A program made the position numbers and the translations under genes. A stretch of 64,000 nt of DNA from an uncultured Lachnospiraceae bacterium (GTDB lineage: Bacteria; Bacillota; Clostridia; Lachnospirales; Lachnospiraceae): NCBI GenBank assembly GCA_947172645.1, contig CAMWBY010000001.1, positions 186,001 to 250,000 of the forward strand, read 5' to 3'. The notes below the pieces were generated by a model, which saw only the letters and a list, made by a program, of their open reading frames with translations, did no database searches and was not told the DNA's origin. Below are positions 1-64,000 of this stretch, in pieces; the stretch's first letter is position 1; each line of letters begins with the position of its first letter.

Positions 1-85
1 CAATCCTGCCACAATACTGCAATCCGTCATGCACCGGTTCCACCAGCCGCTCCTTTTCCTCGTCATATTCATTCCACTGTTTCAT
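1..85 (-). CDS. Unidentified protein, N-terminal fragment coupled to the Roc-COR gene
   Basis: Only the first 28 codons are inside the window. The ATG is at 85-83 and the frame stays open to base 1, starting M-K-Q-W-N-E-Y-D and rich in Glu and Lys. A GGAGG ribosome binding site sits just upstream, inside the last codons of the LRR-GTPase gene, whose TAA stop ends one base before this ATG. That spacing implies translational coupling, so the two products are probably made together. The fragment is too short to recognise, and no function is proposed. Confidence 0.6.
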   Translation of the reverse strand, partial: MKQWNEYDEEKERLVEPVHDGLQYCGRI

Positions 86-86
86 T

Positions 87-3000
87 TTATGTCCTCCGTT
101 TTTCTGTCAACATATGCACCAAAACATGCGTCAATACAGTTTCCTTATCATTGCGCTGCAAAGTGACGTCGAAGACTGCCCGTTCCGCAAAGTTTCCCCG
201 CTCCTCGCACGCTGTCGCCTCATAAGGATATTCGTACTGTTCGATATACTCCCGGTACTTGTCCTTAAACGCTTTAAAATCCTTACCCTCCGCATACACC
301 AGAATATAGTTCCTGGGAAGTCCCCATGTATCATAGGTGTATACTTTATCAATATGGTTAGACAGCTTATCCTGATTCAGGCTGTCTAGGTTCAATGCCT
401 CCACTACGGCAACAGGCATGTTTTTCCGGCTCTTTATCAGCAAATCAAGCTCTCCTGCCGCCTTGCCGCCGCTGGAAATCCCGTTTAACGTCTGGTCGCA
501 GACAATATAGTTCTTATTTACAGACAACAAATTTCTCAAATAAGTGTTCCTGTCATTCTCTTTTCCTTCCAGTATCTGCAGCGTATCACCCTGGAGCTTC
601 ACACAGCATTCCAACAGCTCCTCCTCAAACCGCACATAGTCGTTCCTTGCATGAATTTCCGAGAGCATCCTGTAAATAGCGGAAACGTCCGCATTTTTCT
701 TCTCACTGCAATAACGGATGATACTGTCCGTATCCATTTCATTCTCCACAACCCCAAGAATCTGCCGGATAGGTATTCTTTTCCGGAATACAGGGGAAAA
801 ATAACTGTTCTCCTTGGAGGCAAGATATATCAGCAGCATACTATATTCAATGCTTTCCGACATATCGCCCTCCCGGTAGACGATAGTGTCCTTCGCGTGT
901 AAGTTTAATTCCCTGTTAATGGCCAACAGGTTGTCCCTGATTTCGCTCATATACTCTTTTTCCGGGTAGAGACTGCCGTTTGTGCTTTTTACAAAAATTT
1001 CTATCCGCTTCTCATGCATCCTGACCAGTGCGGAAATGTGGTTCTCCCTGGCCCGCAAAATCATCCCCGTAAGCCAGATTTTGTCCTTGTCGAAATCTTT
1101 CTGCATACGAATCATGAGTTTATGCAGGACATTGTTAGGAAGATAGTCATACTCCATATAGTACTCCAGGCAGTCTCCCGCCATAAATATCCCCGCTTCC
1201 TCATGCTGGTTCTTGTCGCACATCATAGGGATAAACTCGTGCCTGTCATCCAACGCATAAGAAATCTCGAAACGCTCCATCACGCCCAGAATATATGGCA
1301 CCTCCATCACATTATACTTAATGTTTTCCACAGACTTGGGCGGCTCCCGCAACAGGCTTACAATGCTGTCCTTACTTATAATACCGTTTTGCGCATAGTT
1401 GCTTCCGTTAAATAATATGATGTAGATGGCGTTTGTAATCCATGTAGGCTTCAACACCATATACCCGCCCAGAAGCTGGTCTTTTTTATGGTAGTTAAAG
1501 CTGACGCCCAGGTCATGGAACCAGTCAAGCAGCCAGTCCTGTATCTGCTCGTCTTCCACTGAATTGCTGCGGCAGATTTCCCGATACTTGGGGTCTGTGA
1601 TATAATTACTGTCCATCTCTGTCAAAATCGTCTTAATATTGTTCCAGGATACCGGAAAATCCATGGCATAGCTGTCGAATGTCCTGACCGTGGAGATAAT
1701 CTCTTCCATCAACCCGCCAAAAGACGCACTGTCATCTTTCAGCGCAGACATTTTCATAATACGGACAATCTGGGGATAGTCATTGCGAAGAAGCCTTTCG
1801 TTGATGCTTGCGGTAGGATTCTGGTCCATCTTATTGAGGACGATAATTACCGGGCAGCCATTGGCAAAGCTCTTCACATTATTCAGCCAATACTCCGCTC
1901 TCTCATCCTGGGTATTATCCCTGGCATTGATGACCACCACATACAGCGTCCGCTCCGTCAGGAAAAACCTGTGCATGGAATGCATTATCTCCTGTCCGCC
2001 GAAATCCCAAATCTGCAGCCGGATATCTTCCCCGTCAATCGTGCATTCTTTAGGCGAAATGGCGATTCCCGGTGTGGATTCCTCCGCGAAATCCGTCAGC
2101 ACCGCATTGGACGCCTTGATTCTTGCGATAATATGGCTTTTCCCTGCCTCCCCATCCCCCAGGAAGACCACCTTCGTCTCATTCAAGTGAATTTTCTCTT
2201 CCTCATAATATGCGTTGATAAACTCCTTCTCATGAGAAAAAAGGCTTATCGGCTGACATAATAGTTTCGTATCATCCAAATGCAGGCCGTCACTCATAAA
2301 AGCAGTGTAGGAACCTATTTTCATCTTATCGCCAATCAATTCCCTGGGGATTCTCTCCAAAGTCATGCCGCTTAAATTGCACTGCTCCAACCGCTTCATC
2401 GGCGCAAGCGGCGGAAACCTGCGGACAGCCGTATTGTGCAGCTGCAAATCCGTCAAATTGCTCAGGTTCCCAAAGCTCTCCGGCAATTCGGTAATTCCCG
2501 TCCCATCCACATAAAGTTTCTCCAAGTTTACCAGATTCCCAATCCTTTCCGGCAGAGAAGCTATATTTCTATCCCTTCCCAGATACAATCCCCGAAGGTC
2601 AGTAAAATTGCAAATCCAATCCGGAAGCGTTTCCAGAGGCGTCTCCCACAAGGCCAAATGCTTTAAGTTCACTAACGCCTTCATCTCTTCCGGCAAAACT
2701 TTGATATCCGTCTTTCCTAAATATAGATGTGTCAGCCATGGCATCCTGCACACAACATATGGGACTTCATTGATATCCAACCCATTCAGTCCTAAGTACC
2801 GCAGATTCTCTAACTTTATTAAGTCTTCCGACAGCTCCGTTATCTGTGTGTACATAACAGACAGCGCCTTCAATGATTGCAGCCCATAGACGCTCTCCGG
2901 CAGTCCTGAAATGCCAGATTCATTCAAGTTCAAAGTTTCCAGGCCAGATAAGCCGGATAAAGAACAGAAATCCAACGTATACAGGCTGCATCTGAATAAA

Positions 3001-3410
3001 TCAAGATAAATAAGCCCCTTTAAGTCAAAAATAATCTCAGGCACAGTCATACATCCATGAATCCGCAAATATTTGATGCCGCCATATTCTCTGACAAACC
3101 CTTCCCAATCCCAGTCAGACTCGTCTTCTACCGCAAATATACATACCTGTCCGTCGCACAAATAAGTAACTTCCTTATCCATATAAGTGTCATCAAAATA
3201 AACGTCTGCAAATATACACTGTTCCGCATTTTTCTCTGTCTCTTTGTCCGTCCCCTCTCCTACGGCTGTCTTTGCATCGCTGTTTTCCCATAACATCTCA
3301 TCGGTCCAATCATCATCTCCCGGCTCGTCCGCTATCTGTCCCCATTCTTGGACAATGTCAAATTCTATCGGCGTCTTCAGCTCCTGGTTGATAAACTCTT
3401 CAAAAGTCAT
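87..3410 (-). CDS. LRR-Roc-COR (Roco family) GTPase with nuclease-like C-terminal domain
   Basis: A 1107-residue multidomain protein. Residues 1-100 are acidic and unrecognised. Residues about 110-360 hold roughly ten leucine-rich repeats of 22-24 residues (pattern LxxLxLxxTxIxxLP). A Ras-like Roc GTPase follows: P-loop GDGEAGKS at 418-425, switch II DFGGQE at 469-474 and NKMD at 526-529. Residues about 590-850 fit a COR domain. The C-terminus (about 945-1107) has the pattern GELDLLI (986-992) followed by VVEAL (1002-1006). This resembles a PD-(D/E)XK nuclease core with Asp989 and Glu1004, but Leu stands where the motif lysine is expected. Roco proteins are known GTP-controlled switches; coupling to a nuclease-like tail is my inference. 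The start has a GGGAGG site 6 bases upstream. An unrelated gene lies upstream and a coupled gene downstream. A role in defence or stress sensing is possible but not shown. Confidence 0.85.
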   Translation of the reverse strand: MTFEEFINQELKTPIEFDIVQEWGQIADEPGDDDWTDEMLWENSDAKTAVGEGTDKETEKNAEQCIFADVYFDDTYMDKEVTYLCDGQVCIFAVEDESDWDWEGFVREYGGIKYLRIHGCMTVPEIIFDLKGLIYLDLFRCSLYTLDFCSLSGLSGLETLNLNESGISGLPESVYGLQSLKALSVMYTQITELSEDLIKLENLRYLGLNGLDINEVPYVVCRMPWLTHLYLGKTDIKVLPEEMKALVNLKHLALWETPLETLPDWICNFTDLRGLYLGRDRNIASLPERIGNLVNLEKLYVDGTGITELPESFGNLSNLTDLQLHNTAVRRFPPLAPMKRLEQCNLSGMTLERIPRELIGDKMKIGSYTAFMSDGLHLDDTKLLCQPISLFSHEKEFINAYYEEEKIHLNETKVVFLGDGEAGKSHIIARIKASNAVLTDFAEESTPGIAISPKECTIDGEDIRLQIWDFGGQEIMHSMHRFFLTERTLYVVVINARDNTQDERAEYWLNNVKSFANGCPVIIVLNKMDQNPTASINERLLRNDYPQIVRIMKMSALKDDSASFGGLMEEIISTVRTFDSYAMDFPVSWNNIKTILTEMDSNYITDPKYREICRSNSVEDEQIQDWLLDWFHDLGVSFNYHKKDQLLGGYMVLKPTWITNAIYIILFNGSNYAQNGIISKDSIVSLLREPPKSVENIKYNVMEVPYILGVMERFEISYALDDRHEFIPMMCDKNQHEEAGIFMAGDCLEYYMEYDYLPNNVLHKLMIRMQKDFDKDKIWLTGMILRARENHISALVRMHEKRIEIFVKSTNGSLYPEKEYMSEIRDNLLAINRELNLHAKDTIVYREGDMSESIEYSMLLIYLASKENSYFSPVFRKRIPIRQILGVVENEMDTDSIIRYCSEKKNADVSAIYRMLSEIHARNDYVRFEEELLECCVKLQGDTLQILEGKENDRNTYLRNLLSVNKNYIVCDQTLNGISSGGKAAGELDLLIKSRKNMPVAVVEALNLDSLNQDKLSNHIDKVYTYDTWGLPRNYILVYAEGKDFKAFKDKYREYIEQYEYPYEATACEERGNFAERAVFDVTLQRNDKETVLTHVLVHMLTEKRRT

Positions 3411-3431
3411 ACTGTCCCTCCCTTAATACCA

Positions 3432-3468
3432 AAAAGTAGTTCCGCTTTGCAGACTCGAATAATCCGAA
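3432..3468. repeat. Short REP-like palindromic repeat, copy 1
   Basis: The segment contains GTTCCGCTTTGC followed by ACTCGAATAATCCG. It resembles 50678-50710, where GAGTTCCGCTTCGCGAACTC is followed by GGATAAGCGG. This copy is diverged. It lies just upstream of the Roc-COR start codon. Confidence 0.4.
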
Positions 3469-3484
3469 AACTCTATTAGAAATC

Positions 3485-3567
3485 GAGTAGGGAAGATTTC
3501 TCCCCCTACTCGCCGCGCGGGGTGCGTGCAGCAAAGCTGCTAATTTCCTTACGCACCCCTGCGCATA
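3485..3567. repeat. Two-hairpin dispersed element, copy A
   Basis: On the plus strand GAGTAGGG (3485-3492) pairs with CCCTACTC (3504-3511). After GCCGCGC, GGGGTGCGT (3519-3527) pairs with ACGCACCCC (3551-3559), with AGCA/TGCT pairing inside it. The element ends in TGCGCATA. Copy B at 15041-15125 has the same layout with a different second-stem sequence that still pairs. It lies upstream of the Roc-COR gene. Confidence 0.65.
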
Positions 3568-3593
3568 GAAACGGCGGAAATAAGGCCCGCGCC

Positions 3594-4925
3594 CTATTTC
3601 CGCCGTACTGTATCTGGCAGCTCCATCTTCGTCTTGTCATGCACGCTGATGTCCGTTCCAATCTGAACCTCTATCACTTGCAGCCTCGTGTCAGCCAGTA
3701 TCGTATGCGGAACGCCTGCGGGCATCTGCACCACATCCCCGGCTGCTACATGGCGTTCCACGCCATCCACCACCGTCCTGCCGCGCCCGTTAACCACCGT
3801 CCATATCTCATCCCTGTGGGCATGGCTGTGATAATTCATACCATGGCCCGGATTGAGGGTGACCTTGATGGTCATGCTTTCCTCTTCGATATCAATTACC
3901 TGGAAATTTCCCCAGGATTTCTCCGCAAACATAATCTGTTGGTCAATCTCATCCACGTAAGGCTTAATATAACTGGACTGGTTCTTATCCGATACCAATA
4001 TACCCTCCGGGCTTGCCGAAACCACCACGTCTTTAAGTCCCATACACAGAACCGGGACATTCAGCTCATTCACCACATGCACGTTGTCACACTGCTCATT
4101 CATGATTGCCTTGCCGATGCTGTTACTCTCCATGGCTTCGGTGAGCGTGTTCCATGTGCCCATGTCCTTCCACATGCCCGCAAAGCGCATCACCTCGATA
4201 TTCTGTTCATGCTCCACCACGGCATAGTCAAAACTAATCTTCGTCAGTGTGTCATACTTACCATACAAATCCTCGTATCCCGTAAAATCAATCAGCTCAT
4301 GGGCGCGCCGCAGCACATACCCCAGACGGAAAGCAAACACGCCCCCATTCCAGAGCGCGCCCTCCGCAATATATTGCCGGGCCTTCTCCTCCGTAGGTTT
4401 CTCCTTAAAAACAGACACCTTACTGATTTCCTCATTGCACACGGGAATGATATAACCGTACTTGGCGCTGGGATAGGTTGGTTCGATTCCCATTAGTACC
4501 AGGTTCGCCTCACTGACGCCTGCACGGCTGCCCAACCGCTTCAATGCTTCAAAATAATCTTCCTCCACATAGGGGTCTACCGGACAGACAATTACCGCTT
4601 CATCCTCCGCCACGCCCTGCACGTCATGCAGGTACGCCGCTGCCAACGCGATTGCCGGAAAAGTGTCCCTGCGGCAAGGCTCCACACTGACGCCCACATT
4701 TTCCCCCAACTGGTTGTGTATGGCGGATACCTGGGACTTCGACGTGGCGATGGTGACCACCGCCTCACTGTCCACAGACTTAATCTGACGGTAGACGCGC
4801 TGCACCATAGACTCATATCCGTCGTCTTCCGTCTTAAATATTTTAATAAACTGTTTGGAACGGCTGTCATTGGAAAGAGGCCACAACCGCTTCCCCGAAC
4901 CGCCTGATAACAATACAATGTTCAT
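3594..4925 (-). CDS. manC: Mannose-1-phosphate guanylyltransferase / mannose-6-phosphate isomerase-type protein
   Basis: Forms GDP-mannose from mannose-1-phosphate and GTP, for glycoconjugate or capsule precursors in the cytoplasm. The nucleotidyltransferase signature LSGGSGKRLWPLS is at the N-terminus (about residues 6-18), and the SKQF segment follows. A C-terminal cupin has the histidine cluster HSHAHRDEIW from about residue 366 and PHTI near 406, as in type II PMI/GMP enzymes. The length (443 residues) is slightly below the usual 450-480. I chose the ATG at 4925, one base after the ctp stop and preceded by GGGGATT, over the one at 4937. It is the last gene of the ftsE-ftsX-M23-ctp run. 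No other sugar-nucleotide gene is near, so the glycan it serves is unknown. Confidence 0.88.
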   Translation of the reverse strand: MNIVLLSGGSGKRLWPLSNDSRSKQFIKIFKTEDDGYESMVQRVYRQIKSVDSEAVVTIATSKSQVSAIHNQLGENVGVSVEPCRRDTFPAIALAAAYLHDVQGVAEDEAVIVCPVDPYVEEDYFEALKRLGSRAGVSEANLVLMGIEPTYPSAKYGYIIPVCNEEISKVSVFKEKPTEEKARQYIAEGALWNGGVFAFRLGYVLRRAHELIDFTGYEDLYGKYDTLTKISFDYAVVEHEQNIEVMRFAGMWKDMGTWNTLTEAMESNSIGKAIMNEQCDNVHVVNELNVPVLCMGLKDVVVSASPEGILVSDKNQSSYIKPYVDEIDQQIMFAEKSWGNFQVIDIEEESMTIKVTLNPGHGMNYHSHAHRDEIWTVVNGRGRTVVDGVERHVAAGDVVQMPAGVPHTILADTRLQVIEVQIGTDISVHDKTKMELPDTVRRK

Positions 4926-4926
4926 A

Positions 4927-6324
4927 CTAATCCCCATTCCGGAGCATCTTATCCATCTCCTGTTTCGCCCGTTCTAACTGGTTATCCACGCCTTCTTCGT
5001 AGTATGACTCCCCATCAAACTCACAGACGATATCCGGCTCAATCCCAATTCCGTGGATATTATTGCCCTTGGGCGTATAGTAGGAGCTGATTGTCAGTTT
5101 CAACGCCGTGCCGTCGGTCAACGGCAGTATCCTCTGCACGATGCCCTTCCCGTAAGTGGTCGTGCCAATCAGGATTCCCTTGTCGTAATCCTTCACCGCT
5201 CCTGCAAGAATCTCAGACGCACTGGCCGAATTGCCGTTAATCAGTACCACCAACGGTATATCCAGTTCGTGCTTGCCATCGCACGTGTACTCGTCCCGCT
5301 CCCCGTATTTATCTTCCGTATACACAATCAGCCCCTTGGGCAGAATCGACCTGGCGATATCTACCACCACAGACAGGCTTCCGCCCGGGTTGCTGCGCAA
5401 ATCAAGAATCAGTCCCTTCGCCTTAGAACCTTTGATGACAGCGAGCGCCTCTGTGAACTGGTCCGTCGTCACTTCGTCAAATTCCGTAATCTGGATATAG
5501 CCCACGCCATTGTCATACATCTCATAGTTGACGGTAGGAGACTCTATTTTGCGCCGCTCCACGTCAAATTCCAGATAGTCCGGCTCGCCCTCACGGTAAA
5601 TTGTCAGGTGCACCGTCGTCCCCTCTTCGCCTTTTACCCGGGAGACGACCTCCGACAGCTCCAGCCCCTGTACAAGTTCCCCGTCTACCATATAAATAAT
5701 ATCGTTTTCCCGAAGTCCTGCTTCCTCCGCAGGGGTGTTGGCAATTACGCCGTTGATTCTGGCAAGCCCTGTGGCAAGGTCCAACTGCAGGTAAGCGCCA
5801 ATCCCGTAATAAATCCCCTCGCTCTGGTCCATCAGTTCCTGCCACTCTTCCGCGGTATAGTACACCGAATAAGGGTCGCCCAGGGAATTTACCAACCCCG
5901 CATACATTCCTTCGGTCATCAACTCCACGTCGATATCTTCGTCTTTATAATAATATTCACCGATTAGCTGCTCCAAAGCTTCCACTTTCTCGATAGAGTT
6001 GTCGGTGATGACGTCATCCGCCGACGTCCCGCCGGCGCTTGCCGTTCTGGCGGACTGGTCATTTGCCAGATGGTACAGCCTCGTCCCCACATAGGCGCAG
6101 CTTCCCACCAATGTCATGATGATTACGCCCACAAGCATTCCTAAGAAAAATACGCCGCTTCCTTTGTTCCCCTGTCCGTTCCCGGGAGGATAAGGATATT
6201 GCGGCGGCTGTGGCGCGGGCTGCCGGTAATACGGATTGTTCATCCCCTGGTTCGGGTTCCTCTGACTGTAATCATTGTTGTAGTAATTATTGTCTCCGTT
6301 CTGATTCAAAACGACCATCTCCAT
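4927..6324 (-). CDS. ctpA: Carboxyl-terminal processing protease, S41 family, membrane anchored
   Basis: A serine protease acting outside the membrane, of the CtpA/CtpB type. Residues 1-55 are a cytoplasmic tail rich in Asn, Tyr and Pro. One membrane segment spans about 57-80. A PDZ domain lies near 170-245. In the S41 domain, NSASASE gives catalytic Ser368 and TYGKG gives the general base Lys393. Start: the ORF opens with two in-frame ATGs (6324 and 6318) and the ribosome binding region is ambiguous, so the first few residues are uncertain. In Bacillus a ctpB gene lies beside ftsEX, as here. Substrates could be septal wall hydrolases or signalling proteins; this is inference. Confidence 0.92.
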   Translation of the reverse strand: MEMVVLNQNGDNNYYNNDYSQRNPNQGMNNPYYRQPAPQPPQYPYPPGNGQGNKGSGVFFLGMLVGVIIMTLVGSCAYVGTRLYHLANDQSARTASAGGTSADDVITDNSIEKVEALEQLIGEYYYKDEDIDVELMTEGMYAGLVNSLGDPYSVYYTAEEWQELMDQSEGIYYGIGAYLQLDLATGLARINGVIANTPAEEAGLRENDIIYMVDGELVQGLELSEVVSRVKGEEGTTVHLTIYREGEPDYLEFDVERRKIESPTVNYEMYDNGVGYIQITEFDEVTTDQFTEALAVIKGSKAKGLILDLRSNPGGSLSVVVDIARSILPKGLIVYTEDKYGERDEYTCDGKHELDIPLVVLINGNSASASEILAGAVKDYDKGILIGTTTYGKGIVQRILPLTDGTALKLTISSYYTPKGNNIHGIGIEPDIVCEFDGESYYEEGVDNQLERAKQEMDKMLRNGD

Positions 6325-6393
6325 CCATCATTTTTACTTCCATTTCTGCACTGCATTTTGTCTCAACTTTTATTATGCAATCTTGTCCTCATG

Positions 6394-7599
6394 TTACTTC
6401 AAATAGTTCCATGGGCTGACATAACTGCCGTTTAAACGCACACTGAAATGCAGGTGATTGCCGGTAGACCTTCCCGTACTGCCCACCGCCGCAATTTTCT
6501 CTCCCTTAGATACGGTCTGTCCCTTCGATACATATAACGACGAACAGTGCATGTAGATTGTGTACAACCCGCTGCCATGGTCAATCATAATATAGTTGCC
6601 CATGGAGCCATTGTATGCGGCAGCCACCACATCCCCGTCATAAGCGGCAAGAATGGCGCTTCCGCCGGGCGCCGCCATATCCAGGCCATTGTGGAATTGC
6701 TGTGTGCCCAAAATCGGATGGATACGGTTGCCGTACTCGTCGGATATTCTCTTATAGCTAGGACACGGCCAGGCAAACATACCGCCGTTGTAGACCCTGG
6801 CCTGTTCCGCCGCGAGCCTTGCCTTCTCCTCCGCCACCGCTTTCTCCAGTGCTGCAATCTCGGCGTTCTCCTGGGCAATCATCGCTTCATACTCCTTGAT
6901 TGCCGCCTCTTTCGTAGAAATATCGGAAGAAACAGATACAATCTGCGCCTCCTTCTGGTCGATAAGCGCGCTCACATTGGCCTCCTCCGCCTCCACGGCG
7001 ACCTTGGCCTCGTCAAGCACTTCCTTCTCGGCTTCCAGTTTTTCTTTACATAGCTGCACCATCTCTTTTGTTTCTACGTACTCATCCAGTTTATTCTTAT
7101 CATACTGGGACAGCGCCTCTATGTAATCCGCCTTATTTGCCATATCCGAGAAACCGTCCGATGAAAAAAGCAGTTCCAGATAGAACGTATCGCCCTTCTC
7201 ATACATGAACTTAATGCGCTGCTTCATGGACTCATACTGCTCTTCCTGCTGTTTGACCGCCTCATTCAGTTCATCCGTGGTCTGTACAATCTGTTCTTCC
7301 TTCTCTGTAATCAATGTATTATATTGCTCTATTTTCGCCTGTATGCCGCTCAGTTCATTGTCAAGCTGTACCACATAAGCCGCCAAATCATTTTTGGACT
7401 GCTCCAATTCCTTCTTCAGCGCCTCCACATCCGTCAAACTGGATTTCAGGCTGGACACCTCTTTCTTCGCCGCCGCAATCTCCTCTTCCTTCTTCTGGAT
7501 GCTTTCATTCGTGACAGCATACGTCGGTTGTGCACAGTGAAACAGGATGGCAGCGCCAAGCAGCAGGCATATCAATTTCTTCCAATGCTTCATATACAT
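6394..7599 (-). CDS. Secreted M23 peptidoglycan hydrolase with coiled coil (EnvC/PcsB-like FtsEX partner)
   Basis: A signal peptide (about residues 1-28, ending PTYA) is followed by a long Glu/Lys-rich coiled coil (30-270) and a C-terminal LytM/M23 domain (about 280-401). The zinc ligands appear intact: HNGLD gives His303 and Asp307, HLH gives His384, and YMH (His351) is also present. It may therefore be an active endopeptidase, unlike E. coli EnvC, which is degenerate. The gene starts 6 bases after ftsX ends. Coiled-coil M23 proteins next to ftsEX are known partners that the FtsEX complex switches on at the septum. ATG at 7593 is an alternative start. Confidence 0.9.
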   Translation of the reverse strand: MYMKHWKKLICLLLGAAILFHCAQPTYAVTNESIQKKEEEIAAAKKEVSSLKSSLTDVEALKKELEQSKNDLAAYVVQLDNELSGIQAKIEQYNTLITEKEEQIVQTTDELNEAVKQQEEQYESMKQRIKFMYEKGDTFYLELLFSSDGFSDMANKADYIEALSQYDKNKLDEYVETKEMVQLCKEKLEAEKEVLDEAKVAVEAEEANVSALIDQKEAQIVSVSSDISTKEAAIKEYEAMIAQENAEIAALEKAVAEEKARLAAEQARVYNGGMFAWPCPSYKRISDEYGNRIHPILGTQQFHNGLDMAAPGGSAILAAYDGDVVAAAYNGSMGNYIMIDHGSGLYTIYMHCSSLYVSKGQTVSKGEKIAAVGSTGRSTGNHLHFSVRLNGSYVSPWNYLK

Positions 7600-7605
7600 C
7601 CTTTA

Positions 7606-8502
7606 CTACACTCTCAGGTGCTTTCTGACTGTAACAATACTTCCCAGGAATCCGATTCCCACGCCGATTCCCAGGGATACCGGCGTCAAGATATGGAATA
7701 CTTCTTCCACCGTCAGGAACTTAAGCAGGGAAGAGAGCATGGAAAATCTGGCTGTCACATATTCCATTACCATGTTATAAACGCCGTAAATAATTCCAAG
7801 AGGAATCGCAGCGCCAATCAAACCAATCATCATACCTTCAATGACGAAGGGGGACCTGACGAAGAAATCCGTAGCCCCAATATATTTCATAATGTTAATC
7901 TCTTCCTTACGAACTGAAATACCAATCATGACCGTATTGCTAATCAGGAACACCGACACGGCAAACAGGATTGCGATAATGCCCACCGACACGTAGGCAA
8001 TCAAGGCGTTAACGCCTGTCAGAGTGGTGGCTACAATCTCGGAACGGTTAACCATCCTGACGCCATCCACAGATTCCAGATAAGTAACCAAAGCAGACTG
8101 CATGGATACGTCATTCAGATAGACTTCGTAATTCGCCGAATTTTGGAGCGGATTCTCCGTAAAACCGTCCGCGTAATCACCCAGATAGTCAGTCTTAAAA
8201 GATTCCCATGCATCCTCGGCAGATACGAAATGGACATCTGACACCTCCGTCCGCCTGAGAATCATATCCCCGATTTCCTGTATTCGGCTGTCCTCCAGTC
8301 CTTCATCAAAGAATACATACACGGCCACCCCTTCCTGGGCCCGGTGCACGATATTCTGGAAATTTGTCACAATAGCATAAAAAAGCCCAAACAAAAACAG
8401 ACAGGAGCTAATCGTCGCAATGGATGCCAGGGTAAACCATTTATTTCTGAAAAGGTTGCGCACACCCTGTCTGAGCGTATAGAAAAAGCTGTTAATCCTC
8501 AT
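7606..8502 (-). CDS. ftsX: Cell division protein FtsX
   Basis: Membrane half of the FtsEX complex, which transmits ATP hydrolysis by FtsE to an extracellular wall hydrolase. There are four membrane segments: one near the N-terminus, a large extracellular loop (about 45-165), then three toward the C-terminus, as usual for FtsX. The ATG at 8502 is chosen because GGGAGG lies 9 bases upstream; the ORF extends 8 codons further. This start overlaps the end of ftsE by 11 bases, indicating coupled translation. Confidence 0.94.
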   Translation of the reverse strand: MRINSFFYTLRQGVRNLFRNKWFTLASIATISSCLFLFGLFYAIVTNFQNIVHRAQEGVAVYVFFDEGLEDSRIQEIGDMILRRTEVSDVHFVSAEDAWESFKTDYLGDYADGFTENPLQNSANYEVYLNDVSMQSALVTYLESVDGVRMVNRSEIVATTLTGVNALIAYVSVGIIAILFAVSVFLISNTVMIGISVRKEEINIMKYIGATDFFVRSPFVIEGMMIGLIGAAIPLGIIYGVYNMVMEYVTARFSMLSSLLKFLTVEEVFHILTPVSLGIGVGIGFLGSIVTVRKHLRV

Positions 8503-9223
8503 CGATGTACCCTCCCTTTTCCTCATCGCTTATGATAACGCCCTTTTTCAAGGTGATAACGCGTTTCTGCATCGCGTTGACAATCTCTCTGTTGTGGGTC
8601 ACAACGATAACCGTGGTACCGCTCTCGTTAATCTGTTCCAACAGTTTCATGATTTCCCATGAATTTTTAGGGTCCAGATTTCCTGTAGGCTCATCCGCCA
8701 ACAGTACGGTCGGTTTATTGACCAGTGCGCGGGCAAGCGCTACCCTCTGCTGCTCGCCGCCGGATAGCTGCCTGGGCTTCGCCTTATACTTGCCTGCAAG
8801 CCCCACAATGGCCAGTATGCTAGGCACGTTTTTCTTAATCTCCTTGTTGGACTTCTGTATAATCCTCTGCGCAAAAGCAACATTCTCATATACGTTCCTG
8901 TCCTTAAGCAGCCGGAAATCCTGGAACACGACGCCCAGATTCCTTCTGAACTTCGGAATCTTCCTGTGCCTGATTTTGGACAGGTCATATCCCATAACGT
9001 TGATATATCCGCTTGTAATCGTCAATTCCCTTAGAAGCAGCTTAATCAGGGTGGACTTGCCTGAGCCGCTGTCCCCTACAATAAACACAAATTCCCCTCT
9101 GTTAATATGAAGATTCACATCCTTAAGCGCCGGAGCCCCGGTAGAATACGCCTTGCTCACTTTAGTCAGCGTGATAATCTCTTTCTCCGGCACCGCGCTT
9201 CTTCTCTTTCTTCTCTCTGCCAC
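8492..9223 (-). CDS. ftsE: Cell division ATP-binding protein FtsE
   Basis: ABC-type ATPase of the FtsEX complex. Walker A GDSGSGKST is at 50-58, the LSGGEQQR signature at 153-160 and Walker B LLADEPT at 174-180, followed by the H-loop VVTH. It has a short basic N-terminal extension. Length (243) is close to the family norm of about 225. It is the first gene of ftsE-ftsX-M23-ctp-manC on this strand. The upstream gap to the CdaR-type gene is only 21 bases, so transcription may begin further upstream. Confidence 0.95.
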   Translation of the reverse strand: MAERRKRRSAVPEKEIITLTKVSKAYSTGAPALKDVNLHINRGEFVFIVGDSGSGKSTLIKLLLRELTITSGYINVMGYDLSKIRHRKIPKFRRNLGVVFQDFRLLKDRNVYENVAFAQRIIQKSNKEIKKNVPSILAIVGLAGKYKAKPRQLSGGEQQRVALARALVNKPTVLLADEPTGNLDPKNSWEIMKLLEQINESGTTVIVVTHNREIVNAMQKRVITLKKGVIISDEEKGGYIDED

Positions 9224-9244
9224 TTGTTCACCACCTATAATCTC

Positions 9245-10333
9245 TTAGTATTCAAAGCTTTCCATATATTTCATATACTTCACGACCATAAGCGCAATCT
9301 TGAAGGTGATTGCGTCCTCAAATACGCGCAGGTCAAGCCCTGTGCTTTTCTGGAGCTTATCCAGTCTGTACACCAGCGTATTCCTGTGTATAAAAAGCTG
9401 CCTGGAAGTCTCCGACACATTCAAAGAGTTCTCAAAAAACTTATTAATTGTAGTCAATGTCTCTTCGTCAAAATCATCCGGGCTCTTCCCGTCAAAAATT
9501 TCCTTAATGAACATCTTGCACAACGGAATCGGCAGTTGGTAAATAAGACGCCCGATACCCAGCTCGCTGTAGGCAATCACATCCCTCTCGTTAAAGAAAA
9601 TCTTACCTACATCCAAAGCCATCTTTGCTTCTTTATAGGAACGGCTTACTTCCTTAATCTCATTTACAATTGTGCCGTATGCAATCCTCACATTCTGGAA
9701 ATTTTCTTTCTGCAAAAACACTGCAATGCTGTCCGCCGCACGGTCAATTTCTTTCGTGCTGTCTCCCTCGGACAAATCCTTTACAACAATCACATTGTTC
9801 TCATCCACGGCCGTGATGAAATCTTTGCTGTTGGTGCCGAAGTATGTACGCATCGTCTCAAGCACATTGCTGTCCTTGGCGTTGTCCGTCTCAATAATGA
9901 GCACCACCCGTTTTACATCCGTCTGGATATGCAGCTTCTTGGCCCGGCTGTAGATGTCCACCAGAAGCAGGTTGTCAAGCAATAAGTTTTTAATAAAGTT
10001 ATCCTTGTCAAACCTTTCCTTATACGCCACCAGAAGATTCTGAATCTGGAAAGCAACCATCTTCCCCACCATGTAGACGTCCTCGCCCACACCTCCGGCA
10101 ATCAGCACGTACTCCAACTGCTGCTCGTCAAAAATTTTAAAATACTGATACCCTTGTATCTCCTGCGAGTCCGCCGGGGACTTTGCAAACTCCGCCGCAG
10201 GCTTGCCGCACTTCTCCATCTCATCGACTGTTGTTGCCACAGGCTTGCCGTCAATATCCATGACGCAAAGCTCTACTCTTGCAATTGATTTTAACCCCTC
10301 AATCGTATTCTGTAAAATCTGATTCGAAATCAT
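9245..10333 (-). CDS. CdaR/PucR-type transcriptional regulator
   Basis: A 362-residue protein. The C-terminal 55 residues are a PucR-type helix-turn-helix containing FIHRNTLVYRLDKL, typical of the sugar-diacid regulator family (CdaR). The N-terminal half looks like a ligand-binding region, and the middle like the GGDEF-derived domain of the family. The ATG at 10333 is favoured over the GTG at 10342 because GAGGTGGGG lies about 8 bases upstream. No diacid-use genes lie nearby, so the ligand and targets are unknown. It lies 21 bases before ftsE and may be co-transcribed with it. Confidence 0.83.
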   Translation of the reverse strand: MISNQILQNTIEGLKSIARVELCVMDIDGKPVATTVDEMEKCGKPAAEFAKSPADSQEIQGYQYFKIFDEQQLEYVLIAGGVGEDVYMVGKMVAFQIQNLLVAYKERFDKDNFIKNLLLDNLLLVDIYSRAKKLHIQTDVKRVVLIIETDNAKDSNVLETMRTYFGTNSKDFITAVDENNVIVVKDLSEGDSTKEIDRAADSIAVFLQKENFQNVRIAYGTIVNEIKEVSRSYKEAKMALDVGKIFFNERDVIAYSELGIGRLIYQLPIPLCKMFIKEIFDGKSPDDFDEETLTTINKFFENSLNVSETSRQLFIHRNTLVYRLDKLQKSTGLDLRVFEDAITFKIALMVVKYMKYMESFEY

Positions 10334-10647
10334 AAGCCCCACCTCTTGTCATTCTTTTAGCAATTTACACAAAGTAAACAACCGCTAAATTCTTCGAAAT
10401 ACAACATCTAGTATTCATCTTAATCTATTTTTACAAAAAAATCTAGCTCTAATCATGTCTTTTTTGTGTATTTTTTAACTCAAACCTAAAATTCTTTTAT
10501 TTTATTTTTATAGACAATTTATACAAACATTATTTATGGGCCGTTCAGATTCGCAAAAATCCCTCGCTATCTGCACTGACATATGCTATAATTAAATATT
10601 GACAAGAGGTTACGGGATAAAAACCACGCAATAAGGAGGGGATTCAT
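10334..10647. other. AT-rich intergenic region between divergent CdaR-type gene and yjfB
   Basis: A 314-base gap with long A/T stretches at about 10420-10530. It carries the extended -10 promoter of yjfB and the GGAGGGG ribosome binding site just before 10648. No further gene is seen. Confidence 0.6.
10584..10592 (+). promoter_or_regulatory. Extended -10 promoter element for yjfB
   Basis: TGCTATAAT matches an extended -10 (TGn-TATAAT). No good -35 is visible at 17 bases. It lies 56 bases before the yjfB start codon. No sigma-D motif was found here. Confidence 0.55.
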
Positions 10648-10839
10648 ATGGACATCGCAGGTTTGTCTATGGCAATGTCAGCAGTCAATACGCAGAATGC
10701 GTTCAGTGTGGCTATGTTGAGCAATTCACTTGACATGGCATCCTCCACAGGGGACCAGATTGTGGCTATGATGGATACGGCATCCATGGAGCTCTCTGTA
10801 AACCCGCACATTGGCGGCAACATTGATATCTCAGTTTAA
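10648..10839 (+). CDS. yjfB: YjfB family protein (putative motility protein)
   Basis: A 63-residue protein starting M-D-I-A-G-L-S-M-A-M, rich in Met, Ala and Ser, and ending in a conserved-looking G-G-N-I-D-I-S-V. This matches my recollection of the YjfB family, which is often listed as a putative motility protein although its role is unproven. The start has the strong site AAGGAGGGG. It stands alone between a divergent regulator gene and a shared terminator. Confidence 0.75.
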   Translation: MDIAGLSMAMSAVNTQNAFSVAMLSNSLDMASSTGDQIVAMMDTASMELSVNPHIGGNIDISV

Positions 10840-10842
10840 CCC

Positions 10843-10884
10843 AAAAATTTCTCAGTCCCACCGGGATTGAGAAATTTTTATTTT
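10843..10884. terminator. Bidirectional intrinsic terminator between yjfB and cvfB
   Basis: A strong stem joins AAAAATTTCTCA...TCCC to GGGA...TGAGAAATTTTTA with a 3-base loop. The A-rich and T-rich flanks suit termination of both convergent genes. Confidence 0.85.
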
Positions 10885-10888
10885 CACA

Positions 10889-11725
10889 TTATATTATCGA
10901 ACGGATTGCCCGTTCCGTAATCTGTATTTTCCCCGTTTTGAGAAGATGACCCACCGCGCGTTTAAACTCATTCTTGCTCATCTGCAATTCCCGCTTAATG
11001 ACTTCCGGCGACGCTTTATCCGTAAAAGGAAGCGCCCCATCAAAGCTTTCTATCGCTTCCATTACTTTCTCGGCGTCCTTCTCAATTTGCAGATAAGCCT
11101 TCTCCCGGATACTTAAATCAAGTTTCCCGTCTCTTTTCACTTCCGTGACGCGCGCATGAACGACGTCTCCGACACGTACCGTACCGTACAATTCTTTTTT
11201 CGGAATCAAGCCCGAATATTGGTCGTCCACCGCCACAAACGCGCCAAAATTGTCGCTCATCTCATACACTGTTCCACTGACTCTGTCATCTCTCTTATAA
11301 GGACTGTCGGTGGAAAGATACGGGTAAACATTCATGGTCGCGCACAGCCTGTCGCTCTTGTCAATATAGAGCGCGGCCAGACATTCCTCACCCTCAGAAA
11401 CTTTCTTTGTCTGCTCCTTATAAGGCAGAAGCAAATCTTTCTCTAATCCCCAATCCAGGAACGCGCCAATCCTGCCCACCTGGGCTACGCGCACCCTGGC
11501 CACACTGTGAAGGGTAAGTTTCGGCATATTGACTGTGGCAATCAGACGGTCGCTGGAGTCGCGGTACACAAACACCTCTACTTCATCGCCAATCTCCGCG
11601 CCCTCGGGCACCTGCTTCCTGGGAAGCAGAACCTTGTCCCGCTCATCCTCTCCATCGCCCAAATATACGCCAAAGTCTACTTTCTTTACAATCCGCAAAG
11701 TCTGGATTTCTCCCAGCCTAATCAT
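10889..11725 (-). CDS. cvfB: CvfB/YitL family S1-type RNA-binding protein
   Basis: A 278-residue protein with consecutive S1-like OB folds, seen in segments such as GVYLGD, GAFLDWGLEKDLLLP and SGLIPKKELYG. The C-terminal winged helix is marked by MSKNEFKRAVGHLLK. CvfB binds RNA, and in staphylococci it influences virulence gene expression. The ATG at 11725 has GGAGG 5 bases upstream; the ORF extends four codons further. It is convergent with yjfB. The gap to the thioesterase gene is about 80 bases. Confidence 0.88.
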   Translation of the reverse strand: MIRLGEIQTLRIVKKVDFGVYLGDGEDERDKVLLPRKQVPEGAEIGDEVEVFVYRDSSDRLIATVNMPKLTLHSVARVRVAQVGRIGAFLDWGLEKDLLLPYKEQTKKVSEGEECLAALYIDKSDRLCATMNVYPYLSTDSPYKRDDRVSGTVYEMSDNFGAFVAVDDQYSGLIPKKELYGTVRVGDVVHARVTEVKRDGKLDLSIREKAYLQIEKDAEKVMEAIESFDGALPFTDKASPEVIKRELQMSKNEFKRAVGHLLKTGKIQITERAIRSII

Positions 11726-11808
11726 ATGTTCCTCCATTCCCGTCTACATATACCGCAAGCCTGCTTACGGTACCGCATCAATATTATTCCATCCGGATAG
11801 CCAAAACG

Positions 11809-12528
11809 TTAACGCCGCCGCGCCATAAATTCCGTGATACAGTAAGGCTTTCCGTCTTCCTTGTTCAGTGAAACCGTATACATCGTGCCGGACTCATCGA
11901 TGGCCGCCACGGGACAAACCACATCACCCAATACCGCCTGACTCTTGTATTCTACACGCAATTGCCCCACGCAGAAATCTTCCGGGATATATTCCATCGC
12001 CATGCGCACATACTGTCCGTTATTGACATGATGATTCGTGTCCAGATGATGCGCCCTCACCTCAAAGGGCTCCATAGCCTGTCCTCCCGATGGCACACTT
12101 ATCTTGCGCGGCGCATATTCCATAGGGTACTTATCCTCCAGGACATATCCCGACAGCATACGCTCATTGGGCTTGGCCGGCATCATCTTTCGGGTATCCA
12201 TCAGGCTCCAGATGGAATTGGCATAGGCAAGCACCTCGCCCTCCTGTGTCTTCATCTCAAAATTACGGCTCCCGATAAATCCCCTGAAATCATAGGGTGC
12301 CGTGCCAATGACAATCCTTTCACATAAATGCGGATACCTGTTGACGCAAATCTGCCACGCCGACAGCATCCAGACTTGATGCAATTCGTTAAAGTAATCT
12401 ACTCCCAGACCGATATCCTCTGAGTGAAATGTGGAGCAGTCCTGGAAATAATCCAATAGCGACTCCAATGTCATATTTCCGTCCATCCCCACTTCACTGT
12501 AACGGACCCTGCTGTCAAATGTATACAC
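11809..12528 (-). CDS. Acyl-ACP thioesterase (FatA/FatB-like)
   Basis: A 239-residue double hot-dog protein. Its N-terminus (YTFDSRVRYSEVGMDGNMTLESLLDY) and the later HLDTNHHVNNGQYV segment match bacterial acyl-[ACP] thioesterases, which release free fatty acids from acyl-ACP. HxxxNxHVNN provides the usual catalytic Asn/His region. The family is about 240-250 residues in Clostridia. It is likely cytoplasmic and acts at the end of fatty acid synthesis. The gene is upstream of cvfB on the same strand and downstream of the tRNA-Gln terminator. Substrate chain length cannot be read from sequence. Confidence 0.87.
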   Translation of the reverse strand: MYTFDSRVRYSEVGMDGNMTLESLLDYFQDCSTFHSEDIGLGVDYFNELHQVWMLSAWQICVNRYPHLCERIVIGTAPYDFRGFIGSRNFEMKTQEGEVLAYANSIWSLMDTRKMMPAKPNERMLSGYVLEDKYPMEYAPRKISVPSGGQAMEPFEVRAHHLDTNHHVNNGQYVRMAMEYIPEDFCVGQLRVEYKSQAVLGDVVCPVAAIDESGTMYTVSLNKEDGKPYCITEFMARRR

Positions 12529-12583
12529 TGTTTTCCCTTCTTTCCTGGTTGTTCTTTTATGCGGGCCTGTGCATCACTATGCA

Positions 12584-12618
12584 TCAAAAACCCCGATGAA
12601 TTACTTCCATCGGGGTTC
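12584..12618 (-). terminator. Intrinsic terminator of tRNA-Gln
   Basis: On the minus strand AACCCCGAT pairs with ATCGGGGTT around a loop of about 10 bases, and a T run follows. It lies directly after the tRNA 3' end. Confidence 0.9.
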
Positions 12619-12624
12619 CATAAA

Positions 12625-12696
12625 CTGGGCTACAAGGATTCGAACCTTGAAATGACGGAGTCAGAGTCCGTTGCCTTACCGTTTGGCGATAGCCCA
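12625..12696 (-). tRNA. tRNA-Gln (anticodon CTG)
   Basis: The minus strand folds as a 72-base tRNA. The acceptor arm TGGGCTA pairs with TAGCCCA, and the discriminator is G. The anticodon stem ACGGA/TCCGT holds the loop CTCTGAC, giving anticodon CTG. The T arm contains GGTTCGAATCC. The terminal CCA is not encoded, so it must be added after transcription. It has its own promoter and terminator. Confidence 0.95.
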
Positions 12697-12709
12697 TCAA
12701 CAATTTAAG

Positions 12710-12738
12710 ATTATATAGGATATTATTTCATTTTGCAA
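12710..12738 (-). promoter_or_regulatory. Sigma-A promoter of tRNA-Gln
   Basis: On the minus strand TTGCAA (12738-12733), a 17-base spacer and TATAAT (12715-12710) lie 14 bases before the tRNA 5' end. This is close to consensus. Confidence 0.85.
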
Positions 12739-12787
12739 GCCTTTTTATTAATTTTTTTAAAATTTTTTACATTTTTGGAATATATTC

Positions 12788-12845
12788 CTCGCGGCATTCG
12801 CCAAACGCTTGCGTAAGCGCAGCGCTTGGCAAATTGCTCGCAGGG
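12788..12845. repeat. Imperfect long palindrome after glnN
   Basis: GCCAAACGCT (12800-12809) pairs with AGCGCTTGGC (12821-12830). TGCG/CGCA pairs inside, and partial pairing continues outward. It follows the glnN stop. It may act as a terminator-like or mRNA 3'-stabilising hairpin, but there is no T tract directly after it. Confidence 0.5.
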
Positions 12846-12860
12846 ATGAAACTATTATCG

Positions 12861-14972
12861 TTAGATTTCAAACATCAATTCCCCATATGTAGGAATCGGC
12901 CATATCTGTTTGTCAACAATCATCTCCAATCTGTCTGCCGGGGCACGCAGCTCATCCATAGCAGCCTTGACCGTATCTTTATAGAAGAAAGCCTGTGCTT
13001 TCGCATCTTCCATATCCGAAGCCTCTTTCTCCGCCTTCTCCAATTTGACCAATGCCGACTGCATCGCCGCAAGGTCTGCGCTGACCGCTTTCAAAAGTTC
13101 TGTCTGTACCGTCGCGTCCGCGCCTGCCGCCTTCACGGCATTCACCGTATCCGCAAGGGACTTGGAATATTTGATGACCGCAGGGATAATCTGCTTGCCC
13201 GCCATATCAATCATGGCAAGCGCCTCGATGTTAATGGTCTTCGCATAAGTCTCGTAAATGATTTCTTCCCGGGACTCCAACTCCACTTTCGTAAAAATAT
13301 GGAATTTCTCGAACAGTTTCACCGCTTTATCCGTAGTCAGCGTACATGCCGCCTCAATCATAGACTTAATATTCGGCAGCCCTCTTCTCTCGGCTTCCGC
13401 AACCCACTCCTCCGCATAACCGTTGCCGTTGAAAATAATCCTCTGATGGGCAGTCATATATTCTTTGATGAGGTCATGGATGGCAAGCTCCAGGTTATCC
13501 GCTTTCTCCAGCCTGTCAGCCGCCTCACAGAACGCTTCCGCCACGATGGCATTCAGCGTGGTGTTCGGGCTTGCGATGGAATCTGCGGAACCCACCATAC
13601 GAAATTCAAATTTGTTGCCTGTGAAAGCAAAAGGCGAAGTCCTGTTCCTGTCGGTGGCATCCTTCTGGAAATCAGGAAGCGTCTTCACGCCTGTAAGGAG
13701 CTTGCCGCCCTCTTTCACGCTGGTGGCTTCCCCTGTCTCAATCAACTGGTTCACCACATCTTCAAGCTGTTCGCCCAGGAAGATAGAGATAATTGCCGGA
13801 GGAGCCTCGTTCGCTCCAAGCCTGTGGTCGTTACCCACATCCGACGCCGACTGACGCAGCAAATCCGCATGGATATCCACCGCCTTCATGATGCAGGCAA
13901 GCACCAGAAGAAATTGTATGTTTTCGTTAGGCGTATCGCCCGGGTCAAGCAAGTTCACGCCATTGTCTGTGGTAATCGACCAGTTGTCATGTTTACCGGA
14001 ACCGTTCACGCCTGCGTATGGTTTCTCATGCAGCAGACATCTCATTCCATGGCGGATTGCAACCCGCTTCATCGTCTCCATCACCAACTGGTTGTGGTCT
14101 ACCGCGATATTTGCAGTCTCATAAATGGGCGCTAACTCATGCTGTGCGGGGGCCACTTCATTGTGCTGTGTCTTGGCGGTAACGCCCAGTTTCCACAGTT
14201 CTTCGTTCAGGTCCTTCATATATTCGCCCACACGCTCCCTGATAACGCCGAAGTAATGGTCTTCCATCTCCTGCCCTTTCGGCGCCGGCGCCCCGAACAG
14301 CGTGCGTCCGGCGAACATCAAGTCCGTTCTCTGCATATACAAATCTTTGTCCACCAGAAAATATTCCTGCTCCGGCCCTACGGATGCGGTAACCTTGGTC
14401 GCCCCCGTATTGCCAAACAGCCTCACGATACGCAGCGCCTGCTCGCTCAGCGCTTCCATGGAACGCAAAAGCGGCGTTTTCTTATCCAGCGCCTCGCCCG
14501 TATAGGAACAGAACGCCGTCGGAATGCACAGAATCTTGCCGCACCCTGACTCTTTTAAGAAAGCGGGAGAAGTAATATCCCATGCCGTATAACCTCTCGC
14601 CTCGAATGTTGCGCGAAGGCCGCCTGAAGGAAAAGAGGAAGCGTCCGGCTCGCCCTTAATCAGCTCCTTGCCGGAAAACTCCGTCAGCATCTTGCCGGAC
14701 TCGTCAGGATGCGACACGAAAGCATCATGTTTTTCCGCGGTAATTCCCGTAAGAGGCTGGAACCAATGCGTATAATGCGTCGCTCCGTTTTCTACCGCCC
14801 AGTCTTTCATAGCCTTGGCAACGATATTCGCGGTGCCCATGGACAACTCGCCGCCTTTGTCCATAACGTTTACTACTTCTTTGTACGCATTTCTCGGCAG
14901 CCTCTCCTGCATCTTCCCAAGGGTAAATAAATTTTTCGCAAAAATCTTCTCCACATTAAATACTTCGCTCAT
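12861..14972 (-). CDS. glnN: Glutamine synthetase type III
   Basis: A 703-residue enzyme making glutamine from glutamate, ammonia and ATP. Length and sequence fit the GSIII family (about 700 residues) rather than GSI (about 450). Diagnostic stretches include TKTQHNEVAPAQHELAP, NGSGKHDNWS for ATP binding, and LGANEAPPA. The N-terminus MSEVFNVEKIFAKNLF is typical of clostridial members. GGAGGAGG precedes the ATG. A two-hairpin repeat and a motif shared with the amt leader lie upstream. GSIII expression commonly responds to nitrogen supply; the exact regulator is not visible here. Confidence 0.95.
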   Translation of the reverse strand: MSEVFNVEKIFAKNLFTLGKMQERLPRNAYKEVVNVMDKGGELSMGTANIVAKAMKDWAVENGATHYTHWFQPLTGITAEKHDAFVSHPDESGKMLTEFSGKELIKGEPDASSFPSGGLRATFEARGYTAWDITSPAFLKESGCGKILCIPTAFCSYTGEALDKKTPLLRSMEALSEQALRIVRLFGNTGATKVTASVGPEQEYFLVDKDLYMQRTDLMFAGRTLFGAPAPKGQEMEDHYFGVIRERVGEYMKDLNEELWKLGVTAKTQHNEVAPAQHELAPIYETANIAVDHNQLVMETMKRVAIRHGMRCLLHEKPYAGVNGSGKHDNWSITTDNGVNLLDPGDTPNENIQFLLVLACIMKAVDIHADLLRQSASDVGNDHRLGANEAPPAIISIFLGEQLEDVVNQLIETGEATSVKEGGKLLTGVKTLPDFQKDATDRNRTSPFAFTGNKFEFRMVGSADSIASPNTTLNAIVAEAFCEAADRLEKADNLELAIHDLIKEYMTAHQRIIFNGNGYAEEWVAEAERRGLPNIKSMIEAACTLTTDKAVKLFEKFHIFTKVELESREEIIYETYAKTINIEALAMIDMAGKQIIPAVIKYSKSLADTVNAVKAAGADATVQTELLKAVSADLAAMQSALVKLEKAEKEASDMEDAKAQAFFYKDTVKAAMDELRAPADRLEMIVDKQIWPIPTYGELMFEI

Positions 14973-15002
14973 AATTCTCCTCCTCCATTTCTTAATATCA
15001 GC

Positions 15003-15018
15003 AGCAAGCTTCCATATG
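15003..15018 (-). promoter_or_regulatory. 16-base motif shared by glnN and amt leaders
   Basis: The plus strand reads AGCAAGCTTCCATATG. The amt leader at 44319-44334 differs at one base. Each motif stands between a T-tailed hairpin and its nitrogen-assimilation gene. Confidence 0.4.
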
Positions 15019-15040
15019 TAAGCCTACACCGTGCAATCGC

Positions 15041-15125
15041 GTAGGGAAATTCCATCTTCCCCTACTCGCCGCGCGCCCCGTGCGCCGCATCGGCGGCATA
15101 TCTCATCTGCACGGGGCTGCGCATA
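15041..15125. repeat. Two-hairpin dispersed element, copy B
   Basis: GTAGGG (15041-15046) pairs with CCCTAC (15060-15065). CGCCGCGCG follows, then CCCCGTGC (15076-15083) pairs with GCACGGGG (15109-15116), ending CTGCGCATA. The layout equals copy A at 3485-3567. The second stem has a different sequence yet still pairs, suggesting the fold matters. Confidence 0.65.
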
Positions 15126-15160
15126 AAAAAATGTTCCAAAAATAAGCCTTTTGGAACATC
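15124..15160 (-). terminator. Intrinsic terminator after the U32 peptidase operon
   Basis: On the minus strand ATGTTCCAAAA pairs with TTTTGGAACAT around a short loop, followed by seven T. It ends the mtaB-side run of genes before glnN. Confidence 0.88.
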
Positions 15161-15245
15161 CTCGTTCAAGATACCGTTATACCGGGCCATCTCGCCGACC
15201 CTTTTTATAAAATACATTACTTTTTTGAAAAATGCAAGCGGTTTT

Positions 15246-16487
15246 TTATATTTTTTGATTCCCGACCCGAAGAATATCGTAGATTTCCGGCGTCACGCTC
15301 AGTTTCACATCCACTGTCTGTTTGGAATGGGGACAGGATTCTATATGCTGCCCCTGCTCATCATACATATCAAGCACCTCCACAGGCACGTTTGTGCCGT
15401 CAGGCTTCATAATCTCGATAGAGTCTCCCACACAGAACTTATTTCGCTGTTCAATACGGGCGCAGCCCTCTCCCATAACCTGCGTCAGCTCCCCCACAAT
15501 GCCCAGATAAATATATTCGCTCACGTAAGTACTATTATCATAAATCTGCGTATTCTCGTCAGGCTTACCGAAATAAAACCCGGTTGTAAATTGCCTGTAA
15601 GTGCACTTGGAAATCTCCGACAAATACCAGTCCATATTGGCGCGGTACTTCTCTTCCGACTCAAAAAAGTCATCGATTGCCTTGCGGTATGTGCGCGCCA
15701 CCGTCGCCACATAGAGGGCCGTTTTCATCCTGCCCTCAATCTTGAAACTGTCTATCCCTGCATCCGCCATCTCAGGGATATGCCCTATCATACACAAATC
15801 TTTGGAGTTAAAAATATAAGTCCCGCGCTCATTCTCATAGACAGGGAAGTATTCGCCCGGACGTTTCTCCTCCACCACCGCATATTTCCAGCGGCAGGGA
15901 TGGGTACATGCCCCCTGGTTAGCGTCCCTCCCTGTAAAGTAACTGCTCAGAAGGCACCTGCCGGAATAGGAAATACACATGGCGCCATGGATAAAGCTCT
16001 CAATCTCCAACCCGTCGGGAATATGCCGTCTTATTTCTTTAATCTCCTGCAAAGACAATTCTCTGGCCGACACCACACGCTTCGCCCCCTGCCGCTGCCA
16101 GAACCGGTACGTCATGTAATTGGTGTTATTGGCCTGCGTAGACACATGGATATCAATCTCCGGACAGATTTCCCTGGCCAGCATAAACATACCCGGGTCC
16201 GCGATAATCAGCGCATCCGGCTTCAATGCCTTCAGCTCATGGAAATAAGCCGCCGCCCTCTCCAAGTCGCCGTTATGCGCCAGTATGTTCGCCGTAACAT
16301 GTACGCGCACGCCATGCTCATGGGCAAAAGCAATTCCCTCCGCCATCTCCCCAGTGGTAAAATTCTTCGCCTTCGCCCGCAGCCCGAATGCCTCTCCCCC
16401 GATATATACCGCATCCGCCCCGAAGATAACCGCCGTTTTTAAAACCTCCAGGCTGCTGGCCGGAATTAATAATTCTGGTTTTTTCAT
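15246..16487 (-). CDS. U32 family peptidase-like protein (TrhP/YrrO-type tRNA hydroxylation)
   Basis: A 413-residue member of the U32 family. The signature ESFIHGAMCISYSGRC is present, with its conserved cysteines. The N-terminal barrel begins LLIPASSLEVLKTAV and IGGEAFGLRA. Relatives in E. coli (TrhP) and Bacillus (YrrN/YrrO) are needed for 5-hydroxyuridine at tRNA position 34, and older annotation calls them collagenases. The neighbour trmR methylates that same hydroxyl group, which supports the tRNA role. It starts 12 bases after the trmR stop. Confidence 0.88.
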   Translation of the reverse strand: MKKPELLIPASSLEVLKTAVIFGADAVYIGGEAFGLRAKAKNFTTGEMAEGIAFAHEHGVRVHVTANILAHNGDLERAAAYFHELKALKPDALIIADPGMFMLAREICPEIDIHVSTQANNTNYMTYRFWQRQGAKRVVSARELSLQEIKEIRRHIPDGLEIESFIHGAMCISYSGRCLLSSYFTGRDANQGACTHPCRWKYAVVEEKRPGEYFPVYENERGTYIFNSKDLCMIGHIPEMADAGIDSFKIEGRMKTALYVATVARTYRKAIDDFFESEEKYRANMDWYLSEISKCTYRQFTTGFYFGKPDENTQIYDNSTYVSEYIYLGIVGELTQVMGEGCARIEQRNKFCVGDSIEIMKPDGTNVPVEVLDMYDEQGQHIESCPHSKQTVDVKLSVTPEIYDILRVGNQKI

Positions 16488-16499
16488 AATGTGGTTTTC

Positions 16500-17150
16500 C
16501 TACCCTTCCTCGCGCTTTACGCTCACCGTCACGCCGTCTCCCACCGGAAGAATTACGGTCTCTAAACAGGGATGATGCTTTAGCTCATACAAATACTCTC
16601 TCATACGGCTGTGAATCGTGCGGTTCCTTCTGGTCACCGCAAACCGTGACTCGATGATATCCCCGTCCTGTAACACATTATCCGACAAAAGGATGCCTCC
16701 CACAGGAAGCAGGCGCAGGATATCGGGAAGAAAATGGATGTACTGTCCCTTTGCGGCATCCATAAAAATCAGCTCATATGAACCCGCAAGCTCTTTTAGA
16801 ATATCCGCCGCATCCCCTTCTAAAAGGGTAATGCACTCCTCCTTGCCTGCCCTTCTGAAATTCTCCCTGGCCACAGGTATTCTTTTCTCATATTTCTCAA
16901 TCGTCGTGATATGGCAGCCCTTTGGCGCATATTCGCTCATAAGCAGCGCAGAAAAACCAATGGCGCAGCCTACCTCCAGGATGGAAGACGGCTTCTGTAC
17001 CGCAAGCAGCAGCTTGATTAGGCTCTGCACCTGGGTACGGATGATTGGCACATTGGTTCTGATTGCTTCTTCCTCTATTTTGTTCAGAAAAGGGGTGTTG
17101 CCACTATCCAGGGAATCAATAAACGCGCTCATGCGCTCGTCTGCTATCAT
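16500..17150 (-). CDS. trmR: tRNA 5-hydroxyuridine O-methyltransferase (TrmR/YrrM)
   Basis: A 216-residue class I SAM methyltransferase. SAM motif I is EVGCAIGFSALLM, and the metal and substrate loop contains FMDAAKGQY. LLSDNVLQDG follows, as in the O-methyltransferase family 3. In Bacillus TrmR converts 5-hydroxyuridine-34 of tRNA to 5-methoxyuridine. Gene order mltG-like, trmR, U32 peptidase matches the Bacillus yrrL-yrrM-yrrN/O order. The start is 11 bases after the upstream stop. Confidence 0.87.
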   Translation of the reverse strand: MIADERMSAFIDSLDSGNTPFLNKIEEEAIRTNVPIIRTQVQSLIKLLLAVQKPSSILEVGCAIGFSALLMSEYAPKGCHITTIEKYEKRIPVARENFRRAGKEECITLLEGDAADILKELAGSYELIFMDAAKGQYIHFLPDILRLLPVGGILLSDNVLQDGDIIESRFAVTRRNRTIHSRMREYLYELKHHPCLETVILPVGDGVTVSVKREEG

Positions 17151-17161
17151 CGCAAAGCCCC

Positions 17162-17551
17162 CTATTCCTCGTCCTCTTCTTCCGTCTCAGGTTCCGCACC
17201 CATAACGGCTAACATCTCCTGCGCGGTCATGGAGGTACTCAAATCATATATCCCCGGCTGTATTTTACCGTGGTTCTCCGACAGAAGTTCCTGTATCATA
17301 AACAGGTTCGCATCCCGGATTAGCCCCTTCTCCTGGAGCATCTCCCCTATATCCTTGGGGGAATCGCCGTCTTCCACATAGACGCTAATCGTCCTGCCCT
17401 CCCCCGTCGATACCGGTTCTTCCGCAAACACACGGAAGCCGTAATCATATGCCTCCGTCGCAAACCTGAATATATACGTAATAATAAACCCAAACACCGC
17501 AACCTTGATGATAAGCTGCGCCGTCCCTCCTATAACTTCTTTCAGTTTCAT
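17162..17551 (-). CDS. MltG-like membrane protein lacking the catalytic domain
   Basis: A 129-residue protein: a short basic N-terminus, one membrane segment (about 12-35), then an outside domain of about 70 residues (ISVYVEDGDSPKDIGEMLQ and IQPGIYDLSTSMTAQEML). This looks like the LysM-like N-terminal part of the lytic transglycosylase MltG (YceG/YrrL). It ends in an acidic Glu tail. The usual catalytic half of about 200 residues is absent, and trmR follows only 11 bases later, so it is a true short form and not cut by a frameshift. The ATG at 17551 follows GAGGAG closely. Confidence 0.75.
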   Translation of the reverse strand: MKLKEVIGGTAQLIIKVAVFGFIITYIFRFATEAYDYGFRVFAEEPVSTGEGRTISVYVEDGDSPKDIGEMLQEKGLIRDANLFMIQELLSENHGKIQPGIYDLSTSMTAQEMLAVMGAEPETEEEDEE

Positions 17552-17571
17552 AGTACTCCTCATTCCGAACG

Positions 17572-17904
17572 TCACTCAAAATCAATCTCCGCCGCAAGCA
17601 GCACGTTCACATCCTGCATCATCCTGCAAAAGGCAAGCTCCGCCTTCAGGAATCCTTCTACTAACGGATTCTCCCGAAATTTTGAGTACTCCCGTTCGAA
17701 CGCTTCCATCCTGTCAAACAGTTCGTCGCTGTCCGACTCATTCTGTAAATCATAATTCTTTTGTCTGTACTCATTGACTTTGTCATACAGTTCTGGCTGT
17801 TTCTTTATTTCTTCTCTTTGGAGCAGATACTTTTTATAAGTATCGGACTTTTGAATCGTCGCCGCAAACTCTTTCGCAGCTTCCATAATCTCGCTGTCTG
17901 ACAT
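17572..17904 (-). CDS. ylbF: YlbF/YmcA family regulator
   Basis: A 110-residue, all-helical acidic protein that fits the YlbF family (KSDTYKKYLLQREEIKKQP and NPLVEGFLKAELAFCRMM). In Bacillus, YlbF, YmcA and YaaT form a complex that binds RNase Y and shapes mRNA processing, competence and biofilm. Here it sits 26 bases after an RNase J gene, an RNA-decay context. The ATG at 17904 has AAGGAGGA upstream. YmcA and YaaT are not in this window. Confidence 0.82.
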   Translation of the reverse strand: MSDSEIMEAAKEFAATIQKSDTYKKYLLQREEIKKQPELYDKVNEYRQKNYDLQNESDSDELFDRMEAFEREYSKFRENPLVEGFLKAELAFCRMMQDVNVLLAAEIDFE

Positions 17905-17930
17905 GTCGCTTCCTCCTTGGTGTATTCCCA

Positions 17931-19583
17931 TTACACTTCCATAATAATCGGCAGAATCATCGGACGCCTCTTCGTCTTCTTCCAGACAAAATCACTCAGC
18001 ACTTCTTTAATCGTAGACTTTAGTTTGCCCCAATCCGCCTTGCCTCTGTCCAGGCATCCCTGTACGGCCTCATTCACCAACAGCCTTGCCTCATCCAACA
18101 GCTCGTCCGACTCCCTCACATAGACGAACCCTCTTGAAACGATATCCGGCCCTGACACCAACTGGTCGCTTCCCGAATCAAGGGCAAGCACCACTATCAG
18201 TATGCCGTCTTCCGCAAGATGCTGCCTGTCGCGCAGCACCACATTGCCCACGTCTCCCACGCCAAGCCCGTCCACAAGAATAGCCCCCACGGGAACCTTG
18301 CCCGTTACTTCCGCCTTCTCGTCATCCATCTCCAGCACGTCGCCGGACTGAATCATAAAAATATTTTCCTTCGGAATGCCCAGCTCGCTCGCAATCTTCG
18401 CCTGTGCCTTTCTGTGCTTGTACTCGCCGTGGACAGGTATCGCATACTTCGGTTTCACCAAGCTGTATATCAGTTTAATCTCTTCCTGGCACGCATGTCC
18501 CGATACATGCACATCCTGGAAAATTACATCGGCGCCTTTCATCTGCAGTTCGTTGATAACATTGGTGACCGCCTTCTCATTGCCCGGTATCGGATGGGAC
18601 GAAAAAATAACCGTGTCCCCCGGCAGGATAGATATCTTCTTATGGTTATCGCCCGCCATACGGCTCAGCGCAGCCATACTTTCCCCCTGGCTGCCGGTAG
18701 TGATAATAACCGTCCTGTCATTAGGATAATTCTTAAGCTGCTCTATGTCAATCAATGTATTCTCCGGAATATGCAGGCATTCAAGCGCGGAAGCCGTCTC
18801 AATAATATTGACCATGCTTCTGCCTTCCACCACCACTTTCCTGCCAAACTTATACGCAGAGTTGATAATCTGCTGCACCCGGTCCACATTCGATGCAAAA
18901 GTCGCTATGATAATTCTCGTATCCTTATGCTCCGCAAAAAGACTGTCAAAGGTCCTGCCCACCGTCTTCTCGGAAGGCGTAAAACCAAGTCTCTCCGCGT
19001 TGGTAGAGTCGCACATAAGCGCCAGGACGCCCTTTTTTCCAATCTCTGCAAACCGGGACAGGTCGATAGCGTCCCCGAACACAGGGGTATAGTCTACCTT
19101 AAAATCACCTGTATGCACTACCACGCCCGCAGGTGAATAAATTGCCAATGCAGCCGCGTCCACAATGCTGTGGTTCGTCCGGATAAACTCAATCCTGAAC
19201 TGCCCCAGATTAATGGACTGCCCGAATTTGACAACCTTACGTTTTGTCGTGTTCATCAGTTCATGTTCTTTTAGTTTATTTTCTATAATGCCCATCGTCA
19301 GCCGCGTCGCATAAATAGGGATATTCAATTCCTTCAGCACATACGGCAGCGCACCGATATGGTCTTCATGTCCATGGGTAATAACGAACCCCTTCACTTT
19401 ATCCATGTTGTCTTTTAAGTATGTGATATCCGGAATCACCAGGTCTATCCCTAACATCTCGTCTTCCGGAAAAGACAGCCCGCAGTCAACCACAATAATG
19501 CTGTCTTGATACTCAAAGGCAGTAATATTAAGCCCAATCTGCTCCAGACCGCCCAACGGGATGACTTTCAGCTTAGAAGCCAT
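17931..19583 (-). CDS. rnjA: Ribonuclease J
   Basis: A 550-residue metallo-beta-lactamase/beta-CASP RNase with 5'-3' exonuclease and endonuclease activity on mRNA and rRNA. The metal site THGHEDHIG gives His70, His72, Asp74 and His75. Later VHTGDFKVD, MCDSTN, GSQGE and HVSGHA mark the beta-CASP part. The ATG at 19583 follows GAGGGGAGA; an upstream in-frame ATG at 19622 is less likely. Length fits the 550-560 residue norm. J1 and J2 paralogues cannot be told apart by eye. Confidence 0.94.
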   Translation of the reverse strand: MASKLKVIPLGGLEQIGLNITAFEYQDSIIVVDCGLSFPEDEMLGIDLVIPDITYLKDNMDKVKGFVITHGHEDHIGALPYVLKELNIPIYATRLTMGIIENKLKEHELMNTTKRKVVKFGQSINLGQFRIEFIRTNHSIVDAAALAIYSPAGVVVHTGDFKVDYTPVFGDAIDLSRFAEIGKKGVLALMCDSTNAERLGFTPSEKTVGRTFDSLFAEHKDTRIIIATFASNVDRVQQIINSAYKFGRKVVVEGRSMVNIIETASALECLHIPENTLIDIEQLKNYPNDRTVIITTGSQGESMAALSRMAGDNHKKISILPGDTVIFSSHPIPGNEKAVTNVINELQMKGADVIFQDVHVSGHACQEEIKLIYSLVKPKYAIPVHGEYKHRKAQAKIASELGIPKENIFMIQSGDVLEMDDEKAEVTGKVPVGAILVDGLGVGDVGNVVLRDRQHLAEDGILIVVLALDSGSDQLVSGPDIVSRGFVYVRESDELLDEARLLVNEAVQGCLDRGKADWGKLKSTIKEVLSDFVWKKTKRRPMILPIIMEV

Positions 19584-19776
19584 TCTCCCCTCTTCAATTT
19601 TCTTCAAACAAATTTCCTCCATTCTTCCCGCACTTTTACAGACAGAATGCTCCCGGTTTCCCTGCTGCCTGGCATTACCGTTCCCCCTGTATTCCGGTCC
19701 GCTAACGTTATTCCATGCCGCCGCAGCCTCATCCTGGCATTCTATATGTATGTACTTCTACGCCAAGGCAGTTTAC

Positions 19777-20031
19777 TTACGTCAATTCCACATCTTCCAG
19801 TATATTCTCAAACACAGCCGCCACTGCATCCAGCTCATCATCATCGGACACAATCTCATACACTGCCTCTTCATCTTCCATCGCGGAAGAATCCCGGAGA
19901 ATAAGCGCCTCACCGTCGCCTTCTTCGGAATCCGTCACTAAGATATAGTCCACACCGCCCAACCTGGTCTGTTCTAACACATAAAACCGGACAGGTTCAC
20001 CGCCCTCCGGTGTAAAAACAATCTTCTCCAC
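19777..20031 (-). CDS. yrzB: DUF1292 family protein (YrzB-like)
   Basis: An 84-residue acidic protein with the DUF1292 pattern: VRFYVLEQTRLGGVDYILVTD, then an acidic tail. The likely start is GTG at 20031, with AAGGAG 9 bases upstream inside the end of ruvX. The ireB-ruvX-yrzB order is conserved across Firmicutes. Its function is unknown. About 190 bases without a recognised gene separate it from RNase J. Confidence 0.88.
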   Translation of the reverse strand: MEKIVFTPEGGEPVRFYVLEQTRLGGVDYILVTDSEEGDGEALILRDSSAMEDEEAVYEIVSDDDELDAVAAVFENILEDVELT

Positions 20032-20466
20032 TTACTCTTTCTCCTTGTTGATACGGCAGTCTAAATATCCCTGCAAAATAAAAGTGGCCGCAATCTTGTC
20101 CACATACTCTTTCCGGTGTTCCCTGCGTATTCCTGCTTCCATCATCGCCTTATCAGCCGCCACAGTGGTAAGCCGTTCGTCCCACATAGCCACAGGCAGT
20201 CCCGTTCTTCTCTCTAATTTATCCCGAAATTCCAACGAAAGCCTGGCACGGTCCCCAAGCGTATCATTCATATTCTTGGGAAGCCCCAACACAATCTCGG
20301 ACACATCGTACTCCAAAATCAATTCCTCGATACGCGCCAATGTCTGACGTAGTTTATTTTCATCTTTTCTTCTGATAATCTCAATTCCCTGTGCAGTAAT
20401 GAGTAACGGGTCGCTGACCGCCACACCTACTGTCTTGGAACCGAAATCCAAGCCCATGATTCTCAT
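20032..20466 (-). CDS. ruvX: Holliday junction resolvase-like YqgF/RuvX
   Basis: A 144-residue RNase H-fold protein. The N-terminus [19 protein letters not shown] carries the first catalytic Asp. [17 protein letters not shown] and a C-terminal [10 protein letters not shown] region complete the family pattern. YqgF-type proteins process 16S rRNA ends and may cut branched DNA. The ATG at 20466 is preceded by GAGGGG. It directly precedes the DUF1292 gene. Confidence 0.93.
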
Positions 20467-20478
20467 CGTTCCCCTCAC

Positions 20479-20742
20479 CTATTTCCCAAGGGAATTTTTA
20501 ATGTACTCCACCAACATCTCTTCTACCAATTCGTCACGTTCCACTTTCATAATCAGGCTGCGCGCGCTCTTATGGCTGGTGATATAAGTTGGGTCGCCGG
20601 ACATAATATATCCGACAATCTGGTTAACCGGATTGTATCCCTTCTCCGTCAACGCCTCATATACCGTTGAGAGTACGAGTTTCACGCCTGTCTCCGGTTC
20701 TGTTTCTACGGTAAAAAATTGTGTATTCTCTAAATCCTGCAT
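20479..20742 (-). CDS. ireB: IreB family regulatory phosphoprotein (DUF965)
   Basis: An 87-residue protein with the family's typical middle (TVYEALTEKGYNPVNQIVGY and SGDPTYITSH). In Enterococcus IreB is phosphorylated by the PASTA kinase IreK and affects cephalosporin resistance. Two threonines precede EP near the N-terminus (VETEPETG), where the enterococcal phosphosites lie; this comparison is from memory. It precedes ruvX, as in most Firmicutes. Confidence 0.92.
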   Translation of the reverse strand: MQDLENTQFFTVETEPETGVKLVLSTVYEALTEKGYNPVNQIVGYIMSGDPTYITSHKSARSLIMKVERDELVEEMLVEYIKNSLGK

Positions 20743-20820
20743 TTTCCCACGCCCTTATCCATTATCTTTTGATATTACCCCTATTATTACCATAATACTC
20801 TATCGTCACGTAAAATTCAA

Positions 20821-22149
20821 TCATTTTAGAAGCATGATATCTTCTTCCAGAAATCCCACGACATTTCCTCTCACAATCCGGTTTCCCAGCGCATGGGAGG
20901 AAACCGCCTCCATAGCCCCTTTCACATACTGCGGCGTATGCCCTATCCAGTACATCTTGCCGCCTATTTCCTTTTCCTCCTCGAAAAGCACTTCCGCCTC
21001 GCTGCCGATGAATTTCTCCCTGTATTTATGGGACATCCGCCTTCCCGCCTCGGATAATTCCGCGCTGCGGCTACTCTTTACGGCTTCCGTAAGCTGTCCT
21101 TCCATCTTTGCAGCCCTGGTGCCCTTCCGCTTGGAATATTTGAAAATATGCATTTCATAGAAATTTACCCTTTGCACAAACTCCTTCGTTGCCGCAAATT
21201 CTTCCTCCGTCTCGCCGGGAAATCCCACAATGATATCTGTGGTAACCGCCGGATTAGAATAGTATTTCCTGAGCAGCTCTGTTGTCCGAAAGTATTCCCC
21301 GCTGGTATAGTGTCTATTCATCCTGGCAAGCACCGAGTCGCAGCCGCTCTGCAGGGACAAATGGAAATGAGGGCATATTTTGGGCATAGAGCTAATCTGT
21401 TTTATAAATTCCTCCGTCATGATACGCGGTTCCAGAGAGCCCAGGCGAATACGCGCAAGCCCTTCTATCTTATGGAGTTTTATAAGTAACGGCAAGAGAC
21501 CGGAAGTCCCCGACTCCATTCCATAAGAACTAATGTGTATGCCTGTCAACACAATTTCGCGGTAACCTGCCTCCACAATGCCGCGCACCTCATTCAGCAC
21601 ATCTTCTTCCCTGCGGCTTCTCACCCTGCCCCTGGCATAAGGAATGATACAATAGGAACAGAACTGGTTGCATCCGTCCTGAATCTTAATATAAGCCCTC
21701 GTATGTCCGGCGGTCTTCGTCAGAGACATCTCTTCATATTCATCGGTATGGTTGATGTCTATCACATCCACAGCGGTTTCCAACGTATCTGAGGAAAATC
21801 CCCTTCTGTCTAAATACTCCTCCAGAATCGCCACAATGTCTTTCTTGCGGTTATTGCCGATGGCTAGGTCAATGGCTTCATCCTGCCTCACCCCGTCTTC
21901 CCCGGTCTGTACATAACAGCCTACCGCCACTACCACGGCCTGTGGATTGCACTTCTTAGCACGGTGCAGCATTTGTCTGCTTTTCCTGTCCGCAATGTTC
22001 GTCACCGTACACGTATTGATAATATATATATCGGCCGCTTTATCAAATGGTACAATTTTATATCCCTTTTCTTGTAACATTTGTTGCATAACATCCATTT
22101 CATATCCGTTTACCTTACAGCCCAAATTATGTAATGCTACACTTTTCAT
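20821..22149 (-). CDS. mtaB: tRNA t6A37 methylthiotransferase MtaB
   Basis: A 442-residue radical-SAM enzyme that converts t6A to ms2t6A at tRNA position 37. The N-terminal UPF0004 domain starts VALHNLGCKVN, with further cysteines in INTCTVT and VGCYVQ. The radical-SAM cluster motif is CNQFCSYC. A C-terminal TRAM domain is expected from length and from the FIGSEAEVLFEE segment. The ATG at 22149 has GGAG upstream. It is divergent from the HPr-like gene at 22254. Confidence 0.93.
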   Translation of the reverse strand: MKSVALHNLGCKVNGYEMDVMQQMLQEKGYKIVPFDKAADIYIINTCTVTNIADRKSRQMLHRAKKCNPQAVVVAVGCYVQTGEDGVRQDEAIDLAIGNNRKKDIVAILEEYLDRRGFSSDTLETAVDVIDINHTDEYEEMSLTKTAGHTRAYIKIQDGCNQFCSYCIIPYARGRVRSRREEDVLNEVRGIVEAGYREIVLTGIHISSYGMESGTSGLLPLLIKLHKIEGLARIRLGSLEPRIMTEEFIKQISSMPKICPHFHLSLQSGCDSVLARMNRHYTSGEYFRTTELLRKYYSNPAVTTDIIVGFPGETEEEFAATKEFVQRVNFYEMHIFKYSKRKGTRAAKMEGQLTEAVKSSRSAELSEAGRRMSHKYREKFIGSEAEVLFEEEKEIGGKMYWIGHTPQYVKGAMEAVSSHALGNRIVRGNVVGFLEEDIMLLK

Positions 22150-22208
22150 AGTAATCTCCACGTTTTTTGTATTGTTTTATGATTGACTTTTAGGCTTCCA
22201 ACATTTAG

Positions 22209-22244
22209 TATAATAGCAGAAGGTATGAATAATCCAAAGGAGGT
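22209..22244 (+). promoter_or_regulatory. -10 element and strong ribosome binding site of the HPr-like gene
   Basis: TATAAT is at 22209-22214. A TTGACT lies about 20 bases upstream, too far for a standard -35. AAAGGAGGT at 22236-22244 precedes the ATG at 22254. Confidence 0.5.
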
Positions 22245-22253
22245 AATACTGCA

Positions 22254-22484
22254 ATGAAAACAGTACAGATTTCATTAAATTCTATTGATAAGGTTAAATC
22301 TTTCGTGAACGATATTACGAAATTTGATTATGACTTTGATTTGGTATCCGGCAGATACGTAATCGACGCAAAGTCTATCATGGGCATCTTCAGCTTAGAT
22401 TTGTCCAAGCCGATTGATTTGAATATCCACGCAGAAGACGGCGCGGAAGAAGTTCTCGCCGCTCTGAAACCTTATCTCATGTAA
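22254..22484 (+). CDS. HPr-fold protein lacking the phosphotransfer histidine
   Basis: A 76-residue HPr-like protein. The conserved regulatory segment KSIMGIFSLDL is present with Ser41, equivalent to Ser46 of HPr. The usual GLHARPA around His15 is replaced by NSIDKVKSF, with Asp12 where histidine should be. It therefore cannot accept phosphate from enzyme I but could still be a substrate of HPr kinase (hprK at 62579-63511). It stands alone, divergent from mtaB, with its own ribosome binding site and terminator, so it is likely well expressed. It may be a regulator or a diverged relic. Confidence 0.8.
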   Translation: MKTVQISLNSIDKVKSFVNDITKFDYDFDLVSGRYVIDAKSIMGIFSLDLSKPIDLNIHAEDGAEEVLAALKPYLM

Positions 22485-22512
22485 TTCAGACTTCCGCAGG
22501 GAAGAAACGAGG

Positions 22513-22540
22513 GAGCAAGCCTTCTGGCTTGCTCTTTTTT
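22513..22540 (+). terminator. Intrinsic terminator of the HPr-like gene
   Basis: GAGCAAGCC pairs with GGCTTGCTC around a four-base loop, followed by six T. Confidence 0.92.
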
Positions 22541-22614
22541 GTTTCCCCTAATCCCTATGCATATCGAAAACCTGCTTTCAATATTGCTTAACCGGGCAGG
22601 GCTAGATTCTTTCC

Positions 22615-23793
22615 CTACCTGACAATAATCACTTCGTCTTCGTCCAGCGCTTTTTTGACCAACTCGTCAATCTTCTCCTCAAGATTATGTTCATGCTTCC
22701 TGATAATATTCAAGTTCGGTTTCGTCACCGGATGTTTCGCCACGAAGATAGTGCAGCAATCCTCGAATGGCTGGATGGACGTCTCATAGGTATCTATTTT
22801 TTCCGAAATATCTACAATCTCCATCTTGTCGAATCCGATAAGCGGCCTGTAAACGGGCAGCTCGCATACCTCATTGGTGGCCATCAGGCTGTGCATCGTC
22901 TGGGAGGCCACCTGTCCGATGCTTTCTCCGGTAATCAGCCCCAGACACTCCGTCTCCTTCGCTATGTGCTCCGCAATGCGCATCATATAGCGGCGCATAA
23001 TGATAGTCAGTTCATCGTGGGGGCACTTGTCATAGATATAGAGCTGTATATCCGTAAAATTGATGACATGCAAATAGATAGGGCCCGTGTAAGCCGCCAC
23101 CTTCCGCGCCAAATCCACCACTTTCTGTTTCGCCCGCTCGCTCGTATACGGGGGCGCATGGAAATATACCGCGTCAATCTTGACACCCCGCTTGGCAATC
23201 ATCCATCCCGCTACCGGAGAATCAATCCCACCCGACAGAAGCAGCATCGCCTTGCCGCCGGTTCCCACAGGCATGCCGCCCGGCCCCGGAATTATCTCGG
23301 AATAAATATATATCTTGTCACGCACTTCCACATTTAACAAAATATCCGGCTTATGGACATCCACCCGCATCTCCGGGTAGGCGTCTAAGATAAGCCCGCC
23401 CAGCTCCATGTTCATCTCCATGGAATTGAGAGGATAGTTCTTCCGCGCGCGCCTGGCCGCAACCTTGAAGGTCTTATGCCTGTCGGGGTATACTTGTCCG
23501 ATATACGAAACCACAGTCTTTCCAAGCTGCTCAAACCCTTCGTCTTCCACATAAACCATGGGGCAGATGCCGGATATACCGAATACTTTCTGCAAACCCG
23601 ACACCGCCTCTACATAGTCAAATTCTGAAACCGCGTCCACGTAAATGCGCCCGTCTGTCTTGCGCACCGCGAACTCGCCTTCACATTTCTTCAAAGCATA
23701 TTTAATCTGCTGTACCAACGCGTTCTCAAACAAATAACGGTTCTTACCCTTCACGCCGATTTCAGCATATTTTATCAAAAAAGCCGTAAACAT
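22615..23793 (-). CDS. thiI: tRNA 4-thiouridine synthetase ThiI
   Basis: A 392-residue enzyme that thiolates uridine 8 of tRNA and may supply sulfur for thiamine synthesis. The N-terminus MFTAFLIKYAEIGVKGKN begins the NFLD and THUMP region. The PP-loop LLSGGIDSPVAG binds ATP. The C-terminal rhodanese domain of E. coli ThiI is absent, as is usual in Firmicutes. It follows nifS on the same strand, 83 bases apart, which supplies the sulfur donor. Confidence 0.95.
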   Translation of the reverse strand: MFTAFLIKYAEIGVKGKNRYLFENALVQQIKYALKKCEGEFAVRKTDGRIYVDAVSEFDYVEAVSGLQKVFGISGICPMVYVEDEGFEQLGKTVVSYIGQVYPDRHKTFKVAARRARKNYPLNSMEMNMELGGLILDAYPEMRVDVHKPDILLNVEVRDKIYIYSEIIPGPGGMPVGTGGKAMLLLSGGIDSPVAGWMIAKRGVKIDAVYFHAPPYTSERAKQKVVDLARKVAAYTGPIYLHVINFTDIQLYIYDKCPHDELTIIMRRYMMRIAEHIAKETECLGLITGESIGQVASQTMHSLMATNEVCELPVYRPLIGFDKMEIVDISEKIDTYETSIQPFEDCCTIFVAKHPVTKPNLNIIRKHEHNLEEKIDELVKKALDEDEVIIVR

Positions 23794-23876
23794 ATAATTT
23801 TACCCATGCCTTTCTTCTGTTCCTTTGCATATTACTGCCCCATGCCTGCTTACCCGAAACTGCCTGCAAACTTTTA

Positions 23877-25034
23877 TCAGCGCTTGCGCACGTACCGCCG
23901 CAGCATCGGAATCAGTTCACACAATGCCTGTATAGTATACTGGATTTCCTCTTGTGTTGTAAAGACAGAAATGCTGATACGGATTGTAGAATTCAGCAGT
24001 TCCTTCTCCACGCCAATAGCCTTCAGCGTAGCAGACGTTTGCGGTTTGTTGGATGAGCAGGCGCTCCCCGCGGACACATAGATTCCTTTCTCCTCCAGCG
24101 CATGGAGAAGCACTTCGCTGCGCACACCCCTCACAGACAGGCTGACGACATGAGCCGCTCCTTCGTGCCCCGGGCAGCCGTTGACCAGGACGCCTTCTAT
24201 GCCTCCCACTCCTTGAATCAGCATATCCCGCAGGCCATACATCCTGTCCATATCCTCGTCCAGATGTGCATAAACCATCTCAGCCGCCTTGGCAAGCCCC
24301 GCAATACCGGGAACGTTCTCCGTACCGGAGCGCATCCCCTTCTGCTGCCCGCCGCCATAGATAATAGGGCTGACCTTAGAACCTTCTTTGATATAAAGAA
24401 AACCGATGCCTTTCGGTCCATGAATCTTATGCCCGCTGACAGACAGCATATCTACATTCATCCTGGAAGGATAGATACGGAATTTACCGAATCCCTGGAC
24501 TGCATCCACATGAAAAAGAGTCTGCGGGTTGATGCGCTTAATCAATTCTCCCGCCTGGGCAATGGGCTGCACGCTCCCAATCTCATTGTTGGTATGCATG
24601 ATAGAGACGAGAATGGTATCCGGCCTGAGCGCGCGCTCCAAATCCTGCAGTGAAATCCGTCCTTCACGGTCCACCGGCAGATAAGTCACTTCAAATCCCT
24701 GGTTCTCCAGATATGCCATCGTCTGCAAGATTGCCGGGTGCTCTATCTTCGTCGTAATCAGATGCCTGCCGCTTCTATGGTTAGCCATCGCCGCACCAAT
24801 CAGCGCGATATTATCGGATTCCGTACCCCCGGACGTAAACAATATTTCCTTCTCATTTACCTTTAACAATTTCGCCAATGTTTCTCTGGCATATCTTAAA
24901 TATTGCTCCGCCTCTACTCCTTTGTGGTGCATGCTGGAAGGATTACCGTAATCCTCGCACATAATTTTGTACATCAACTGCGCAACCTCTTCAAAACACA
25001 CTGTGGTCGCAGAATTGTCTAAATACACTTCCAT
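23877..25034 (-). CDS. nifS: Cysteine desulfurase (NifS/IscS type)
   Basis: A 385-residue PLP enzyme that takes sulfur from cysteine. The N-terminus EVYLDNSATT, the PLP-lysine segment SVSGHKIHGPKGIG and the active-cysteine loop VSAGSACSSN are all present. It lies just upstream of thiI, the arrangement known to pair NifS-like proteins with tRNA thiolation. The ATG at 25034 has AAGGA at a good distance; the one three codons upstream is too close to that site. Confidence 0.94.
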   Translation of the reverse strand: MEVYLDNSATTVCFEEVAQLMYKIMCEDYGNPSSMHHKGVEAEQYLRYARETLAKLLKVNEKEILFTSGGTESDNIALIGAAMANHRSGRHLITTKIEHPAILQTMAYLENQGFEVTYLPVDREGRISLQDLERALRPDTILVSIMHTNNEIGSVQPIAQAGELIKRINPQTLFHVDAVQGFGKFRIYPSRMNVDMLSVSGHKIHGPKGIGFLYIKEGSKVSPIIYGGGQQKGMRSGTENVPGIAGLAKAAEMVYAHLDEDMDRMYGLRDMLIQGVGGIEGVLVNGCPGHEGAAHVVSLSVRGVRSEVLLHALEEKGIYVSAGSACSSNKPQTSATLKAIGVEKELLNSTIRISISVFTTQEEIQYTIQALCELIPMLRRYVRKR

Positions 25035-25130
25035 GGTTGTCATTCCTTTCTCTTAGCTTATCGTCCGCGGAAAGTAAATTATATTTTATTCATAAAATTG
25101 TGAGTTCCCTCATAATCTTATAATATGTTG

Positions 25131-25871
25131 CTAAGATTCCAATTGATACATCAACCAGGACAGTACCGTAAGCCCCGCCGTCTCCGTCCGCAGGATACGC
25201 CTGCCAAGCGTTATAGGCGATGCGCCTGCCTCCCTCGCCGCCTGCACTTCGCTCTCCTCGAAACCGCCTTCCGGGCCTATGAACACCGCAATGCTCCGCC
25301 CGGGCTGCACCCCGCCGATTAGTTTTCTTGTGTGCTCCATGTCCTGCGCAAACTCATAAGGAATCAGCTTCACGTCCACACCCCGCGCATAGGCCACAGC
25401 CTCCTCCATATTCATTACATCATGCACGTTTGGCACCACGCTGCGCCTGCTCTGCTTCGCCGCAGCTTCCGCAATTGCCTGCCATCTTCCCACCTTCGCG
25501 GCAGCCTTTTTTTCATCCAGCTTCACCACACTGCGCCTTGTCGCCACCGGAATCACTTCATATACGCCAAGTTCCACCGCTTTTTGCACAATCAGTTCCA
25601 TCTTATCCGCCTTGGGAAGCCCCTGGAAAAGATAAACCTTAGAAGCCAGTTCCACGCCATCCTCTTTGATAAAACGCAGCGTGCACATCACTTCCTCATC
25701 GGTATATCCGTCTATCCCGCATCGGTACTCCCTGCCGTCCACACCGTTGCTGACCGCAATCTCCTCACCCGCTTTCAACCGGAGCACATTTTTGATATGA
25801 TTCACATCACCGCCCGTGATGATAACCTTTTTGTCCTGTATCTGACATGGTTCTACGAAAAACCGGTACAT
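25131..25871 (-). CDS. rsmE: 16S rRNA m3U1498 methyltransferase RsmE
   Basis: A 246-residue SPOUT-class methyltransferase. The N-terminal PUA-like part starts MYRFFVEP and contains GGDVNHIKNVLRLK. The C-terminal knot has FIGPEGGFEESE and TLGRRILRTETA, which bind SAM. It modifies U1498 in the small subunit rRNA. It is in the prmA-vanZ-rsmE-nifS-thiI run. Its start lies 65 bases inside the end of the VanZ-like gene. Confidence 0.94.
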   Translation of the reverse strand: MYRFFVEPCQIQDKKVIITGGDVNHIKNVLRLKAGEEIAVSNGVDGREYRCGIDGYTDEEVMCTLRFIKEDGVELASKVYLFQGLPKADKMELIVQKAVELGVYEVIPVATRRSVVKLDEKKAAAKVGRWQAIAEAAAKQSRRSVVPNVHDVMNMEEAVAYARGVDVKLIPYEFAQDMEHTRKLIGGVQPGRSIAVFIGPEGGFEESEVQAAREAGASPITLGRRILRTETAGLTVLSWLMYQLES

Positions 25872-26346
25872 GCCTCACAACCCTCCCAACCAAAAGAAAC
25901 AGCAGTACGCCGATTACCGCGCCTGCACTGTCTACCAACACATCGCTGACAAGCCCTGCCCTGCCTTCCACAAACAACTGATGAAATTCATCGCTGCACG
26001 CATAGAGCGATGAAAGCGCCATGGCGCCGCAAGCCCGGCGCATCCGTGACATCTGCCACCTGCCAAGCCATACAAAAATCAGAATCGCCAGAATCGCAAA
26101 TTCCGTCATATGGGCGCTCTTTCTGATAAGATGCTCGATTGCACGCAACGTCTCCTCATCGATATTCAAATGAAAAAAGAGTCCCGTCGCACTGACCATG
26201 CGGTAGCTTAACCCTTCGCTGACCACGCTGGATTCTTCCTTCGTCTGCGCGGAAAAAGCAAAGATGACGCACATCCATGCCACTGCAAGAATGCCCGCAA
26301 TGTTACTGTACATCCGCGCTCTGGCTTTCCTTACCGTATCATCCAT
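25807..26346 (-). CDS. VanZ family membrane protein
   Basis: A 179-residue protein with four likely membrane segments and the VanZ features FSAQ near residue 30 and a later SDEFHQLFVEGRAGLVSDVLVDSAG. VanZ gives low-level teicoplanin resistance in enterococci; most homologues have unknown roles. The gene starts two bases after the prmA stop. Its last 65 bases overlap rsmE, and the final 20 residues (basic, unstructured) come from that overlap. Confidence 0.85.
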   Translation of the reverse strand: MDDTVRKARARMYSNIAGILAVAWMCVIFAFSAQTKEESSVVSEGLSYRMVSATGLFFHLNIDEETLRAIEHLIRKSAHMTEFAILAILIFVWLGRWQMSRMRRACGAMALSSLYACSDEFHQLFVEGRAGLVSDVLVDSAGAVIGVLLFLLVGRVVRHVPVFRRTMSDTGQKGYHHGR

Positions 26347-26348
26347 AA

Positions 26349-27335
26349 TTACTTTTTACGGGCAGTAACGGAAACCCACTCGCCCTGGTATGTCACTTCC
26401 AGGATTTCCATGCCCGCTGCCTCCACCGCCTGTCTTACTGTTTCTTCTTTCGTATCAATAATGCCGGATGTAATATAGACGCCGCCTTTTTTCAATTGAT
26501 GGGTGATAACCGGCGTTAACGGCACAAGCACATCCGCAAGGATATTCGCAACCACAATATCATAACGCTCATACCCCACCTTGTCCTGTACTTCCTTATC
26601 GGTGATGATATTTCCTATCATCATGGAAAAAGCGTCTTCCGAAATGCCGTTGGCCTCCATATTCTGTGCAACCGCCTCAGACGCGCAAGGGTCTAAGTCC
26701 GTCCCCACCGCATGTCTGGCTCCATACATCAAGGCGAGTATAGCCAGTATGCCGCTGCCTGTCCCTACGTCCAAAAGCTCCGTCTCGGGCGTAAGATATT
26801 TCTTAATCTGCCGGATACATAATTGAGTCGTCTCATGCATCCCGGTGCCAAAGGCAGTGCCCGGGTCTATATGCAGTATTTTTTTATCCTTATCCTCTTC
26901 TTTGACCTCTTCCCAGGAAGGAATGACCAACAGGTCGTCTATGTAAAACTGATGGAAATACTGCTTCCAGTTATTAATCCAGTCAATGTCCTCCGTCTCA
27001 GCCACCGTGATGCTTCCTTCCCCGATGTCCATAAAAGAACGCAGGCTTTCCAGTTCTTCTTCAATCTGTGCTAAAACCGTCTCCCTATCGGTCCGGGCGC
27101 CGCCAATCTCCAGGCTGCCGTCTTCCGCCTCCTCCACGAAAAAGCTAAGATAAGCGATGCCGTCGTCTTCCGGGCCTTCGGGAAGAATATCCACAAACAT
27201 CTGCTCCTTCTCAAGCGCCGTGAGCGGAACATTGTCTTCAATCTGCGCGCCCTCCAAACCTATGTCATAAAGGGCGCTGATAATAATGTCTTCCGCATCC
27301 GTAATTGTCTTAATTTTAAATTTCATCCATTTCAT
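26349..27335 (-). CDS. prmA: Ribosomal protein L11 methyltransferase PrmA
   Basis: A 328-residue SAM methyltransferase that modifies ribosomal protein L11. The N-terminal substrate domain starts MKWMKFKIKTITDAED. Motif I LDVGTGSGILAI and the later VVANILADVL are typical. The ORF stays open 38 codons upstream to 27449, but that extension matches nothing in the family, so ATG 27335 (or 27326) is preferred. It is followed at once by the VanZ-like gene. Confidence 0.92.
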   Translation of the reverse strand: MKWMKFKIKTITDAEDIIISALYDIGLEGAQIEDNVPLTALEKEQMFVDILPEGPEDDGIAYLSFFVEEAEDGSLEIGGARTDRETVLAQIEEELESLRSFMDIGEGSITVAETEDIDWINNWKQYFHQFYIDDLLVIPSWEEVKEEDKDKKILHIDPGTAFGTGMHETTQLCIRQIKKYLTPETELLDVGTGSGILAILALMYGARHAVGTDLDPCASEAVAQNMEANGISEDAFSMMIGNIITDKEVQDKVGYERYDIVVANILADVLVPLTPVITHQLKKGGVYITSGIIDTKEETVRQAVEAAGMEILEVTYQGEWVSVTARKK

Positions 27336-27445
27336 AGTCTTTATCATTCCTTTCGCCCAAGGCACAAACAAGTTGTGGAACCCCACAAAGCTGTATGTAA
27401 GGAATGCCCGGAGTACGGGCATTCCCCAACACCTAACGTGCAAAT

Positions 27446-28696
27446 TCAATTCCCGTCCGCATCTTCTTCCGTGAGGCCCACGGGTATTTCCGGCGTCAAC
27501 AGTTCTTCCCCGTCCGCACTGTACTGTGCATATTCGCCGTACTCTTCCCAGATATTACATATCCAAGTCTTGCCCTGGTTAAAAATTATCTCATTGCCCT
27601 CTTCATCAAAGAACTTGGCCGGCGTAAAGTCTCCGTCATAACGCATCCATCTTCCCTTAATCACTTTGCCGTTCGTGAAAACAAGCGCGTCGCCTTCCCC
27701 ATGGACGCCGAAAGCCAGATAATCATGGGAATCTCTCACTTCACCATGGCAATACTGGAACACCACATTGCTGACCGCAAGCTGCTTATCATTGTATTCG
27801 TCAATCTGTTTCTTGCCGTCCTGGTAACGGTAATACAGATGGTCTTCCTCGTCATATTGGAAATACGGATGGTATGCGCCATACCCGCCGGAATTATTAC
27901 CCTCTTTCCCTCCGGGGTATATCATGACAGCCTTGTCGTTTTCTATATAATCCGCACGCACGCCGTCTGCTGCAAATAAAAATGGCGGAACATAATCTTC
28001 ATCATAATTCCAATCATATCCAAGGCGCTGCGCTGCCTCGAATACGCCGTCTATCTTCAGGTATCCTGTAAACTCTTTGGCATAACCGGGACGATTCACT
28101 CTCCCGAAAGCCTCGTCCGCGGGGTTGTGGATACCGTCCACCGCGGCGCTGATATTATAATAATTGGGCCTGTTAATCAGTTCTTCTACATAAGGCTTGG
28201 CAAGTCCCCAGTTACAGTAGACCGCCTCATATCCCATCGCCACATATACGAAATAGTCCCGGCTGCTTCTCACCGGCCCGATTCTCTCCAAGTCATCGAA
28301 GTCCTCGAATACCGCCATAAGCCTTGTGATACGCCCTTCTACCGGCGCCTCATAGATAATACCGGCTTTTGAAATACCGTACTGCGGCATTGCAGGTTTA
28401 TTGTTCGGAATCATGACGGCGATGGGCCTTCTGTCCGCCATCCGGATATCCGTCCATTCGCCGGTCAGATAGCTTTGCATCTTACCGTCAATGACTTCTC
28501 TCTCCTCAATCACCGGATACGCCGTAGATGGTTCTTCTTCTATATCCTCCTCCGGTTCCGGCTCTTCCTCCTCCTGGGGAAGTTCTTCTTCCACCTCCGG
28601 CTCCGGTACGGGCTCTTCCTTCTTACCGCACCCGGCAAACAAAACCGCCATGCAGAGTGCCGCTGCCGTCAATCTTATTATTTTCTTTTGAAACAT
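27446..28696 (-). CDS. DUF3048 (YerB-like) lipoprotein
   Basis: A 416-residue protein. The signal peptide ends in the lipobox LFAGC (Cys about 23), so it is probably anchored outside the membrane. A very acidic, Pro/Glu-rich linker covers about 25-60. The rest has DUF3048 landmarks: RPIAVMIPNN, GRITRLMAVFED, IGPVRSSRDYFV and the C-terminal GRWMRYDGDFTPAKF. The YerB family has no settled function. AAAGAGG precedes the ATG. It is upstream of prmA, with an inverted repeat (GGAATGCCCG...CGGGCATTCC, about 27400-27424) between them. Confidence 0.9.
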   Translation of the reverse strand: MFQKKIIRLTAAALCMAVLFAGCGKKEEPVPEPEVEEELPQEEEEPEPEEDIEEEPSTAYPVIEEREVIDGKMQSYLTGEWTDIRMADRRPIAVMIPNNKPAMPQYGISKAGIIYEAPVEGRITRLMAVFEDFDDLERIGPVRSSRDYFVYVAMGYEAVYCNWGLAKPYVEELINRPNYYNISAAVDGIHNPADEAFGRVNRPGYAKEFTGYLKIDGVFEAAQRLGYDWNYDEDYVPPFLFAADGVRADYIENDKAVMIYPGGKEGNNSGGYGAYHPYFQYDEEDHLYYRYQDGKKQIDEYNDKQLAVSNVVFQYCHGEVRDSHDYLAFGVHGEGDALVFTNGKVIKGRWMRYDGDFTPAKFFDEEGNEIIFNQGKTWICNIWEEYGEYAQYSADGEELLTPEIPVGLTEEDADGN

Positions 28697-28844
28697 CTTT
28701 ACCTCTTTTCCGTATTTTAGTAGATATCAGTTGTGTTTCATAGAATGCTTAAGCGTATGTAAATTAGTATGCGACTGATAAACATTTTTATTATAACCGA
28801 AAAATGGAAAGCTGTACACTCAGATTGCAAAAGAAAAAGTTATG

Positions 28845-28912
28845 AAAAAAAAGAAAGCTGCTGCAAAATATGGAAACATACCGTACAAATCCATTCTTCT
28901 GCAACAGCCTGA
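28845..28912 (-). terminator. Intrinsic terminator of the hrcA-grpE-dnaK-dnaJ operon
   Basis: On the minus strand GCTGTTGCAGAAGAATGG pairs imperfectly with CCATATTTTGCAGCAGC, followed by a long T-rich tract. It lies 20 bases after the dnaJ stop. Confidence 0.85.
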
Positions 28913-28931
28913 TATTACTTATTATTCCAAA

Positions 28932-30101
28932 CTATTTCCTAAACTTCTTCTTCGTCTTGCCCGCAGGTTCCTCGGCCCGCCCGGAAGATATGTTCTTCGC
29001 CGCATTCAGCGAATCGCCCGTGTGCCCGTCGAACTTCTTCAAAAGCTCTTTGGCTTCATGAGACAGCTTATCCGGCACCTGCACCACCAACGTCACATAA
29101 TGGTCCCCACGGACATTCTTGTTGCGCAGGGAAGGAACGCCCTTACCCTTTAAGCGCACCTTTGTATCTGTCTGCGTGCCAGCCTTAACGTCATAGATTA
29201 CCCTGCCGTCCACCGTATCAATCACAATCTCACCGCCCAGCGCGGCAATCGCAAAGGACATGGGCACGGTGGAATATATATTCTCGTCCTGTCTCTGGAA
29301 AATAGGGTGCCTTCCCACCACCACTTCCACAAGCAAGTCGCCTCTTGGGCCGCCGTTTGTTCCGGGCTCTCCTTTATCCCGTATCCGAACGCACTGTCCG
29401 TTGTCAATGCCCGCCGGGATAGACACCTGTATTTTTTTCTTGTTGGCGATATAGCCTGTTCCCCGGCAGTCCGGGCATTTATCCTTGATAACCTTACCGG
29501 TACCATGGCAGTCCGGACAAGTCTGCACATTACGCACCGTGCCGAAGAACGACTGTTGGGTAAAAACCACCTGGCCTTTGCCACCGCACTTCGTACATGT
29601 CTCCGGACTGGTCCCCGGCTTCGCGCCTGTACCATGGCACGCCGTACACTCGTCCTTGAGCGTCAGCTCGATTTCCTTCTCCACGCCGAAAACCGCTTCC
29701 TCGAAAGTAATACGGACGCTGGTGCGGATATTGGAACCTTTCATCGGCCCGCTGCTTCTGCCGCCGCGGCGGCCGCCGCCGAAGATATCGCCAAAGATAT
29801 CGCCGAAAATATCCGTGAAATCGGCACTGCTGAAATCAAATCCGCCGAATCCGCCCGGACCGCCTGCACCATCGAAAGCAGCATGACCATATTGGTCATA
29901 CTGCCGTCTCTTCTCAGGGTCGCTTAAAACTGCATAAGCCTCCGAGGCTTCCTTAAACTTCTTCTCAGCCTCCGCATCGCCGGGATTCATATCAGGGTGA
30001 TATTTCTTAGCCAGAACTCTGTATGCTTTTTTGATAGCGGCTTCATCGGCGTTCTTCTCAATGCCGAGCACCTCATAATAATCTCGTTTCTGTTCTGCCA
30101 T
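28932..30101 (-). CDS. dnaJ: Chaperone protein DnaJ
   Basis: A 389-residue type I Hsp40 that delivers substrates to DnaK. It has a J domain with the HPD motif in [10 protein letters not shown], a Gly/Phe linker (about 75-115), and four zinc repeats ([32 protein letters not shown]). A C-terminal substrate domain follows. It is the last gene of the CIRCE-controlled operon, 4 bases after dnaK. Confidence 0.97.
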
Positions 30102-30105
30102 CGAA

Positions 30106-31977
30106 TTAAACCTCTCTATAGTCTCCGTCTACCACGTCGTCAGCCGCCTGGGACTGTGCGCCATCCTCCGCTGCGCCGCCCATATTGCCCATGTCCGGGC
30201 CTGCCTGCGCCTGCTGCATGTTCTCGTACATCTTCGTGAACAACGCCTGCGCGGAATTGGTCAGTTTTTCTTTCGCTGCCTTTAAGTCGTCTATCTGTCC
30301 GTCAGACATCTCCTGGTCTTTCGTCTGCTCCAGAATATCCTTTACGGCCTTCAAATCCGCCTCTACATTCGCCTTGTCGGAAGCGTCAATCTTATCGCCC
30401 ACTTCACTCAACGCTTTCTCTGTCTGGAATACGAAAGAGTCAGCCTCGTTCCTTGTATCGATTGCTTCTTTCCTCTTCTTGTCCTGCGCCTCGTACTCAG
30501 CCGCTTCCTTCACTGCGCGGTCAATCTCGTCGTCGGACATATTGGAGCCCGCCGTGATGGTGATATGCTGCTCTTTGCCTGTTCCCAAGTCTTTTGCGGA
30601 TACATTTACAATACCGTTGGCATCGATATCGAAGGTAACTTCAATCTGCGGCACGCCGCGCATTGCAGGCGGAATACCGTCTAACCTGAACTGTCCAAGA
30701 GATTTGTTATCTTTCGCAAACTGTCTCTCACCCTGGACTACATTGATATCAACCGCAGTCTGGTTGTCTGCCGCCGTGGAGAATACCTGGCTCTTCTTTG
30801 TAGGGATTGTGGTATTTCTCTCAATCAGTCTGGTTGCCACGCCGCCCATTGTCTCGATGGACAAGGACAAAGGCGTAACGTCAAGCAGGAGGATTTCACC
30901 TGCGCCCGCATCGCCTGCCAGCTTACCGCCCTGGATGGAAGCGCCAAGGGCCACACACTCATCCGGGTTCAGGGACTTGCTGGGGTCTTTTCCTGTCAGC
31001 TGTTTTACCTTCTCCTGTACTGCCGGGATACGCGTGGAACCGCCTACGAGCAATACCTGCCCAAGGTCAGCGTTGGTCAGCCCCGCATCCTTCATCGCAT
31101 TCTGTACAGGAATAGCCGTCTTCTCTACCAGGTCGTGCGTCAATTCATCGAACTTCGCCCTGGTAAGATTCATATCAAAATGTTTCGGCCCTTCTGCCGT
31201 TGCAGTGATAAACGGAAGGTTAATATTGGTTGTCGTTGCGGAGGAAAGCTCTTTCTTCGCCTTCTCCGCCGCCTCTTTCAGTCTCTGGAGCGCCATCTTG
31301 TCATTGGACAGGTCAACGCCTTCCTGCGCCTTAAACTCCGCAAGCATCCAGTCAATTACTTTCTGGTCAAAATCATCGCCGCCAAGCCGTGTATCGCCGT
31401 TTGTGGAAAGCACTTCGATAACACCGTCGCCAATTTCGATAATGGAGACATCGAAGGTACCGCCGCCCAGGTCATATACCATAATTTTCTGCTCTTTCTC
31501 ATTGTCCAGACCATATGCAAGCGCTGCCGCAGTAGGCTCGTTGATAATACGTTTTACATCCAGTCCTGCAATCTTACCTGCATCCTTTGTCGCCTGTCTT
31601 TGCGCATCGTTGAAATATGCAGGAACCGTGATAACGGCTTCCGTCACGTTCTCTCCCAGATAACTCTCCGCATCGCCTTTTAATTTCTGCAAAATCATTG
31701 CGGAAATCTGCTGCGGTGAATATTTCTTATCGTCGATGGTACGGCCCCTGTCCGTTCCCATATCTCTCTTGATAGATGCGATAGTTTTGTCGGCATTGGT
31801 TACTGCCTGACGCTTCGCAGGCTCGCCTACGAGTCTCTCCCCTGTCTTCGTAAAAGCTACGACTGAGGGTGTTGTCCTCGCGCCTTCCGTGTTTGCGATA
31901 ACGGTAGGCTTTCCGCCTTCCATAACCGCCACACAACTGTTAGTTGTTCCCAAGTCGATTCCGATAATTTTACTCAT
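30106..31977 (-). CDS. dnaK: Chaperone protein DnaK (Hsp70)
   Basis: A 623-residue Hsp70. The ATPase domain starts [20 protein letters not shown] and contains [12 protein letters not shown] and [10 protein letters not shown]. The substrate domain has [17 protein letters not shown], and the protein ends in a Gly/Ala/Gln-rich lid tail with D-G-D-Y. It works with GrpE and DnaJ in protein folding and heat-shock recovery. It is between grpE and dnaJ. Confidence 0.98.
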
Positions 31978-32047
31978 AACTATTTCCTCCTGTTATAAAC
32001 TATAAATCTATATTTTACAATTACTTGAACTACCTATATCTATATCG

Positions 32048-32668
32048 CTAACTTACCACTGCCACCATGCTGTGTCTTACCACGCTGTCCCGGTAAGTAT
32101 ACCCCTTCTGCAGCTCCTGCGCAATCACCCCGGTCTCATACTCCTCGCTCTCCACCTGCATCACCGCATTATGGAAATCCGGGTTAAACTCCTCGCCCAC
32201 CGCCGGAATCGGCTTCACATCCATGCTTTCAAATTCCGTCATAAGCTGCTTGTAAATCATCTCCATGCCCTGTGCAAAAGCGCCGTCTTTCTCGCCCTCC
32301 GGCACCGATGCAAGCCCTCTCTCAAAATTGTCTACCACCGGAAGCATCTTCTCAATAACGCTCTTCGCGCCGGTCTCAAACATCGCTGTCTTCTCCTTCT
32401 CGGTGCGCTTACGAAAGTTCTCAAATTCCGCCATCTGGCGTTTTACCCTGTCTTCCAACTCCGCAATCTTTTCTTTTAACGCTTCCTGCTTTTTATCTGT
32501 CTTGTCTTTTTTCTTTCTTTCCTTCTTCTCTTCTTTTGATTCCGCCTTGCCTGCGTCCTCCCCTGTGCCCGCCGCATCAGGTGCGTCTTCGCTCCGGGCT
32601 GCGGTTTCTTTTCCTTCTGTCATTCCTCCCAGGTCTTCCCCTTGCTGCCCGTTTTCTTCTTCGCTCAT
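32048..32668 (-). CDS. grpE: Nucleotide exchange factor GrpE
   Basis: A protein of about 206 residues that releases ADP from DnaK. It has an acidic, low-complexity N-terminus with a Lys-rich stretch, a long coiled coil (about 80-120, MAEFENFRKRTEKEK) and a C-terminal beta domain (VGEEFNPDFHNAVMQVE, VAQELQKGYTYRDSVVRHS-like). Start is uncertain: the ORF opens at 32713, but its SD is one base from that ATG. ATG 32668 has AGGA 7 bases upstream, and a GTG lies between them. Confidence 0.93.
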   Translation of the reverse strand: MSEEENGQQGEDLGGMTEGKETAARSEDAPDAAGTGEDAGKAESKEEKKERKKKDKTDKKQEALKEKIAELEDRVKRQMAEFENFRKRTEKEKTAMFETGAKSVIEKMLPVVDNFERGLASVPEGEKDGAFAQGMEMIYKQLMTEFESMDVKPIPAVGEEFNPDFHNAVMQVESEEYETGVIAQELQKGYTYRDSVVRHSMVAVVS

Positions 32669-32758
32669 ATTTTCTTCCTGCAACTTATCTTTTTCCTCTG
32701 CCACGCCTCTCATTCCTTTCTGCTATACTGATTTCCTGTCTCAAACCTGTCATGGAGA

Positions 32759-33784
32759 TTATGTCTTATATAAATCGTCCAACTGATTTTTTAACAGTTT
32801 CAGATTCTTAACCACTTTCTCATAATCCATCCGCTTGGGGCCGATGATTCCGATGGTGCCCTTCATGCCCTGTCCAAGCTCATAAGTCGCCGTCACGATG
32901 CTGCAGTCCTTCATGCCCTGCACCGGCGTCTCGTTGCCGATGTAGACTTGTATGCCGGTGTTGTTCTCATCGGAAAGGTTATCCTGCACCAACTCGCTTA
33001 AAAGCTGTTTCTCTTCGAATGTAGTGATAAGCTCGCTGGCCCGCTCATGGTCTGCAAGTTCCGGATACTTAAAGAAATTCTTCGTGCCGCTTGTGTAAAT
33101 CTCTAAATCTTCGTCCGCCTTGATGGCCTCCGCCACGGCGTCGATTACGTCCGCCACAATCTCACTGTGGATGCCCGCCTGCTGTTTCATCGCCGCAATC
33201 ATCCCCAGATTAATTTCTTCCAACGACAACCCGTTTAAATGTGTATTTAACAGGATATTCAATTTTAAAAGCGTCTCGTCGCTCAGTTGTTCCTCCACCG
33301 TCAGCATCGTGTTCTTAATCACGTTGCCTTCCACCACGATAACCGCCAGTATCTGGTTCACGTCCACGCGGGATAACTGTATAAATTTCAATTTGTTACG
33401 GTGATACTGCGGGGCGGAAACCATCGCCGCATACTCTGTATTGGTCGCGAGCATTCTCGCCGCCTGTTTCAGGAGATGGTCCATCTTACCCTCTTTCTCG
33501 AGCAGATTCTCTTTCATCTCCTCCACTTCCCGCTCCTTCTCTTCCATCATCTTATCTACATACAGACGATAGCCTTTGTCTGAAGGAATGCGCCCTGCGG
33601 AAGTGTGCGGCTGCAGGATATATCCTAGTTCTTCCAGGTCCGCCATCTCATTGCGGATGGTGGCGGAACTTAGATGCAGGTCTGTGTATTTGGAAATTGT
33701 CCTGCTTCCTACCGGTTCTCCTGTCTCTAAGTAATTGCGAATGATGGCTTGCAATATTTTATATTTTCTTTCGTCTAACTGCAT
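32759..33784 (-). CDS. hrcA: Heat-inducible transcription repressor HrcA
   Basis: A 341-residue repressor of the heat-shock operon that binds the CIRCE element. The N-terminal winged helix contains GEPVGSRTISK and LSSATIRNEMADLEELGY. The C-terminal part has IIGPKRMDYEKV. It is the first gene of hrcA-grpE-dnaK-dnaJ, and a CIRCE operator lies 16 bases before its start, so it represses itself. Confidence 0.97.
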   Translation of the reverse strand: MQLDERKYKILQAIIRNYLETGEPVGSRTISKYTDLHLSSATIRNEMADLEELGYILQPHTSAGRIPSDKGYRLYVDKMMEEKEREVEEMKENLLEKEGKMDHLLKQAARMLATNTEYAAMVSAPQYHRNKLKFIQLSRVDVNQILAVIVVEGNVIKNTMLTVEEQLSDETLLKLNILLNTHLNGLSLEEINLGMIAAMKQQAGIHSEIVADVIDAVAEAIKADEDLEIYTSGTKNFFKYPELADHERASELITTFEEKQLLSELVQDNLSDENNTGIQVYIGNETPVQGMKDCSIVTATYELGQGMKGTIGIIGPKRMDYEKVVKNLKLLKNQLDDLYKT

Positions 33785-33800
33785 ACCATTTCTCCCATTG

Positions 33801-33827
33801 TTAGCACTCGACCAATTAGAGTGCTAA
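33801..33827. promoter_or_regulatory. CIRCE operator
   Basis: A perfect TTAGCACTC-N9-GAGTGCTAA inverted repeat, the binding site of HrcA. It lies between the promoter and the hrcA start codon. Confidence 0.97.
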
Positions 33828-33842
33828 CATCTTCTAGTAGTA

Positions 33843-33870
33843 AGTTATCACTTAAGATTTTCATTGTCAA
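33843..33870 (-). promoter_or_regulatory. Promoter of the hrcA operon
   Basis: On the minus strand a perfect TTGACA (33870-33865) is followed after 16 bases by TAACTT (33848-33843). CIRCE lies just downstream, around the expected transcript start. Confidence 0.7.
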
Positions 33871-33892
33871 CATTTCTATGGAAAAAATTTAT

Positions 33893-33942
33893 TAAAAAAA
33901 TATTAAAACAGCCGACCCAGGATATTCTCCCAAACCGACTGT
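33893..33942 (-). terminator. Intrinsic terminator of the DUF6465-type gene
   Basis: The minus strand forms a stem of about 15 pairs with several G-T pairs (ACAGTCGG... with ...TCGGCTGT, 33908-33942), followed by a T-rich tail. Confidence 0.75.
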
Positions 33943-33986
33943 CTATGTAACGTTATGTTTCCCAATATGCAGCTAAACTATACCGA

Positions 33987-34415
33987 TTAAAGGCTAAAGC
34001 AACCCTGTTCACTGCCGTTTACCACAAAGTATACTGTCTGCTCCTCAGGCTTTACATACAATTCGACTATCTTGAAATCTTCCGGATTTCTGTTCATGTC
34101 ATACTGCCATACGTTCTTCGCATTCTGCACAAGCTCTTCCGTGGAGATTTCCCTGCCGCCGAACTGCAGCTTCACCGTTACCTTAACTTCTTCTTTCTTC
34201 GCTGCCTCCTCGTTCTGGACTGCTGCCGTCTCCACTGCAGCTTCCTTCTTCGCCGGCGCTTTCTTTACGGTTGTTTTTCTCGTCGTTGTCTTCTTCACTG
34301 TCTTCTTAGCATCTTCTGTGTTTGCTTCTGCTGCAACTGTCTTTACCTCTGTTGTCTTTGTATCTGCGGCTTTCGCTGCCGTTTTACCGGCCGTTGTCTT
34401 CTTTGTCTGTGCCAT
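33987..34415 (-). CDS. Lys/Ala/Thr-rich protein with DUF6465-type C-terminus
   Basis: A 142-residue protein. Residues 1-75 are low complexity, rich in Lys, Thr and Ala (repeats like KKTTTRKTT and KKAPAKKEAA), resembling the tails of histone H1-like bacterial proteins. Residues about 78-142 form a compact domain (VTVKLQFGGREISTEELVQNAK, then IVELYVKPEEQTVYFVVNG) that I associate with DUF6465 of Lachnospiraceae. Nucleic-acid binding by the basic tail is plausible but not shown. It stands alone between hrcA and uppP and has its own terminator. Confidence 0.75.
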   Translation of the reverse strand: MAQTKKTTAGKTAAKAADTKTTEVKTVAAEANTEDAKKTVKKTTTRKTTVKKAPAKKEAAVETAAVQNEEAAKKEEVKVTVKLQFGGREISTEELVQNAKNVWQYDMNRNPEDFKIVELYVKPEEQTVYFVVNGSEQGCFSL

Positions 34416-34661
34416 AAGTCTTCTCCTTCCACACGCCTATTTCTTCAGACGTTCCATGCAACAATCACTATTTTTTCATACTCCCTAGTCCCGTAGTTTC
34501 GGACTATATGGGGATTTTAACGCAATATCGATGCAGTGTCAATCAACAATCTGTAACAAATAGTTGCCCATTCTCCTAGTATTTTATGCGAAATGACATA
34601 AAAAAAGCCCTAATTATGCCTGTTTGCGGCATATGGCGCCATCAGCCCGGCTTCCCTTCGC

Positions 34662-35492
34662 TCATCTGATAAATGCAAAATACATGAGCACGGCGGCGCC
34701 AAGAACAATCCGATACCATCCAAAAATTTTGAAATCATGTTTCTTGATATATCCCATCAGGAACCGGATAACTATCACGGAGACTATAAAAGCCACCGCC
34801 ATGCCTACCAGTAAAATAATCATCTCCGCCCCTGTAAAGCCGAAGCCGAATTTCACCACTTTCAACAGGCTTGCCCCAAGCATCACCGGAATCGCCAGGA
34901 AAAAAGTAAATTCTGCCGCCACGGTTCTTGACACTCCGATTAACAGCGCTCCCACAATCGTGGCGCCTGAGCGGGACGTCCCCGGGAAAACAGCCGCCAA
35001 AACCTGGAACACGCCAATCATAAGCGCAGTCTGGTAGGTAATCTGCCCAAGCTCCGTAATCCTCGCCGATGTCCCCTTATTTCTGTTCTCAATCACAATA
35101 AATGCAACACCGAATACAATGAGCGCAATGGACACACACCAAGGATTATAGAACAGTGCATCCAACACATCGTCAAAAGCCAGGCCAATCACCGCCGCGG
35201 GTATGCAGGCCACTAAAATTTTAAACCACAGTACAAAAATATCTTTCCGTATCACAGGTCTTTCCTTGAACCGGAACGGAAATATTTTATTCCAAAATAA
35301 AAGTACCACCGCCAATATCGCCCCGAGCTGTATCACGACCAAAAACATCTCCCAAAATTCCGGCGACACATCCAACGTTACAAACTCGTTGAGCAATATC
35401 ATATGTCCCGTGCTGCTGATGGGCAGCCATTCCGTGATGCCCTCCACAATTCCAAACAGCACCGCTTTCAGAATTTCCATTATACTTATCAT
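34662..35492 (-). CDS. uppP: Undecaprenyl-diphosphatase UppP (BacA)
   Basis: A 276-residue membrane enzyme that removes a phosphate from undecaprenyl diphosphate so the lipid carrier can be reused in wall synthesis. It contains the family motifs EGITEWLPISSTGHM near the N-terminus and PGTSRSGATI in the middle, with about eight membrane segments. GAGGAAA lies 8 bases before the ATG at 35492. It also confers bacitracin tolerance in some species. Confidence 0.95.
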   Translation of the reverse strand: MISIMEILKAVLFGIVEGITEWLPISSTGHMILLNEFVTLDVSPEFWEMFLVVIQLGAILAVVLLFWNKIFPFRFKERPVIRKDIFVLWFKILVACIPAAVIGLAFDDVLDALFYNPWCVSIALIVFGVAFIVIENRNKGTSARITELGQITYQTALMIGVFQVLAAVFPGTSRSGATIVGALLIGVSRTVAAEFTFFLAIPVMLGASLLKVVKFGFGFTGAEMIILLVGMAVAFIVSVIVIRFLMGYIKKHDFKIFGWYRIVLGAAVLMYFAFIR

Positions 35493-35517
35493 CTATTTTG
35501 TTTCCTCTCTTAAAGTT

Positions 35518-35562
35518 ATGCTGCGGCTATATGATGATATAATAATATATAAGCCGCAGCAT
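35518..35562 (-). repeat. Long hairpin between aminotransferase gene and uppP
   Basis: ATGCTGCGGCT and AGCCGCAGCAT form an 11-base perfect stem extended by A/T pairs. There is no clear T tract, so it may terminate the aminotransferase transcript weakly or protect its 3' end. Confidence 0.6.
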
Positions 35563-35588
35563 CGTCTAATATTCCATATACACAAATC

Positions 35589-36773
35589 TTAATATTCACT
35601 CTTAACGAATTTCCTGAATGCGTCCAGAGAACGCTCTACCTTCTCTGTGTCAATGCAGTACGCAAGACGTACATAGCCATCCACCCCAAAGGTGTTGCTT
35701 GGCACCACAACCAGGTCATATTTCTTTGCCTTCTCACAAAAAGCCACCGCATCCGCCTCCAACGCTTTCGGGAATATATAGAATGTTCCGCCCGGCTTCA
35801 CACACTCAAACCCCAAATCCGTCAGTTCCTCATACAGAATATTCATATTCCGCTCATAGACCGACAAATCCGAAGTCAAATCAAGCGTCTCCGCCACCGC
35901 AAGCTGAATGATAGACGGCGGACAATTGTGTCCTGTCCCCCGGGAAATCTGGCTGCACATTGCGCTGATAAGCTCCGCATCCGTACAGGCGGGGTTCACC
36001 GCCACATACCCAATACGTTCTCCCGGCAGAGACAGGGATTTTGAAAAGGAATAACAGGACAATGTATTCCCATAAAATTTAGACGGATAGGGGGATTCTA
36101 CACCTGCAAACACGATTTCCCTGTAAGGCTCATCGGAAATCAGGAAAATATCATGTCCGTATTCCTCCGCCTTCTTCGTCATAATCCCGGCCAGCCGCCG
36201 CAGCGTTTCTGAAGAGTAAACCATGCCGGAAGGATTGTTGGGCGTGTTAATTAAAACCGCCGCCACCTTCTGCGTCAGCATTTCCTCAAACACTTCAAAA
36301 TTAATCTGAAAGCTCTCCGTATCCGCGGGAACAACCTTAAGCGTCGCTCCCGTCAGGTTAACGTAGGGTCCGTATTCCGGGAAATAGGGCGCAAAAGTAA
36401 GTATCTCGTCGCCCGGCTCGCTCACACACCTTACCGCATGGGCGATGGCGCCTGCCGCCCCGGTGGTCATGAAGATATGGCCGCCCGTATATTCCATGCC
36501 AAACCTTTTGTTCAAAGACGCGGCTATCTTATCTCGCACCGCAGGAATCCCCAGGCTCTGGCTGTAGCCATGCAGCTCCATAGGGTCTTTGTCCTGCAAT
36601 AAATGAATCATCGTGTCTGTAAACTGTCTGGGTGTGGGCACGGAAGGATTTCCCAGGCTGTAATCAAACACATTCTCATAACCAATCTCGCTGCCCCGCT
36701 GTGTGGCAAATTCGGATAGCTGCCTGATAACCGATTTCCCCTGCAGCATATCTTTATATTTTTGTACAATCAT
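35589..36773 (-). CDS. Class I/II PLP-dependent aminotransferase
   Basis: A 394-residue fold-type I aminotransferase. The PLP-lysine segment SFSKSLSLPGERIGY and the earlier NTPNNPSGMVY and SDEPYREIVF give the cofactor site, and RLAYCI near the C-terminus gives the carboxylate-binding arginine. It groups broadly with aspartate-type aminotransferases of Clostridia; the true substrate cannot be fixed from sequence. It lies between alpha-galactosidase and uppP genes that have no obvious link to it. Confidence 0.9.
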   Translation of the reverse strand: MIVQKYKDMLQGKSVIRQLSEFATQRGSEIGYENVFDYSLGNPSVPTPRQFTDTMIHLLQDKDPMELHGYSQSLGIPAVRDKIAASLNKRFGMEYTGGHIFMTTGAAGAIAHAVRCVSEPGDEILTFAPYFPEYGPYVNLTGATLKVVPADTESFQINFEVFEEMLTQKVAAVLINTPNNPSGMVYSSETLRRLAGIMTKKAEEYGHDIFLISDEPYREIVFAGVESPYPSKFYGNTLSCYSFSKSLSLPGERIGYVAVNPACTDAELISAMCSQISRGTGHNCPPSIIQLAVAETLDLTSDLSVYERNMNILYEELTDLGFECVKPGGTFYIFPKALEADAVAFCEKAKKYDLVVVPSNTFGVDGYVRLAYCIDTEKVERSLDAFRKFVKSEY

Positions 36774-36879
36774 AATTTTACATTTTACCCTTTCTTCTTT
36801 TTTCTTTCACCCTTATCTCCATATTAAAACCGTCTTGGTTTTGTCGGACAACACATTCATTTTCCGTTTCACTTCTAAG

Positions 36880-39090
36880 CTATTTTCTACGAAGATGCAT
36901 CAGCCTGCCCTGGAAATCACCGTTAAGCGGTGGAATATTGACGCCTGCATAATGCAAGGTGTCGCCCAGATACTGAGTCTGTTTTATTTCAGGCCAATCC
37001 TGTGCATTTTCAATGACATAAACGCCCTTCGGGTCAAGTCCCGGAATGCGGATACGCGTACTCTGGGCCTTCGGTCTTCCAAGCACCTGGATATAAGTAA
37101 CTAGCGCCTCGCTCTTATCTTTTGCCACCACTTCATAACAGTCATAGAAATGGTTATCCGCGTAATGGGCGATGCGGTAATAATCCCCTTCCCGCACAAG
37201 GTCATTATATTTATGGTACATTGCCACTTGTTCCGGAATCATATTGCGGTCTTCTTCAGGAATCTTCGTCACATCCAGTTCATACCCGAATGTTCCTGCC
37301 AACGCCACATATCCTCTTGTCTCGAAAGGCGTCACTCTTCCTACCGTATGGTTCGGGCAGTCAGATACGTGGGCGCCCATGGTAGATAACGGATAAATCA
37401 GCGCCGTCCCTGCCTGAATCGAGAGCCGTTCCACCGCATCTGCATCATCAGAGCACCATATCTGCGGACTATAATATAACATGCCTCCATCGAATCTTGC
37501 GCCGCCGCCGGAACAGTTCTCCAACAACAAATGAGGAAACTCCTTTGTCATTCTGTCCTGAAGCTCATAGACCGCCAATACCTGCCTGTGGAAAAGTTCC
37601 CCCTGCCTGTCCGCCGGAAGCCCGTAGCTGCCGATATCGCTGAGCTGCCTGTTCATATCCCACTTTACATACTCGATGTTGGCGCTGCGCAGGACCGCCG
37701 CTATCATCTCATATACATAATCCCTGACTTCCTTTCTTGTCAGGTCAAGCACATACTGGTTACGCGCAAGGCTTCCCGTCCTGCCCGGAATCGCAATGGC
37801 CCAATCGGGGTGCGCGCGGTACAAGTCGGAATCAGGCGATATCATTTCAGGCTCCAGCCAGATACCGAACTTCATACCTAACTTGTTCACTTCGTCTACC
37901 AGGTATTTCAGGCCGCCTTTCAGCTTATCTTCATTGACCTGCCAGTCTCCCAGGCTCGAATTGTCATCGTCCCTGTGTCCGAACCAACCGTCATCCATAA
38001 CAAGCATCTCTATACCAAGCTCCGATGCCTGTTTCGCAATACTCAGTAATTTCTCCGTATCAAAATCAAAATAGGTTGCTTCCCAGTTATTTATCAGAAT
38101 CGGGCGCTTCTTATCCTTGTACTCGCCGCGTATCAAATGCCTGCGGTACAAGTCATGGAAATTTCTGGTCATGCCGCCAATACCTTCCGAGGAGTAGACG
38201 CAGATTACTTCCGGCGCCTGGAAACTCTCTCCCGCCTCCAGTTTCCAACAAAAATGATACGGATGGATTCCCATCACGGCACGGATGCAGCCAAACTGGT
38301 CTTCTTCAATCTGTGCCAGGAAATTGCCGGAATAGATAAAGTTCATGGCGTAAATGTCGCCGCTTTCTTCTGTCGTCTCTTTCTTTTTCCACGCCATAAA
38401 AGGATGGTCCTGATGACTGGATTCTCCCCTGACCGAAGAAACACTCTGCTTTCCTTTCATGACAGGACGGGTCTGGATGGCACGCTCCCTCGCCCATGAG
38501 CCATGCAGCGAAATCATCTCGTAATCGTCATTGTCCATATCGATACAAGCTGACAACACCTTCGTCAAATAGAGCGCCTCCTGCCCATTGTTCACAATCT
38601 TTACACTGCGCGCGATGGCGTCGCTGTCAGCAAAAATGCTGTAGGATAAAATAATCTGCAAATGCAGCACCGGGTCTTCGCAAGTAAGCTCCAGCGTCTT
38701 GCACTCCGTATCTTTCCCAAATGTCGCCGGAAGCCCTGTAAGCGCTTCCTTGCCGTCATAGATTCTATGGGACACATAAGACAGGGACACGCCCGTGTGC
38801 CCTCCAAGCGTCCTCACCTCCAATGTGCTCTCCCGGTAATCGCCCAGTCCGTTCCCCGTATATTCCATCGGAAATCTATCTAAAAAGGACGTCCTGTCCC
38901 TGTTGTTCTGGGACGGGACAAAGGGCGGCTCCTCTGTGCGCATCAAATATGCCAGGTTGTCCTCCGTCAATTTTCTTCCATAATAAATATGTCCGACAAA
39001 GTTTTCCTCATCCACAATACCGATGCAGTAACTCGTATGCTCCGTATCCAATTTAAATACTCTGTTCTGTTCATTGAAGCTAATATTCAT
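36880..39090 (-). CDS. Alpha-galactosidase, glycoside hydrolase family 36
   Basis: A 736-residue cytoplasmic-type enzyme that removes alpha-1,6-galactose from raffinose-family sugars. Catalytic residues fit GH36: the nucleophile is in YVKWDMNRQ and the acid/base in CSDDADAVERL. MLVMDDGWFG and ENCSGGGARFDGG are also present. No signal peptide is visible, so substrates must be imported, though no sugar transporter is adjacent. The ATG at 39090 follows AGGAGAAGCAGCT; the ORF opens 9 codons earlier. Confidence 0.95.
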   Translation of the reverse strand: MNISFNEQNRVFKLDTEHTSYCIGIVDEENFVGHIYYGRKLTEDNLAYLMRTEEPPFVPSQNNRDRTSFLDRFPMEYTGNGLGDYRESTLEVRTLGGHTGVSLSYVSHRIYDGKEALTGLPATFGKDTECKTLELTCEDPVLHLQIILSYSIFADSDAIARSVKIVNNGQEALYLTKVLSACIDMDNDDYEMISLHGSWARERAIQTRPVMKGKQSVSSVRGESSHQDHPFMAWKKKETTEESGDIYAMNFIYSGNFLAQIEEDQFGCIRAVMGIHPYHFCWKLEAGESFQAPEVICVYSSEGIGGMTRNFHDLYRRHLIRGEYKDKKRPILINNWEATYFDFDTEKLLSIAKQASELGIEMLVMDDGWFGHRDDDNSSLGDWQVNEDKLKGGLKYLVDEVNKLGMKFGIWLEPEMISPDSDLYRAHPDWAIAIPGRTGSLARNQYVLDLTRKEVRDYVYEMIAAVLRSANIEYVKWDMNRQLSDIGSYGLPADRQGELFHRQVLAVYELQDRMTKEFPHLLLENCSGGGARFDGGMLYYSPQIWCSDDADAVERLSIQAGTALIYPLSTMGAHVSDCPNHTVGRVTPFETRGYVALAGTFGYELDVTKIPEEDRNMIPEQVAMYHKYNDLVREGDYYRIAHYADNHFYDCYEVVAKDKSEALVTYIQVLGRPKAQSTRIRIPGLDPKGVYVIENAQDWPEIKQTQYLGDTLHYAGVNIPPLNGDFQGRLMHLRRK

Positions 39091-39190
39091 AGCTGCTTCT
39101 CCTCTCTTCTTCCTCAATCCAATGCTGTTGTATACCTAAAATCCTCAGATAAAATTTTTTATTTATGGCAAACAGCACACCCACGACCAT

Positions 39191-39199
39191 ATTATACCA
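39191..39199 (-). promoter_or_regulatory. Extended -10 of alpha-galactosidase gene
   Basis: The minus strand reads TGGTATAAT. It lies about 100 bases before the alpha-galactosidase start. No good -35 is seen. No cre-like operator was identified with confidence. Confidence 0.45.
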
Positions 39200-39314
39200 A
39201 CATCTTGCCTGTTAGGAAAGTACATTATAACAAAACGAGCACAGCTCGCTTCGAGTCTCTCTTCTCAAACTCGGAGAAACGTAAACAGAAAATACAATCC
39301 CACTAAGAAATCCC

Positions 39315-39342
39315 TTGAAATGATTAAAAATCGTGGTAAAAT
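39315..39342 (+). promoter_or_regulatory. Promoter of the AEC transporter gene
   Basis: TTGAAA (39315-39320), a 16-base spacer ending TGG, then TAAAAT (39337-39342). It lies about 75 bases before the start codon. Confidence 0.6.
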
Positions 39343-39417
39343 AACTCCTGTTAGGATAAATTGACGTACTCGCAAGCCTTTTGGGGGCACACGCGAAACT
39401 GCCGGAGGATTCTACTC

Positions 39418-40398
39418 ATGGATATCACAGTCGTATTACAACAAATGGTTATTATTTTTATACTGATTGGTATTGGAATGCTTTTATATAAGAAGAAAAT
39501 GCTCTCTGAAATGACCTCCAAACAGATTTCCGGCATTATTGTCAATGTGACAAACCCTGCGCTTTTAATCTGCTCGGCTTTTAGGGAAGGACCAAAAGTA
39601 TCCCTGCAGGGACTCGGCAGCGCATTGGGACTTTATCTTCTTGTCTATGCGGTCTTAATCGCGGTAAGTTTCCTGATTCCCCGCATCCTGCGTGTGCCAA
39701 ACATGTATCATTATGCCTACCAGATGCTGACCATCTTCGGCAACGTAGGTTTCATCGGTATCCCTTTAGCCTCCGCCGTATTGGGCGCACAATCCTTAAT
39801 TTTTGTGTCAATCTATAATTTGATTTTTAATATTTTAATCTATACTTTTGGCATTTCTCTGTTGAAGAAGGCCGAAGCGAAACAGCTCGCCGCACAGGCC
39901 GCATCGGAACAGACAAAGACAGCGTCCGCCTGTTGTCAAACAGAGCACGATAATGTGGTCAAAAAGCTTATTAATGCGGGGACAATTTCCGCCGCCGCAA
40001 CCATTATCTTTTACCTTGGCGATTTCCAGGTGCCTGTGGTCGTCTCCTCCACTTTATCTTATATGGGGCAGGCCACTACGCTTCTGTCCATGCTTGTGCT
40101 AGGGGTTTCCGTGGCCCAGATGACGCTGAGGGATATCTTTTCCCATCCGAAGCTCTACGGTTTCACGCTGCTGCGCCAGATTTTGCTTCCTGTCGGATGC
40201 ATTCTGGTCTTTAGGCCCATCGTACAGGATACTCTTGTGCTCAATACGATGGCGCTGATGCTTGCCGTGCCCGCCGCCAACATGCCGTTGATGCTCTCAA
40301 AACAACTCCACGTGGACACGGACACGATTTCTCAGGGTATTATTCTGACTACAATTTTAAGCCTGATTACTATTCCGGTGGTGAGTTTGTTCCTCTAA
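39418..40398 (+). CDS. AEC family transporter
   Basis: A 326-residue membrane protein of the auxin efflux carrier family, with about ten hydrophobic segments in two blocks and a hydrophilic loop (about 155-185) between them. The family pattern FGNVGFIGIPLA and the later MLAVPAANMPLM fit. Members move organic acids such as malate or malonate, or act as permeases for other small anions; the substrate is not deducible. The ATG at 39418 has GGAGG 9 bases upstream, whereas the ORF opens at 39361 without a site. Confidence 0.87.
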   Translation: MDITVVLQQMVIIFILIGIGMLLYKKKMLSEMTSKQISGIIVNVTNPALLICSAFREGPKVSLQGLGSALGLYLLVYAVLIAVSFLIPRILRVPNMYHYAYQMLTIFGNVGFIGIPLASAVLGAQSLIFVSIYNLIFNILIYTFGISLLKKAEAKQLAAQAASEQTKTASACCQTEHDNVVKKLINAGTISAAATIIFYLGDFQVPVVVSSTLSYMGQATTLLSMLVLGVSVAQMTLRDIFSHPKLYGFTLLRQILLPVGCILVFRPIVQDTLVLNTMALMLAVPAANMPLMLSKQLHVDTDTISQGIILTTILSLITIPVVSLFL

Positions 40399-40534
40399 AA
40401 AGTAAACTGAAGCCCGCTTCACGAAGTTAGCTCCAGCTTTATTAAATGCCGACCGCTTATTTCCACGGTTTTGCAGCATCCTCTTTTATGGAATGATACA
40501 CACCATCACAAATGATTAGAAAATCAATCTACAA

Positions 40535-41950
40535 TTACACATTCTGCACTTTCATCATATTAGTAGTTCCGGAAACACCAATAGGAACGCCCGATGTGAT
40601 AACCGTCAAATCTCCCTTTTCCAAAAGTCTCATCTTCACTGCCGCCTGGATTGCCTTATCAAAGAGATTGAATACTTCCTTTTCTTCTTTAATCAGGATT
40701 GGTATCACACCCCACGTCAGGGAGAGCTGCCTGCATACTTTCTCCGTAGTGGCACAACCGATGATATCGCTGTTAGGGCGGTATTTGGAAATCATCCTGG
40801 CCGACCTGCCGGACTTTGTAACCGTCACGATAGCCCTGGCATTCAAATCAAGAGCCGTTGTGCATGTGGCATGGCATATGGCGTCCGTGATATCCGGATT
40901 GGCATTCCTCTCATACTGGAAAAACCGCTTGCGATAATCTACATCCTGCTCTGTGCGTTCCGCAATCCGCACCATGGTTTTAACCGCTTCCACCGGATAA
41001 GCTCCCGCCGCCGTCTCTCCTGACAACATGATAGCGCTTGTGCCGTCATATACCGCATTGGCTATATCCGTAGTCTCCGCCCTTGTAGGACGCGGATTCT
41101 TAATCATGGATTCCAGCATCTGCGTTGCCGTAATCACCTGCTTGCCTGCACGGTAAACCTTCTTGATAATCTTTTTCTGGATGACGGGTACTTCCTCATA
41201 AGGAATCTCCACTCCCATATCGCCCCGCGCCACCATGATACCGTCAGACGCTTCTATAATATCATCAATATTCGCAACTCCCTGCGCATTCTCTATCTTG
41301 GCAATAATCCTGATATCCTCGCCACCGTTTTTTTCAAGCAGCTTGCGCAGCTGCAAAATATCCTCTTTTTTCTGGACAAAAGAAGCCGCAATAAAATCCA
41401 CGTCCTGTTCAATTCCAAAAAGAATATCTTCCCGGTCCTTGTCGCTGATATATGGCATGGATAAATCCACTTCCGGCACATTGACTCCCTTATGGTTCGA
41501 CACCACACCCCCGTTTATGACACGGCAGATAATGTTGCTCTTATCAACCGTCTCTACCTTCATCTCAATCAGCCCGTCGTCTATCAGAACCCGCATCCCC
41601 ACTTCCAAATCTTCATAAAGCCGGTTATAAGTTACACTGACAATTTCCTTCGTTCCTTCCACATCATCGGCAGTCAATGTAAATAACTGTCCCTCTTCCA
41701 GAGTCACGCTGCCATCTTTAAAATTTCTCACGCGGACTTCGGGTCCTTTTGTATCCAACAGAATTGCAACCGGCTTACCGACCTCTTTGCGAAGTTTTTT
41801 CACCATATCCATCCGCCTCTTGTGGTCGTCATAAGTACCATGGGAAAAATTGCATCTCGCCACGTTCATTCCTTCCATCATCATCTGTCTAAGCACATCC
41901 TCGTTTTCTGTGGACGGGCCAAGCGTACATACAATCTTAGTTTTTCTCAT
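40535..41950 (-). CDS. pyk: Pyruvate kinase
   Basis: A 471-residue glycolytic enzyme making pyruvate and ATP from phosphoenolpyruvate and ADP. It begins MRKTKIVCTLGPS and includes ARCNFSHG, the signature IIAKIENAQGV (substrate lysine), MVARGDMGVEIP and SGETAAGAYP. It lacks the extra C-terminal PEP-utiliser-like domain found in some Firmicute enzymes. The ATG at 41950 follows GGGGGATT; the ORF opens 16 codons upstream. The upstream region carries a row of four hairpins. Confidence 0.96.
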   Translation of the reverse strand: MRKTKIVCTLGPSTENEDVLRQMMMEGMNVARCNFSHGTYDDHKRRMDMVKKLRKEVGKPVAILLDTKGPEVRVRNFKDGSVTLEEGQLFTLTADDVEGTKEIVSVTYNRLYEDLEVGMRVLIDDGLIEMKVETVDKSNIICRVINGGVVSNHKGVNVPEVDLSMPYISDKDREDILFGIEQDVDFIAASFVQKKEDILQLRKLLEKNGGEDIRIIAKIENAQGVANIDDIIEASDGIMVARGDMGVEIPYEEVPVIQKKIIKKVYRAGKQVITATQMLESMIKNPRPTRAETTDIANAVYDGTSAIMLSGETAAGAYPVEAVKTMVRIAERTEQDVDYRKRFFQYERNANPDITDAICHATCTTALDLNARAIVTVTKSGRSARMISKYRPNSDIIGCATTEKVCRQLSLTWGVIPILIKEEKEVFNLFDKAIQAAVKMRLLEKGDLTVITSGVPIGVSGTTNMMKVQNV

Positions 41951-42004
41951 ACTAATCCCCCATTCTTGCTCAACCTGCGAATCTGGGCGCAAGCACAAAT
42001 TTGC

Positions 42005-42146
42005 GTCCGAACTTTGTTCGGACAGTGAAACAATCTTCCGTATATGGATTTTTCACACTAACCTCCATGATTCCGCTTTACGGAATCTCAAATCAAAAGA
42101 CAAGCAAACTTGTCTGGGAGAATGCCCGTATTTTGAGCATTCTCCA
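42005..42146. repeat. Row of four short palindromes upstream of pyk
   Basis: In order: GTCCGAAC/GTTCGGAC (42005-42023), GATTCCG/CGGAATC (42069-42087), GACAAG/CTTGTC (about 42099-42114) and GGGAGAATGC/GCATTCTCC (about 42116-42146). They resemble the REP-like hairpins at 50653-50703 in size and style. Confidence 0.55.
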
Positions 42147-42277
42147 TATTGCTATTTTACACAAAAATATAATATCTTAAACGAGTCCTCTGTATCATAC
42201 CATATTATTCCGGTTTGCAGTAAATGACTGCGGTATTTTAGCAAAAGATTAATATAAATTATAAATTGCCGTAAGTA

Positions 42278-42324
42278 TATAAAACGAGCCCCCGGTGGTG
42301 GAAGCACCGGGGACCCGTTTTATA
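42278..42324 (-). terminator. Intrinsic terminator of amt
   Basis: AAAACG...CCCCGGTG pairs with CACCGGGG...CGTTTT around a six-base loop. The A/T flanks allow function in both directions. It lies 47 bases after the amt stop. Confidence 0.85.
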
Positions 42325-42370
42325 TATACAAACTAAGGGATATTAGATATACGCTTACTGAAAGAAAAAT

Positions 42371-44140
42371 TTACTCCACATCCTGCAAGGCGGCAAAATC
42401 CTCTTCGCCCGTGCGGACTTTAATAACTCTGTCAACATTGTAGACAAAAATTTTGCCGTCTCCGATATGTCCTGTGTACAGCGCCTTCTTCGCCGCTTCC
42501 ACCACATCCTCTACCGGAATCTTGCTGACTACAACTTCAACCTTGACCTTCGGAAGCAAGGTTGCATCCATCTCTACGCCACGATACATTTCTCCTGCAC
42601 CTCTCTGGATACCGCAGCCCATCACCTGTGTCACCGTCATGCCCGTCACGCCCAAATCATTCATCGCTTTTCTCAAATGGTCATATCTGGACAGTTTCGC
42701 GATGACAGCCACTTTATACATACCTGTCGCGGAAGCCATCGGCGTCTGGGCAACCTTCACTGCGGCGTCTTTCTGTACTTGGGAAGCCGCTTCATAGTCT
42801 TCTGTTCCAAGACTTGTATTTTCATTAATCTCCATGGCCATTGTGTTGGACACATCCATGATACTGAATCCTGAATATGCCGATGCAAGACCATGCTCCA
42901 TAGCGTCCAAACCTACAATCTCTTCCTCCTCGGAAGCACGCAATCCAATCACTGCCTTAATGGCCAGGAATACTATCGTAATCGTAACTGCCGTCCATGC
43001 CGCCACAGACACGAAACCAATCAACTGCAATCCAAGAAGTTTGAATCCGCCTCCATAGAACAAACCTACCATTTCATTTCCTGCCGCGTCTGCAATGGCA
43101 TATCCCGGAGCCGTGTTGGTGGCAAAGAAACCTACCGCAATCGTACCCCAGATACCGTTCATGCAATGAACCGCAACCGCGCCCACAGGGTCGTCAATCC
43201 GCAGTTTATAATCTAACAGCCACACGCCGAACACCACCAAAAGTCCCGCAACCGCACCGATTACAATTGCCCCGAAAGCATCCGTCACATCGCAGGGAGC
43301 CGTGATTGCAACCAGGCCGGCAAGGGATGCATTCAGGCACATAGACACATCCGGCTTTCCATATTTTATCCATGTAAAAATCATACATACTACCGTAGCC
43401 ACTGCCGGGGCAATCGTCGTTGTCACGAAAATGGAGCCTAACTGTTCTACGCTTGTCGCCGCCGCGCCGTTGAACCCATACCATCCAAGCCACAGAATAA
43501 ACACGCCCAGCGCGCCGATAGGAATATTGTGTCCCGGGAAAGCGTTAACCTTCGTAATCTTTCCGTCTTTGTCCTTCGTAAATTTCCCGATACGGGGCCC
43601 CAGTATCTTCGCCCCGATTAGCGCCGAGATGCCGCCCACCATATGTATCGCGCAGGAACCCGCAAAATCATGGAATCCGATTTGGGATAACCATCCGCCG
43701 CCCCAAATCCAGTGTGCCTCGATAGGGTAAACCAACGCTGAAATCACTGCCGAATAGACACAGTAACTTAAGAATTTCGTCCGCTCCGCCATGGCACCGG
43801 ATACAATTGTCGCGGTAGTGGCACAGAATACCAGATTAAATACAAAATTCGACCAGTCAAAATCCGCATAACTTGTAAAAATGTCGAATCCCGGCTTTCC
43901 GATTAACCCAACCACATCCTCACCTAATAATAGGCTAAAACCAATCAGAATAAACACCACCGTGCCAATACAGAAATCCATCAAGTTTTTCATAATGATA
44001 TTTCCTGCATTCTTGGCCCTCGTAAATCCCGTCTCAACCATCGCGAACCCCGCCTGCATCCAGAAGACCAGAGCCGCGCCAATCAAAAACCAGACGCCGA
44101 ACACCTGTCCGTTCAAAACCTCCATAATCTCCTCTGTCAT
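42371..44140 (-). CDS. amt: Ammonium transporter fused to a P-II regulatory domain
   Basis: A 589-residue fusion. The first 420 residues are an Amt channel with about eleven membrane segments. The twin pore histidines appear in AHWIWGGGW and AVHCMNGIWG. A linker follows, then a complete P-II (GlnB/GlnK) domain from about residue 473 (MYKVAVIAKLSRYDHLRKAMNDLG, KVKVEVVVS, GKIFVYNVDRVIKVRTGE). In the T-loop, EMYRGVEM has Met where the uridylylated tyrosine of E. coli GlnB lies. Covalent control by GlnD is therefore unlikely; control would be by ATP, ADP or 2-oxoglutarate acting on the tethered domain. The start at 44140 has GGAGG 11 bases upstream; the ORF opens 46 unmatched codons earlier at 44278. 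Confidence 0.92.
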   Translation of the reverse strand: MTEEIMEVLNGQVFGVWFLIGAALVFWMQAGFAMVETGFTRAKNAGNIIMKNLMDFCIGTVVFILIGFSLLLGEDVVGLIGKPGFDIFTSYADFDWSNFVFNLVFCATTATIVSGAMAERTKFLSYCVYSAVISALVYPIEAHWIWGGGWLSQIGFHDFAGSCAIHMVGGISALIGAKILGPRIGKFTKDKDGKITKVNAFPGHNIPIGALGVFILWLGWYGFNGAAATSVEQLGSIFVTTTIAPAVATVVCMIFTWIKYGKPDVSMCLNASLAGLVAITAPCDVTDAFGAIVIGAVAGLLVVFGVWLLDYKLRIDDPVGAVAVHCMNGIWGTIAVGFFATNTAPGYAIADAAGNEMVGLFYGGGFKLLGLQLIGFVSVAAWTAVTITIVFLAIKAVIGLRASEEEEIVGLDAMEHGLASAYSGFSIMDVSNTMAMEINENTSLGTEDYEAASQVQKDAAVKVAQTPMASATGMYKVAVIAKLSRYDHLRKAMNDLGVTGMTVTQVMGCGIQRGAGEMYRGVEMDATLLPKVKVEVVVSKIPVEDVVEAAKKALYTGHIGDGKIFVYNVDRVIKVRTGEEDFAALQDVE

Positions 44141-44318
44141 AGATAAATTTTCCTCCGTTTCCGCTTCCGCCTGCAAACAGGCTTCTACACATTCTTGTCT
44201 CCTCACTTTGGCTCTGCACATGCCGCCTAATGATAGCAAAAATGCGGATACAATGGATGTCTCTTCCACAAGCTCCATTGCTCCGCATTCATCATATTAA
44301 GCATCTCGCTGCGCTGAC

Positions 44319-44334
44319 AGCAAACTTCCATATG
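44319..44334 (-). promoter_or_regulatory. 16-base motif shared by amt and glnN leaders
   Basis: The plus strand reads AGCAAACTTCCATATG, one base different from 15003-15018 upstream of glnN. It lies between a T-tailed hairpin and the amt start. Confidence 0.4.
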
Positions 44335-44347
44335 CAGGCCCTTGCAT

Positions 44348-44374
44348 AAAAAAAGTTGTCCTGACGGCCAACTT
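44348..44374 (-). terminator. T-tailed hairpin in the amt leader, possible attenuator
   Basis: On the minus strand AAGTTG pairs with CAACTT around a ten-base loop, followed by seven T. The upstream lysR gene already has its own terminator at 44429-44462, so this second one may control read-through into amt. Confidence 0.6.
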
Positions 44375-44428
44375 CACAAATTCTTGCTGGCGCCTTACTG
44401 CGTTATGACATATTTTCCTATAGGATAA

Positions 44429-44462
44429 AGAAAGCGCCTTGAGTTTCCTCAAAGCGCCTTTG
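44429..44462 (-). terminator. Intrinsic terminator of the lysR-type gene
   Basis: On the minus strand AAGGCGCTTTGAG pairs with CTCAAGGCGCTTT around a four-base loop (some G-T pairs), followed by a T-rich stretch. Confidence 0.8.
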
Positions 44463-44532
44463 CTTTTACGAGTTGAATTGTAGCACTGTATTGTAGCAGT
44501 GTCAATAGAAATTTTATAAATGACTCATATTT

Positions 44533-45366
44533 TTAATCTTCCGCCTGCATTTTGACACAAATCTTATAGCAGTTAATTTTCGGCGCTTCAAATCCAACCA
44601 GTTTGATATCCTTCAGCTTCCCCTGGCCGATATAGGGCGCGGCAAGGCTTTCCGGTACGAAACTAATTCCGTCGAATGTAATCAGATAAGGAATCAGCTT
44701 TGTGCTGTTGTCAATCTCAAATCCAAACTGATAATGGGGCGGGAAGAGCTCCCTGATAAAAAACCCCACTTCCTGTAGTGCGAAATTACAATACAGATAG
44801 TTGGAGCCAATCAGCTCCTCCTTCGTAATTCCATGCTCATCATAAGTAGTATTCTCCCGTCCTGTCACAAGCACAAGACGGTCCGTGGCGAAAACATCGC
44901 AGGAAAATCCCGCGTGATACAAGGGCAGATAAGAATATGCCACATCCAACAGATGGTCCTGGACCGCCTGCAGTAAATCGCCCGAATGCCCGATGGTCAC
45001 CTTTACCGCATGATGGGGATGCTCCTTCATATACTCCTGAATCAGCGGAAAAAGATAACATTCATAAATCGTATTGGTTGTGCCAATCCGAAAAGTCTCC
45101 TGGTATTTTTTGAGGGAATTGACTTCCTGGATACCGGCGCTTTGTAATTCCAAAATTCTTCTGGCATAGAAAAGAAATGCCTCTCCTTCTTTGTTCAACG
45201 TTACTTTTCTCTTATTTCTGTCAAAAAGCGGTTTCCCCACTTCCCGTTCTAATTCTGCAATCCGGTTGGTCACCGTGGACTGTGCCACAAATAAAGCGTC
45301 CGCCGCTTTCGTAAAATTCCGGTGTTCCGCCAACATCAAAAAAGTCTGTAAAGTCTGTGTATCCAT
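44533..45366 (-). CDS. LysR family transcriptional regulator
   Basis: A 277-residue LysR-type protein. The N-terminal helix-turn-helix covers about 1-60 (FLMLAEHRNFTKAADALFVAQSTVTNRI), and an effector-binding domain follows. The ATG at 45366 has GGGAGGAG close upstream. It lies 20 bases after the GNAT gene and may be co-transcribed with it. Although amt is downstream, a strong terminator separates them, so control of amt is not implied. Ligand unknown. Confidence 0.9.
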   Translation of the reverse strand: MDTQTLQTFLMLAEHRNFTKAADALFVAQSTVTNRIAELEREVGKPLFDRNKRKVTLNKEGEAFLFYARRILELQSAGIQEVNSLKKYQETFRIGTTNTIYECYLFPLIQEYMKEHPHHAVKVTIGHSGDLLQAVQDHLLDVAYSYLPLYHAGFSCDVFATDRLVLVTGRENTTYDEHGITKEELIGSNYLYCNFALQEVGFFIRELFPPHYQFGFEIDNSTKLIPYLITFDGISFVPESLAAPYIGQGKLKDIKLVGFEAPKINCYKICVKMQAED

Positions 45367-45386
45367 ACTTCTCCTCCCGGAACATT

Positions 45387-46298
45387 TCACATCCCGTCTG
45401 CGTCAATAATTTTTTTCGTTCCATTCCGGTACAAATCGTACACGCCATCTTCTAATTCTACTTTTTCTGCCCATTTAAAGCCCAGTTTCCGGCACAATGC
45501 CGCCGATTTCCCGTTCCCTTCCATCACCAATGCCTGCAGCCTGTCGAATCCCAATTCCTCCCTGGCATAGTCAACAATCGCGCAGCACACTTCATAAGCA
45601 TATCCCTGCCTCTGCCACGGCACGCCGATTACGAACCCTAGCTCCGGCAAATCAAATCCTTCCCGCCAATTTATGCCTGCCCGTCCGATTACCGTTCCGT
45701 CTTTCGTAAGTACCGTCCACATACCATAGCCGTAAAAAGAATATACCTTCTCACGATAATCCTTGATGTAAGCAATCTCCTCAGCCCTGTCGGCATACAA
45801 CCCCTCCATATATTTTGTAATATCGGGTTCAGCATAGATATCATAAAAACTGTCTGTATCGTCCTCAATGGTCTCTCGGACTATACATCGTTTTGTTGTA
45901 AGAATCTCCCACGGCAGCCCCGACAATCGGCGGTACGCCATATCCAATGTCTCATATCCCACTTCCTCTATCTTCTCAATCACATACAACGCGCCCCAAA
46001 AACCGGCATCCTGGTTTCCTTCATGGCGGTACGGCAGCACATACCTGCCTTCCTGCTCCATCATACGATATACTGCTTCGGAATCCGTGATATATAAAGT
46101 TTCATCCGCTGTGCCGTCCGCCACGTGTGAGTCCTGTTCCCACCCGCCTGTCCCTGCCCAGGTTCCTTCCCCACAATATTTTCTGAATATCGTTTCTACT
46201 CCATGTGCATGTAAGTCATCCGTCAATGTGCATCCCTCGCACAGAACTTTTTTCTGTAAAATATTCTGCTCTATCCACAATTCTGCTCTTTTAAGCAT
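45387..46298 (-). CDS. GNAT family acetyltransferase with an extra N-terminal domain
   Basis: A 303-residue protein. Residues about 135-295 are a RimJ/RimL-like GNAT domain (LTTKRCIVRETIEDD at its start, then VIGRAGINWR, ELGFVIGVPWQRQGYAYE for acetyl-CoA binding, and ALCRKLGFKW). Residues 1-130 are not recognised. They contain a short Cys pair region (CEGC) and a segment about the presence of one position per residue (YITDSEAVYRMMEQEGRYVLPY). AAGGAG precedes the ATG. It is just upstream of the LysR gene. Substrate unknown. Confidence 0.8.
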   Translation of the reverse strand: MLKRAELWIEQNILQKKVLCEGCTLTDDLHAHGVETIFRKYCGEGTWAGTGGWEQDSHVADGTADETLYITDSEAVYRMMEQEGRYVLPYRHEGNQDAGFWGALYVIEKIEEVGYETLDMAYRRLSGLPWEILTTKRCIVRETIEDDTDSFYDIYAEPDITKYMEGLYADRAEEIAYIKDYREKVYSFYGYGMWTVLTKDGTVIGRAGINWREGFDLPELGFVIGVPWQRQGYAYEVCCAIVDYAREELGFDRLQALVMEGNGKSAALCRKLGFKWAEKVELEDGVYDLYRNGTKKIIDADGM

Positions 46299-46523
46299 GT
46301 CTTGTCTCCTTCATATACTGTCCAAACGGCATAATAGCCCTTGCGCTCTTCTTCCTTTTCTATATAATATAATAGTACCGTGTCTGTCGGTTATACAGAC
46401 ATTTTACCACAAACACAGAATACTGTCCGGAAGCATATATACGTTGCAGCCAAATACCCATACGGTAAACCTGCATCCTATATCGCATTCCGAGAGTACA
46501 TGAATTTCAGAATGGAGGAAAAC

Positions 46524-47045
46524 ATGGCACAAAACCCTATTGTAACTTTCACTATGGAGAACGGCGACGTAATCAAAGCTGAGCTTTATCCTGATATCGC
46601 CCCTGTCTCCGTCAATAACTTTATCAGTCTGGTTCAACAGAACTTCTACGACGGACTGATTTTCCACAGAGTCATCAAGGGATTTATGATTCAGGGTGGC
46701 GACCCGGACGGCAATGGGATGGGCGGGCCCGGCTATTCTATCCGTGGTGAATTCGGGCAAAACGGCCATCCTAACGACTTAAAGCATACGGAAGGCGTCC
46801 TCTCCATGGCAAGAAGTATGCATCCCGACTCTGCAGGCAGCCAATTCTTTATCATGCACAAGACAAGCCCGCACTTGGACGGCGCTTATGCGGCGTTTGG
46901 GAAGGTGATTGAAGGTATGGAAAATGTCAACAAGATAGCCGAGACGGCAACCGATTATTCCGACCGTCCTCTTGAAGAGCAGCGAATGAAAACCGTCACT
47001 GTAGAAACTTTCGGCGTAGAATATCCCGAACCGGAGAAAATTTAA
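46524..47045 (+). CDS. Cyclophilin-type peptidyl-prolyl isomerase
   Basis: A 173-residue cytoplasmic prolyl isomerase. The core motifs are FHRVIKGFMIQGGDPDGNGMGGPGY, GVLSMARS and GSQFFIM, followed by LDGAYAAFGKV. The catalytic arginine is in FHRVI. No signal peptide is present. GGAGG is 5 bases before the ATG at 46524; the ORF is open from 46380 but without a site. The gene converges on the flagellin gene through a shared hairpin. Confidence 0.95.
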   Translation: MAQNPIVTFTMENGDVIKAELYPDIAPVSVNNFISLVQQNFYDGLIFHRVIKGFMIQGGDPDGNGMGGPGYSIRGEFGQNGHPNDLKHTEGVLSMARSMHPDSAGSQFFIMHKTSPHLDGAYAAFGKVIEGMENVNKIAETATDYSDRPLEEQRMKTVTVETFGVEYPEPEKI

Positions 47046-47071
47046 GATTTTACTGATGATAGAGTAGAGAA

Positions 47072-47102
47072 ATCCGGTGCGCCCTTCCAGGCAGCACCGG
47101 AT
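47072..47102. terminator. Hairpin between convergent cyclophilin and flagellin genes
   Basis: ATCCGGTGC pairs with GCACCGGAT around a 13-base loop. T tracts are weak on both sides, so it may also simply stabilise the ends of both mRNAs. Confidence 0.6.
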
Positions 47103-47106
47103 AAAA

Positions 47107-48261
47107 TTACTGTAACAAGGCCAAAGCGCTCTGATTGCCTTGGTTCGCCTGGGCGAGCATAGATTGTCCCGCCTGGGCAAGAATATTATTATTGGCATAC
47201 TTCACCATCTCCGTCGCAATGTCAGTATCTCTGATAGATGACTCCGCCGCCGTCGTGTTCTCCACGATATTGTCCAGATTATTGATTGTGTGTTCCAGGC
47301 GGTTCTGTATGGCGCCTAAGTTAGAGCGGGTCTCTGACACATCGAAAATAGCGCTCTTCGCAAAGGCATTCAGTGCCTGGAAATAACGGATATCGGGAAC
47401 CTTGTCAACCGCCAAAGCCTCCTCGGAACCTCCTGTAACCTCAGGAAGTCTATTGTTCCATTTGTTCGTAAGCTTATTCTTCACATTCTCATCTGTGATA
47501 GCATCATAAGAGAAACTATGAAAAACAGTCAGGTCTTCCGCTGACAGGACATGGCTGTGTCCCGGAGAGCCCCAAGGCTCAATCATATTTTTGTTAAAAT
47601 ATTCATATTTAGCCCATGTCGTGCCATTCCCCGGAATCCAATACGCAATCTCGCCATGAGGCCAATTAACCTCCCACGGCTTAGGGTTGTCTGTGACATG
47701 GCAGCGCGGGCTGTCGTTGTTCGTCTGATAAAAGATTCCCTTAGAAAGCGCACTGGCAATCAAGTCGTTGGTGCACATATTACCTATTGTAATAGCGATA
47801 TGCTGACCGGACTCCGCCCCTACCTGTAATCCCTTGCCTGTAAAAGAACCGTCCAACAACTTCTGTTCATTAAAAGTCGTGGTGGACTGTACACGGTCAA
47901 TCTCACTCATCAACTGCCTGACTTCCATTGTAATATATTCCCTGTCTACAGAAGTCAGCGTCCCATTTGCTCCTTTCACCGCCAATTCTCCCATACGCTG
48001 CAACATGTCGTGAACTTCGTTCAAAGCCCCCTCCGCCGTCTGCACACATGAGATGCCGTCCGACGCATTCGCTGACGCCTGGGTCAGTCCTCTCACCTGA
48101 CGACGCATCTTCTCCGATATAGACAAGCCCGCAGCATCATCCGCCGAACGGTTAATCTTATATCCTGAAGACAGTTTCTCCGTAGATTTCGCCTGATTTG
48201 CATTGGTCAGATTAAACATACGGTTTGCATTCATTGCTGTTATATTATGCTGTATAACCAT
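47107..48261 (-). CDS. hag: Flagellin
   Basis: A 384-residue flagellar filament subunit. The N-terminal D0/D1 region (1-160) starts MVIQHNITAMNANRMFN and has the flagellin helix SADDAAGLSISEKM. The C-terminal D1/D0 region (295-384) contains SNLGAIQNRLEHTINNL and ends QGNQSALALLQ. The middle (about 175-285) is unusual: rich in Trp, His, Tyr and Pro, with Cys162 and Cys187, and without HExxH. A sigma-D-type promoter lies 60 bases upstream. No other flagellar structural genes are in the window. GAGGT precedes the start. Confidence 0.94.
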   Translation of the reverse strand: MVIQHNITAMNANRMFNLTNANQAKSTEKLSSGYKINRSADDAAGLSISEKMRRQVRGLTQASANASDGISCVQTAEGALNEVHDMLQRMGELAVKGANGTLTSVDREYITMEVRQLMSEIDRVQSTTTFNEQKLLDGSFTGKGLQVGAESGQHIAITIGNMCTNDLIASALSKGIFYQTNNDSPRCHVTDNPKPWEVNWPHGEIAYWIPGNGTTWAKYEYFNKNMIEPWGSPGHSHVLSAEDLTVFHSFSYDAITDENVKNKLTNKWNNRLPEVTGGSEEALAVDKVPDIRYFQALNAFAKSAIFDVSETRSNLGAIQNRLEHTINNLDNIVENTTAAESSIRDTDIATEMVKYANNNILAQAGQSMLAQANQGNQSALALLQ

Positions 48262-48320
48262 AAAAATACCTCGTGATGCTGTCCTTGCATCTGAATCTAA
48301 ACTTCCCTGTTAAATTTATA

Positions 48321-48348
48321 TATCGGCTTACTTTTCTATAATCTTTAG
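48321..48348 (-). promoter_or_regulatory. Sigma-D (sigma-28) promoter of flagellin
   Basis: On the minus strand TAAA (48348-48345), a 16-base spacer and GCCGATAT (48328-48321) match the flagellar sigma factor consensus. It lies 60 bases before the flagellin ATG. Confidence 0.9.
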
Positions 48349-48669
48349 TATTTTTTATTTTAAATATAGCTCAAATAATTTATATATCCATAATCTTTCA
48401 TCACACATGCATACCGGGCATAATGAAGCCGCCACGGCCACAATAGTTGAACTATATAAGTACAATAATTCCCATAGTGCCCGGGCACATACCCTTATAA
48501 TTTTAGTACAAGCGCGTTCATGAATTGTTCATATTTATTTAAAAAAAACTTCACCCGGCAATCATTTTTTAGACATTTCTCCTTCGTATACTAACATCAT
48601 AAGATACAGAGACAACACAAACACAGATTATATCAAAGTTAACTGATTAATTAAAACTTTTTCATAATA

Positions 48670-48730
48670 ATGCCAAGTAAAGATTTTCTTTACTTGGCAT
48701 CCTCCCTTTTTAGGGAGTTTTTTTATTTTT
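48670..48730 (+). terminator. Orphan hairpin plus intrinsic terminator
   Basis: ATGCCAAGTAAAG and CTTTACTTGGCAT form a perfect 13-base stem (48670-48700). Directly after, CTCCC and GGGAG form a second stem with a T tract to 48730. No plus-strand gene precedes it, since flagellin points away. It may end a small RNA transcript. Confidence 0.7.
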
Positions 48731-48772
48731 ATGTTTTTTGATTATTCATATATCCATGTATACAATTTTCTC

Positions 48773-48801
48773 TTGCTATACTCCCTTACCTATGCTATAA
48801 T
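48773..48801 (+). promoter_or_regulatory. Promoter of the AGCS symporter gene
   Basis: TTGCTA (48773-48778), a 17-base spacer ending TGC, and TATAAT (48796-48801), an extended -10. It predicts a transcript start near 48808 and a leader of about 140 bases. Confidence 0.8.
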
Positions 48802-48811
48802 AAGCGTTAAC

Positions 48812-48920
48812 AAAAAGCGCATACGTATATGCCACTTTCTAACATTACTACACGAAAGTATAAAATCAAATATTTTCCGAAATGTCAGCGTAGGCATATC
48901 TTTCATGTCTGCGCTTTTTT
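48812..48920 (+). promoter_or_regulatory. Structured 5' leader with terminator, candidate riboswitch or attenuator
   Basis: AAAAAGCGCA (48812-48821) pairs with TGCGCTTTTT (48910-48919). Inside it ATATGCC (48827-48833) pairs with GGCATAT (48893-48899). The outer 3' strand ends in a T run, like a terminator. The 3' part can also fold alone (AGCG...CGCT with GCAT...ATGT), so exclusive structures are possible. It does not match glycine, lysine, purine, T-box or preQ1 patterns known to me. Confidence 0.5.
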
Positions 48921-48948
48921 ACGGAAACAAGAGGAGGAGGAATTTATC

Positions 48949-50442
48949 TTGAACGGATTTTTTGCAGGGCTTGTTGATTCTATTACAAAAATCAACGGCG
49001 CAGTCAACAGTTTTGTCTGGGGTATCCCTATGTTGGTGCTCCTGGTCGGTACAGGCATTCTTATGACTGTACTCACAAAGTTTTTCCAGTTATCCCATAT
49101 CGGACATTGGTTCAAAAACACCATCGGCGGTATTTTTAGCGACAAACACATCACGAAACATACGGATAAGGAAGACAAATCTATCTCCCAGTTTCAGTCT
49201 TTGTGTACGGCGTTGGCCGCTACAATCGGAACCGGTAATATCGTAGGTGTTGCCAGCGCTTTAATTGCCGGAGGCCCCGGCGCAATCTTCTGGATGTGGA
49301 TTGTGGCGTTCTTCGGCATGATGACGAACTATTCCGAAAATGTACTGGGCATCTACTACCGCCGTAAGAATGAAAAAGACGAATGGTGCGGTGGCGCCAT
49401 GTACTACTTGAAAGATGGCCTTGGCTCCTACAAGGGCTGTAAACAGATTGGTGCGGTGCTTGCCGTATTGTTTTCCATCTTTTGCCTGCTTGCTTCTTTC
49501 GGTATAGGCAATATGAGCCAGGTGAACTCTATCTCCGCCAATATGGAAGCGGCATTCTCTATTCCCGCCGCAGTAACAGGCGTTGGGTTAATGATTGTCG
49601 CAGCATTGGTTATCGTGGGCGGCCTTAAGAGAATCGCATCCGTCACCGAAAAATTAGTTCCTTTTATGGCAATCGCATACATAATCGGCGCACTGGTAAT
49701 CTTCTTCGCAAACATTGACCAATGCGGCGCCATTTTCTCCGCTATTTTCAAGGGCGCTTTCGGATTAAAAGCAGTGGGCGGAGGTATTGTCGGCTCCGGC
49801 GTGAAGTTGGCATTGACATGGGGTATGAAGAGAGGCGTATTCTCCAATGAGGCCGGTCTTGGTTCATCCGTCATGGTTCATTCCAACTCAAATGTCAAAG
49901 AGCCTGTGCGTCAAGGTATGTGGGGAATCTTTGAAGTATGCGCAGACACGATGATTGTCTGTACATTGACGGCATTCTCAGTGCTTTCTTCCGGTCTTGT
50001 TGACTTGGAGACCGGCGCTGTTTTGAGCGAAGCGTCCGGTTCCGCTTTGGTAGGGGAAGCTTTCGCTACTATATTTGGCTCTTTCGGCCCTATGTTCATC
50101 GCCCTTGCCATTTTGCTTTTTGCCTTCTCCACAGTCCTTGGCTGGAGTCATTACGGTTCCAAGGCATGGGAATATTTATTCGGGACAAAGTCCACGATTG
50201 CATACAAGATTGTTTTTATTCTGATGATTTTCATCGGCGCAACCATGAACCTGAGTCTTGCATGGGACCTCTCAGATACATTTAACGGGCTGATGGCTAT
50301 GCCCAACTTAATCGGTGTACTCTGCCTGTCCCCGCTTGTTGTGAAAATCACCAGGAATTACGTTGACCGTGTTATCCGGAAAAAAGATGTGGAACCGATT
50401 CTCTCCGTCTTCCCGGAAATCAACTCTGAACATGCAGAATAG
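48949..50442 (+). CDS. Alanine/glycine:cation symporter (AGCS family)
   Basis: A 498-residue membrane protein with about eleven hydrophobic segments. Family motifs include SQFQSLCTALAATIGTGNIVG, GGPGAIFWMW, and MKRGVFSNEAGLGS. It takes up alanine or glycine with sodium ions. I place the start at TTG 48949, because GAGGAGGAGG lies 8 bases upstream and this gives the expected N-terminus (NGFFAGLVDSITKINGAVNSFVWG). The ORF opens 40 codons earlier inside the leader fold. A strong promoter and structured leader suggest regulated expression. Confidence 0.93.
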   Translation: MNGFFAGLVDSITKINGAVNSFVWGIPMLVLLVGTGILMTVLTKFFQLSHIGHWFKNTIGGIFSDKHITKHTDKEDKSISQFQSLCTALAATIGTGNIVGVASALIAGGPGAIFWMWIVAFFGMMTNYSENVLGIYYRRKNEKDEWCGGAMYYLKDGLGSYKGCKQIGAVLAVLFSIFCLLASFGIGNMSQVNSISANMEAAFSIPAAVTGVGLMIVAALVIVGGLKRIASVTEKLVPFMAIAYIIGALVIFFANIDQCGAIFSAIFKGAFGLKAVGGGIVGSGVKLALTWGMKRGVFSNEAGLGSSVMVHSNSNVKEPVRQGMWGIFEVCADTMIVCTLTAFSVLSSGLVDLETGAVLSEASGSALVGEAFATIFGSFGPMFIALAILLFAFSTVLGWSHYGSKAWEYLFGTKSTIAYKIVFILMIFIGATMNLSLAWDLSDTFNGLMAMPNLIGVLCLSPLVVKITRNYVDRVIRKKDVEPILSVFPEINSEHAE

Positions 50443-50494
50443 CTTTCGTCCAGTTTTTTAAACCGAAAAACACATATTTCTATTTCATGTGACA

Positions 50495-50535
50495 GGAGCA
50501 AAGATGAGAAACACAAATATTCTCTTCTCTGCTCC
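50495..50535 (+). terminator. Intrinsic terminator of the AGCS gene
   Basis: AGGAGCA...GAGAA pairs with TTCTC...TGCTCCT, followed by TCTTCTTT. It lies about 50 bases after the stop codon. Confidence 0.7.
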
Positions 50536-50652
50536 TTCTTCTTTATTCCTATTTGGAAATATGGATGTTTCTCCCATAATACACAGAATGTGGCACTCCA
50601 AAATAGGGCCATACTGTTGGCAGGATGCAACGGAATATAGTACAATAAAAAA

Positions 50653-50710
50653 AGTAAATTTGCTTCGCAAATTAACTTTACGAGTTCCGCTTCGCGAACT
50701 CGGATAAGCG
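50653..50710. repeat. REP-like palindromes, copy 2
   Basis: AATTTGC/GCAAATT with TTC loop, then GAGTTC.GC/GC.GAACTC with TTC loop, then GGATAAGCGG. The second part resembles 3432-3468. Confidence 0.55.
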
Positions 50711-50766
50711 GAGGAATTTCCTATTATATAAAAAGGTTAAAAAATTGTGCGAAGGACATAAGACAT

Positions 50767-51771
50767 GTGAAAAGAAGACACAAAATTCTGATAACGGTAT
50801 GTATCATATTGCTCCTGTTTGCCCTGCTGTACTGTATTCTTGTAAATTTTCTTGTGAGCGCCGCACTGGTTCCCTCTTTTATGGAGCAGTTGGAGGCTTT
50901 CGGACGAATTACGGATGAAAGTTATGCGGCGCAAGTGCAGACTTCCGATATCCAAGTCAACAGGCAGCTTGCGCTAAATCAAACCTTTGAATGGCTTAAG
51001 ACAGCACCCGCACAGACAATTTCAACGGTCAGCGAGGATGGTTATATTTTGGTTGCAGAAAAATTCTATACGCCGGGGAAAAATGAATCCGACCATCGGT
51101 GGGCGATTATCCTGCACGGATACACAGGATGGAAAGAAGAAATGTATCCCTTCGCCTACTGGTATTATAAGGAAGGCTATCAGGTCATCGTCCCCGACCT
51201 GCGCTGCCAGGGTGAAAGCGAAGGCGATTTCATCGGCATGGGATGGACAGACCACTACGACTGCAATCTTTGGATTGATTACATATTATCACAGGATGCA
51301 GAGGCCCGTATTGTAATCCATGGACAATCCATGGGGGCCGCCACCGCGTTGATGATGACCGGAGAAGAAAACCTTTCCGCGAACGTGTATGCCGTGGTTT
51401 CAGACTGTTCTTATACGGACGCCTACTCCATGTTTGGCGACAAAGTCACGGAATGGTTTCATCTACCTGCATTTCCATTAGTTGACTCAGCCCGCATTGC
51501 CCTGCTTCTCTGGGGAGGATATGACCTGGCGGACGCCTCGGCTCTCAATGCCGTTGCAAAGAGCAACACTCCCACTCTTTTCATACACGGCGCCTCCGAT
51601 GCAATGATATCTTCCGGTATGTCCGAAGATTTATATGCTGCCGCCGCATGCCCAAAAGAACTTCTTATCATAGAAGGCGCAGGGCACGCGCAGGCACAGG
51701 ATAAAGACCCTGCAGCGTATTATGGGACGATACGGGAATTTTTGCAGAAATATCTTGACGAAGCAAAATGA
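50767..51771 (+). CDS. Alpha/beta hydrolase with N-terminal membrane anchor
   Basis: A 334-residue hydrolase. One membrane segment (about 6-30) precedes an alpha/beta fold domain that probably lies outside the cell. The nucleophile elbow is GQSMGA, the acid is probably in HGASDAMIS, and the histidine is in EGAGHAQA. It resembles serine-aminopeptidase-like (S33/FrsA) hydrolases of Firmicutes; ester or peptide substrates are possible. The start is GTG at 50767 with AAGGA 10 bases upstream. It stands alone, convergent with fba. Confidence 0.85.
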   Translation: MKRRHKILITVCIILLLFALLYCILVNFLVSAALVPSFMEQLEAFGRITDESYAAQVQTSDIQVNRQLALNQTFEWLKTAPAQTISTVSEDGYILVAEKFYTPGKNESDHRWAIILHGYTGWKEEMYPFAYWYYKEGYQVIVPDLRCQGESEGDFIGMGWTDHYDCNLWIDYILSQDAEARIVIHGQSMGAATALMMTGEENLSANVYAVVSDCSYTDAYSMFGDKVTEWFHLPAFPLVDSARIALLLWGGYDLADASALNAVAKSNTPTLFIHGASDAMISSGMSEDLYAAAACPKELLIIEGAGHAQAQDKDPAAYYGTIREFLQKYLDEAK

Positions 51772-51780
51772 TGGGACAAA

Positions 51781-51798
51781 GCAGCACCCCTGCGCATA
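51781..51798. repeat. Partial copy C of the two-hairpin element
   Basis: GCAGCACCCCTGCGCATA matches the 3' end of copy A (3552-3567 region) and lies directly beside the fba terminator. The first hairpin is missing. Confidence 0.45.
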
Positions 51799-51802
51799 AA
51801 AG

Positions 51803-51834
51803 AACCCCGGCCTGTATTATCCCAGGCCAGGGTC
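51803..51834 (-). terminator. Intrinsic terminator of fba
   Basis: On the minus strand CCTGGCCTG pairs with CAGGCCGGGG around an eight-base loop, followed by TTCTTTTAT. It is 41 bases after the fba stop. Confidence 0.85.
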
Positions 51835-51875
51835 TTTCTATTCATTTCTTTTTACAGCTTATTGCCGTACATCTC

Positions 51876-52844
51876 TCAAGCTTTGCCATCAGAACCAAGA
51901 ACGTTCTTAATCTTGTGGGCAACCATCTCCTTAACAGCCTGGCGTGCCGGTTTCAGATACTGGCGAGGGTCGAAATGATCCGGATGCTCTGCGAAGTATT
52001 TACGGATATTACCTGTCATTGCAAGACGGATATCGGAATCGATATTAATCTTACATACAGCGAGTTCAGCCGCTTTACGAAGCTGCTCTTCCGGGATACC
52101 TACTGCATCGGGCATATCGCCGCCATACTGGTTAACCATCTTAACAAACTCCTGCGGTACGGAAGAAGAACCGTGAAGAACAATCGGGAAACCAGGAAGA
52201 CGCTTAATGCACTCCTCCAATACGTCAAAACGAAGCGGCGGCGGAACAAGGATGCCGTCAGCATTTCTTGTACACTGTGCTGCCGTAAACTTGTATGCAC
52301 CATGGGAAGTACCGATTGCGATTGCAAGGGAGTCACAGCCTGTTCTGGAAACAAATTCTTCCACTTCTTCAGGACGTGTATAGGACTCTTTACCTGCCTC
52401 TACAACAACTTCGTCTTCAACACCAGCCAATGTGCCAAGCTCAGCCTCTACAACCACACCTTTGTCATGGGCATATTCTACAACCTGTTTGGTCAAAGCG
52501 ATATTGTCCTCAAAAGATTTGGAGGACGCATCAATCATAACAGATGTGAAACCGCCGTCGATACAGGACTTGCACAGCTCGAAGCTGTCACCATGGTCTA
52601 AGTGAAGGGCAATCGGAATCTCAGGATTCTCTGCAACTGCTGCCTCTACTAACTTAACCAGATAAGTATGGTTAGCATAAGCGCGCGCCCCTTTGGAAAC
52701 CTGAAGGATAACAGGGCTCTTCAACTCGCCTGCTGCCTCTGTAATACCCTGAACGATTTCCATGTTGTTAACGTTGAATGCACCAACCGCATAGCCGCCA
52801 TTGTATGCTTTCTCAAACATTTCCTTTGTTGTTACTAATGGCAT
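51876..52844 (-). CDS. fba: Class II fructose-1,6-bisphosphate aldolase
   Basis: A 322-residue zinc-dependent glycolytic aldolase. It begins MPLVTTKEMFEKAYNGGYAVGAFN. ALHLDHGDSF supplies the catalytic Asp and a zinc histidine, VEAELG follows, and IVLHGSSSVPQEF and ICKINIDSDIR-like segments are present near the phosphate site. The ATG at 52844 has AAAGGTGG upstream. It has its own promoter and terminator and is probably highly expressed. Confidence 0.96.
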   Translation of the reverse strand: MPLVTTKEMFEKAYNGGYAVGAFNVNNMEIVQGITEAAGELKSPVILQVSKGARAYANHTYLVKLVEAAVAENPEIPIALHLDHGDSFELCKSCIDGGFTSVMIDASSKSFEDNIALTKQVVEYAHDKGVVVEAELGTLAGVEDEVVVEAGKESYTRPEEVEEFVSRTGCDSLAIAIGTSHGAYKFTAAQCTRNADGILVPPPLRFDVLEECIKRLPGFPIVLHGSSSVPQEFVKMVNQYGGDMPDAVGIPEEQLRKAAELAVCKINIDSDIRLAMTGNIRKYFAEHPDHFDPRQYLKPARQAVKEMVAHKIKNVLGSDGKA

Positions 52845-52916
52845 TGTTCTTACCACCTTTCTTAATTTTATAGTTATTATAACCGGCTGGCTGGCCGGAT
52901 ATTAATTACTGGTTTC

Positions 52917-52945
52917 ATTATAACCCAAAGCCTGTCCTTACGCAA
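52917..52945 (-). promoter_or_regulatory. Promoter of fba
   Basis: On the minus strand TTGCGT (52945-52940), a 17-base spacer and TATAAT (52922-52917). A second TATAAT-like site lies about 40 bases nearer the gene. Confidence 0.6.
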
Positions 52946-52993
52946 ACATATTCTAGGAAAATGTATCCAAAAATTTCAGGCAAAAATTTACTC

Positions 52994-53902
52994 TTAAATT
53001 ACTTGAATCTCTTCGGCAGGAACCCTGATGCACAATGCCTTCTGTCTGTTCTCAATCACGGATTTGCAATGCTCTCCGCCGAACTCCCCGTCCAGTGTCC
53101 AGGAGATTGGCGTCTCGCTCTCCACAACCAGCCGGGACGTCTTAAAGGTATGTATGTGCTCTGATTTCACCCGCTTATCCACCAACGCCAGTATGATGTT
53201 GTTTAAGTCAAGCGGATTGGAAGGTTTACGGATTAGCGTCACCTCGAAAAGTCCGTCATCGAGCTGTACGTCCTGCCCCGTTATGCCCCTGAAACCCCCT
53301 ACGGAATAAGAGTTAGTGACCATCCCGTAAAGGAATTCTCCCTCAATCACCTGCTCGTTACAAGTAATCTTAAGCGGATAGGCACGTACCGATGGCAACC
53401 TTCTGACGCCCTCAAGAAGGTATGCGGCATGTCCGAGAACATTTTTTATATCCTGTTTCGTCTCATAAGATACATCCGTAAAGATGCCGAACGCCGCCAC
53501 ATAGATGAAGCTGTCCTGATTAAAGACGCCGATGTCACAAGGATAATCCCTGCCTTCCACCACCACATCCGCCGCTTTGGTCATGCTCTTTGGAATCTTC
53601 AGGCTATTGGCAAAATCATTGGTGCTGCCCGCAGGAATATAGCCAATGGGAAGCTTCTCCTCACACAGCATCATTCCCCTTACCACCTCGTCAAGCGTGC
53701 CGTCCCCGCCGCTGCACGCCACAATATCATATCCGGCATGACGCTCTTTCACCGCCTTGACAGCGTCCCCCGCCGCCTGGGTAGGGTATGCCGTAACCTC
53801 ATACCCCGCTTTAACAAACGTATCTATGATATCCAGCAAATTGCTGCGTATCTGCGCCTTCCCGGCTCTCGGATTATAGATAAAAAGCATTTTCTGTTGC
53901 AT
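52994..53902 (-). CDS. Diacylglycerol/lipid kinase family protein (YegS/DagK type)
   Basis: A 302-residue soluble lipid kinase. The N-terminus has LFIYNPRAGK. The catalytic nucleotide loop is CSGGDGTLDEVV, and GYIPAGSTNDFANSL follows. The C-terminal part has SWTLDGEFGG. Family members phosphorylate diacylglycerol or related lipids at the membrane. The ATG at 53902 has GGAGG 5 bases upstream. It lies downstream of the Lhr helicase gene on the same strand, with a gap of about 175 bases. Confidence 0.9.
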   Translation of the reverse strand: MQQKMLFIYNPRAGKAQIRSNLLDIIDTFVKAGYEVTAYPTQAAGDAVKAVKERHAGYDIVACSGGDGTLDEVVRGMMLCEEKLPIGYIPAGSTNDFANSLKIPKSMTKAADVVVEGRDYPCDIGVFNQDSFIYVAAFGIFTDVSYETKQDIKNVLGHAAYLLEGVRRLPSVRAYPLKITCNEQVIEGEFLYGMVTNSYSVGGFRGITGQDVQLDDGLFEVTLIRKPSNPLDLNNIILALVDKRVKSEHIHTFKTSRLVVESETPISWTLDGEFGGEHCKSVIENRQKALCIRVPAEEIQVI

Positions 53903-54078
53903 ATCCGCCTCCACTGCGATTGAATCTATGGTATACAAATCTCATCTCTTGTTTACCCTAATTTGGCTAATCCCATCATGCCACCTCCAAACCGCATAAC
54001 ACATTCTCAGCATCGCTTTCATAGACAGTATACCATAAAATACGGAAATACAATAGCCGTTGCCGCGCAAAGTAATCT

Positions 54079-57000
54079 TCAGCGATACAACGTATAATCC
54101 AGGGCTTCTTTTACAAAACCGCTCTCCGCAAGAACCTGGGCTGCCTCTTTCGGATATTCTTTGACGGTAATACGCTTCTTTTCCGCAAAAATCCTCCCCT
54201 GCCGATAAATCTCGGCAAACAATGGCAGAGCCTCCCTGATACACTCCTGTTTCAAAACTTTCAGAATTTTTCCCTGCCTTTCAAAAAGGGCCACAGGAAC
54301 CCCTCCCTGCATTGCCACAGCCGTGCCGGATATATTGGTAAAGGCCAGCCCCGGTTGGTGGGGCAGCAGTTTACCCCAGGGCTGCATAGGGTCCGCAGCG
54401 TTTATCCAAAGCAGTTCATTCGTTGGGTAAACCAATCTGGACGTGACACTGTCAAAATCTTCCTTGCGGATGAATTGTGCGCCGGACAATCCCTCGACAT
54501 AGTACCCCCTTCGTACCTGTCCCGTATACTCCTGGACACGCAGGAGGGCTAACGCCTCCTGCCAGGACAGCCCGCACAATGCGGCTGTCTCACGGCACAA
54601 CACCAAATATCGTCTGAAACAGTCGTCCATCATCTCCTGCAGCGTCCGGTTTTTGACAGGGTGCACCAAATCCCACCGCCCGGCCTGCTGCGCTTTTATC
54701 CGCGCCCCCACCCGTTGCCTGGCGGCAGATTTTTTTATTTTCTCCTTGTTCATCCATTGGCGCACAGGCAAAAAACTGTCGGCGCATACGATTCCCTTTT
54801 CCATGAGGGCCAGCAAGGTCTCATAGGGTGATTCATCCGGCAGCACTCCGTTCAACGCCTGCATAAAACTGGCGCCCCGCCTGGACAACGCCTCCACAAT
54901 CAGCCGCTCTTTCTCGGACAGATTCTCCTTCTCAATCCCGGAGGGCTCGTCCCAGTCTATCTCATCCATACGGTCAAAGCGAATCTTCCCCTCCTCCATA
55001 TGCCAGAAATACTCTCCCTTTGCCAAAAAACCGTCCAACAGATTTTCCCGGTAGCCCTTCACCCGCAAAGGCAGCATTTGTCCTTCCCATAGGGCCGCCG
55101 GATAGGCCGTCCCTGCAAGGTCTTCCACCGCGACCCTGACTGCCTCCTCCGGCGGGGCAGTCCGGGCAATACGCGAGAGAAGCAGGGCGGCGTAAGCCGC
55201 AGGCGGGCAAGTGGATATTTCTTCCCTGCGGTTCTTGAGAGTCTTTCTGACTGCCCGCTTATATAACTGGGCATGATAATAGACCTGTTGTGTTGTCCTG
55301 TCCTCACTCTCTAAGGAAAGAGGTTCACTCTGACAGACGGCCTCGCCACGTGTGCACAGTTCTTGCAGCATTTCTTCCGCCGTCTCCGTCTCCCAACCAT
55401 ACCGCCGCGCAACCTGTCTGGCGTTAGCGCCTCCCCGATAACGGAGCATACGTCGTACAATGGACAGACTTTCTCCCCTCACACCTTCTTCCAAAGCGGC
55501 CTGATAAGCCTGTTGGTGTTCCGCCGCAATCCAAATGCCCTGTTCCAAGTAAACTGCCCGCCCTTCCTGATTCAGCCTTTCAAGCCATTCTACAGGAATA
55601 TCTAATTCACCTGCCGCCAAATCCCCCTCAGTCATCAAAAGAGAATGAAGTTGTTTCTCATTTTCCGGAAGCCTCTCTCTGGCCTGCGTCTGTGCAAGCT
55701 CCAACGCCCCCGGAGAAAGCGCTTCCTTCTCCTGTATAAGCGCTTCCTCCACCGCCCTGTGGATACCCCTGGGCGTAGGGGCGTAATCATACATTACCGC
55801 GGCCTCCTGGCTCCACTGCAAAGGCAGGGACATGGGAGAGGCTGTGTCCGTATAAATCTCACGCACCAGTATCTCACCGAGCCGAATCTGCCTAAGCACT
55901 TCTCTGGTGCCTTCCACATCCCAGATTTGCTCCATACATTCCCGTCTTGTCTCCCGAAGCAAGGGATGTTCTTTCTCGCAGACTACTTGCTCCAGCATCT
56001 CAGCGCTCCGCAGGCGTTGCATCCACAGAGGCTGCCGCCCGGAGCCTTTGGCGCCCATCATCAATGCCCTGCCGCAGTTGTACCGGAAAGCCATATTAAA
56101 AGCAGGTGTGGCGGGAAGTAAGGCGGAAAGAATTTTCTCCACAGTCTCCGGGACAATCCGTAATAACAGTCCTTCCGGAATTGGTCTGTCACCGTATGAA
56201 TAAAGCAAAAACCCGTCTTCCTCGTCCACGCACCCCACTTCCATTCCCATCTCTTCCTTCGCCGCCTGTACGGCAAGAAGGGATAGGGGCGTATTCACGC
56301 GCCGTCCAAAAACAGAATGAACCATCAGCTGCCAATTCCCTGACTGGTCTTTAAAATGTTCCGCCAATATCGTCTTATCCGTAGGCAGCCCGCCTGTAGC
56401 CGCAATCTGGCGTCTCAGATATTCTCCTGCCATCGTAGCCGCAGACTCGTCCAACCCCATCTCCTCAAGAGATGCCGTCAACCGCCCTGCTCCGTCCGCC
56501 TCCGCCAGTTCCCGGAACATCCTTCCAAACTGTACCCCGGTCTCTTTGCTACGGCCTTTTAACTCTCCTTTCCAAAAAGGCAGCCTGGCGCCTTCCACCG
56601 GCGCCTGGGTCACCGTCACGGTATCCCTGCCGATGTTCACCACTTTCCAGGCAAAAGCGCCCAGTATAAACCTGTCCCCTTTCCGGGTTTCGTAGACGAA
56701 CTCTTCATCCGCCTCTCCCACTTTCACCCCCTCTTCTGTACGCACCGTGTACATGCCTTTGTCGGGAATCGTTCCCCCTGCGGAAATTGCAAGCATTCTG
56801 CTATAACCGTCCCCCTCCACACACCCATGAATCCGGTCGTACAAAATCCTGGGCCTGACAGGAATATCACGCTTATGTTCATAGTCTCCTGCAAGCATCC
56901 GCAATACGGATTCCACATCCTCCCTGGAAACATCACGGAAAGGCCATGCCCGCGGTAATATCTCCATCACCTCATCCACTTTATAGCTCTTGAAAGCCGC

Positions 57001-58239
57001 CATGGACACCAGATGCTGCGCAAGCACATCCAGGCATCCCTGCGGCGGGTTGGTCTTCTCTATCCTGCCTTCCCTGGCGAGCTGTGCCGTCATCCCGCAC
57101 TGAAGGCTCTCCGCCGCCGTCCTGGGAAACAGGTACATCACACTGGTCCGGTTTGGATTGTGCCCCGCCCTGCCCAGCCGCTGCATCGTACCCGACACAG
57201 TCCTGGGGCATCCCACCTGCAGCACCTGCTCTATCTCCCCCACATCAATCCCTAGCTCCATGGATGAAGTTGCGCATAAGAGCCGCAGCCTGCCTTTCCG
57301 CAAAGCCTGCTCCGTCTCCATCCGCTGTTCTTTCGACAAACTTCCGTGATGGACTCTGGCAAAGTCCTCGCCTCCAATCAAATTGACATAATACGCCAGT
57401 TTTTCCGCATACCGTCTGCCTTCCACGAAGGCAATCACGCTTTTTGCCCCCTGGCAATACTGGTAGACCAGTTTAGAAAGTTCCTCCCAGACAGGGTCTT
57501 TCCGGCGTTTACGGTTATTTACATAGGAGCCGAGCACCTGCAGCTGTATTTTCTTATCTATGGACGGCGCCGCCACATACACCTCCTCCGGCGCTAAATA
57601 CTGTGCCGCCACGCTATATGGCGAAATGGTGGCCGACAGCCCAATCCGCTGCAGTGGTTTACGGCACAATATATCTAACCTCGCCAGTGACAGCATAAGA
57701 TGCGCGCCCCGCTTGGTATCAATCAGCGCGTGAAGTTCATCAATAATCACGCTCTTTGCCGCGGACAGCATATTCTGTCCCGTTTTCGATGTGAGCAGTA
57801 AGTAAAGCGATTCCGGCGTCGTAATCAGGATATGGGGCGGTTTTCTCACCATCTGGCGGCGTTCCTGCGGCGTAGTATCCCCGGTACGGATTGCAACCCG
57901 GATACTGTCTGAGCCCTCAATACCGTCCAATGGCCTGTTTAAGTTTTCCCGGATATCCGCCGCCAATGATTTTAGCGGCGATACGTAGATTAAATATAAT
58001 TCCTGTTTCAGGCTGCCGCTGTCAGCCATCTTTTTCATCCTGTCCAGAAACACCAAAAATGCGGACAGTGTCTTGCCGGTGCCGGTAGGAGCCGACACAA
58101 GCACATGTCCGCCCGCCGCGATGGCAGGCCAGGAAATTTCCTGTACCCGTGTGGGTTCCCCTAAAGTCCCGGCAAACCAAGACGCTGTTTTTTCTTCAAA
58201 TAGTTGCAGGCAATCTGCGGTTTCTTTTTTTATTGTCAT
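54079..58239 (-). CDS. lhr: Lhr-type large ATP-dependent helicase
   Basis: A 1386-residue superfamily 2 helicase. Walker A SAPTGTGKT is at 49-57, the DEAH-box variant DELH at 167-170 and SAT at 202-204. Motif VI QRLGRAGH follows in the second RecA domain. Then come the winged-helix and Lhr-specific domains (GMYTVRTEEG, VYETRKGDRFILGA), and a long C-terminal region of about 550 residues as in full-length bacterial Lhr. Lhr unwinds DNA and RNA-DNA hybrids and is linked to DNA damage responses. It has no adjacent nuclease gene, unlike many Lhr loci. AAGGA lies 12 bases before the start. Confidence 0.93.
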   Translation of the reverse strand: MTIKKETADCLQLFEEKTASWFAGTLGEPTRVQEISWPAIAAGGHVLVSAPTGTGKTLSAFLVFLDRMKKMADSGSLKQELYLIYVSPLKSLAADIRENLNRPLDGIEGSDSIRVAIRTGDTTPQERRQMVRKPPHILITTPESLYLLLTSKTGQNMLSAAKSVIIDELHALIDTKRGAHLMLSLARLDILCRKPLQRIGLSATISPYSVAAQYLAPEEVYVAAPSIDKKIQLQVLGSYVNNRKRRKDPVWEELSKLVYQYCQGAKSVIAFVEGRRYAEKLAYYVNLIGGEDFARVHHGSLSKEQRMETEQALRKGRLRLLCATSSMELGIDVGEIEQVLQVGCPRTVSGTMQRLGRAGHNPNRTSVMYLFPRTAAESLQCGMTAQLAREGRIEKTNPPQGCLDVLAQHLVSMAAFKSYKVDEVMEILPRAWPFRDVSREDVESVLRMLAGDYEHKRDIPVRPRILYDRIHGCVEGDGYSRMLAISAGGTIPDKGMYTVRTEEGVKVGEADEEFVYETRKGDRFILGAFAWKVVNIGRDTVTVTQAPVEGARLPFWKGELKGRSKETGVQFGRMFRELAEADGAGRLTASLEEMGLDESAATMAGEYLRRQIAATGGLPTDKTILAEHFKDQSGNWQLMVHSVFGRRVNTPLSLLAVQAAKEEMGMEVGCVDEEDGFLLYSYGDRPIPEGLLLRIVPETVEKILSALLPATPAFNMAFRYNCGRALMMGAKGSGRQPLWMQRLRSAEMLEQVVCEKEHPLLRETRRECMEQIWDVEGTREVLRQIRLGEILVREIYTDTASPMSLPLQWSQEAAVMYDYAPTPRGIHRAVEEALIQEKEALSPGALELAQTQARERLPENEKQLHSLLMTEGDLAAGELDIPVEWLERLNQEGRAVYLEQGIWIAAEHQQAYQAALEEGVRGESLSIVRRMLRYRGGANARQVARRYGWETETAEEMLQELCTRGEAVCQSEPLSLESEDRTTQQVYYHAQLYKRAVRKTLKNRREEISTCPPAAYAALLLSRIARTAPPEEAVRVAVEDLAGTAYPAALWEGQMLPLRVKGYRENLLDGFLAKGEYFWHMEEGKIRFDRMDEIDWDEPSGIEKENLSEKERLIVEALSRRGASFMQALNGVLPDESPYETLLALMEKGIVCADSFLPVRQWMNKEKIKKSAARQRVGARIKAQQAGRWDLVHPVKNRTLQEMMDDCFRRYLVLCRETAALCGLSWQEALALLRVQEYTGQVRRGYYVEGLSGAQFIRKEDFDSVTSRLVYPTNELLWINAADPMQPWGKLLPHQPGLAFTNISGTAVAMQGGVPVALFERQGKILKVLKQECIREALPLFAEIYRQGRIFAEKKRITVKEYPKEAAQVLAESGFVKEALDYTLYR

Positions 58240-58338
58240 ATAGCCAAGTAAATCCTTTTCCTATCAGTCTATCCATCAATCCACGCTTATTATTCTGTGG
58301 CATTTGGAAAATATATATCAACTATAGCATAATATGGG

Positions 58339-58372
58339 AAAAAAAGAGACCCCCTCTCTCGGAAGCCTCTTT
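58339..58372 (-). terminator. Intrinsic terminator of the hprK-to-crh cluster
   Basis: On the minus strand AAAGAGGCTTCC pairs with GGGGGTCTCTTT around a six-base loop, followed by T. It lies about 43 bases after the crh stop. Confidence 0.88.
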
Positions 58373-58414
58373 GAATTCTGCCTTATCGAAATGTCATGTA
58401 CTTATCCTGCCCGC

Positions 58415-58669
58415 CTACTTGCCGCTTAAGAATTTCTCAATCTCCTCGACCGCGGGGCCTTCGTCATTGCCCTCTGCAACGACCGTCACCTGTTCGCCGC
58501 TTGCAAGCCCCAGACTCATCATGCCCATAATGCTCTTCGCGTTGACTTTTCGGTCATCCGCATTGATGTACACCGTGCTCTCAAACTGACTCGCCACCTG
58601 TACAAGCATCGCCACCGGTCTGGCTTCCAAGCCTTTCTCCAGTTTAATCTGGATAGATTTTTGTATCAT
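58415..58669 (-). CDS. crh: Crh-like HPr-family protein, Glu at the active-site position
   Basis: An 84-residue HPr-fold protein. The usual GLHARP is GLEARP, so position 15 is Glu instead of His. Ser46 is kept in KSIMGMMSLGL. In Bacillus Crh position 15 is Gln; Crh is phosphorylated on Ser46 by HprK and helps CcpA in catabolite repression. The place after rapZ-whiA is also the Crh place in Bacillus. This protein therefore cannot carry PTS phosphate but can be a target of the HprK encoded in the same cluster. GGAGGAG precedes the ATG. Confidence 0.87.
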   Translation of the reverse strand: MIQKSIQIKLEKGLEARPVAMLVQVASQFESTVYINADDRKVNAKSIMGMMSLGLASGEQVTVVAEGNDEGPAVEEIEKFLSGK

Positions 58670-58683
58670 AATATTCTCCTCCT

Positions 58684-59589
58684 TTACGGTTTAATTCCAT
58701 CGGCAATTTCACTCAGCCTGCGCAATCTATGGTTCACACCCGATTTGCCCACGGCCGGCTCCAGATATGCGCCCAATTCTTTTAAAGCGGCATCTGGATA
58801 TTCCAATCGAATCTCCGCCATCTGTCTCAAATTATCCGGCAAATTCTCAAAACCGTATTTATCTCTGATTAAGAGTATGTCTTCAATCTGTTTAGACGCT
58901 GCTGTAACAGTTTTGGAAATATTCGCCGTCTCACAATTGACACGTCTGTTAATAGAATTCCTCATCTCCTTAACAATCCTCAAATTCTCGAGATTCATCA
59001 AGGATACATGTGCGCCTATGACATTTAGAAGGTCAACAATTCCCGCCCCTTCCTTCAAATATACAACAAAGTATTTCTTACGCTTAATAACTTTTGCCTC
59101 AATCTGGAATTCCTGGATAATCCCCTGAAGCTGCCTGGCCTGTTCCTGCACATTACAGACAAATTCCAAATGGTAACTTTTCTCCGGAGCGCTCATAGAA
59201 CCAATGCTCAGGAATGCCCCCCGCAGATACGCCCTCGCACAGCAAGAGTTTTTTATAAGAAGAGAGTTCACCGGAGCCTCAAGCGCAATCGGTTTTCCCT
59301 CTTTTCCCGTAAGATGCAGGGCTTGTATCACTTTTAATTCCGTTTCATCATCGGATAGCAGCCTGCTTTTTCCCCTTGTCACAACATTATCTATATTAAA
59401 TGTTTTTCTGAGTAATGTAAAGCACTTTCTGGCAACTGCTTCATTTTCCGTATCAAGGCACAGATGTTTACCATCGTCGCAAACGCTCCCGCAGAAGTGA
59501 ATCAGCGCCGCTAATTCCGCCAGTTGGCAATGCCTTGCAGGACTGACCTGCTCCGAAAGCTCTTCCTTCACCGTCGCAGAAAAAGACAT
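58684..59589 (-). CDS. whiA: DNA-binding protein WhiA
   Basis: A 301-residue protein with a LAGLIDADG-like N-terminal domain and a C-terminal helix-turn-helix (LGAYLEPAVGKSGVNHRLRRL). In Firmicutes WhiA affects cell division and chromosome segregation. The ATG at 59589 follows GGAGGTAAA; the ORF opens 8 codons earlier. It is between rapZ and crh. In Bacillus a yvcK (glmR) gene separates rapZ and whiA, but here they are 25 bases apart. Confidence 0.94.
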   Translation of the reverse strand: MSFSATVKEELSEQVSPARHCQLAELAALIHFCGSVCDDGKHLCLDTENEAVARKCFTLLRKTFNIDNVVTRGKSRLLSDDETELKVIQALHLTGKEGKPIALEAPVNSLLIKNSCCARAYLRGAFLSIGSMSAPEKSYHLEFVCNVQEQARQLQGIIQEFQIEAKVIKRKKYFVVYLKEGAGIVDLLNVIGAHVSLMNLENLRIVKEMRNSINRRVNCETANISKTVTAASKQIEDILLIRDKYGFENLPDNLRQMAEIRLEYPDAALKELGAYLEPAVGKSGVNHRLRRLSEIADGIKP

Positions 59590-59614
59590 TTTACCTCCAA
59601 CCCAATTCTCCAAC

Positions 59615-60478
59615 TTACACTCCCTGCCTGATATCCCTGTGGTACAGTTTCACTCCATAATTCTTATGGTCTCTCATCTTGGCGTACAGCCCATTGGCCA
59701 GCGTGACGCTTCTGTGCTTGCCTCCGGTACAGCCAATGCCAATTACCAACTGGTGTTTCCCCTCTTTAATATAATTGGGAATCAGAAAATCCAGCATGTC
59801 CGTCAACTGCCCCAAAAATACCGTTGCCTCCGGGAAACTCATCACATAGTCTTGTACTTCTTTGTCATTACCAGTTTTATGCTTAAGTTCATCAATGTAG
59901 AACGGATTGGGCAAAAATCTGACGTCAAATACCAGGTCAGCGTCCGCAGGAATCCCATTCTTAAACCCGAACGACAATATGGTGACCATCAATGAACTGT
60001 ATTCTTCATTTCTCACAAAAATATGGTCTATCTCTTCTTTTAGCTCTCTTGTCAAAAGATTGGACGTGTCGATGACATAGTCCGCTTTCTTCCTGATTCC
60101 CTCCAGAATGTCCCGCTCTTTGTGCACACCCTCAATCACTCTTCCTTCCAGTGACAAAGGATGCATACGCCTCGTCTCTTTATACCGCTTCAACAGAACG
60201 CCGTCGCTTGCCTCCATAAACAGGATTTCAAAGGGATATCCATCCTCCCTCAGCTTATCCAAAACGCGCTGCGCGTCCCCAAAAGGCTGGTCCGCGCGCA
60301 CGTCAAGCCCCAGTGCGACTTTACTGATTTCTCCGTTGGGCGTCGCAACCAACTCCACAAACTTCTCAATCAACGGCACCGGCAAATTGTCCACACAATA
60401 AAAGCCCACGTCCTCCAACATCTTCATTGCCGTTCTCTTGCCGGAGCCGCTCATACCAGTCACTACTACAAACCTCAT
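59615..60478 (-). CDS. rapZ: RNase adapter/nucleotide-binding protein RapZ (YvcJ)
   Basis: A 287-residue protein with an N-terminal P-loop domain and a C-terminal domain containing GIGCTGGKHRSV and LYHRD. The P-loop reads GMSGSGKR (8-15), so Arg15 replaces the Ser or Thr that normally binds magnesium. The next Thr (16) might serve. In E. coli RapZ presents small RNA GlmZ to RNase E; in Bacillus YvcJ affects competence. The gene lies between murB and whiA. Confidence 0.93.
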   Translation of the reverse strand: MRFVVVTGMSGSGKRTAMKMLEDVGFYCVDNLPVPLIEKFVELVATPNGEISKVALGLDVRADQPFGDAQRVLDKLREDGYPFEILFMEASDGVLLKRYKETRRMHPLSLEGRVIEGVHKERDILEGIRKKADYVIDTSNLLTRELKEEIDHIFVRNEEYSSLMVTILSFGFKNGIPADADLVFDVRFLPNPFYIDELKHKTGNDKEVQDYVMSFPEATVFLGQLTDMLDFLIPNYIKEGKHQLVIGIGCTGGKHRSVTLANGLYAKMRDHKNYGVKLYHRDIRQGV

Positions 60479-60499
60479 AATACTTTACCCCGTGTATCC

Positions 60500-61399
60500 C
60501 TAAAAATCTCCCAAAAATACCACTTCCGGCTCTAAGGTAACATGGAATCTTTCTTTAACCCGTTCTTGTACTTCCTGGATGACTTCCTGGATATCCGCTG
60601 CGGTTGCTTTCCCGGTATTGACCACAAACCCGCAGTGTTTATCCGACACCCTCGCGCCGCCAATCTGGTAGCCGCGCATCCCCGCGTCCATAATCAGCTT
60701 CCCCGCATAATTACCCTCCGGGCGCTTAAAGGTGCTGCCTGCGCTAGGATACTCAAGCGGCTGTTTGCTCCTCCTCCGCTCCATAAGCTCTTCCATCCTG
60801 GCGTTAATCTGCGTCCGGTCTCCTGCTGTCAGACGTAACACAACTTCCAATACGATGAACGGCCTGTTCTTAATAATGCTGGTCCGGTAACCAAATTCCA
60901 TCGTATCGTTGTCGAGCGTCGAAATCTGTCCTTCTTTATCCATCACGCGGACAGCTTCCACAACCTGTTTCATTTCCCCGTCATATGCGCCGGCATTCAT
61001 CACCACGCCGCCGCCGATGCTGCCGGGTATACCTGCCGCAAACTCCAAACCGCTCAGGCCGTGTTCTTTGGCCGTCACGGCTACCTTAGTAAGCATTGCG
61101 CCTGCTTTCGCCGTAATGCGCGTACCTTCTACCTGGATTTCCTCCATGGAACCGCCGAATTTCAGCACAATACCCCGATATCCTTTATCTCCTACCAATA
61201 GATTGCTGCCGTTACCCAGAATAAAATATTCCTGTTCAATCTGGTTCAAGTATGGAATCAGCCGTGCCAGTTCTTCCTCCTGCCGTATCGTGATAAAACA
61301 CTCTGCATCCCCGCCTACACGGAAGGTAGTGTGCTTACTCATTGGTTCATGAAACACGATATGCTCCCCCGGAACCACCGTTTTAATATAATCATACAT
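60500..61399 (-). CDS. murB: UDP-N-acetylenolpyruvoylglucosamine reductase MurB
   Basis: A 299-residue flavoenzyme in peptidoglycan precursor synthesis, reducing enolpyruvyl-UDP-GlcNAc to UDP-MurNAc. FAD contacts include HTTFRVGGDAEC and LGNGSNLLV. GLEFAAGIPGSIGGGVVMNAGAY and YPSAGSTFKRP (catalytic Ser) are typical of the shorter class IIb enzyme. The ATG at 61399 is preferred over an in-frame TTG at 61411, although no strong ribosome binding site is visible for either. It lies downstream of the ROK kinase gene. Confidence 0.95.
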   Translation of the reverse strand: MYDYIKTVVPGEHIVFHEPMSKHTTFRVGGDAECFITIRQEEELARLIPYLNQIEQEYFILGNGSNLLVGDKGYRGIVLKFGGSMEEIQVEGTRITAKAGAMLTKVAVTAKEHGLSGLEFAAGIPGSIGGGVVMNAGAYDGEMKQVVEAVRVMDKEGQISTLDNDTMEFGYRTSIIKNRPFIVLEVVLRLTAGDRTQINARMEELMERRRSKQPLEYPSAGSTFKRPEGNYAGKLIMDAGMRGYQIGGARVSDKHCGFVVNTGKATAADIQEVIQEVQERVKERFHVTLEPEVVFLGDF

Positions 61400-61520
61400 T
61401 GATGCGCTCAATCTCTATCCCATCCGTTCCACAGATTTATTATTTATTTATATTCCGCCATGGCAGCATATGCCACAACATCCAAGTCGCAGCATTCCCA
61501 AACTTACCATAACATTATTG

Positions 61521-61552
61521 TAAGGAAATTATGCATATGCATAATTTCCTTA
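61521..61552. repeat. Perfect 32-base palindrome between the ROK kinase and murB genes
   Basis: The sequence reads TAAGGAAATTATGCAT and then its exact reverse complement, with no loop bases. There is no T tract, so it is not a normal terminator. It may be an operator, or form a cruciform, in the roughly 190-base gap before murB. Confidence 0.75.
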
Positions 61553-61590
61553 TCTTAGCATTATCCGTTCCTATATAAATTATGTACTCA

Positions 61591-62529
61591 TCAACCAAGA
61601 ACAAGTTTCGCAGCCCCATAAATCCCGGCATCGTTACCGAGCGTTGCAAGGGCAAATTTCGTATCTTTGCAGCCATGGAATACCGTTCTCTCAAAAGCAG
61701 GACGAATATACTCAAACAACACATCACCCGCCTTGGAAACGCCGCCGCCAATAACAAAAATTTCAGGATTGACCACGCCTGCGATTACCGCCAGGCCCTT
61801 GCCCAGATATTCGCCAAACTGCTCTGCAATCTCAATGGCCAGTTCATCCCCTGCCTTCACCGCGTCAAATACAGTCTTCGCCGATACTTCTCCCTGCCTG
61901 AGAACACTGTCCTTATCACAGGATTTTAATTTCCTGTTGGCAAGCCTCGTAATCCCTGTGGCGGAAGCATATTCCTCCAGGCAGCCATGGTTGCCACATC
62001 CGCAAGGTTCTGTCTCATTTTCTTCCACATGGATATGGCCAATCTCTCCGCCCGATCCGTTATAGCCTGTCAGTATCCTGCCGTCAACAATGATGCCGCC
62101 GCCTACGCCGGTTCCCAACGTAACTGCCACCAGATTATTGTATCCTTGTCCGCCGCCTTTCCACATCTCGCCAAGGGCTGCCACATTGGCGTCATTGCCG
62201 CCTTCCACCTTCATGTCCACAAGAAGCCCTGAAAGCACCTCTTTCAGATTCATCTCAGACCAACCAAGATTTACGGCTTTATGTATGATGCCCTTGCCGT
62301 CAACCGGTCCCGGCGCTCCTACGCCGACTCCGGCCACTTCATCTTTTGCAATCCCCTTCTCAGACATCTTGTCCTGAATGCTTACCGCAATATCCGGCAG
62401 GATATTGACGCCATCATTCTCGGTTCTGGTGGGAATCTCCCACTTGTCAAGCACATGTCCGTCAATATCGAACAATCCCAGTTTTACGGTTGTGCCGCCC
62501 ACGTCTACACCAAATACATACTTTACCAT
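61591..62529 (-). CDS. glk: ROK family glucokinase
   Basis: A 312-residue sugar kinase. The N-terminal ATP loop is FGVDVGGTTVKLG. The middle has the substrate region GGNDANVAALGE and GTGVGGGIIVDG, then EIGHIHVE with the ROK zinc site CGCGNHGCLEE. It phosphorylates glucose to glucose-6-phosphate when sugars enter without the PTS. The ATG at 62529 has GGGG 8 bases upstream; another ATG two codons earlier is too close to that site. It lies between hprK and murB. Confidence 0.92.
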   Translation of the reverse strand: MVKYVFGVDVGGTTVKLGLFDIDGHVLDKWEIPTRTENDGVNILPDIAVSIQDKMSEKGIAKDEVAGVGVGAPGPVDGKGIIHKAVNLGWSEMNLKEVLSGLLVDMKVEGGNDANVAALGEMWKGGGQGYNNLVAVTLGTGVGGGIIVDGRILTGYNGSGGEIGHIHVEENETEPCGCGNHGCLEEYASATGITRLANRKLKSCDKDSVLRQGEVSAKTVFDAVKAGDELAIEIAEQFGEYLGKGLAVIAGVVNPEIFVIGGGVSKAGDVLFEYIRPAFERTVFHGCKDTKFALATLGNDAGIYGAAKLVLG

Positions 62530-62578
62530 TTTCATTACCCCACTCTTATTTTTATTTTTTGTTACAAAATTTTCAATC

Positions 62579-63511
62579 TTACTCTTCCCTGTTGCCTGTC
62601 AGCGAATTCTGCACACGCTTATACAATTCCTGCGCCGCGTTGTACCCCATCTTCTTCTGGCGGTGGTTAACTGCTGCCGACTCACAGATAATCGCCAGGT
62701 TACGTCCGGGCCTAATCGGTATGCTATGGCAGACCACCTTATTGCCTAAGTACTCCGTGTATTCTTCTTCCAGGCCCAGGCGGTCATACTCTTTGTCTTT
62801 ATCCCAGTCCTCCAGACGGATAACCAAGTCAATATTCTGCGTGTCCTTAACGCTGGACGCACCAAACAAGGCCTTCACATCCACGATACCGATGCCGCGC
62901 AGTTCAATAAAGTGTTTCGTGATATCCGGCGCCGAGCCCACCAGCGTGTCCTCGCTGACCCTTCGAATCTCCACCACGTCATCCGTCACAAGGCGGTGTC
63001 CCCTCTTAATCAGCTCCAATGCCGCCTCAGACTTGCCGATACCGCTTTCTCCTGTAATCAGTACGCCTTCGCCATACACGTCCACCAGAACACCATGCAC
63101 GGAAATACAGGGCGCCAGTTTCACATTCAGCCATCTGATAATCTCCGCCATGCAAGCGGAGGTAGCCTTCTTGGTCATCAGAAGCGGGACGCCATATTTC
63201 ACCGCTGTCTCCCGAAACAGCTCGTTAGGATGCAGCTCCCGGCAGAATACAATACCCGGAATCGGATTGTTCAGCAGTTTCTCATAAATCTCCACCTGCC
63301 TGTCCGCCTCCAGTCCATTCATGTAAGAGTACTCCACAAACCCTACCACCTGCAGCCGCGTCGCCTCAAAATGCTCGAAGTAGCCCGCAATCTGCAGCGC
63401 AGGCCTGTTGATATCCGGCTGTATGACATTGATTTTGGAAATATCAATCTCAGGCGTAAGATTCTCCAATTTGAATTTTTCGATAACCTTTGTTAAACTG
63501 ATGCTTGCCAT
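62579..63511 (-). CDS. hprK: HPr kinase/phosphorylase
   Basis: A 310-residue bifunctional enzyme that phosphorylates and dephosphorylates Ser46 of HPr and Crh in response to glycolytic state. The Walker A motif is GESGIGKSE. LVTDDVVEI and the family signature ELRGIGIVDVKALFG follow. AAGGAG lies 7 bases upstream. It controls the Crh-like and HPr-like proteins of this window in my reading. It is between uvrC and the ROK kinase gene. Confidence 0.96.
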   Translation of the reverse strand: MASISLTKVIEKFKLENLTPEIDISKINVIQPDINRPALQIAGYFEHFEATRLQVVGFVEYSYMNGLEADRQVEIYEKLLNNPIPGIVFCRELHPNELFRETAVKYGVPLLMTKKATSACMAEIIRWLNVKLAPCISVHGVLVDVYGEGVLITGESGIGKSEAALELIKRGHRLVTDDVVEIRRVSEDTLVGSAPDITKHFIELRGIGIVDVKALFGASSVKDTQNIDLVIRLEDWDKDKEYDRLGLEEEYTEYLGNKVVCHSIPIRPGRNLAIICESAAVNHRQKKMGYNAAQELYKRVQNSLTGNREE

Positions 63512-63591
63512 ATCTATCTCCTTATGATTTGTGCCTTGAACTTACTGTATATTGTAGCATAATAAAGAACCGTTCGCAATAAGCGGTATTG

Positions 63592-63611
63592 ACAGTAATC
63601 ATATTACTGTC
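63592..63611. repeat. Small hairpin overlapping the uvrC stop codon
   Basis: GACAGTAAT and ATTACTGTC pair around a short loop over the end of uvrC. It may stabilise the mRNA end, as there is no T tract. Confidence 0.45.
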
Positions 63612-64000
63612 CTGCCCGGAAAAACTCATAAATCTGCTTTCCGATATGTTCCGGAATCTCCTTCACTTCACATAGCTGCTCCACCGACGCCTCCTTGATT
63701 TCATTGATAGAACCGAAATGTTTCATCAATGCCTTACGTCTCGCCGGGCCGATTCCCGGTATTTCATCAAGCACAGACTTCACCTGTGCCTTAGAGCGCA
63801 GGGAACGGTGGTACTCGATGGCAAAACGGTGGGCTTCATCCTGTATCCTGGTGATGAGTTTGAAGCCCTCCGAATGTGTATCGATAGGAATCTCCACATT
63901 CCGGTAATATAATCCCCTGGTACGATGATTGTCGTCCTTCACCATACCGCAGACCGGAATATTCAGGTGCAGTTCCTCCAACACTTGCAGGGCAATATTC
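63604..64000 (-). CDS. uvrC: UvrABC excinuclease subunit C, C-terminal part
   Basis: The frame is open past the right edge, so only the last 132 or so codons are seen. The segment after [21 protein letters not shown] is the end of the RNase H-like nuclease domain ([12 protein letters not shown], and the later [11 protein letters not shown]). The helix-hairpin-helix pair at the C-terminus ([18 protein letters not shown]) binds DNA. UvrC makes both incisions in nucleotide excision repair. It precedes hprK. Confidence 0.94.

Follow-up and report, generated by a model that had tools for sequence, protein, structure and literature searches.

Bacterial Rocos serve as structural models for LRRK2, and Avs and other STAND bacterial NLR-like proteins carry a repeat sensor, an NTPase switch and an exchangeable effector in one chain. 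The reference core order of the PD-(D/E)xK nuclease superfamily is alpha-beta-beta-beta-alpha-beta. The prokaryotic Rocos known at the time of one review are given, in the available part of that text, as LRR plus RocCOR only (PMC6337361). Roc-COR (AP-GTPase) was placed among the predicted immune NTPases of bacterial conflict systems (Kaur et al., 2020; PMC7159879, in part), and the ROCO proteins of brown algae were proposed as immune receptors (PMC11378527, in part). Pairs of AAA_15 and an effector, such as PARIS, were described at P2/P4 hotspots, and P2-type prophages are regarded as having a defence hotspot between their replication and their portal genes (PMC9122126, in part). In the literature searched, the longer listings of which were covered in part, no link between bacterial Rocos and phage defence was found other than the AP-GTPase remark (PMC7159879).

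The window analysed here is a whole stretch of 64,000 nucleotides from an uncultured Lachnospiraceae bacterium, and the gene studied lies near its first letter (Table 1). The product was assigned to the Rocos since Roc, COR-A and COR-B were all over the Pfam cut-offs, with N-terminal LRRs also present. LRR_14 was matched at 9e-25, the structural matches of the repeat region were LRR proteins, and the repeats are likely to be the sensor. The Roc motifs GDGEAGKS, DFGGQE and NKMD are found at residues 418, 469 and 526, and their residues were mostly invariant across 44 aligned sequences (the window's own counted). COR-A (PF16095, residues 586-727) and COR-B (PF25497, residues 747-885) were matched at 1.5e-28 and 2.5e-11. 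The repeats, the complete Roc and the COR region listed in the initial annotation were all borne out in this way, and both of its C-terminal motifs, GELDLLI and VVEAL, are present. The Pfam scan detected neither a STAND NTPase family, in the place of which Roc is found, nor a kinase domain. The full-length AlphaFold model reached a pTM of 0.58, and for this reason no arrangement of the domains is claimed. The two remaining Roc-like matches in the host genome were taken by eye to be IF-2 and a dynamin-like GTPase, leaving one Roco found in the genome.

Sequence relatives of the protein in the PDB were 6hlu, 8r4b, 3dpu and 4wnr. The match to CtRoco of Chlorobium tepidum (6hlu, 8r4b, 3dpu) ends near the end of COR-B and leaves the tail unmatched. 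Human LRRK1 and LRRK2 are also relatives, but the window protein has no kinase and ends in a nuclease-like C-terminus. As in Avs and other STAND proteins, a repeat sensor, an NTPase switch and an effector lie in a single chain; the switch of those proteins is a STAND ATPase, whereas that of the window protein is a Roc-COR GTPase, with the effector at the C-terminus. To the LRR plus RocCOR layout given in the available part of PMC6337361 the window protein adds the nuclease-like tail. In the available text of PMC7159879 the AP-GTPases are tied to vWA ternary systems of cyanobacteria and verrucomicrobia, and a tail of the window type is not described there. The brown-algal proteins share the proposal of an immune receptor but are eukaryotic, and the part of PMC11378527 available mentions no nuclease-like tail.

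Table 1. Features of the Roco locus, with positions in the window and residue numbers of the Roco protein.
Feature	Window position	Strand	Basis
CE2-type carbohydrate esterase gene, start	1-85	(-)	CE2_N 5e-17; extends beyond window
LRR-Roc-COR (Roco) protein with nuclease-like tail, 1107 aa	87-3410	(-)	ORF ATG to TAA, intact; Pfam
PD-(D/E)xK-like C-terminal domain (predicted), residues 928-1100	111-629	(-)	AlphaFold topology, VIA-align, family HMM
H1019 to K1022, next helix	345-356	(-)	H1019 161/161; 1022 = K 126 / R 35
VVEAL, residues 1002-1006, with E1004	393-407	(-)	E1004 161/161 C-terminal copies
GELDLLI, residues 986-992, with D989	435-455	(-)	D989 161/161 C-terminal copies
E951, start of first core helix	558-560	(-)	161/161 C-terminal copies
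COR-A and COR-B, residues 586-885	756-1655	(-)	Pfam
Roc GTPase, residues 413-529	1824-2174	(-)	PF08477 1.9e-25; G1/G3/G4 motifs present
Leucine-rich repeats, residues about 112-360	2331-3077	(-)	LRR_14/LRR_4/LRR_8 (Pfam), scripted listing of repeat starts
Terminator-like hairpin, 11-bp stem, between upstream ManC-like gene and Roco gene	3484-3512	(-)	

The tail (residues about 928-1107, ~170 residues) gave no significant match in Pfam, NCBIfam, PHROG or PDB sequences, and a search of PDB sequences with the tail profile returned nothing at E <= 5. The core predicted by DSSP on the AlphaFold model is alpha-beta-beta-beta-alpha-beta, and VIA-align of the same model matched PD-(D/E)xK nucleases at scores below 8, the runners-up, at 4 to 5.5, being acetyl-CoA carboxylase, Rep15 and RNA polymerase subunit E. 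The predicted core topology and the placement of the D...E pair are those of BamHI, OkrAI, McrC, NucC and Can2. Plain Foldseek against the PDB gave no match at E <= 0.001, the best rows being tyrosine phosphatases at a TM of about 0.26. Against viral models a single row passed E <= 0.001, a riboviral polyprotein at a weak TM of 0.32, and Mrr-like and RPB5-like rows were found further down. A likeness to tyrosine phosphatases or to the riboviral polyprotein was set aside, as rows this weak decide nothing.

The tail region was matched by 43 proteins outside its own cluster at an identity of at least 40% over at least 96% of the length, and is thus not a chance observation. Of 171 proteins gathered, 161 were hit by a profile built from 14 diverse tails, with 199 domains in all. 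Conservation was counted on the most C-terminal copy of each protein (n=161); as these proteins were picked with the tail profile, the counts favour conserved members. In addition to the residues in Table 1, Q973 was present in 160 and D972 in 150 of the copies. Position 1006, where the lysine of E-x-K is expected, was occupied by L (125), M (31), F (4) or V (1). When all 199 domains were clustered at 70% identity, the 114 that resulted retained D989 in 111, E951 in 108, K/R1022 in 108, H1019 in 107 and E1004 in 106 cases, the losses arising because degenerate first copies were included. Acidic residues are thus found on the predicted strands 2 and 3 (D989 and E1004), as in the superfamily. 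In contrast to PD-(D/E)xK nucleases, no copy has a lysine two positions past the second acidic residue (0/161), and an invariant His and a K/R are carried on the next helix; membership is for this reason not claimed, and the domain is referred to only as PD-(D/E)xK-like. K/R1022 is a candidate for a relocated basic residue of the active site, and the tail looks like a working site in which the basic residue was shifted onto that helix. It is likely to work like a PD-(D/E)xK nuclease. The description of the tail as nuclease-like holds for the predicted topology and for D989 and E1004, and is weakened by the missing E-x-K lysine and by plain Foldseek, which found no match in the PDB. We regard the tail as an unannotated effector domain, unnamed in the profile libraries searched.

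Among the best 120 of 1369 Roc-COR relatives, 110 carry the tail. The ten without it comprise one with a metallophosphatase end (P0103), six with short tails of ~130 residues and three that stop at or just past COR. Two distant Rocos from GTDB genomes end differently: L010 has a C-terminal TIR domain (10209-10574 in ORF 7632-10634; PF13676, 3.5e-24; PDB matches were TIR chains), and L014 was seen by eye to end in a membrane segment. The order N-terminal protein kinase, LRR, Roc, COR and nuclease-like tail is found in P0045 (1417 aa). A second copy of the tail lies ahead of Roc-COR in 38 of the 161 tail proteins (between P0086 and P0143, 1374-1931 aa), and this first copy is often degenerate.

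The tail domain is also found in proteins other than Rocos. The defence-like contexts given below came to light by searching for the tail, carry no background rate for random domains and include AAA matches, such as IetA, that may be generic. In P2-EC5, ORF555 (AAA_15, 1e-23) is followed by ORF333, which bears the tail domain. A match was found in 7 of 5,426 E. coli genomes, and in four of these it covers 80% of the gene or more. Of four E. coli loci opened, two sit in a P2-type prophage, between its replication and its portal genes; the other two belong to islands that carry a recombinase, and one of these islands also encodes a type III restriction subunit. At the P2 prophage hotspot the pair of AAA_15 and a 333-aa protein, annotated hypothetical, occupies L041:243-2913 and L065:6332-9002. 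The same AAA_15/tail pair was recognized by eye in three of four viral-contig loci; the remaining locus, L038, has a shorter upstream frame of 472 aa from which the P-loop start is missing. PHROGs confirmed the portal gene in L037 and the replication gene in L039. We consider the pair a candidate defence system. As in the PARIS-type pairs described in the available part of PMC9122126, an AAA_15 gene at the P2 hotspot is followed by a second gene, here the one with the tail domain; however, the best PADLOC match of the ATPase is NsnB (1.1e-49), AriA giving merely 4.4e-27, and the second gene (333 aa) gives just a weak CARF-PDDEXK match.

Further contexts came from other genomes and from plasmids. 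In G273 a SLFN_AlbA_2-tail protein overlaps a TmtA homologue (4.3e-141) by 4 bp, between two type I restriction genes; in G056 a 647-aa tail protein is followed by an IetA-like AAA ATPase; and in G570 (L074:863-5119) consecutive genes, named by eye, encode a 215-aa protein, a 682-aa SMC-like ATPase and a 531-aa tail protein, a row that we take to resemble ABC three-component systems. A Vibrio plasmid encodes AAA_15 with a 304-aa tail protein, Salmonella and Edwardsiella plasmids encode proteins of 1258 and 1252 aa with the domain at the C-terminal end, and an Acinetobacter plasmid has an end piece with the domain. Behind the Salmonella gene lies one encoding a HATPase protein, in which a stretch weakly resembles HSDR_N_2 (L043:6683-13634). 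LRR-Roc-COR-tail proteins are themselves encoded on two plasmids: in Photobacterium within a Tn7-like type I-F CRISPR transposon, with the HTH gene on one side and the TniQ gene on the other (L042:5733-8471, one base past the HTH gene), and in Spirosoma near transposase and reverse-transcriptase genes. The tail domain alone forms a 201-aa protein at a contig end in G302. Against 13 tail rows, PADLOC-DB 2.0.0 gave a single weak hit (PDC-S58, 0.014), and its profiles matched the window Roco with no family.

Within the family the tail was found in 5 of 397 genomes, namely the host genome and G001, where a Roco carries it, and three in which it is part of other proteins. In the phylum sample it was found in 2 of 398 genomes, and COR-A in one (the host genome). 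Such a sparse, patchy distribution is in keeping with a gene that moves horizontally. The placement in a defence island that had been suggested for the locus applies to some relatives of the tail but not to the window copy, and of five tail-bearing clostridial Roco loci with readable flanks only L008 has a restriction gene nearby (hsdR, ~3.7 kb upstream).

We judge it moderately probable that the window Roco is a single-protein, NLR-like immune switch with a Roc-COR GTPase and a variant nuclease-like tail, the role in defence being suggested by shared domains and genomic company. In this scheme the ligand of the LRRs would be a phage product or a damage signal; the nucleotide state and a rearrangement of the Roc-COR dimer would pass the signal on; two tails would be brought together or unmasked, and might then cut DNA or RNA, so that the phage is blocked or the cell stopped. 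Of the sensor-switch-effector protein with a partner proposed in the initial annotation, the LRRs, Roc-COR and a predicted tail found repeatedly next to genes related to defence genes were retained, and the partner gene was not. More tentatively, with slightly less than an even chance in our estimation, bacterial Rocos may form a class of immune receptors with an LRR sensor, a Roc-COR switch and interchangeable effectors (the His-Lys PD-(D/E)xK variant, TIR, metallophosphatase), the same nuclease clade serving defence NTPases of the AAA_15, TmtA, IetA and SMC types. With a nuclease-like effector on the Roco chain that is shared with a P2-hotspot pair clonable in E. coli, an immune role is directly testable; if true, a GTPase-switched class would join NLR-like immunity, and there would be a hint at what the LRR-Roc-COR core evolved for.

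In an unlikely alternative, the tail has a PD-(D/E)xK-like fold but is catalytically dead and serves to bind nucleic acid or another protein; the Roco would then be a sensor or scaffold whose signal is relayed by an unlinked partner. The replacement of the E-x-K lysine in all C-terminal copies is in line with this, and the copies before Roc-COR in the 38 two-copy proteins have in several cases lost key residues, so that loss is tolerated at that position; folding alone, however, hardly explains the retention of E951, D989, E1004, H1019 and a basic residue 1022 in every C-terminal copy across architectures. It is rather improbable that the protein is a switch for stress or programmed death that responds to signals from within the cell, such as DNA damage or envelope stress, and lacks a phage-specific role. 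Such a switch would suit the chromosomal neighbours of the window copy, L005, L007 and L009, which by eye look ordinary, but the places where relatives of the tail occur, namely on a CRISPR transposon, in P2-type prophages, on plasmids and next to restriction genes, suggest a conflict of hosts with mobile elements.

The immune switch was also weighed against a working pair of the Roco and the downstream esterase in carbohydrate or envelope metabolism, in which the Roco would have the esterase, or the transporter genes that follow, under its control; this we consider very improbable. As had been noted, the next gene begins one base past the Roco stop codon (89-87; esterase ATG at 85-83), on the same strand, and its putative ribosome site lies within the last Roco codons. 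The complete esterase gene encodes 360 aa (L004 11004-12086, minus strand). Against a pair, and against the two-gene cassette with a conserved partner that had been read from this spacing, the esterase was absent from all 11 other Roco loci searched (flanks of unequal length, some contigs short; hits over 60 bits; a further locus, L015, left out), and all five esterase loci opened, G419 and four more, were free of a Roco in the sequence retrieved. In the 15 kb fetched from G419, of the same genus, an 81%-identical esterase is followed, as in the host genome, by oppA- and oppB-like genes and the start of an oppC-like gene, at which the stretch ends. The clear similarity between the two genomes upstream of the esterase begins only near the esterase ribosome site, as expected had the Roco been placed in front of the esterase. 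On the other side, no Roco was found within roughly 1.5 kb of any of eight ManC-like loci in genomes of the same genus. The hairpin between the ManC-like and Roco genes suggests a separate Roco transcript; terminator-like sites numbered 10 in the scanned stretch, against a mean of 3.5 in shuffles. The Roco likely sits where two older blocks meet, and its close spacing to the esterase gene is for this reason not evidence of partnership; the esterase was rejected as a conserved partner and is likely an incidental neighbour. The genes around the window Roco (ManC, S41 and M23 peptidases, FtsEX) look ordinary, these names and oppABC having been assigned by eye and not by family scan. About 11 kb downstream of the Roco, a short ORF with a SIR2 domain (139 aa) was found near a weak JAB-like ORF (L004:20-1296).
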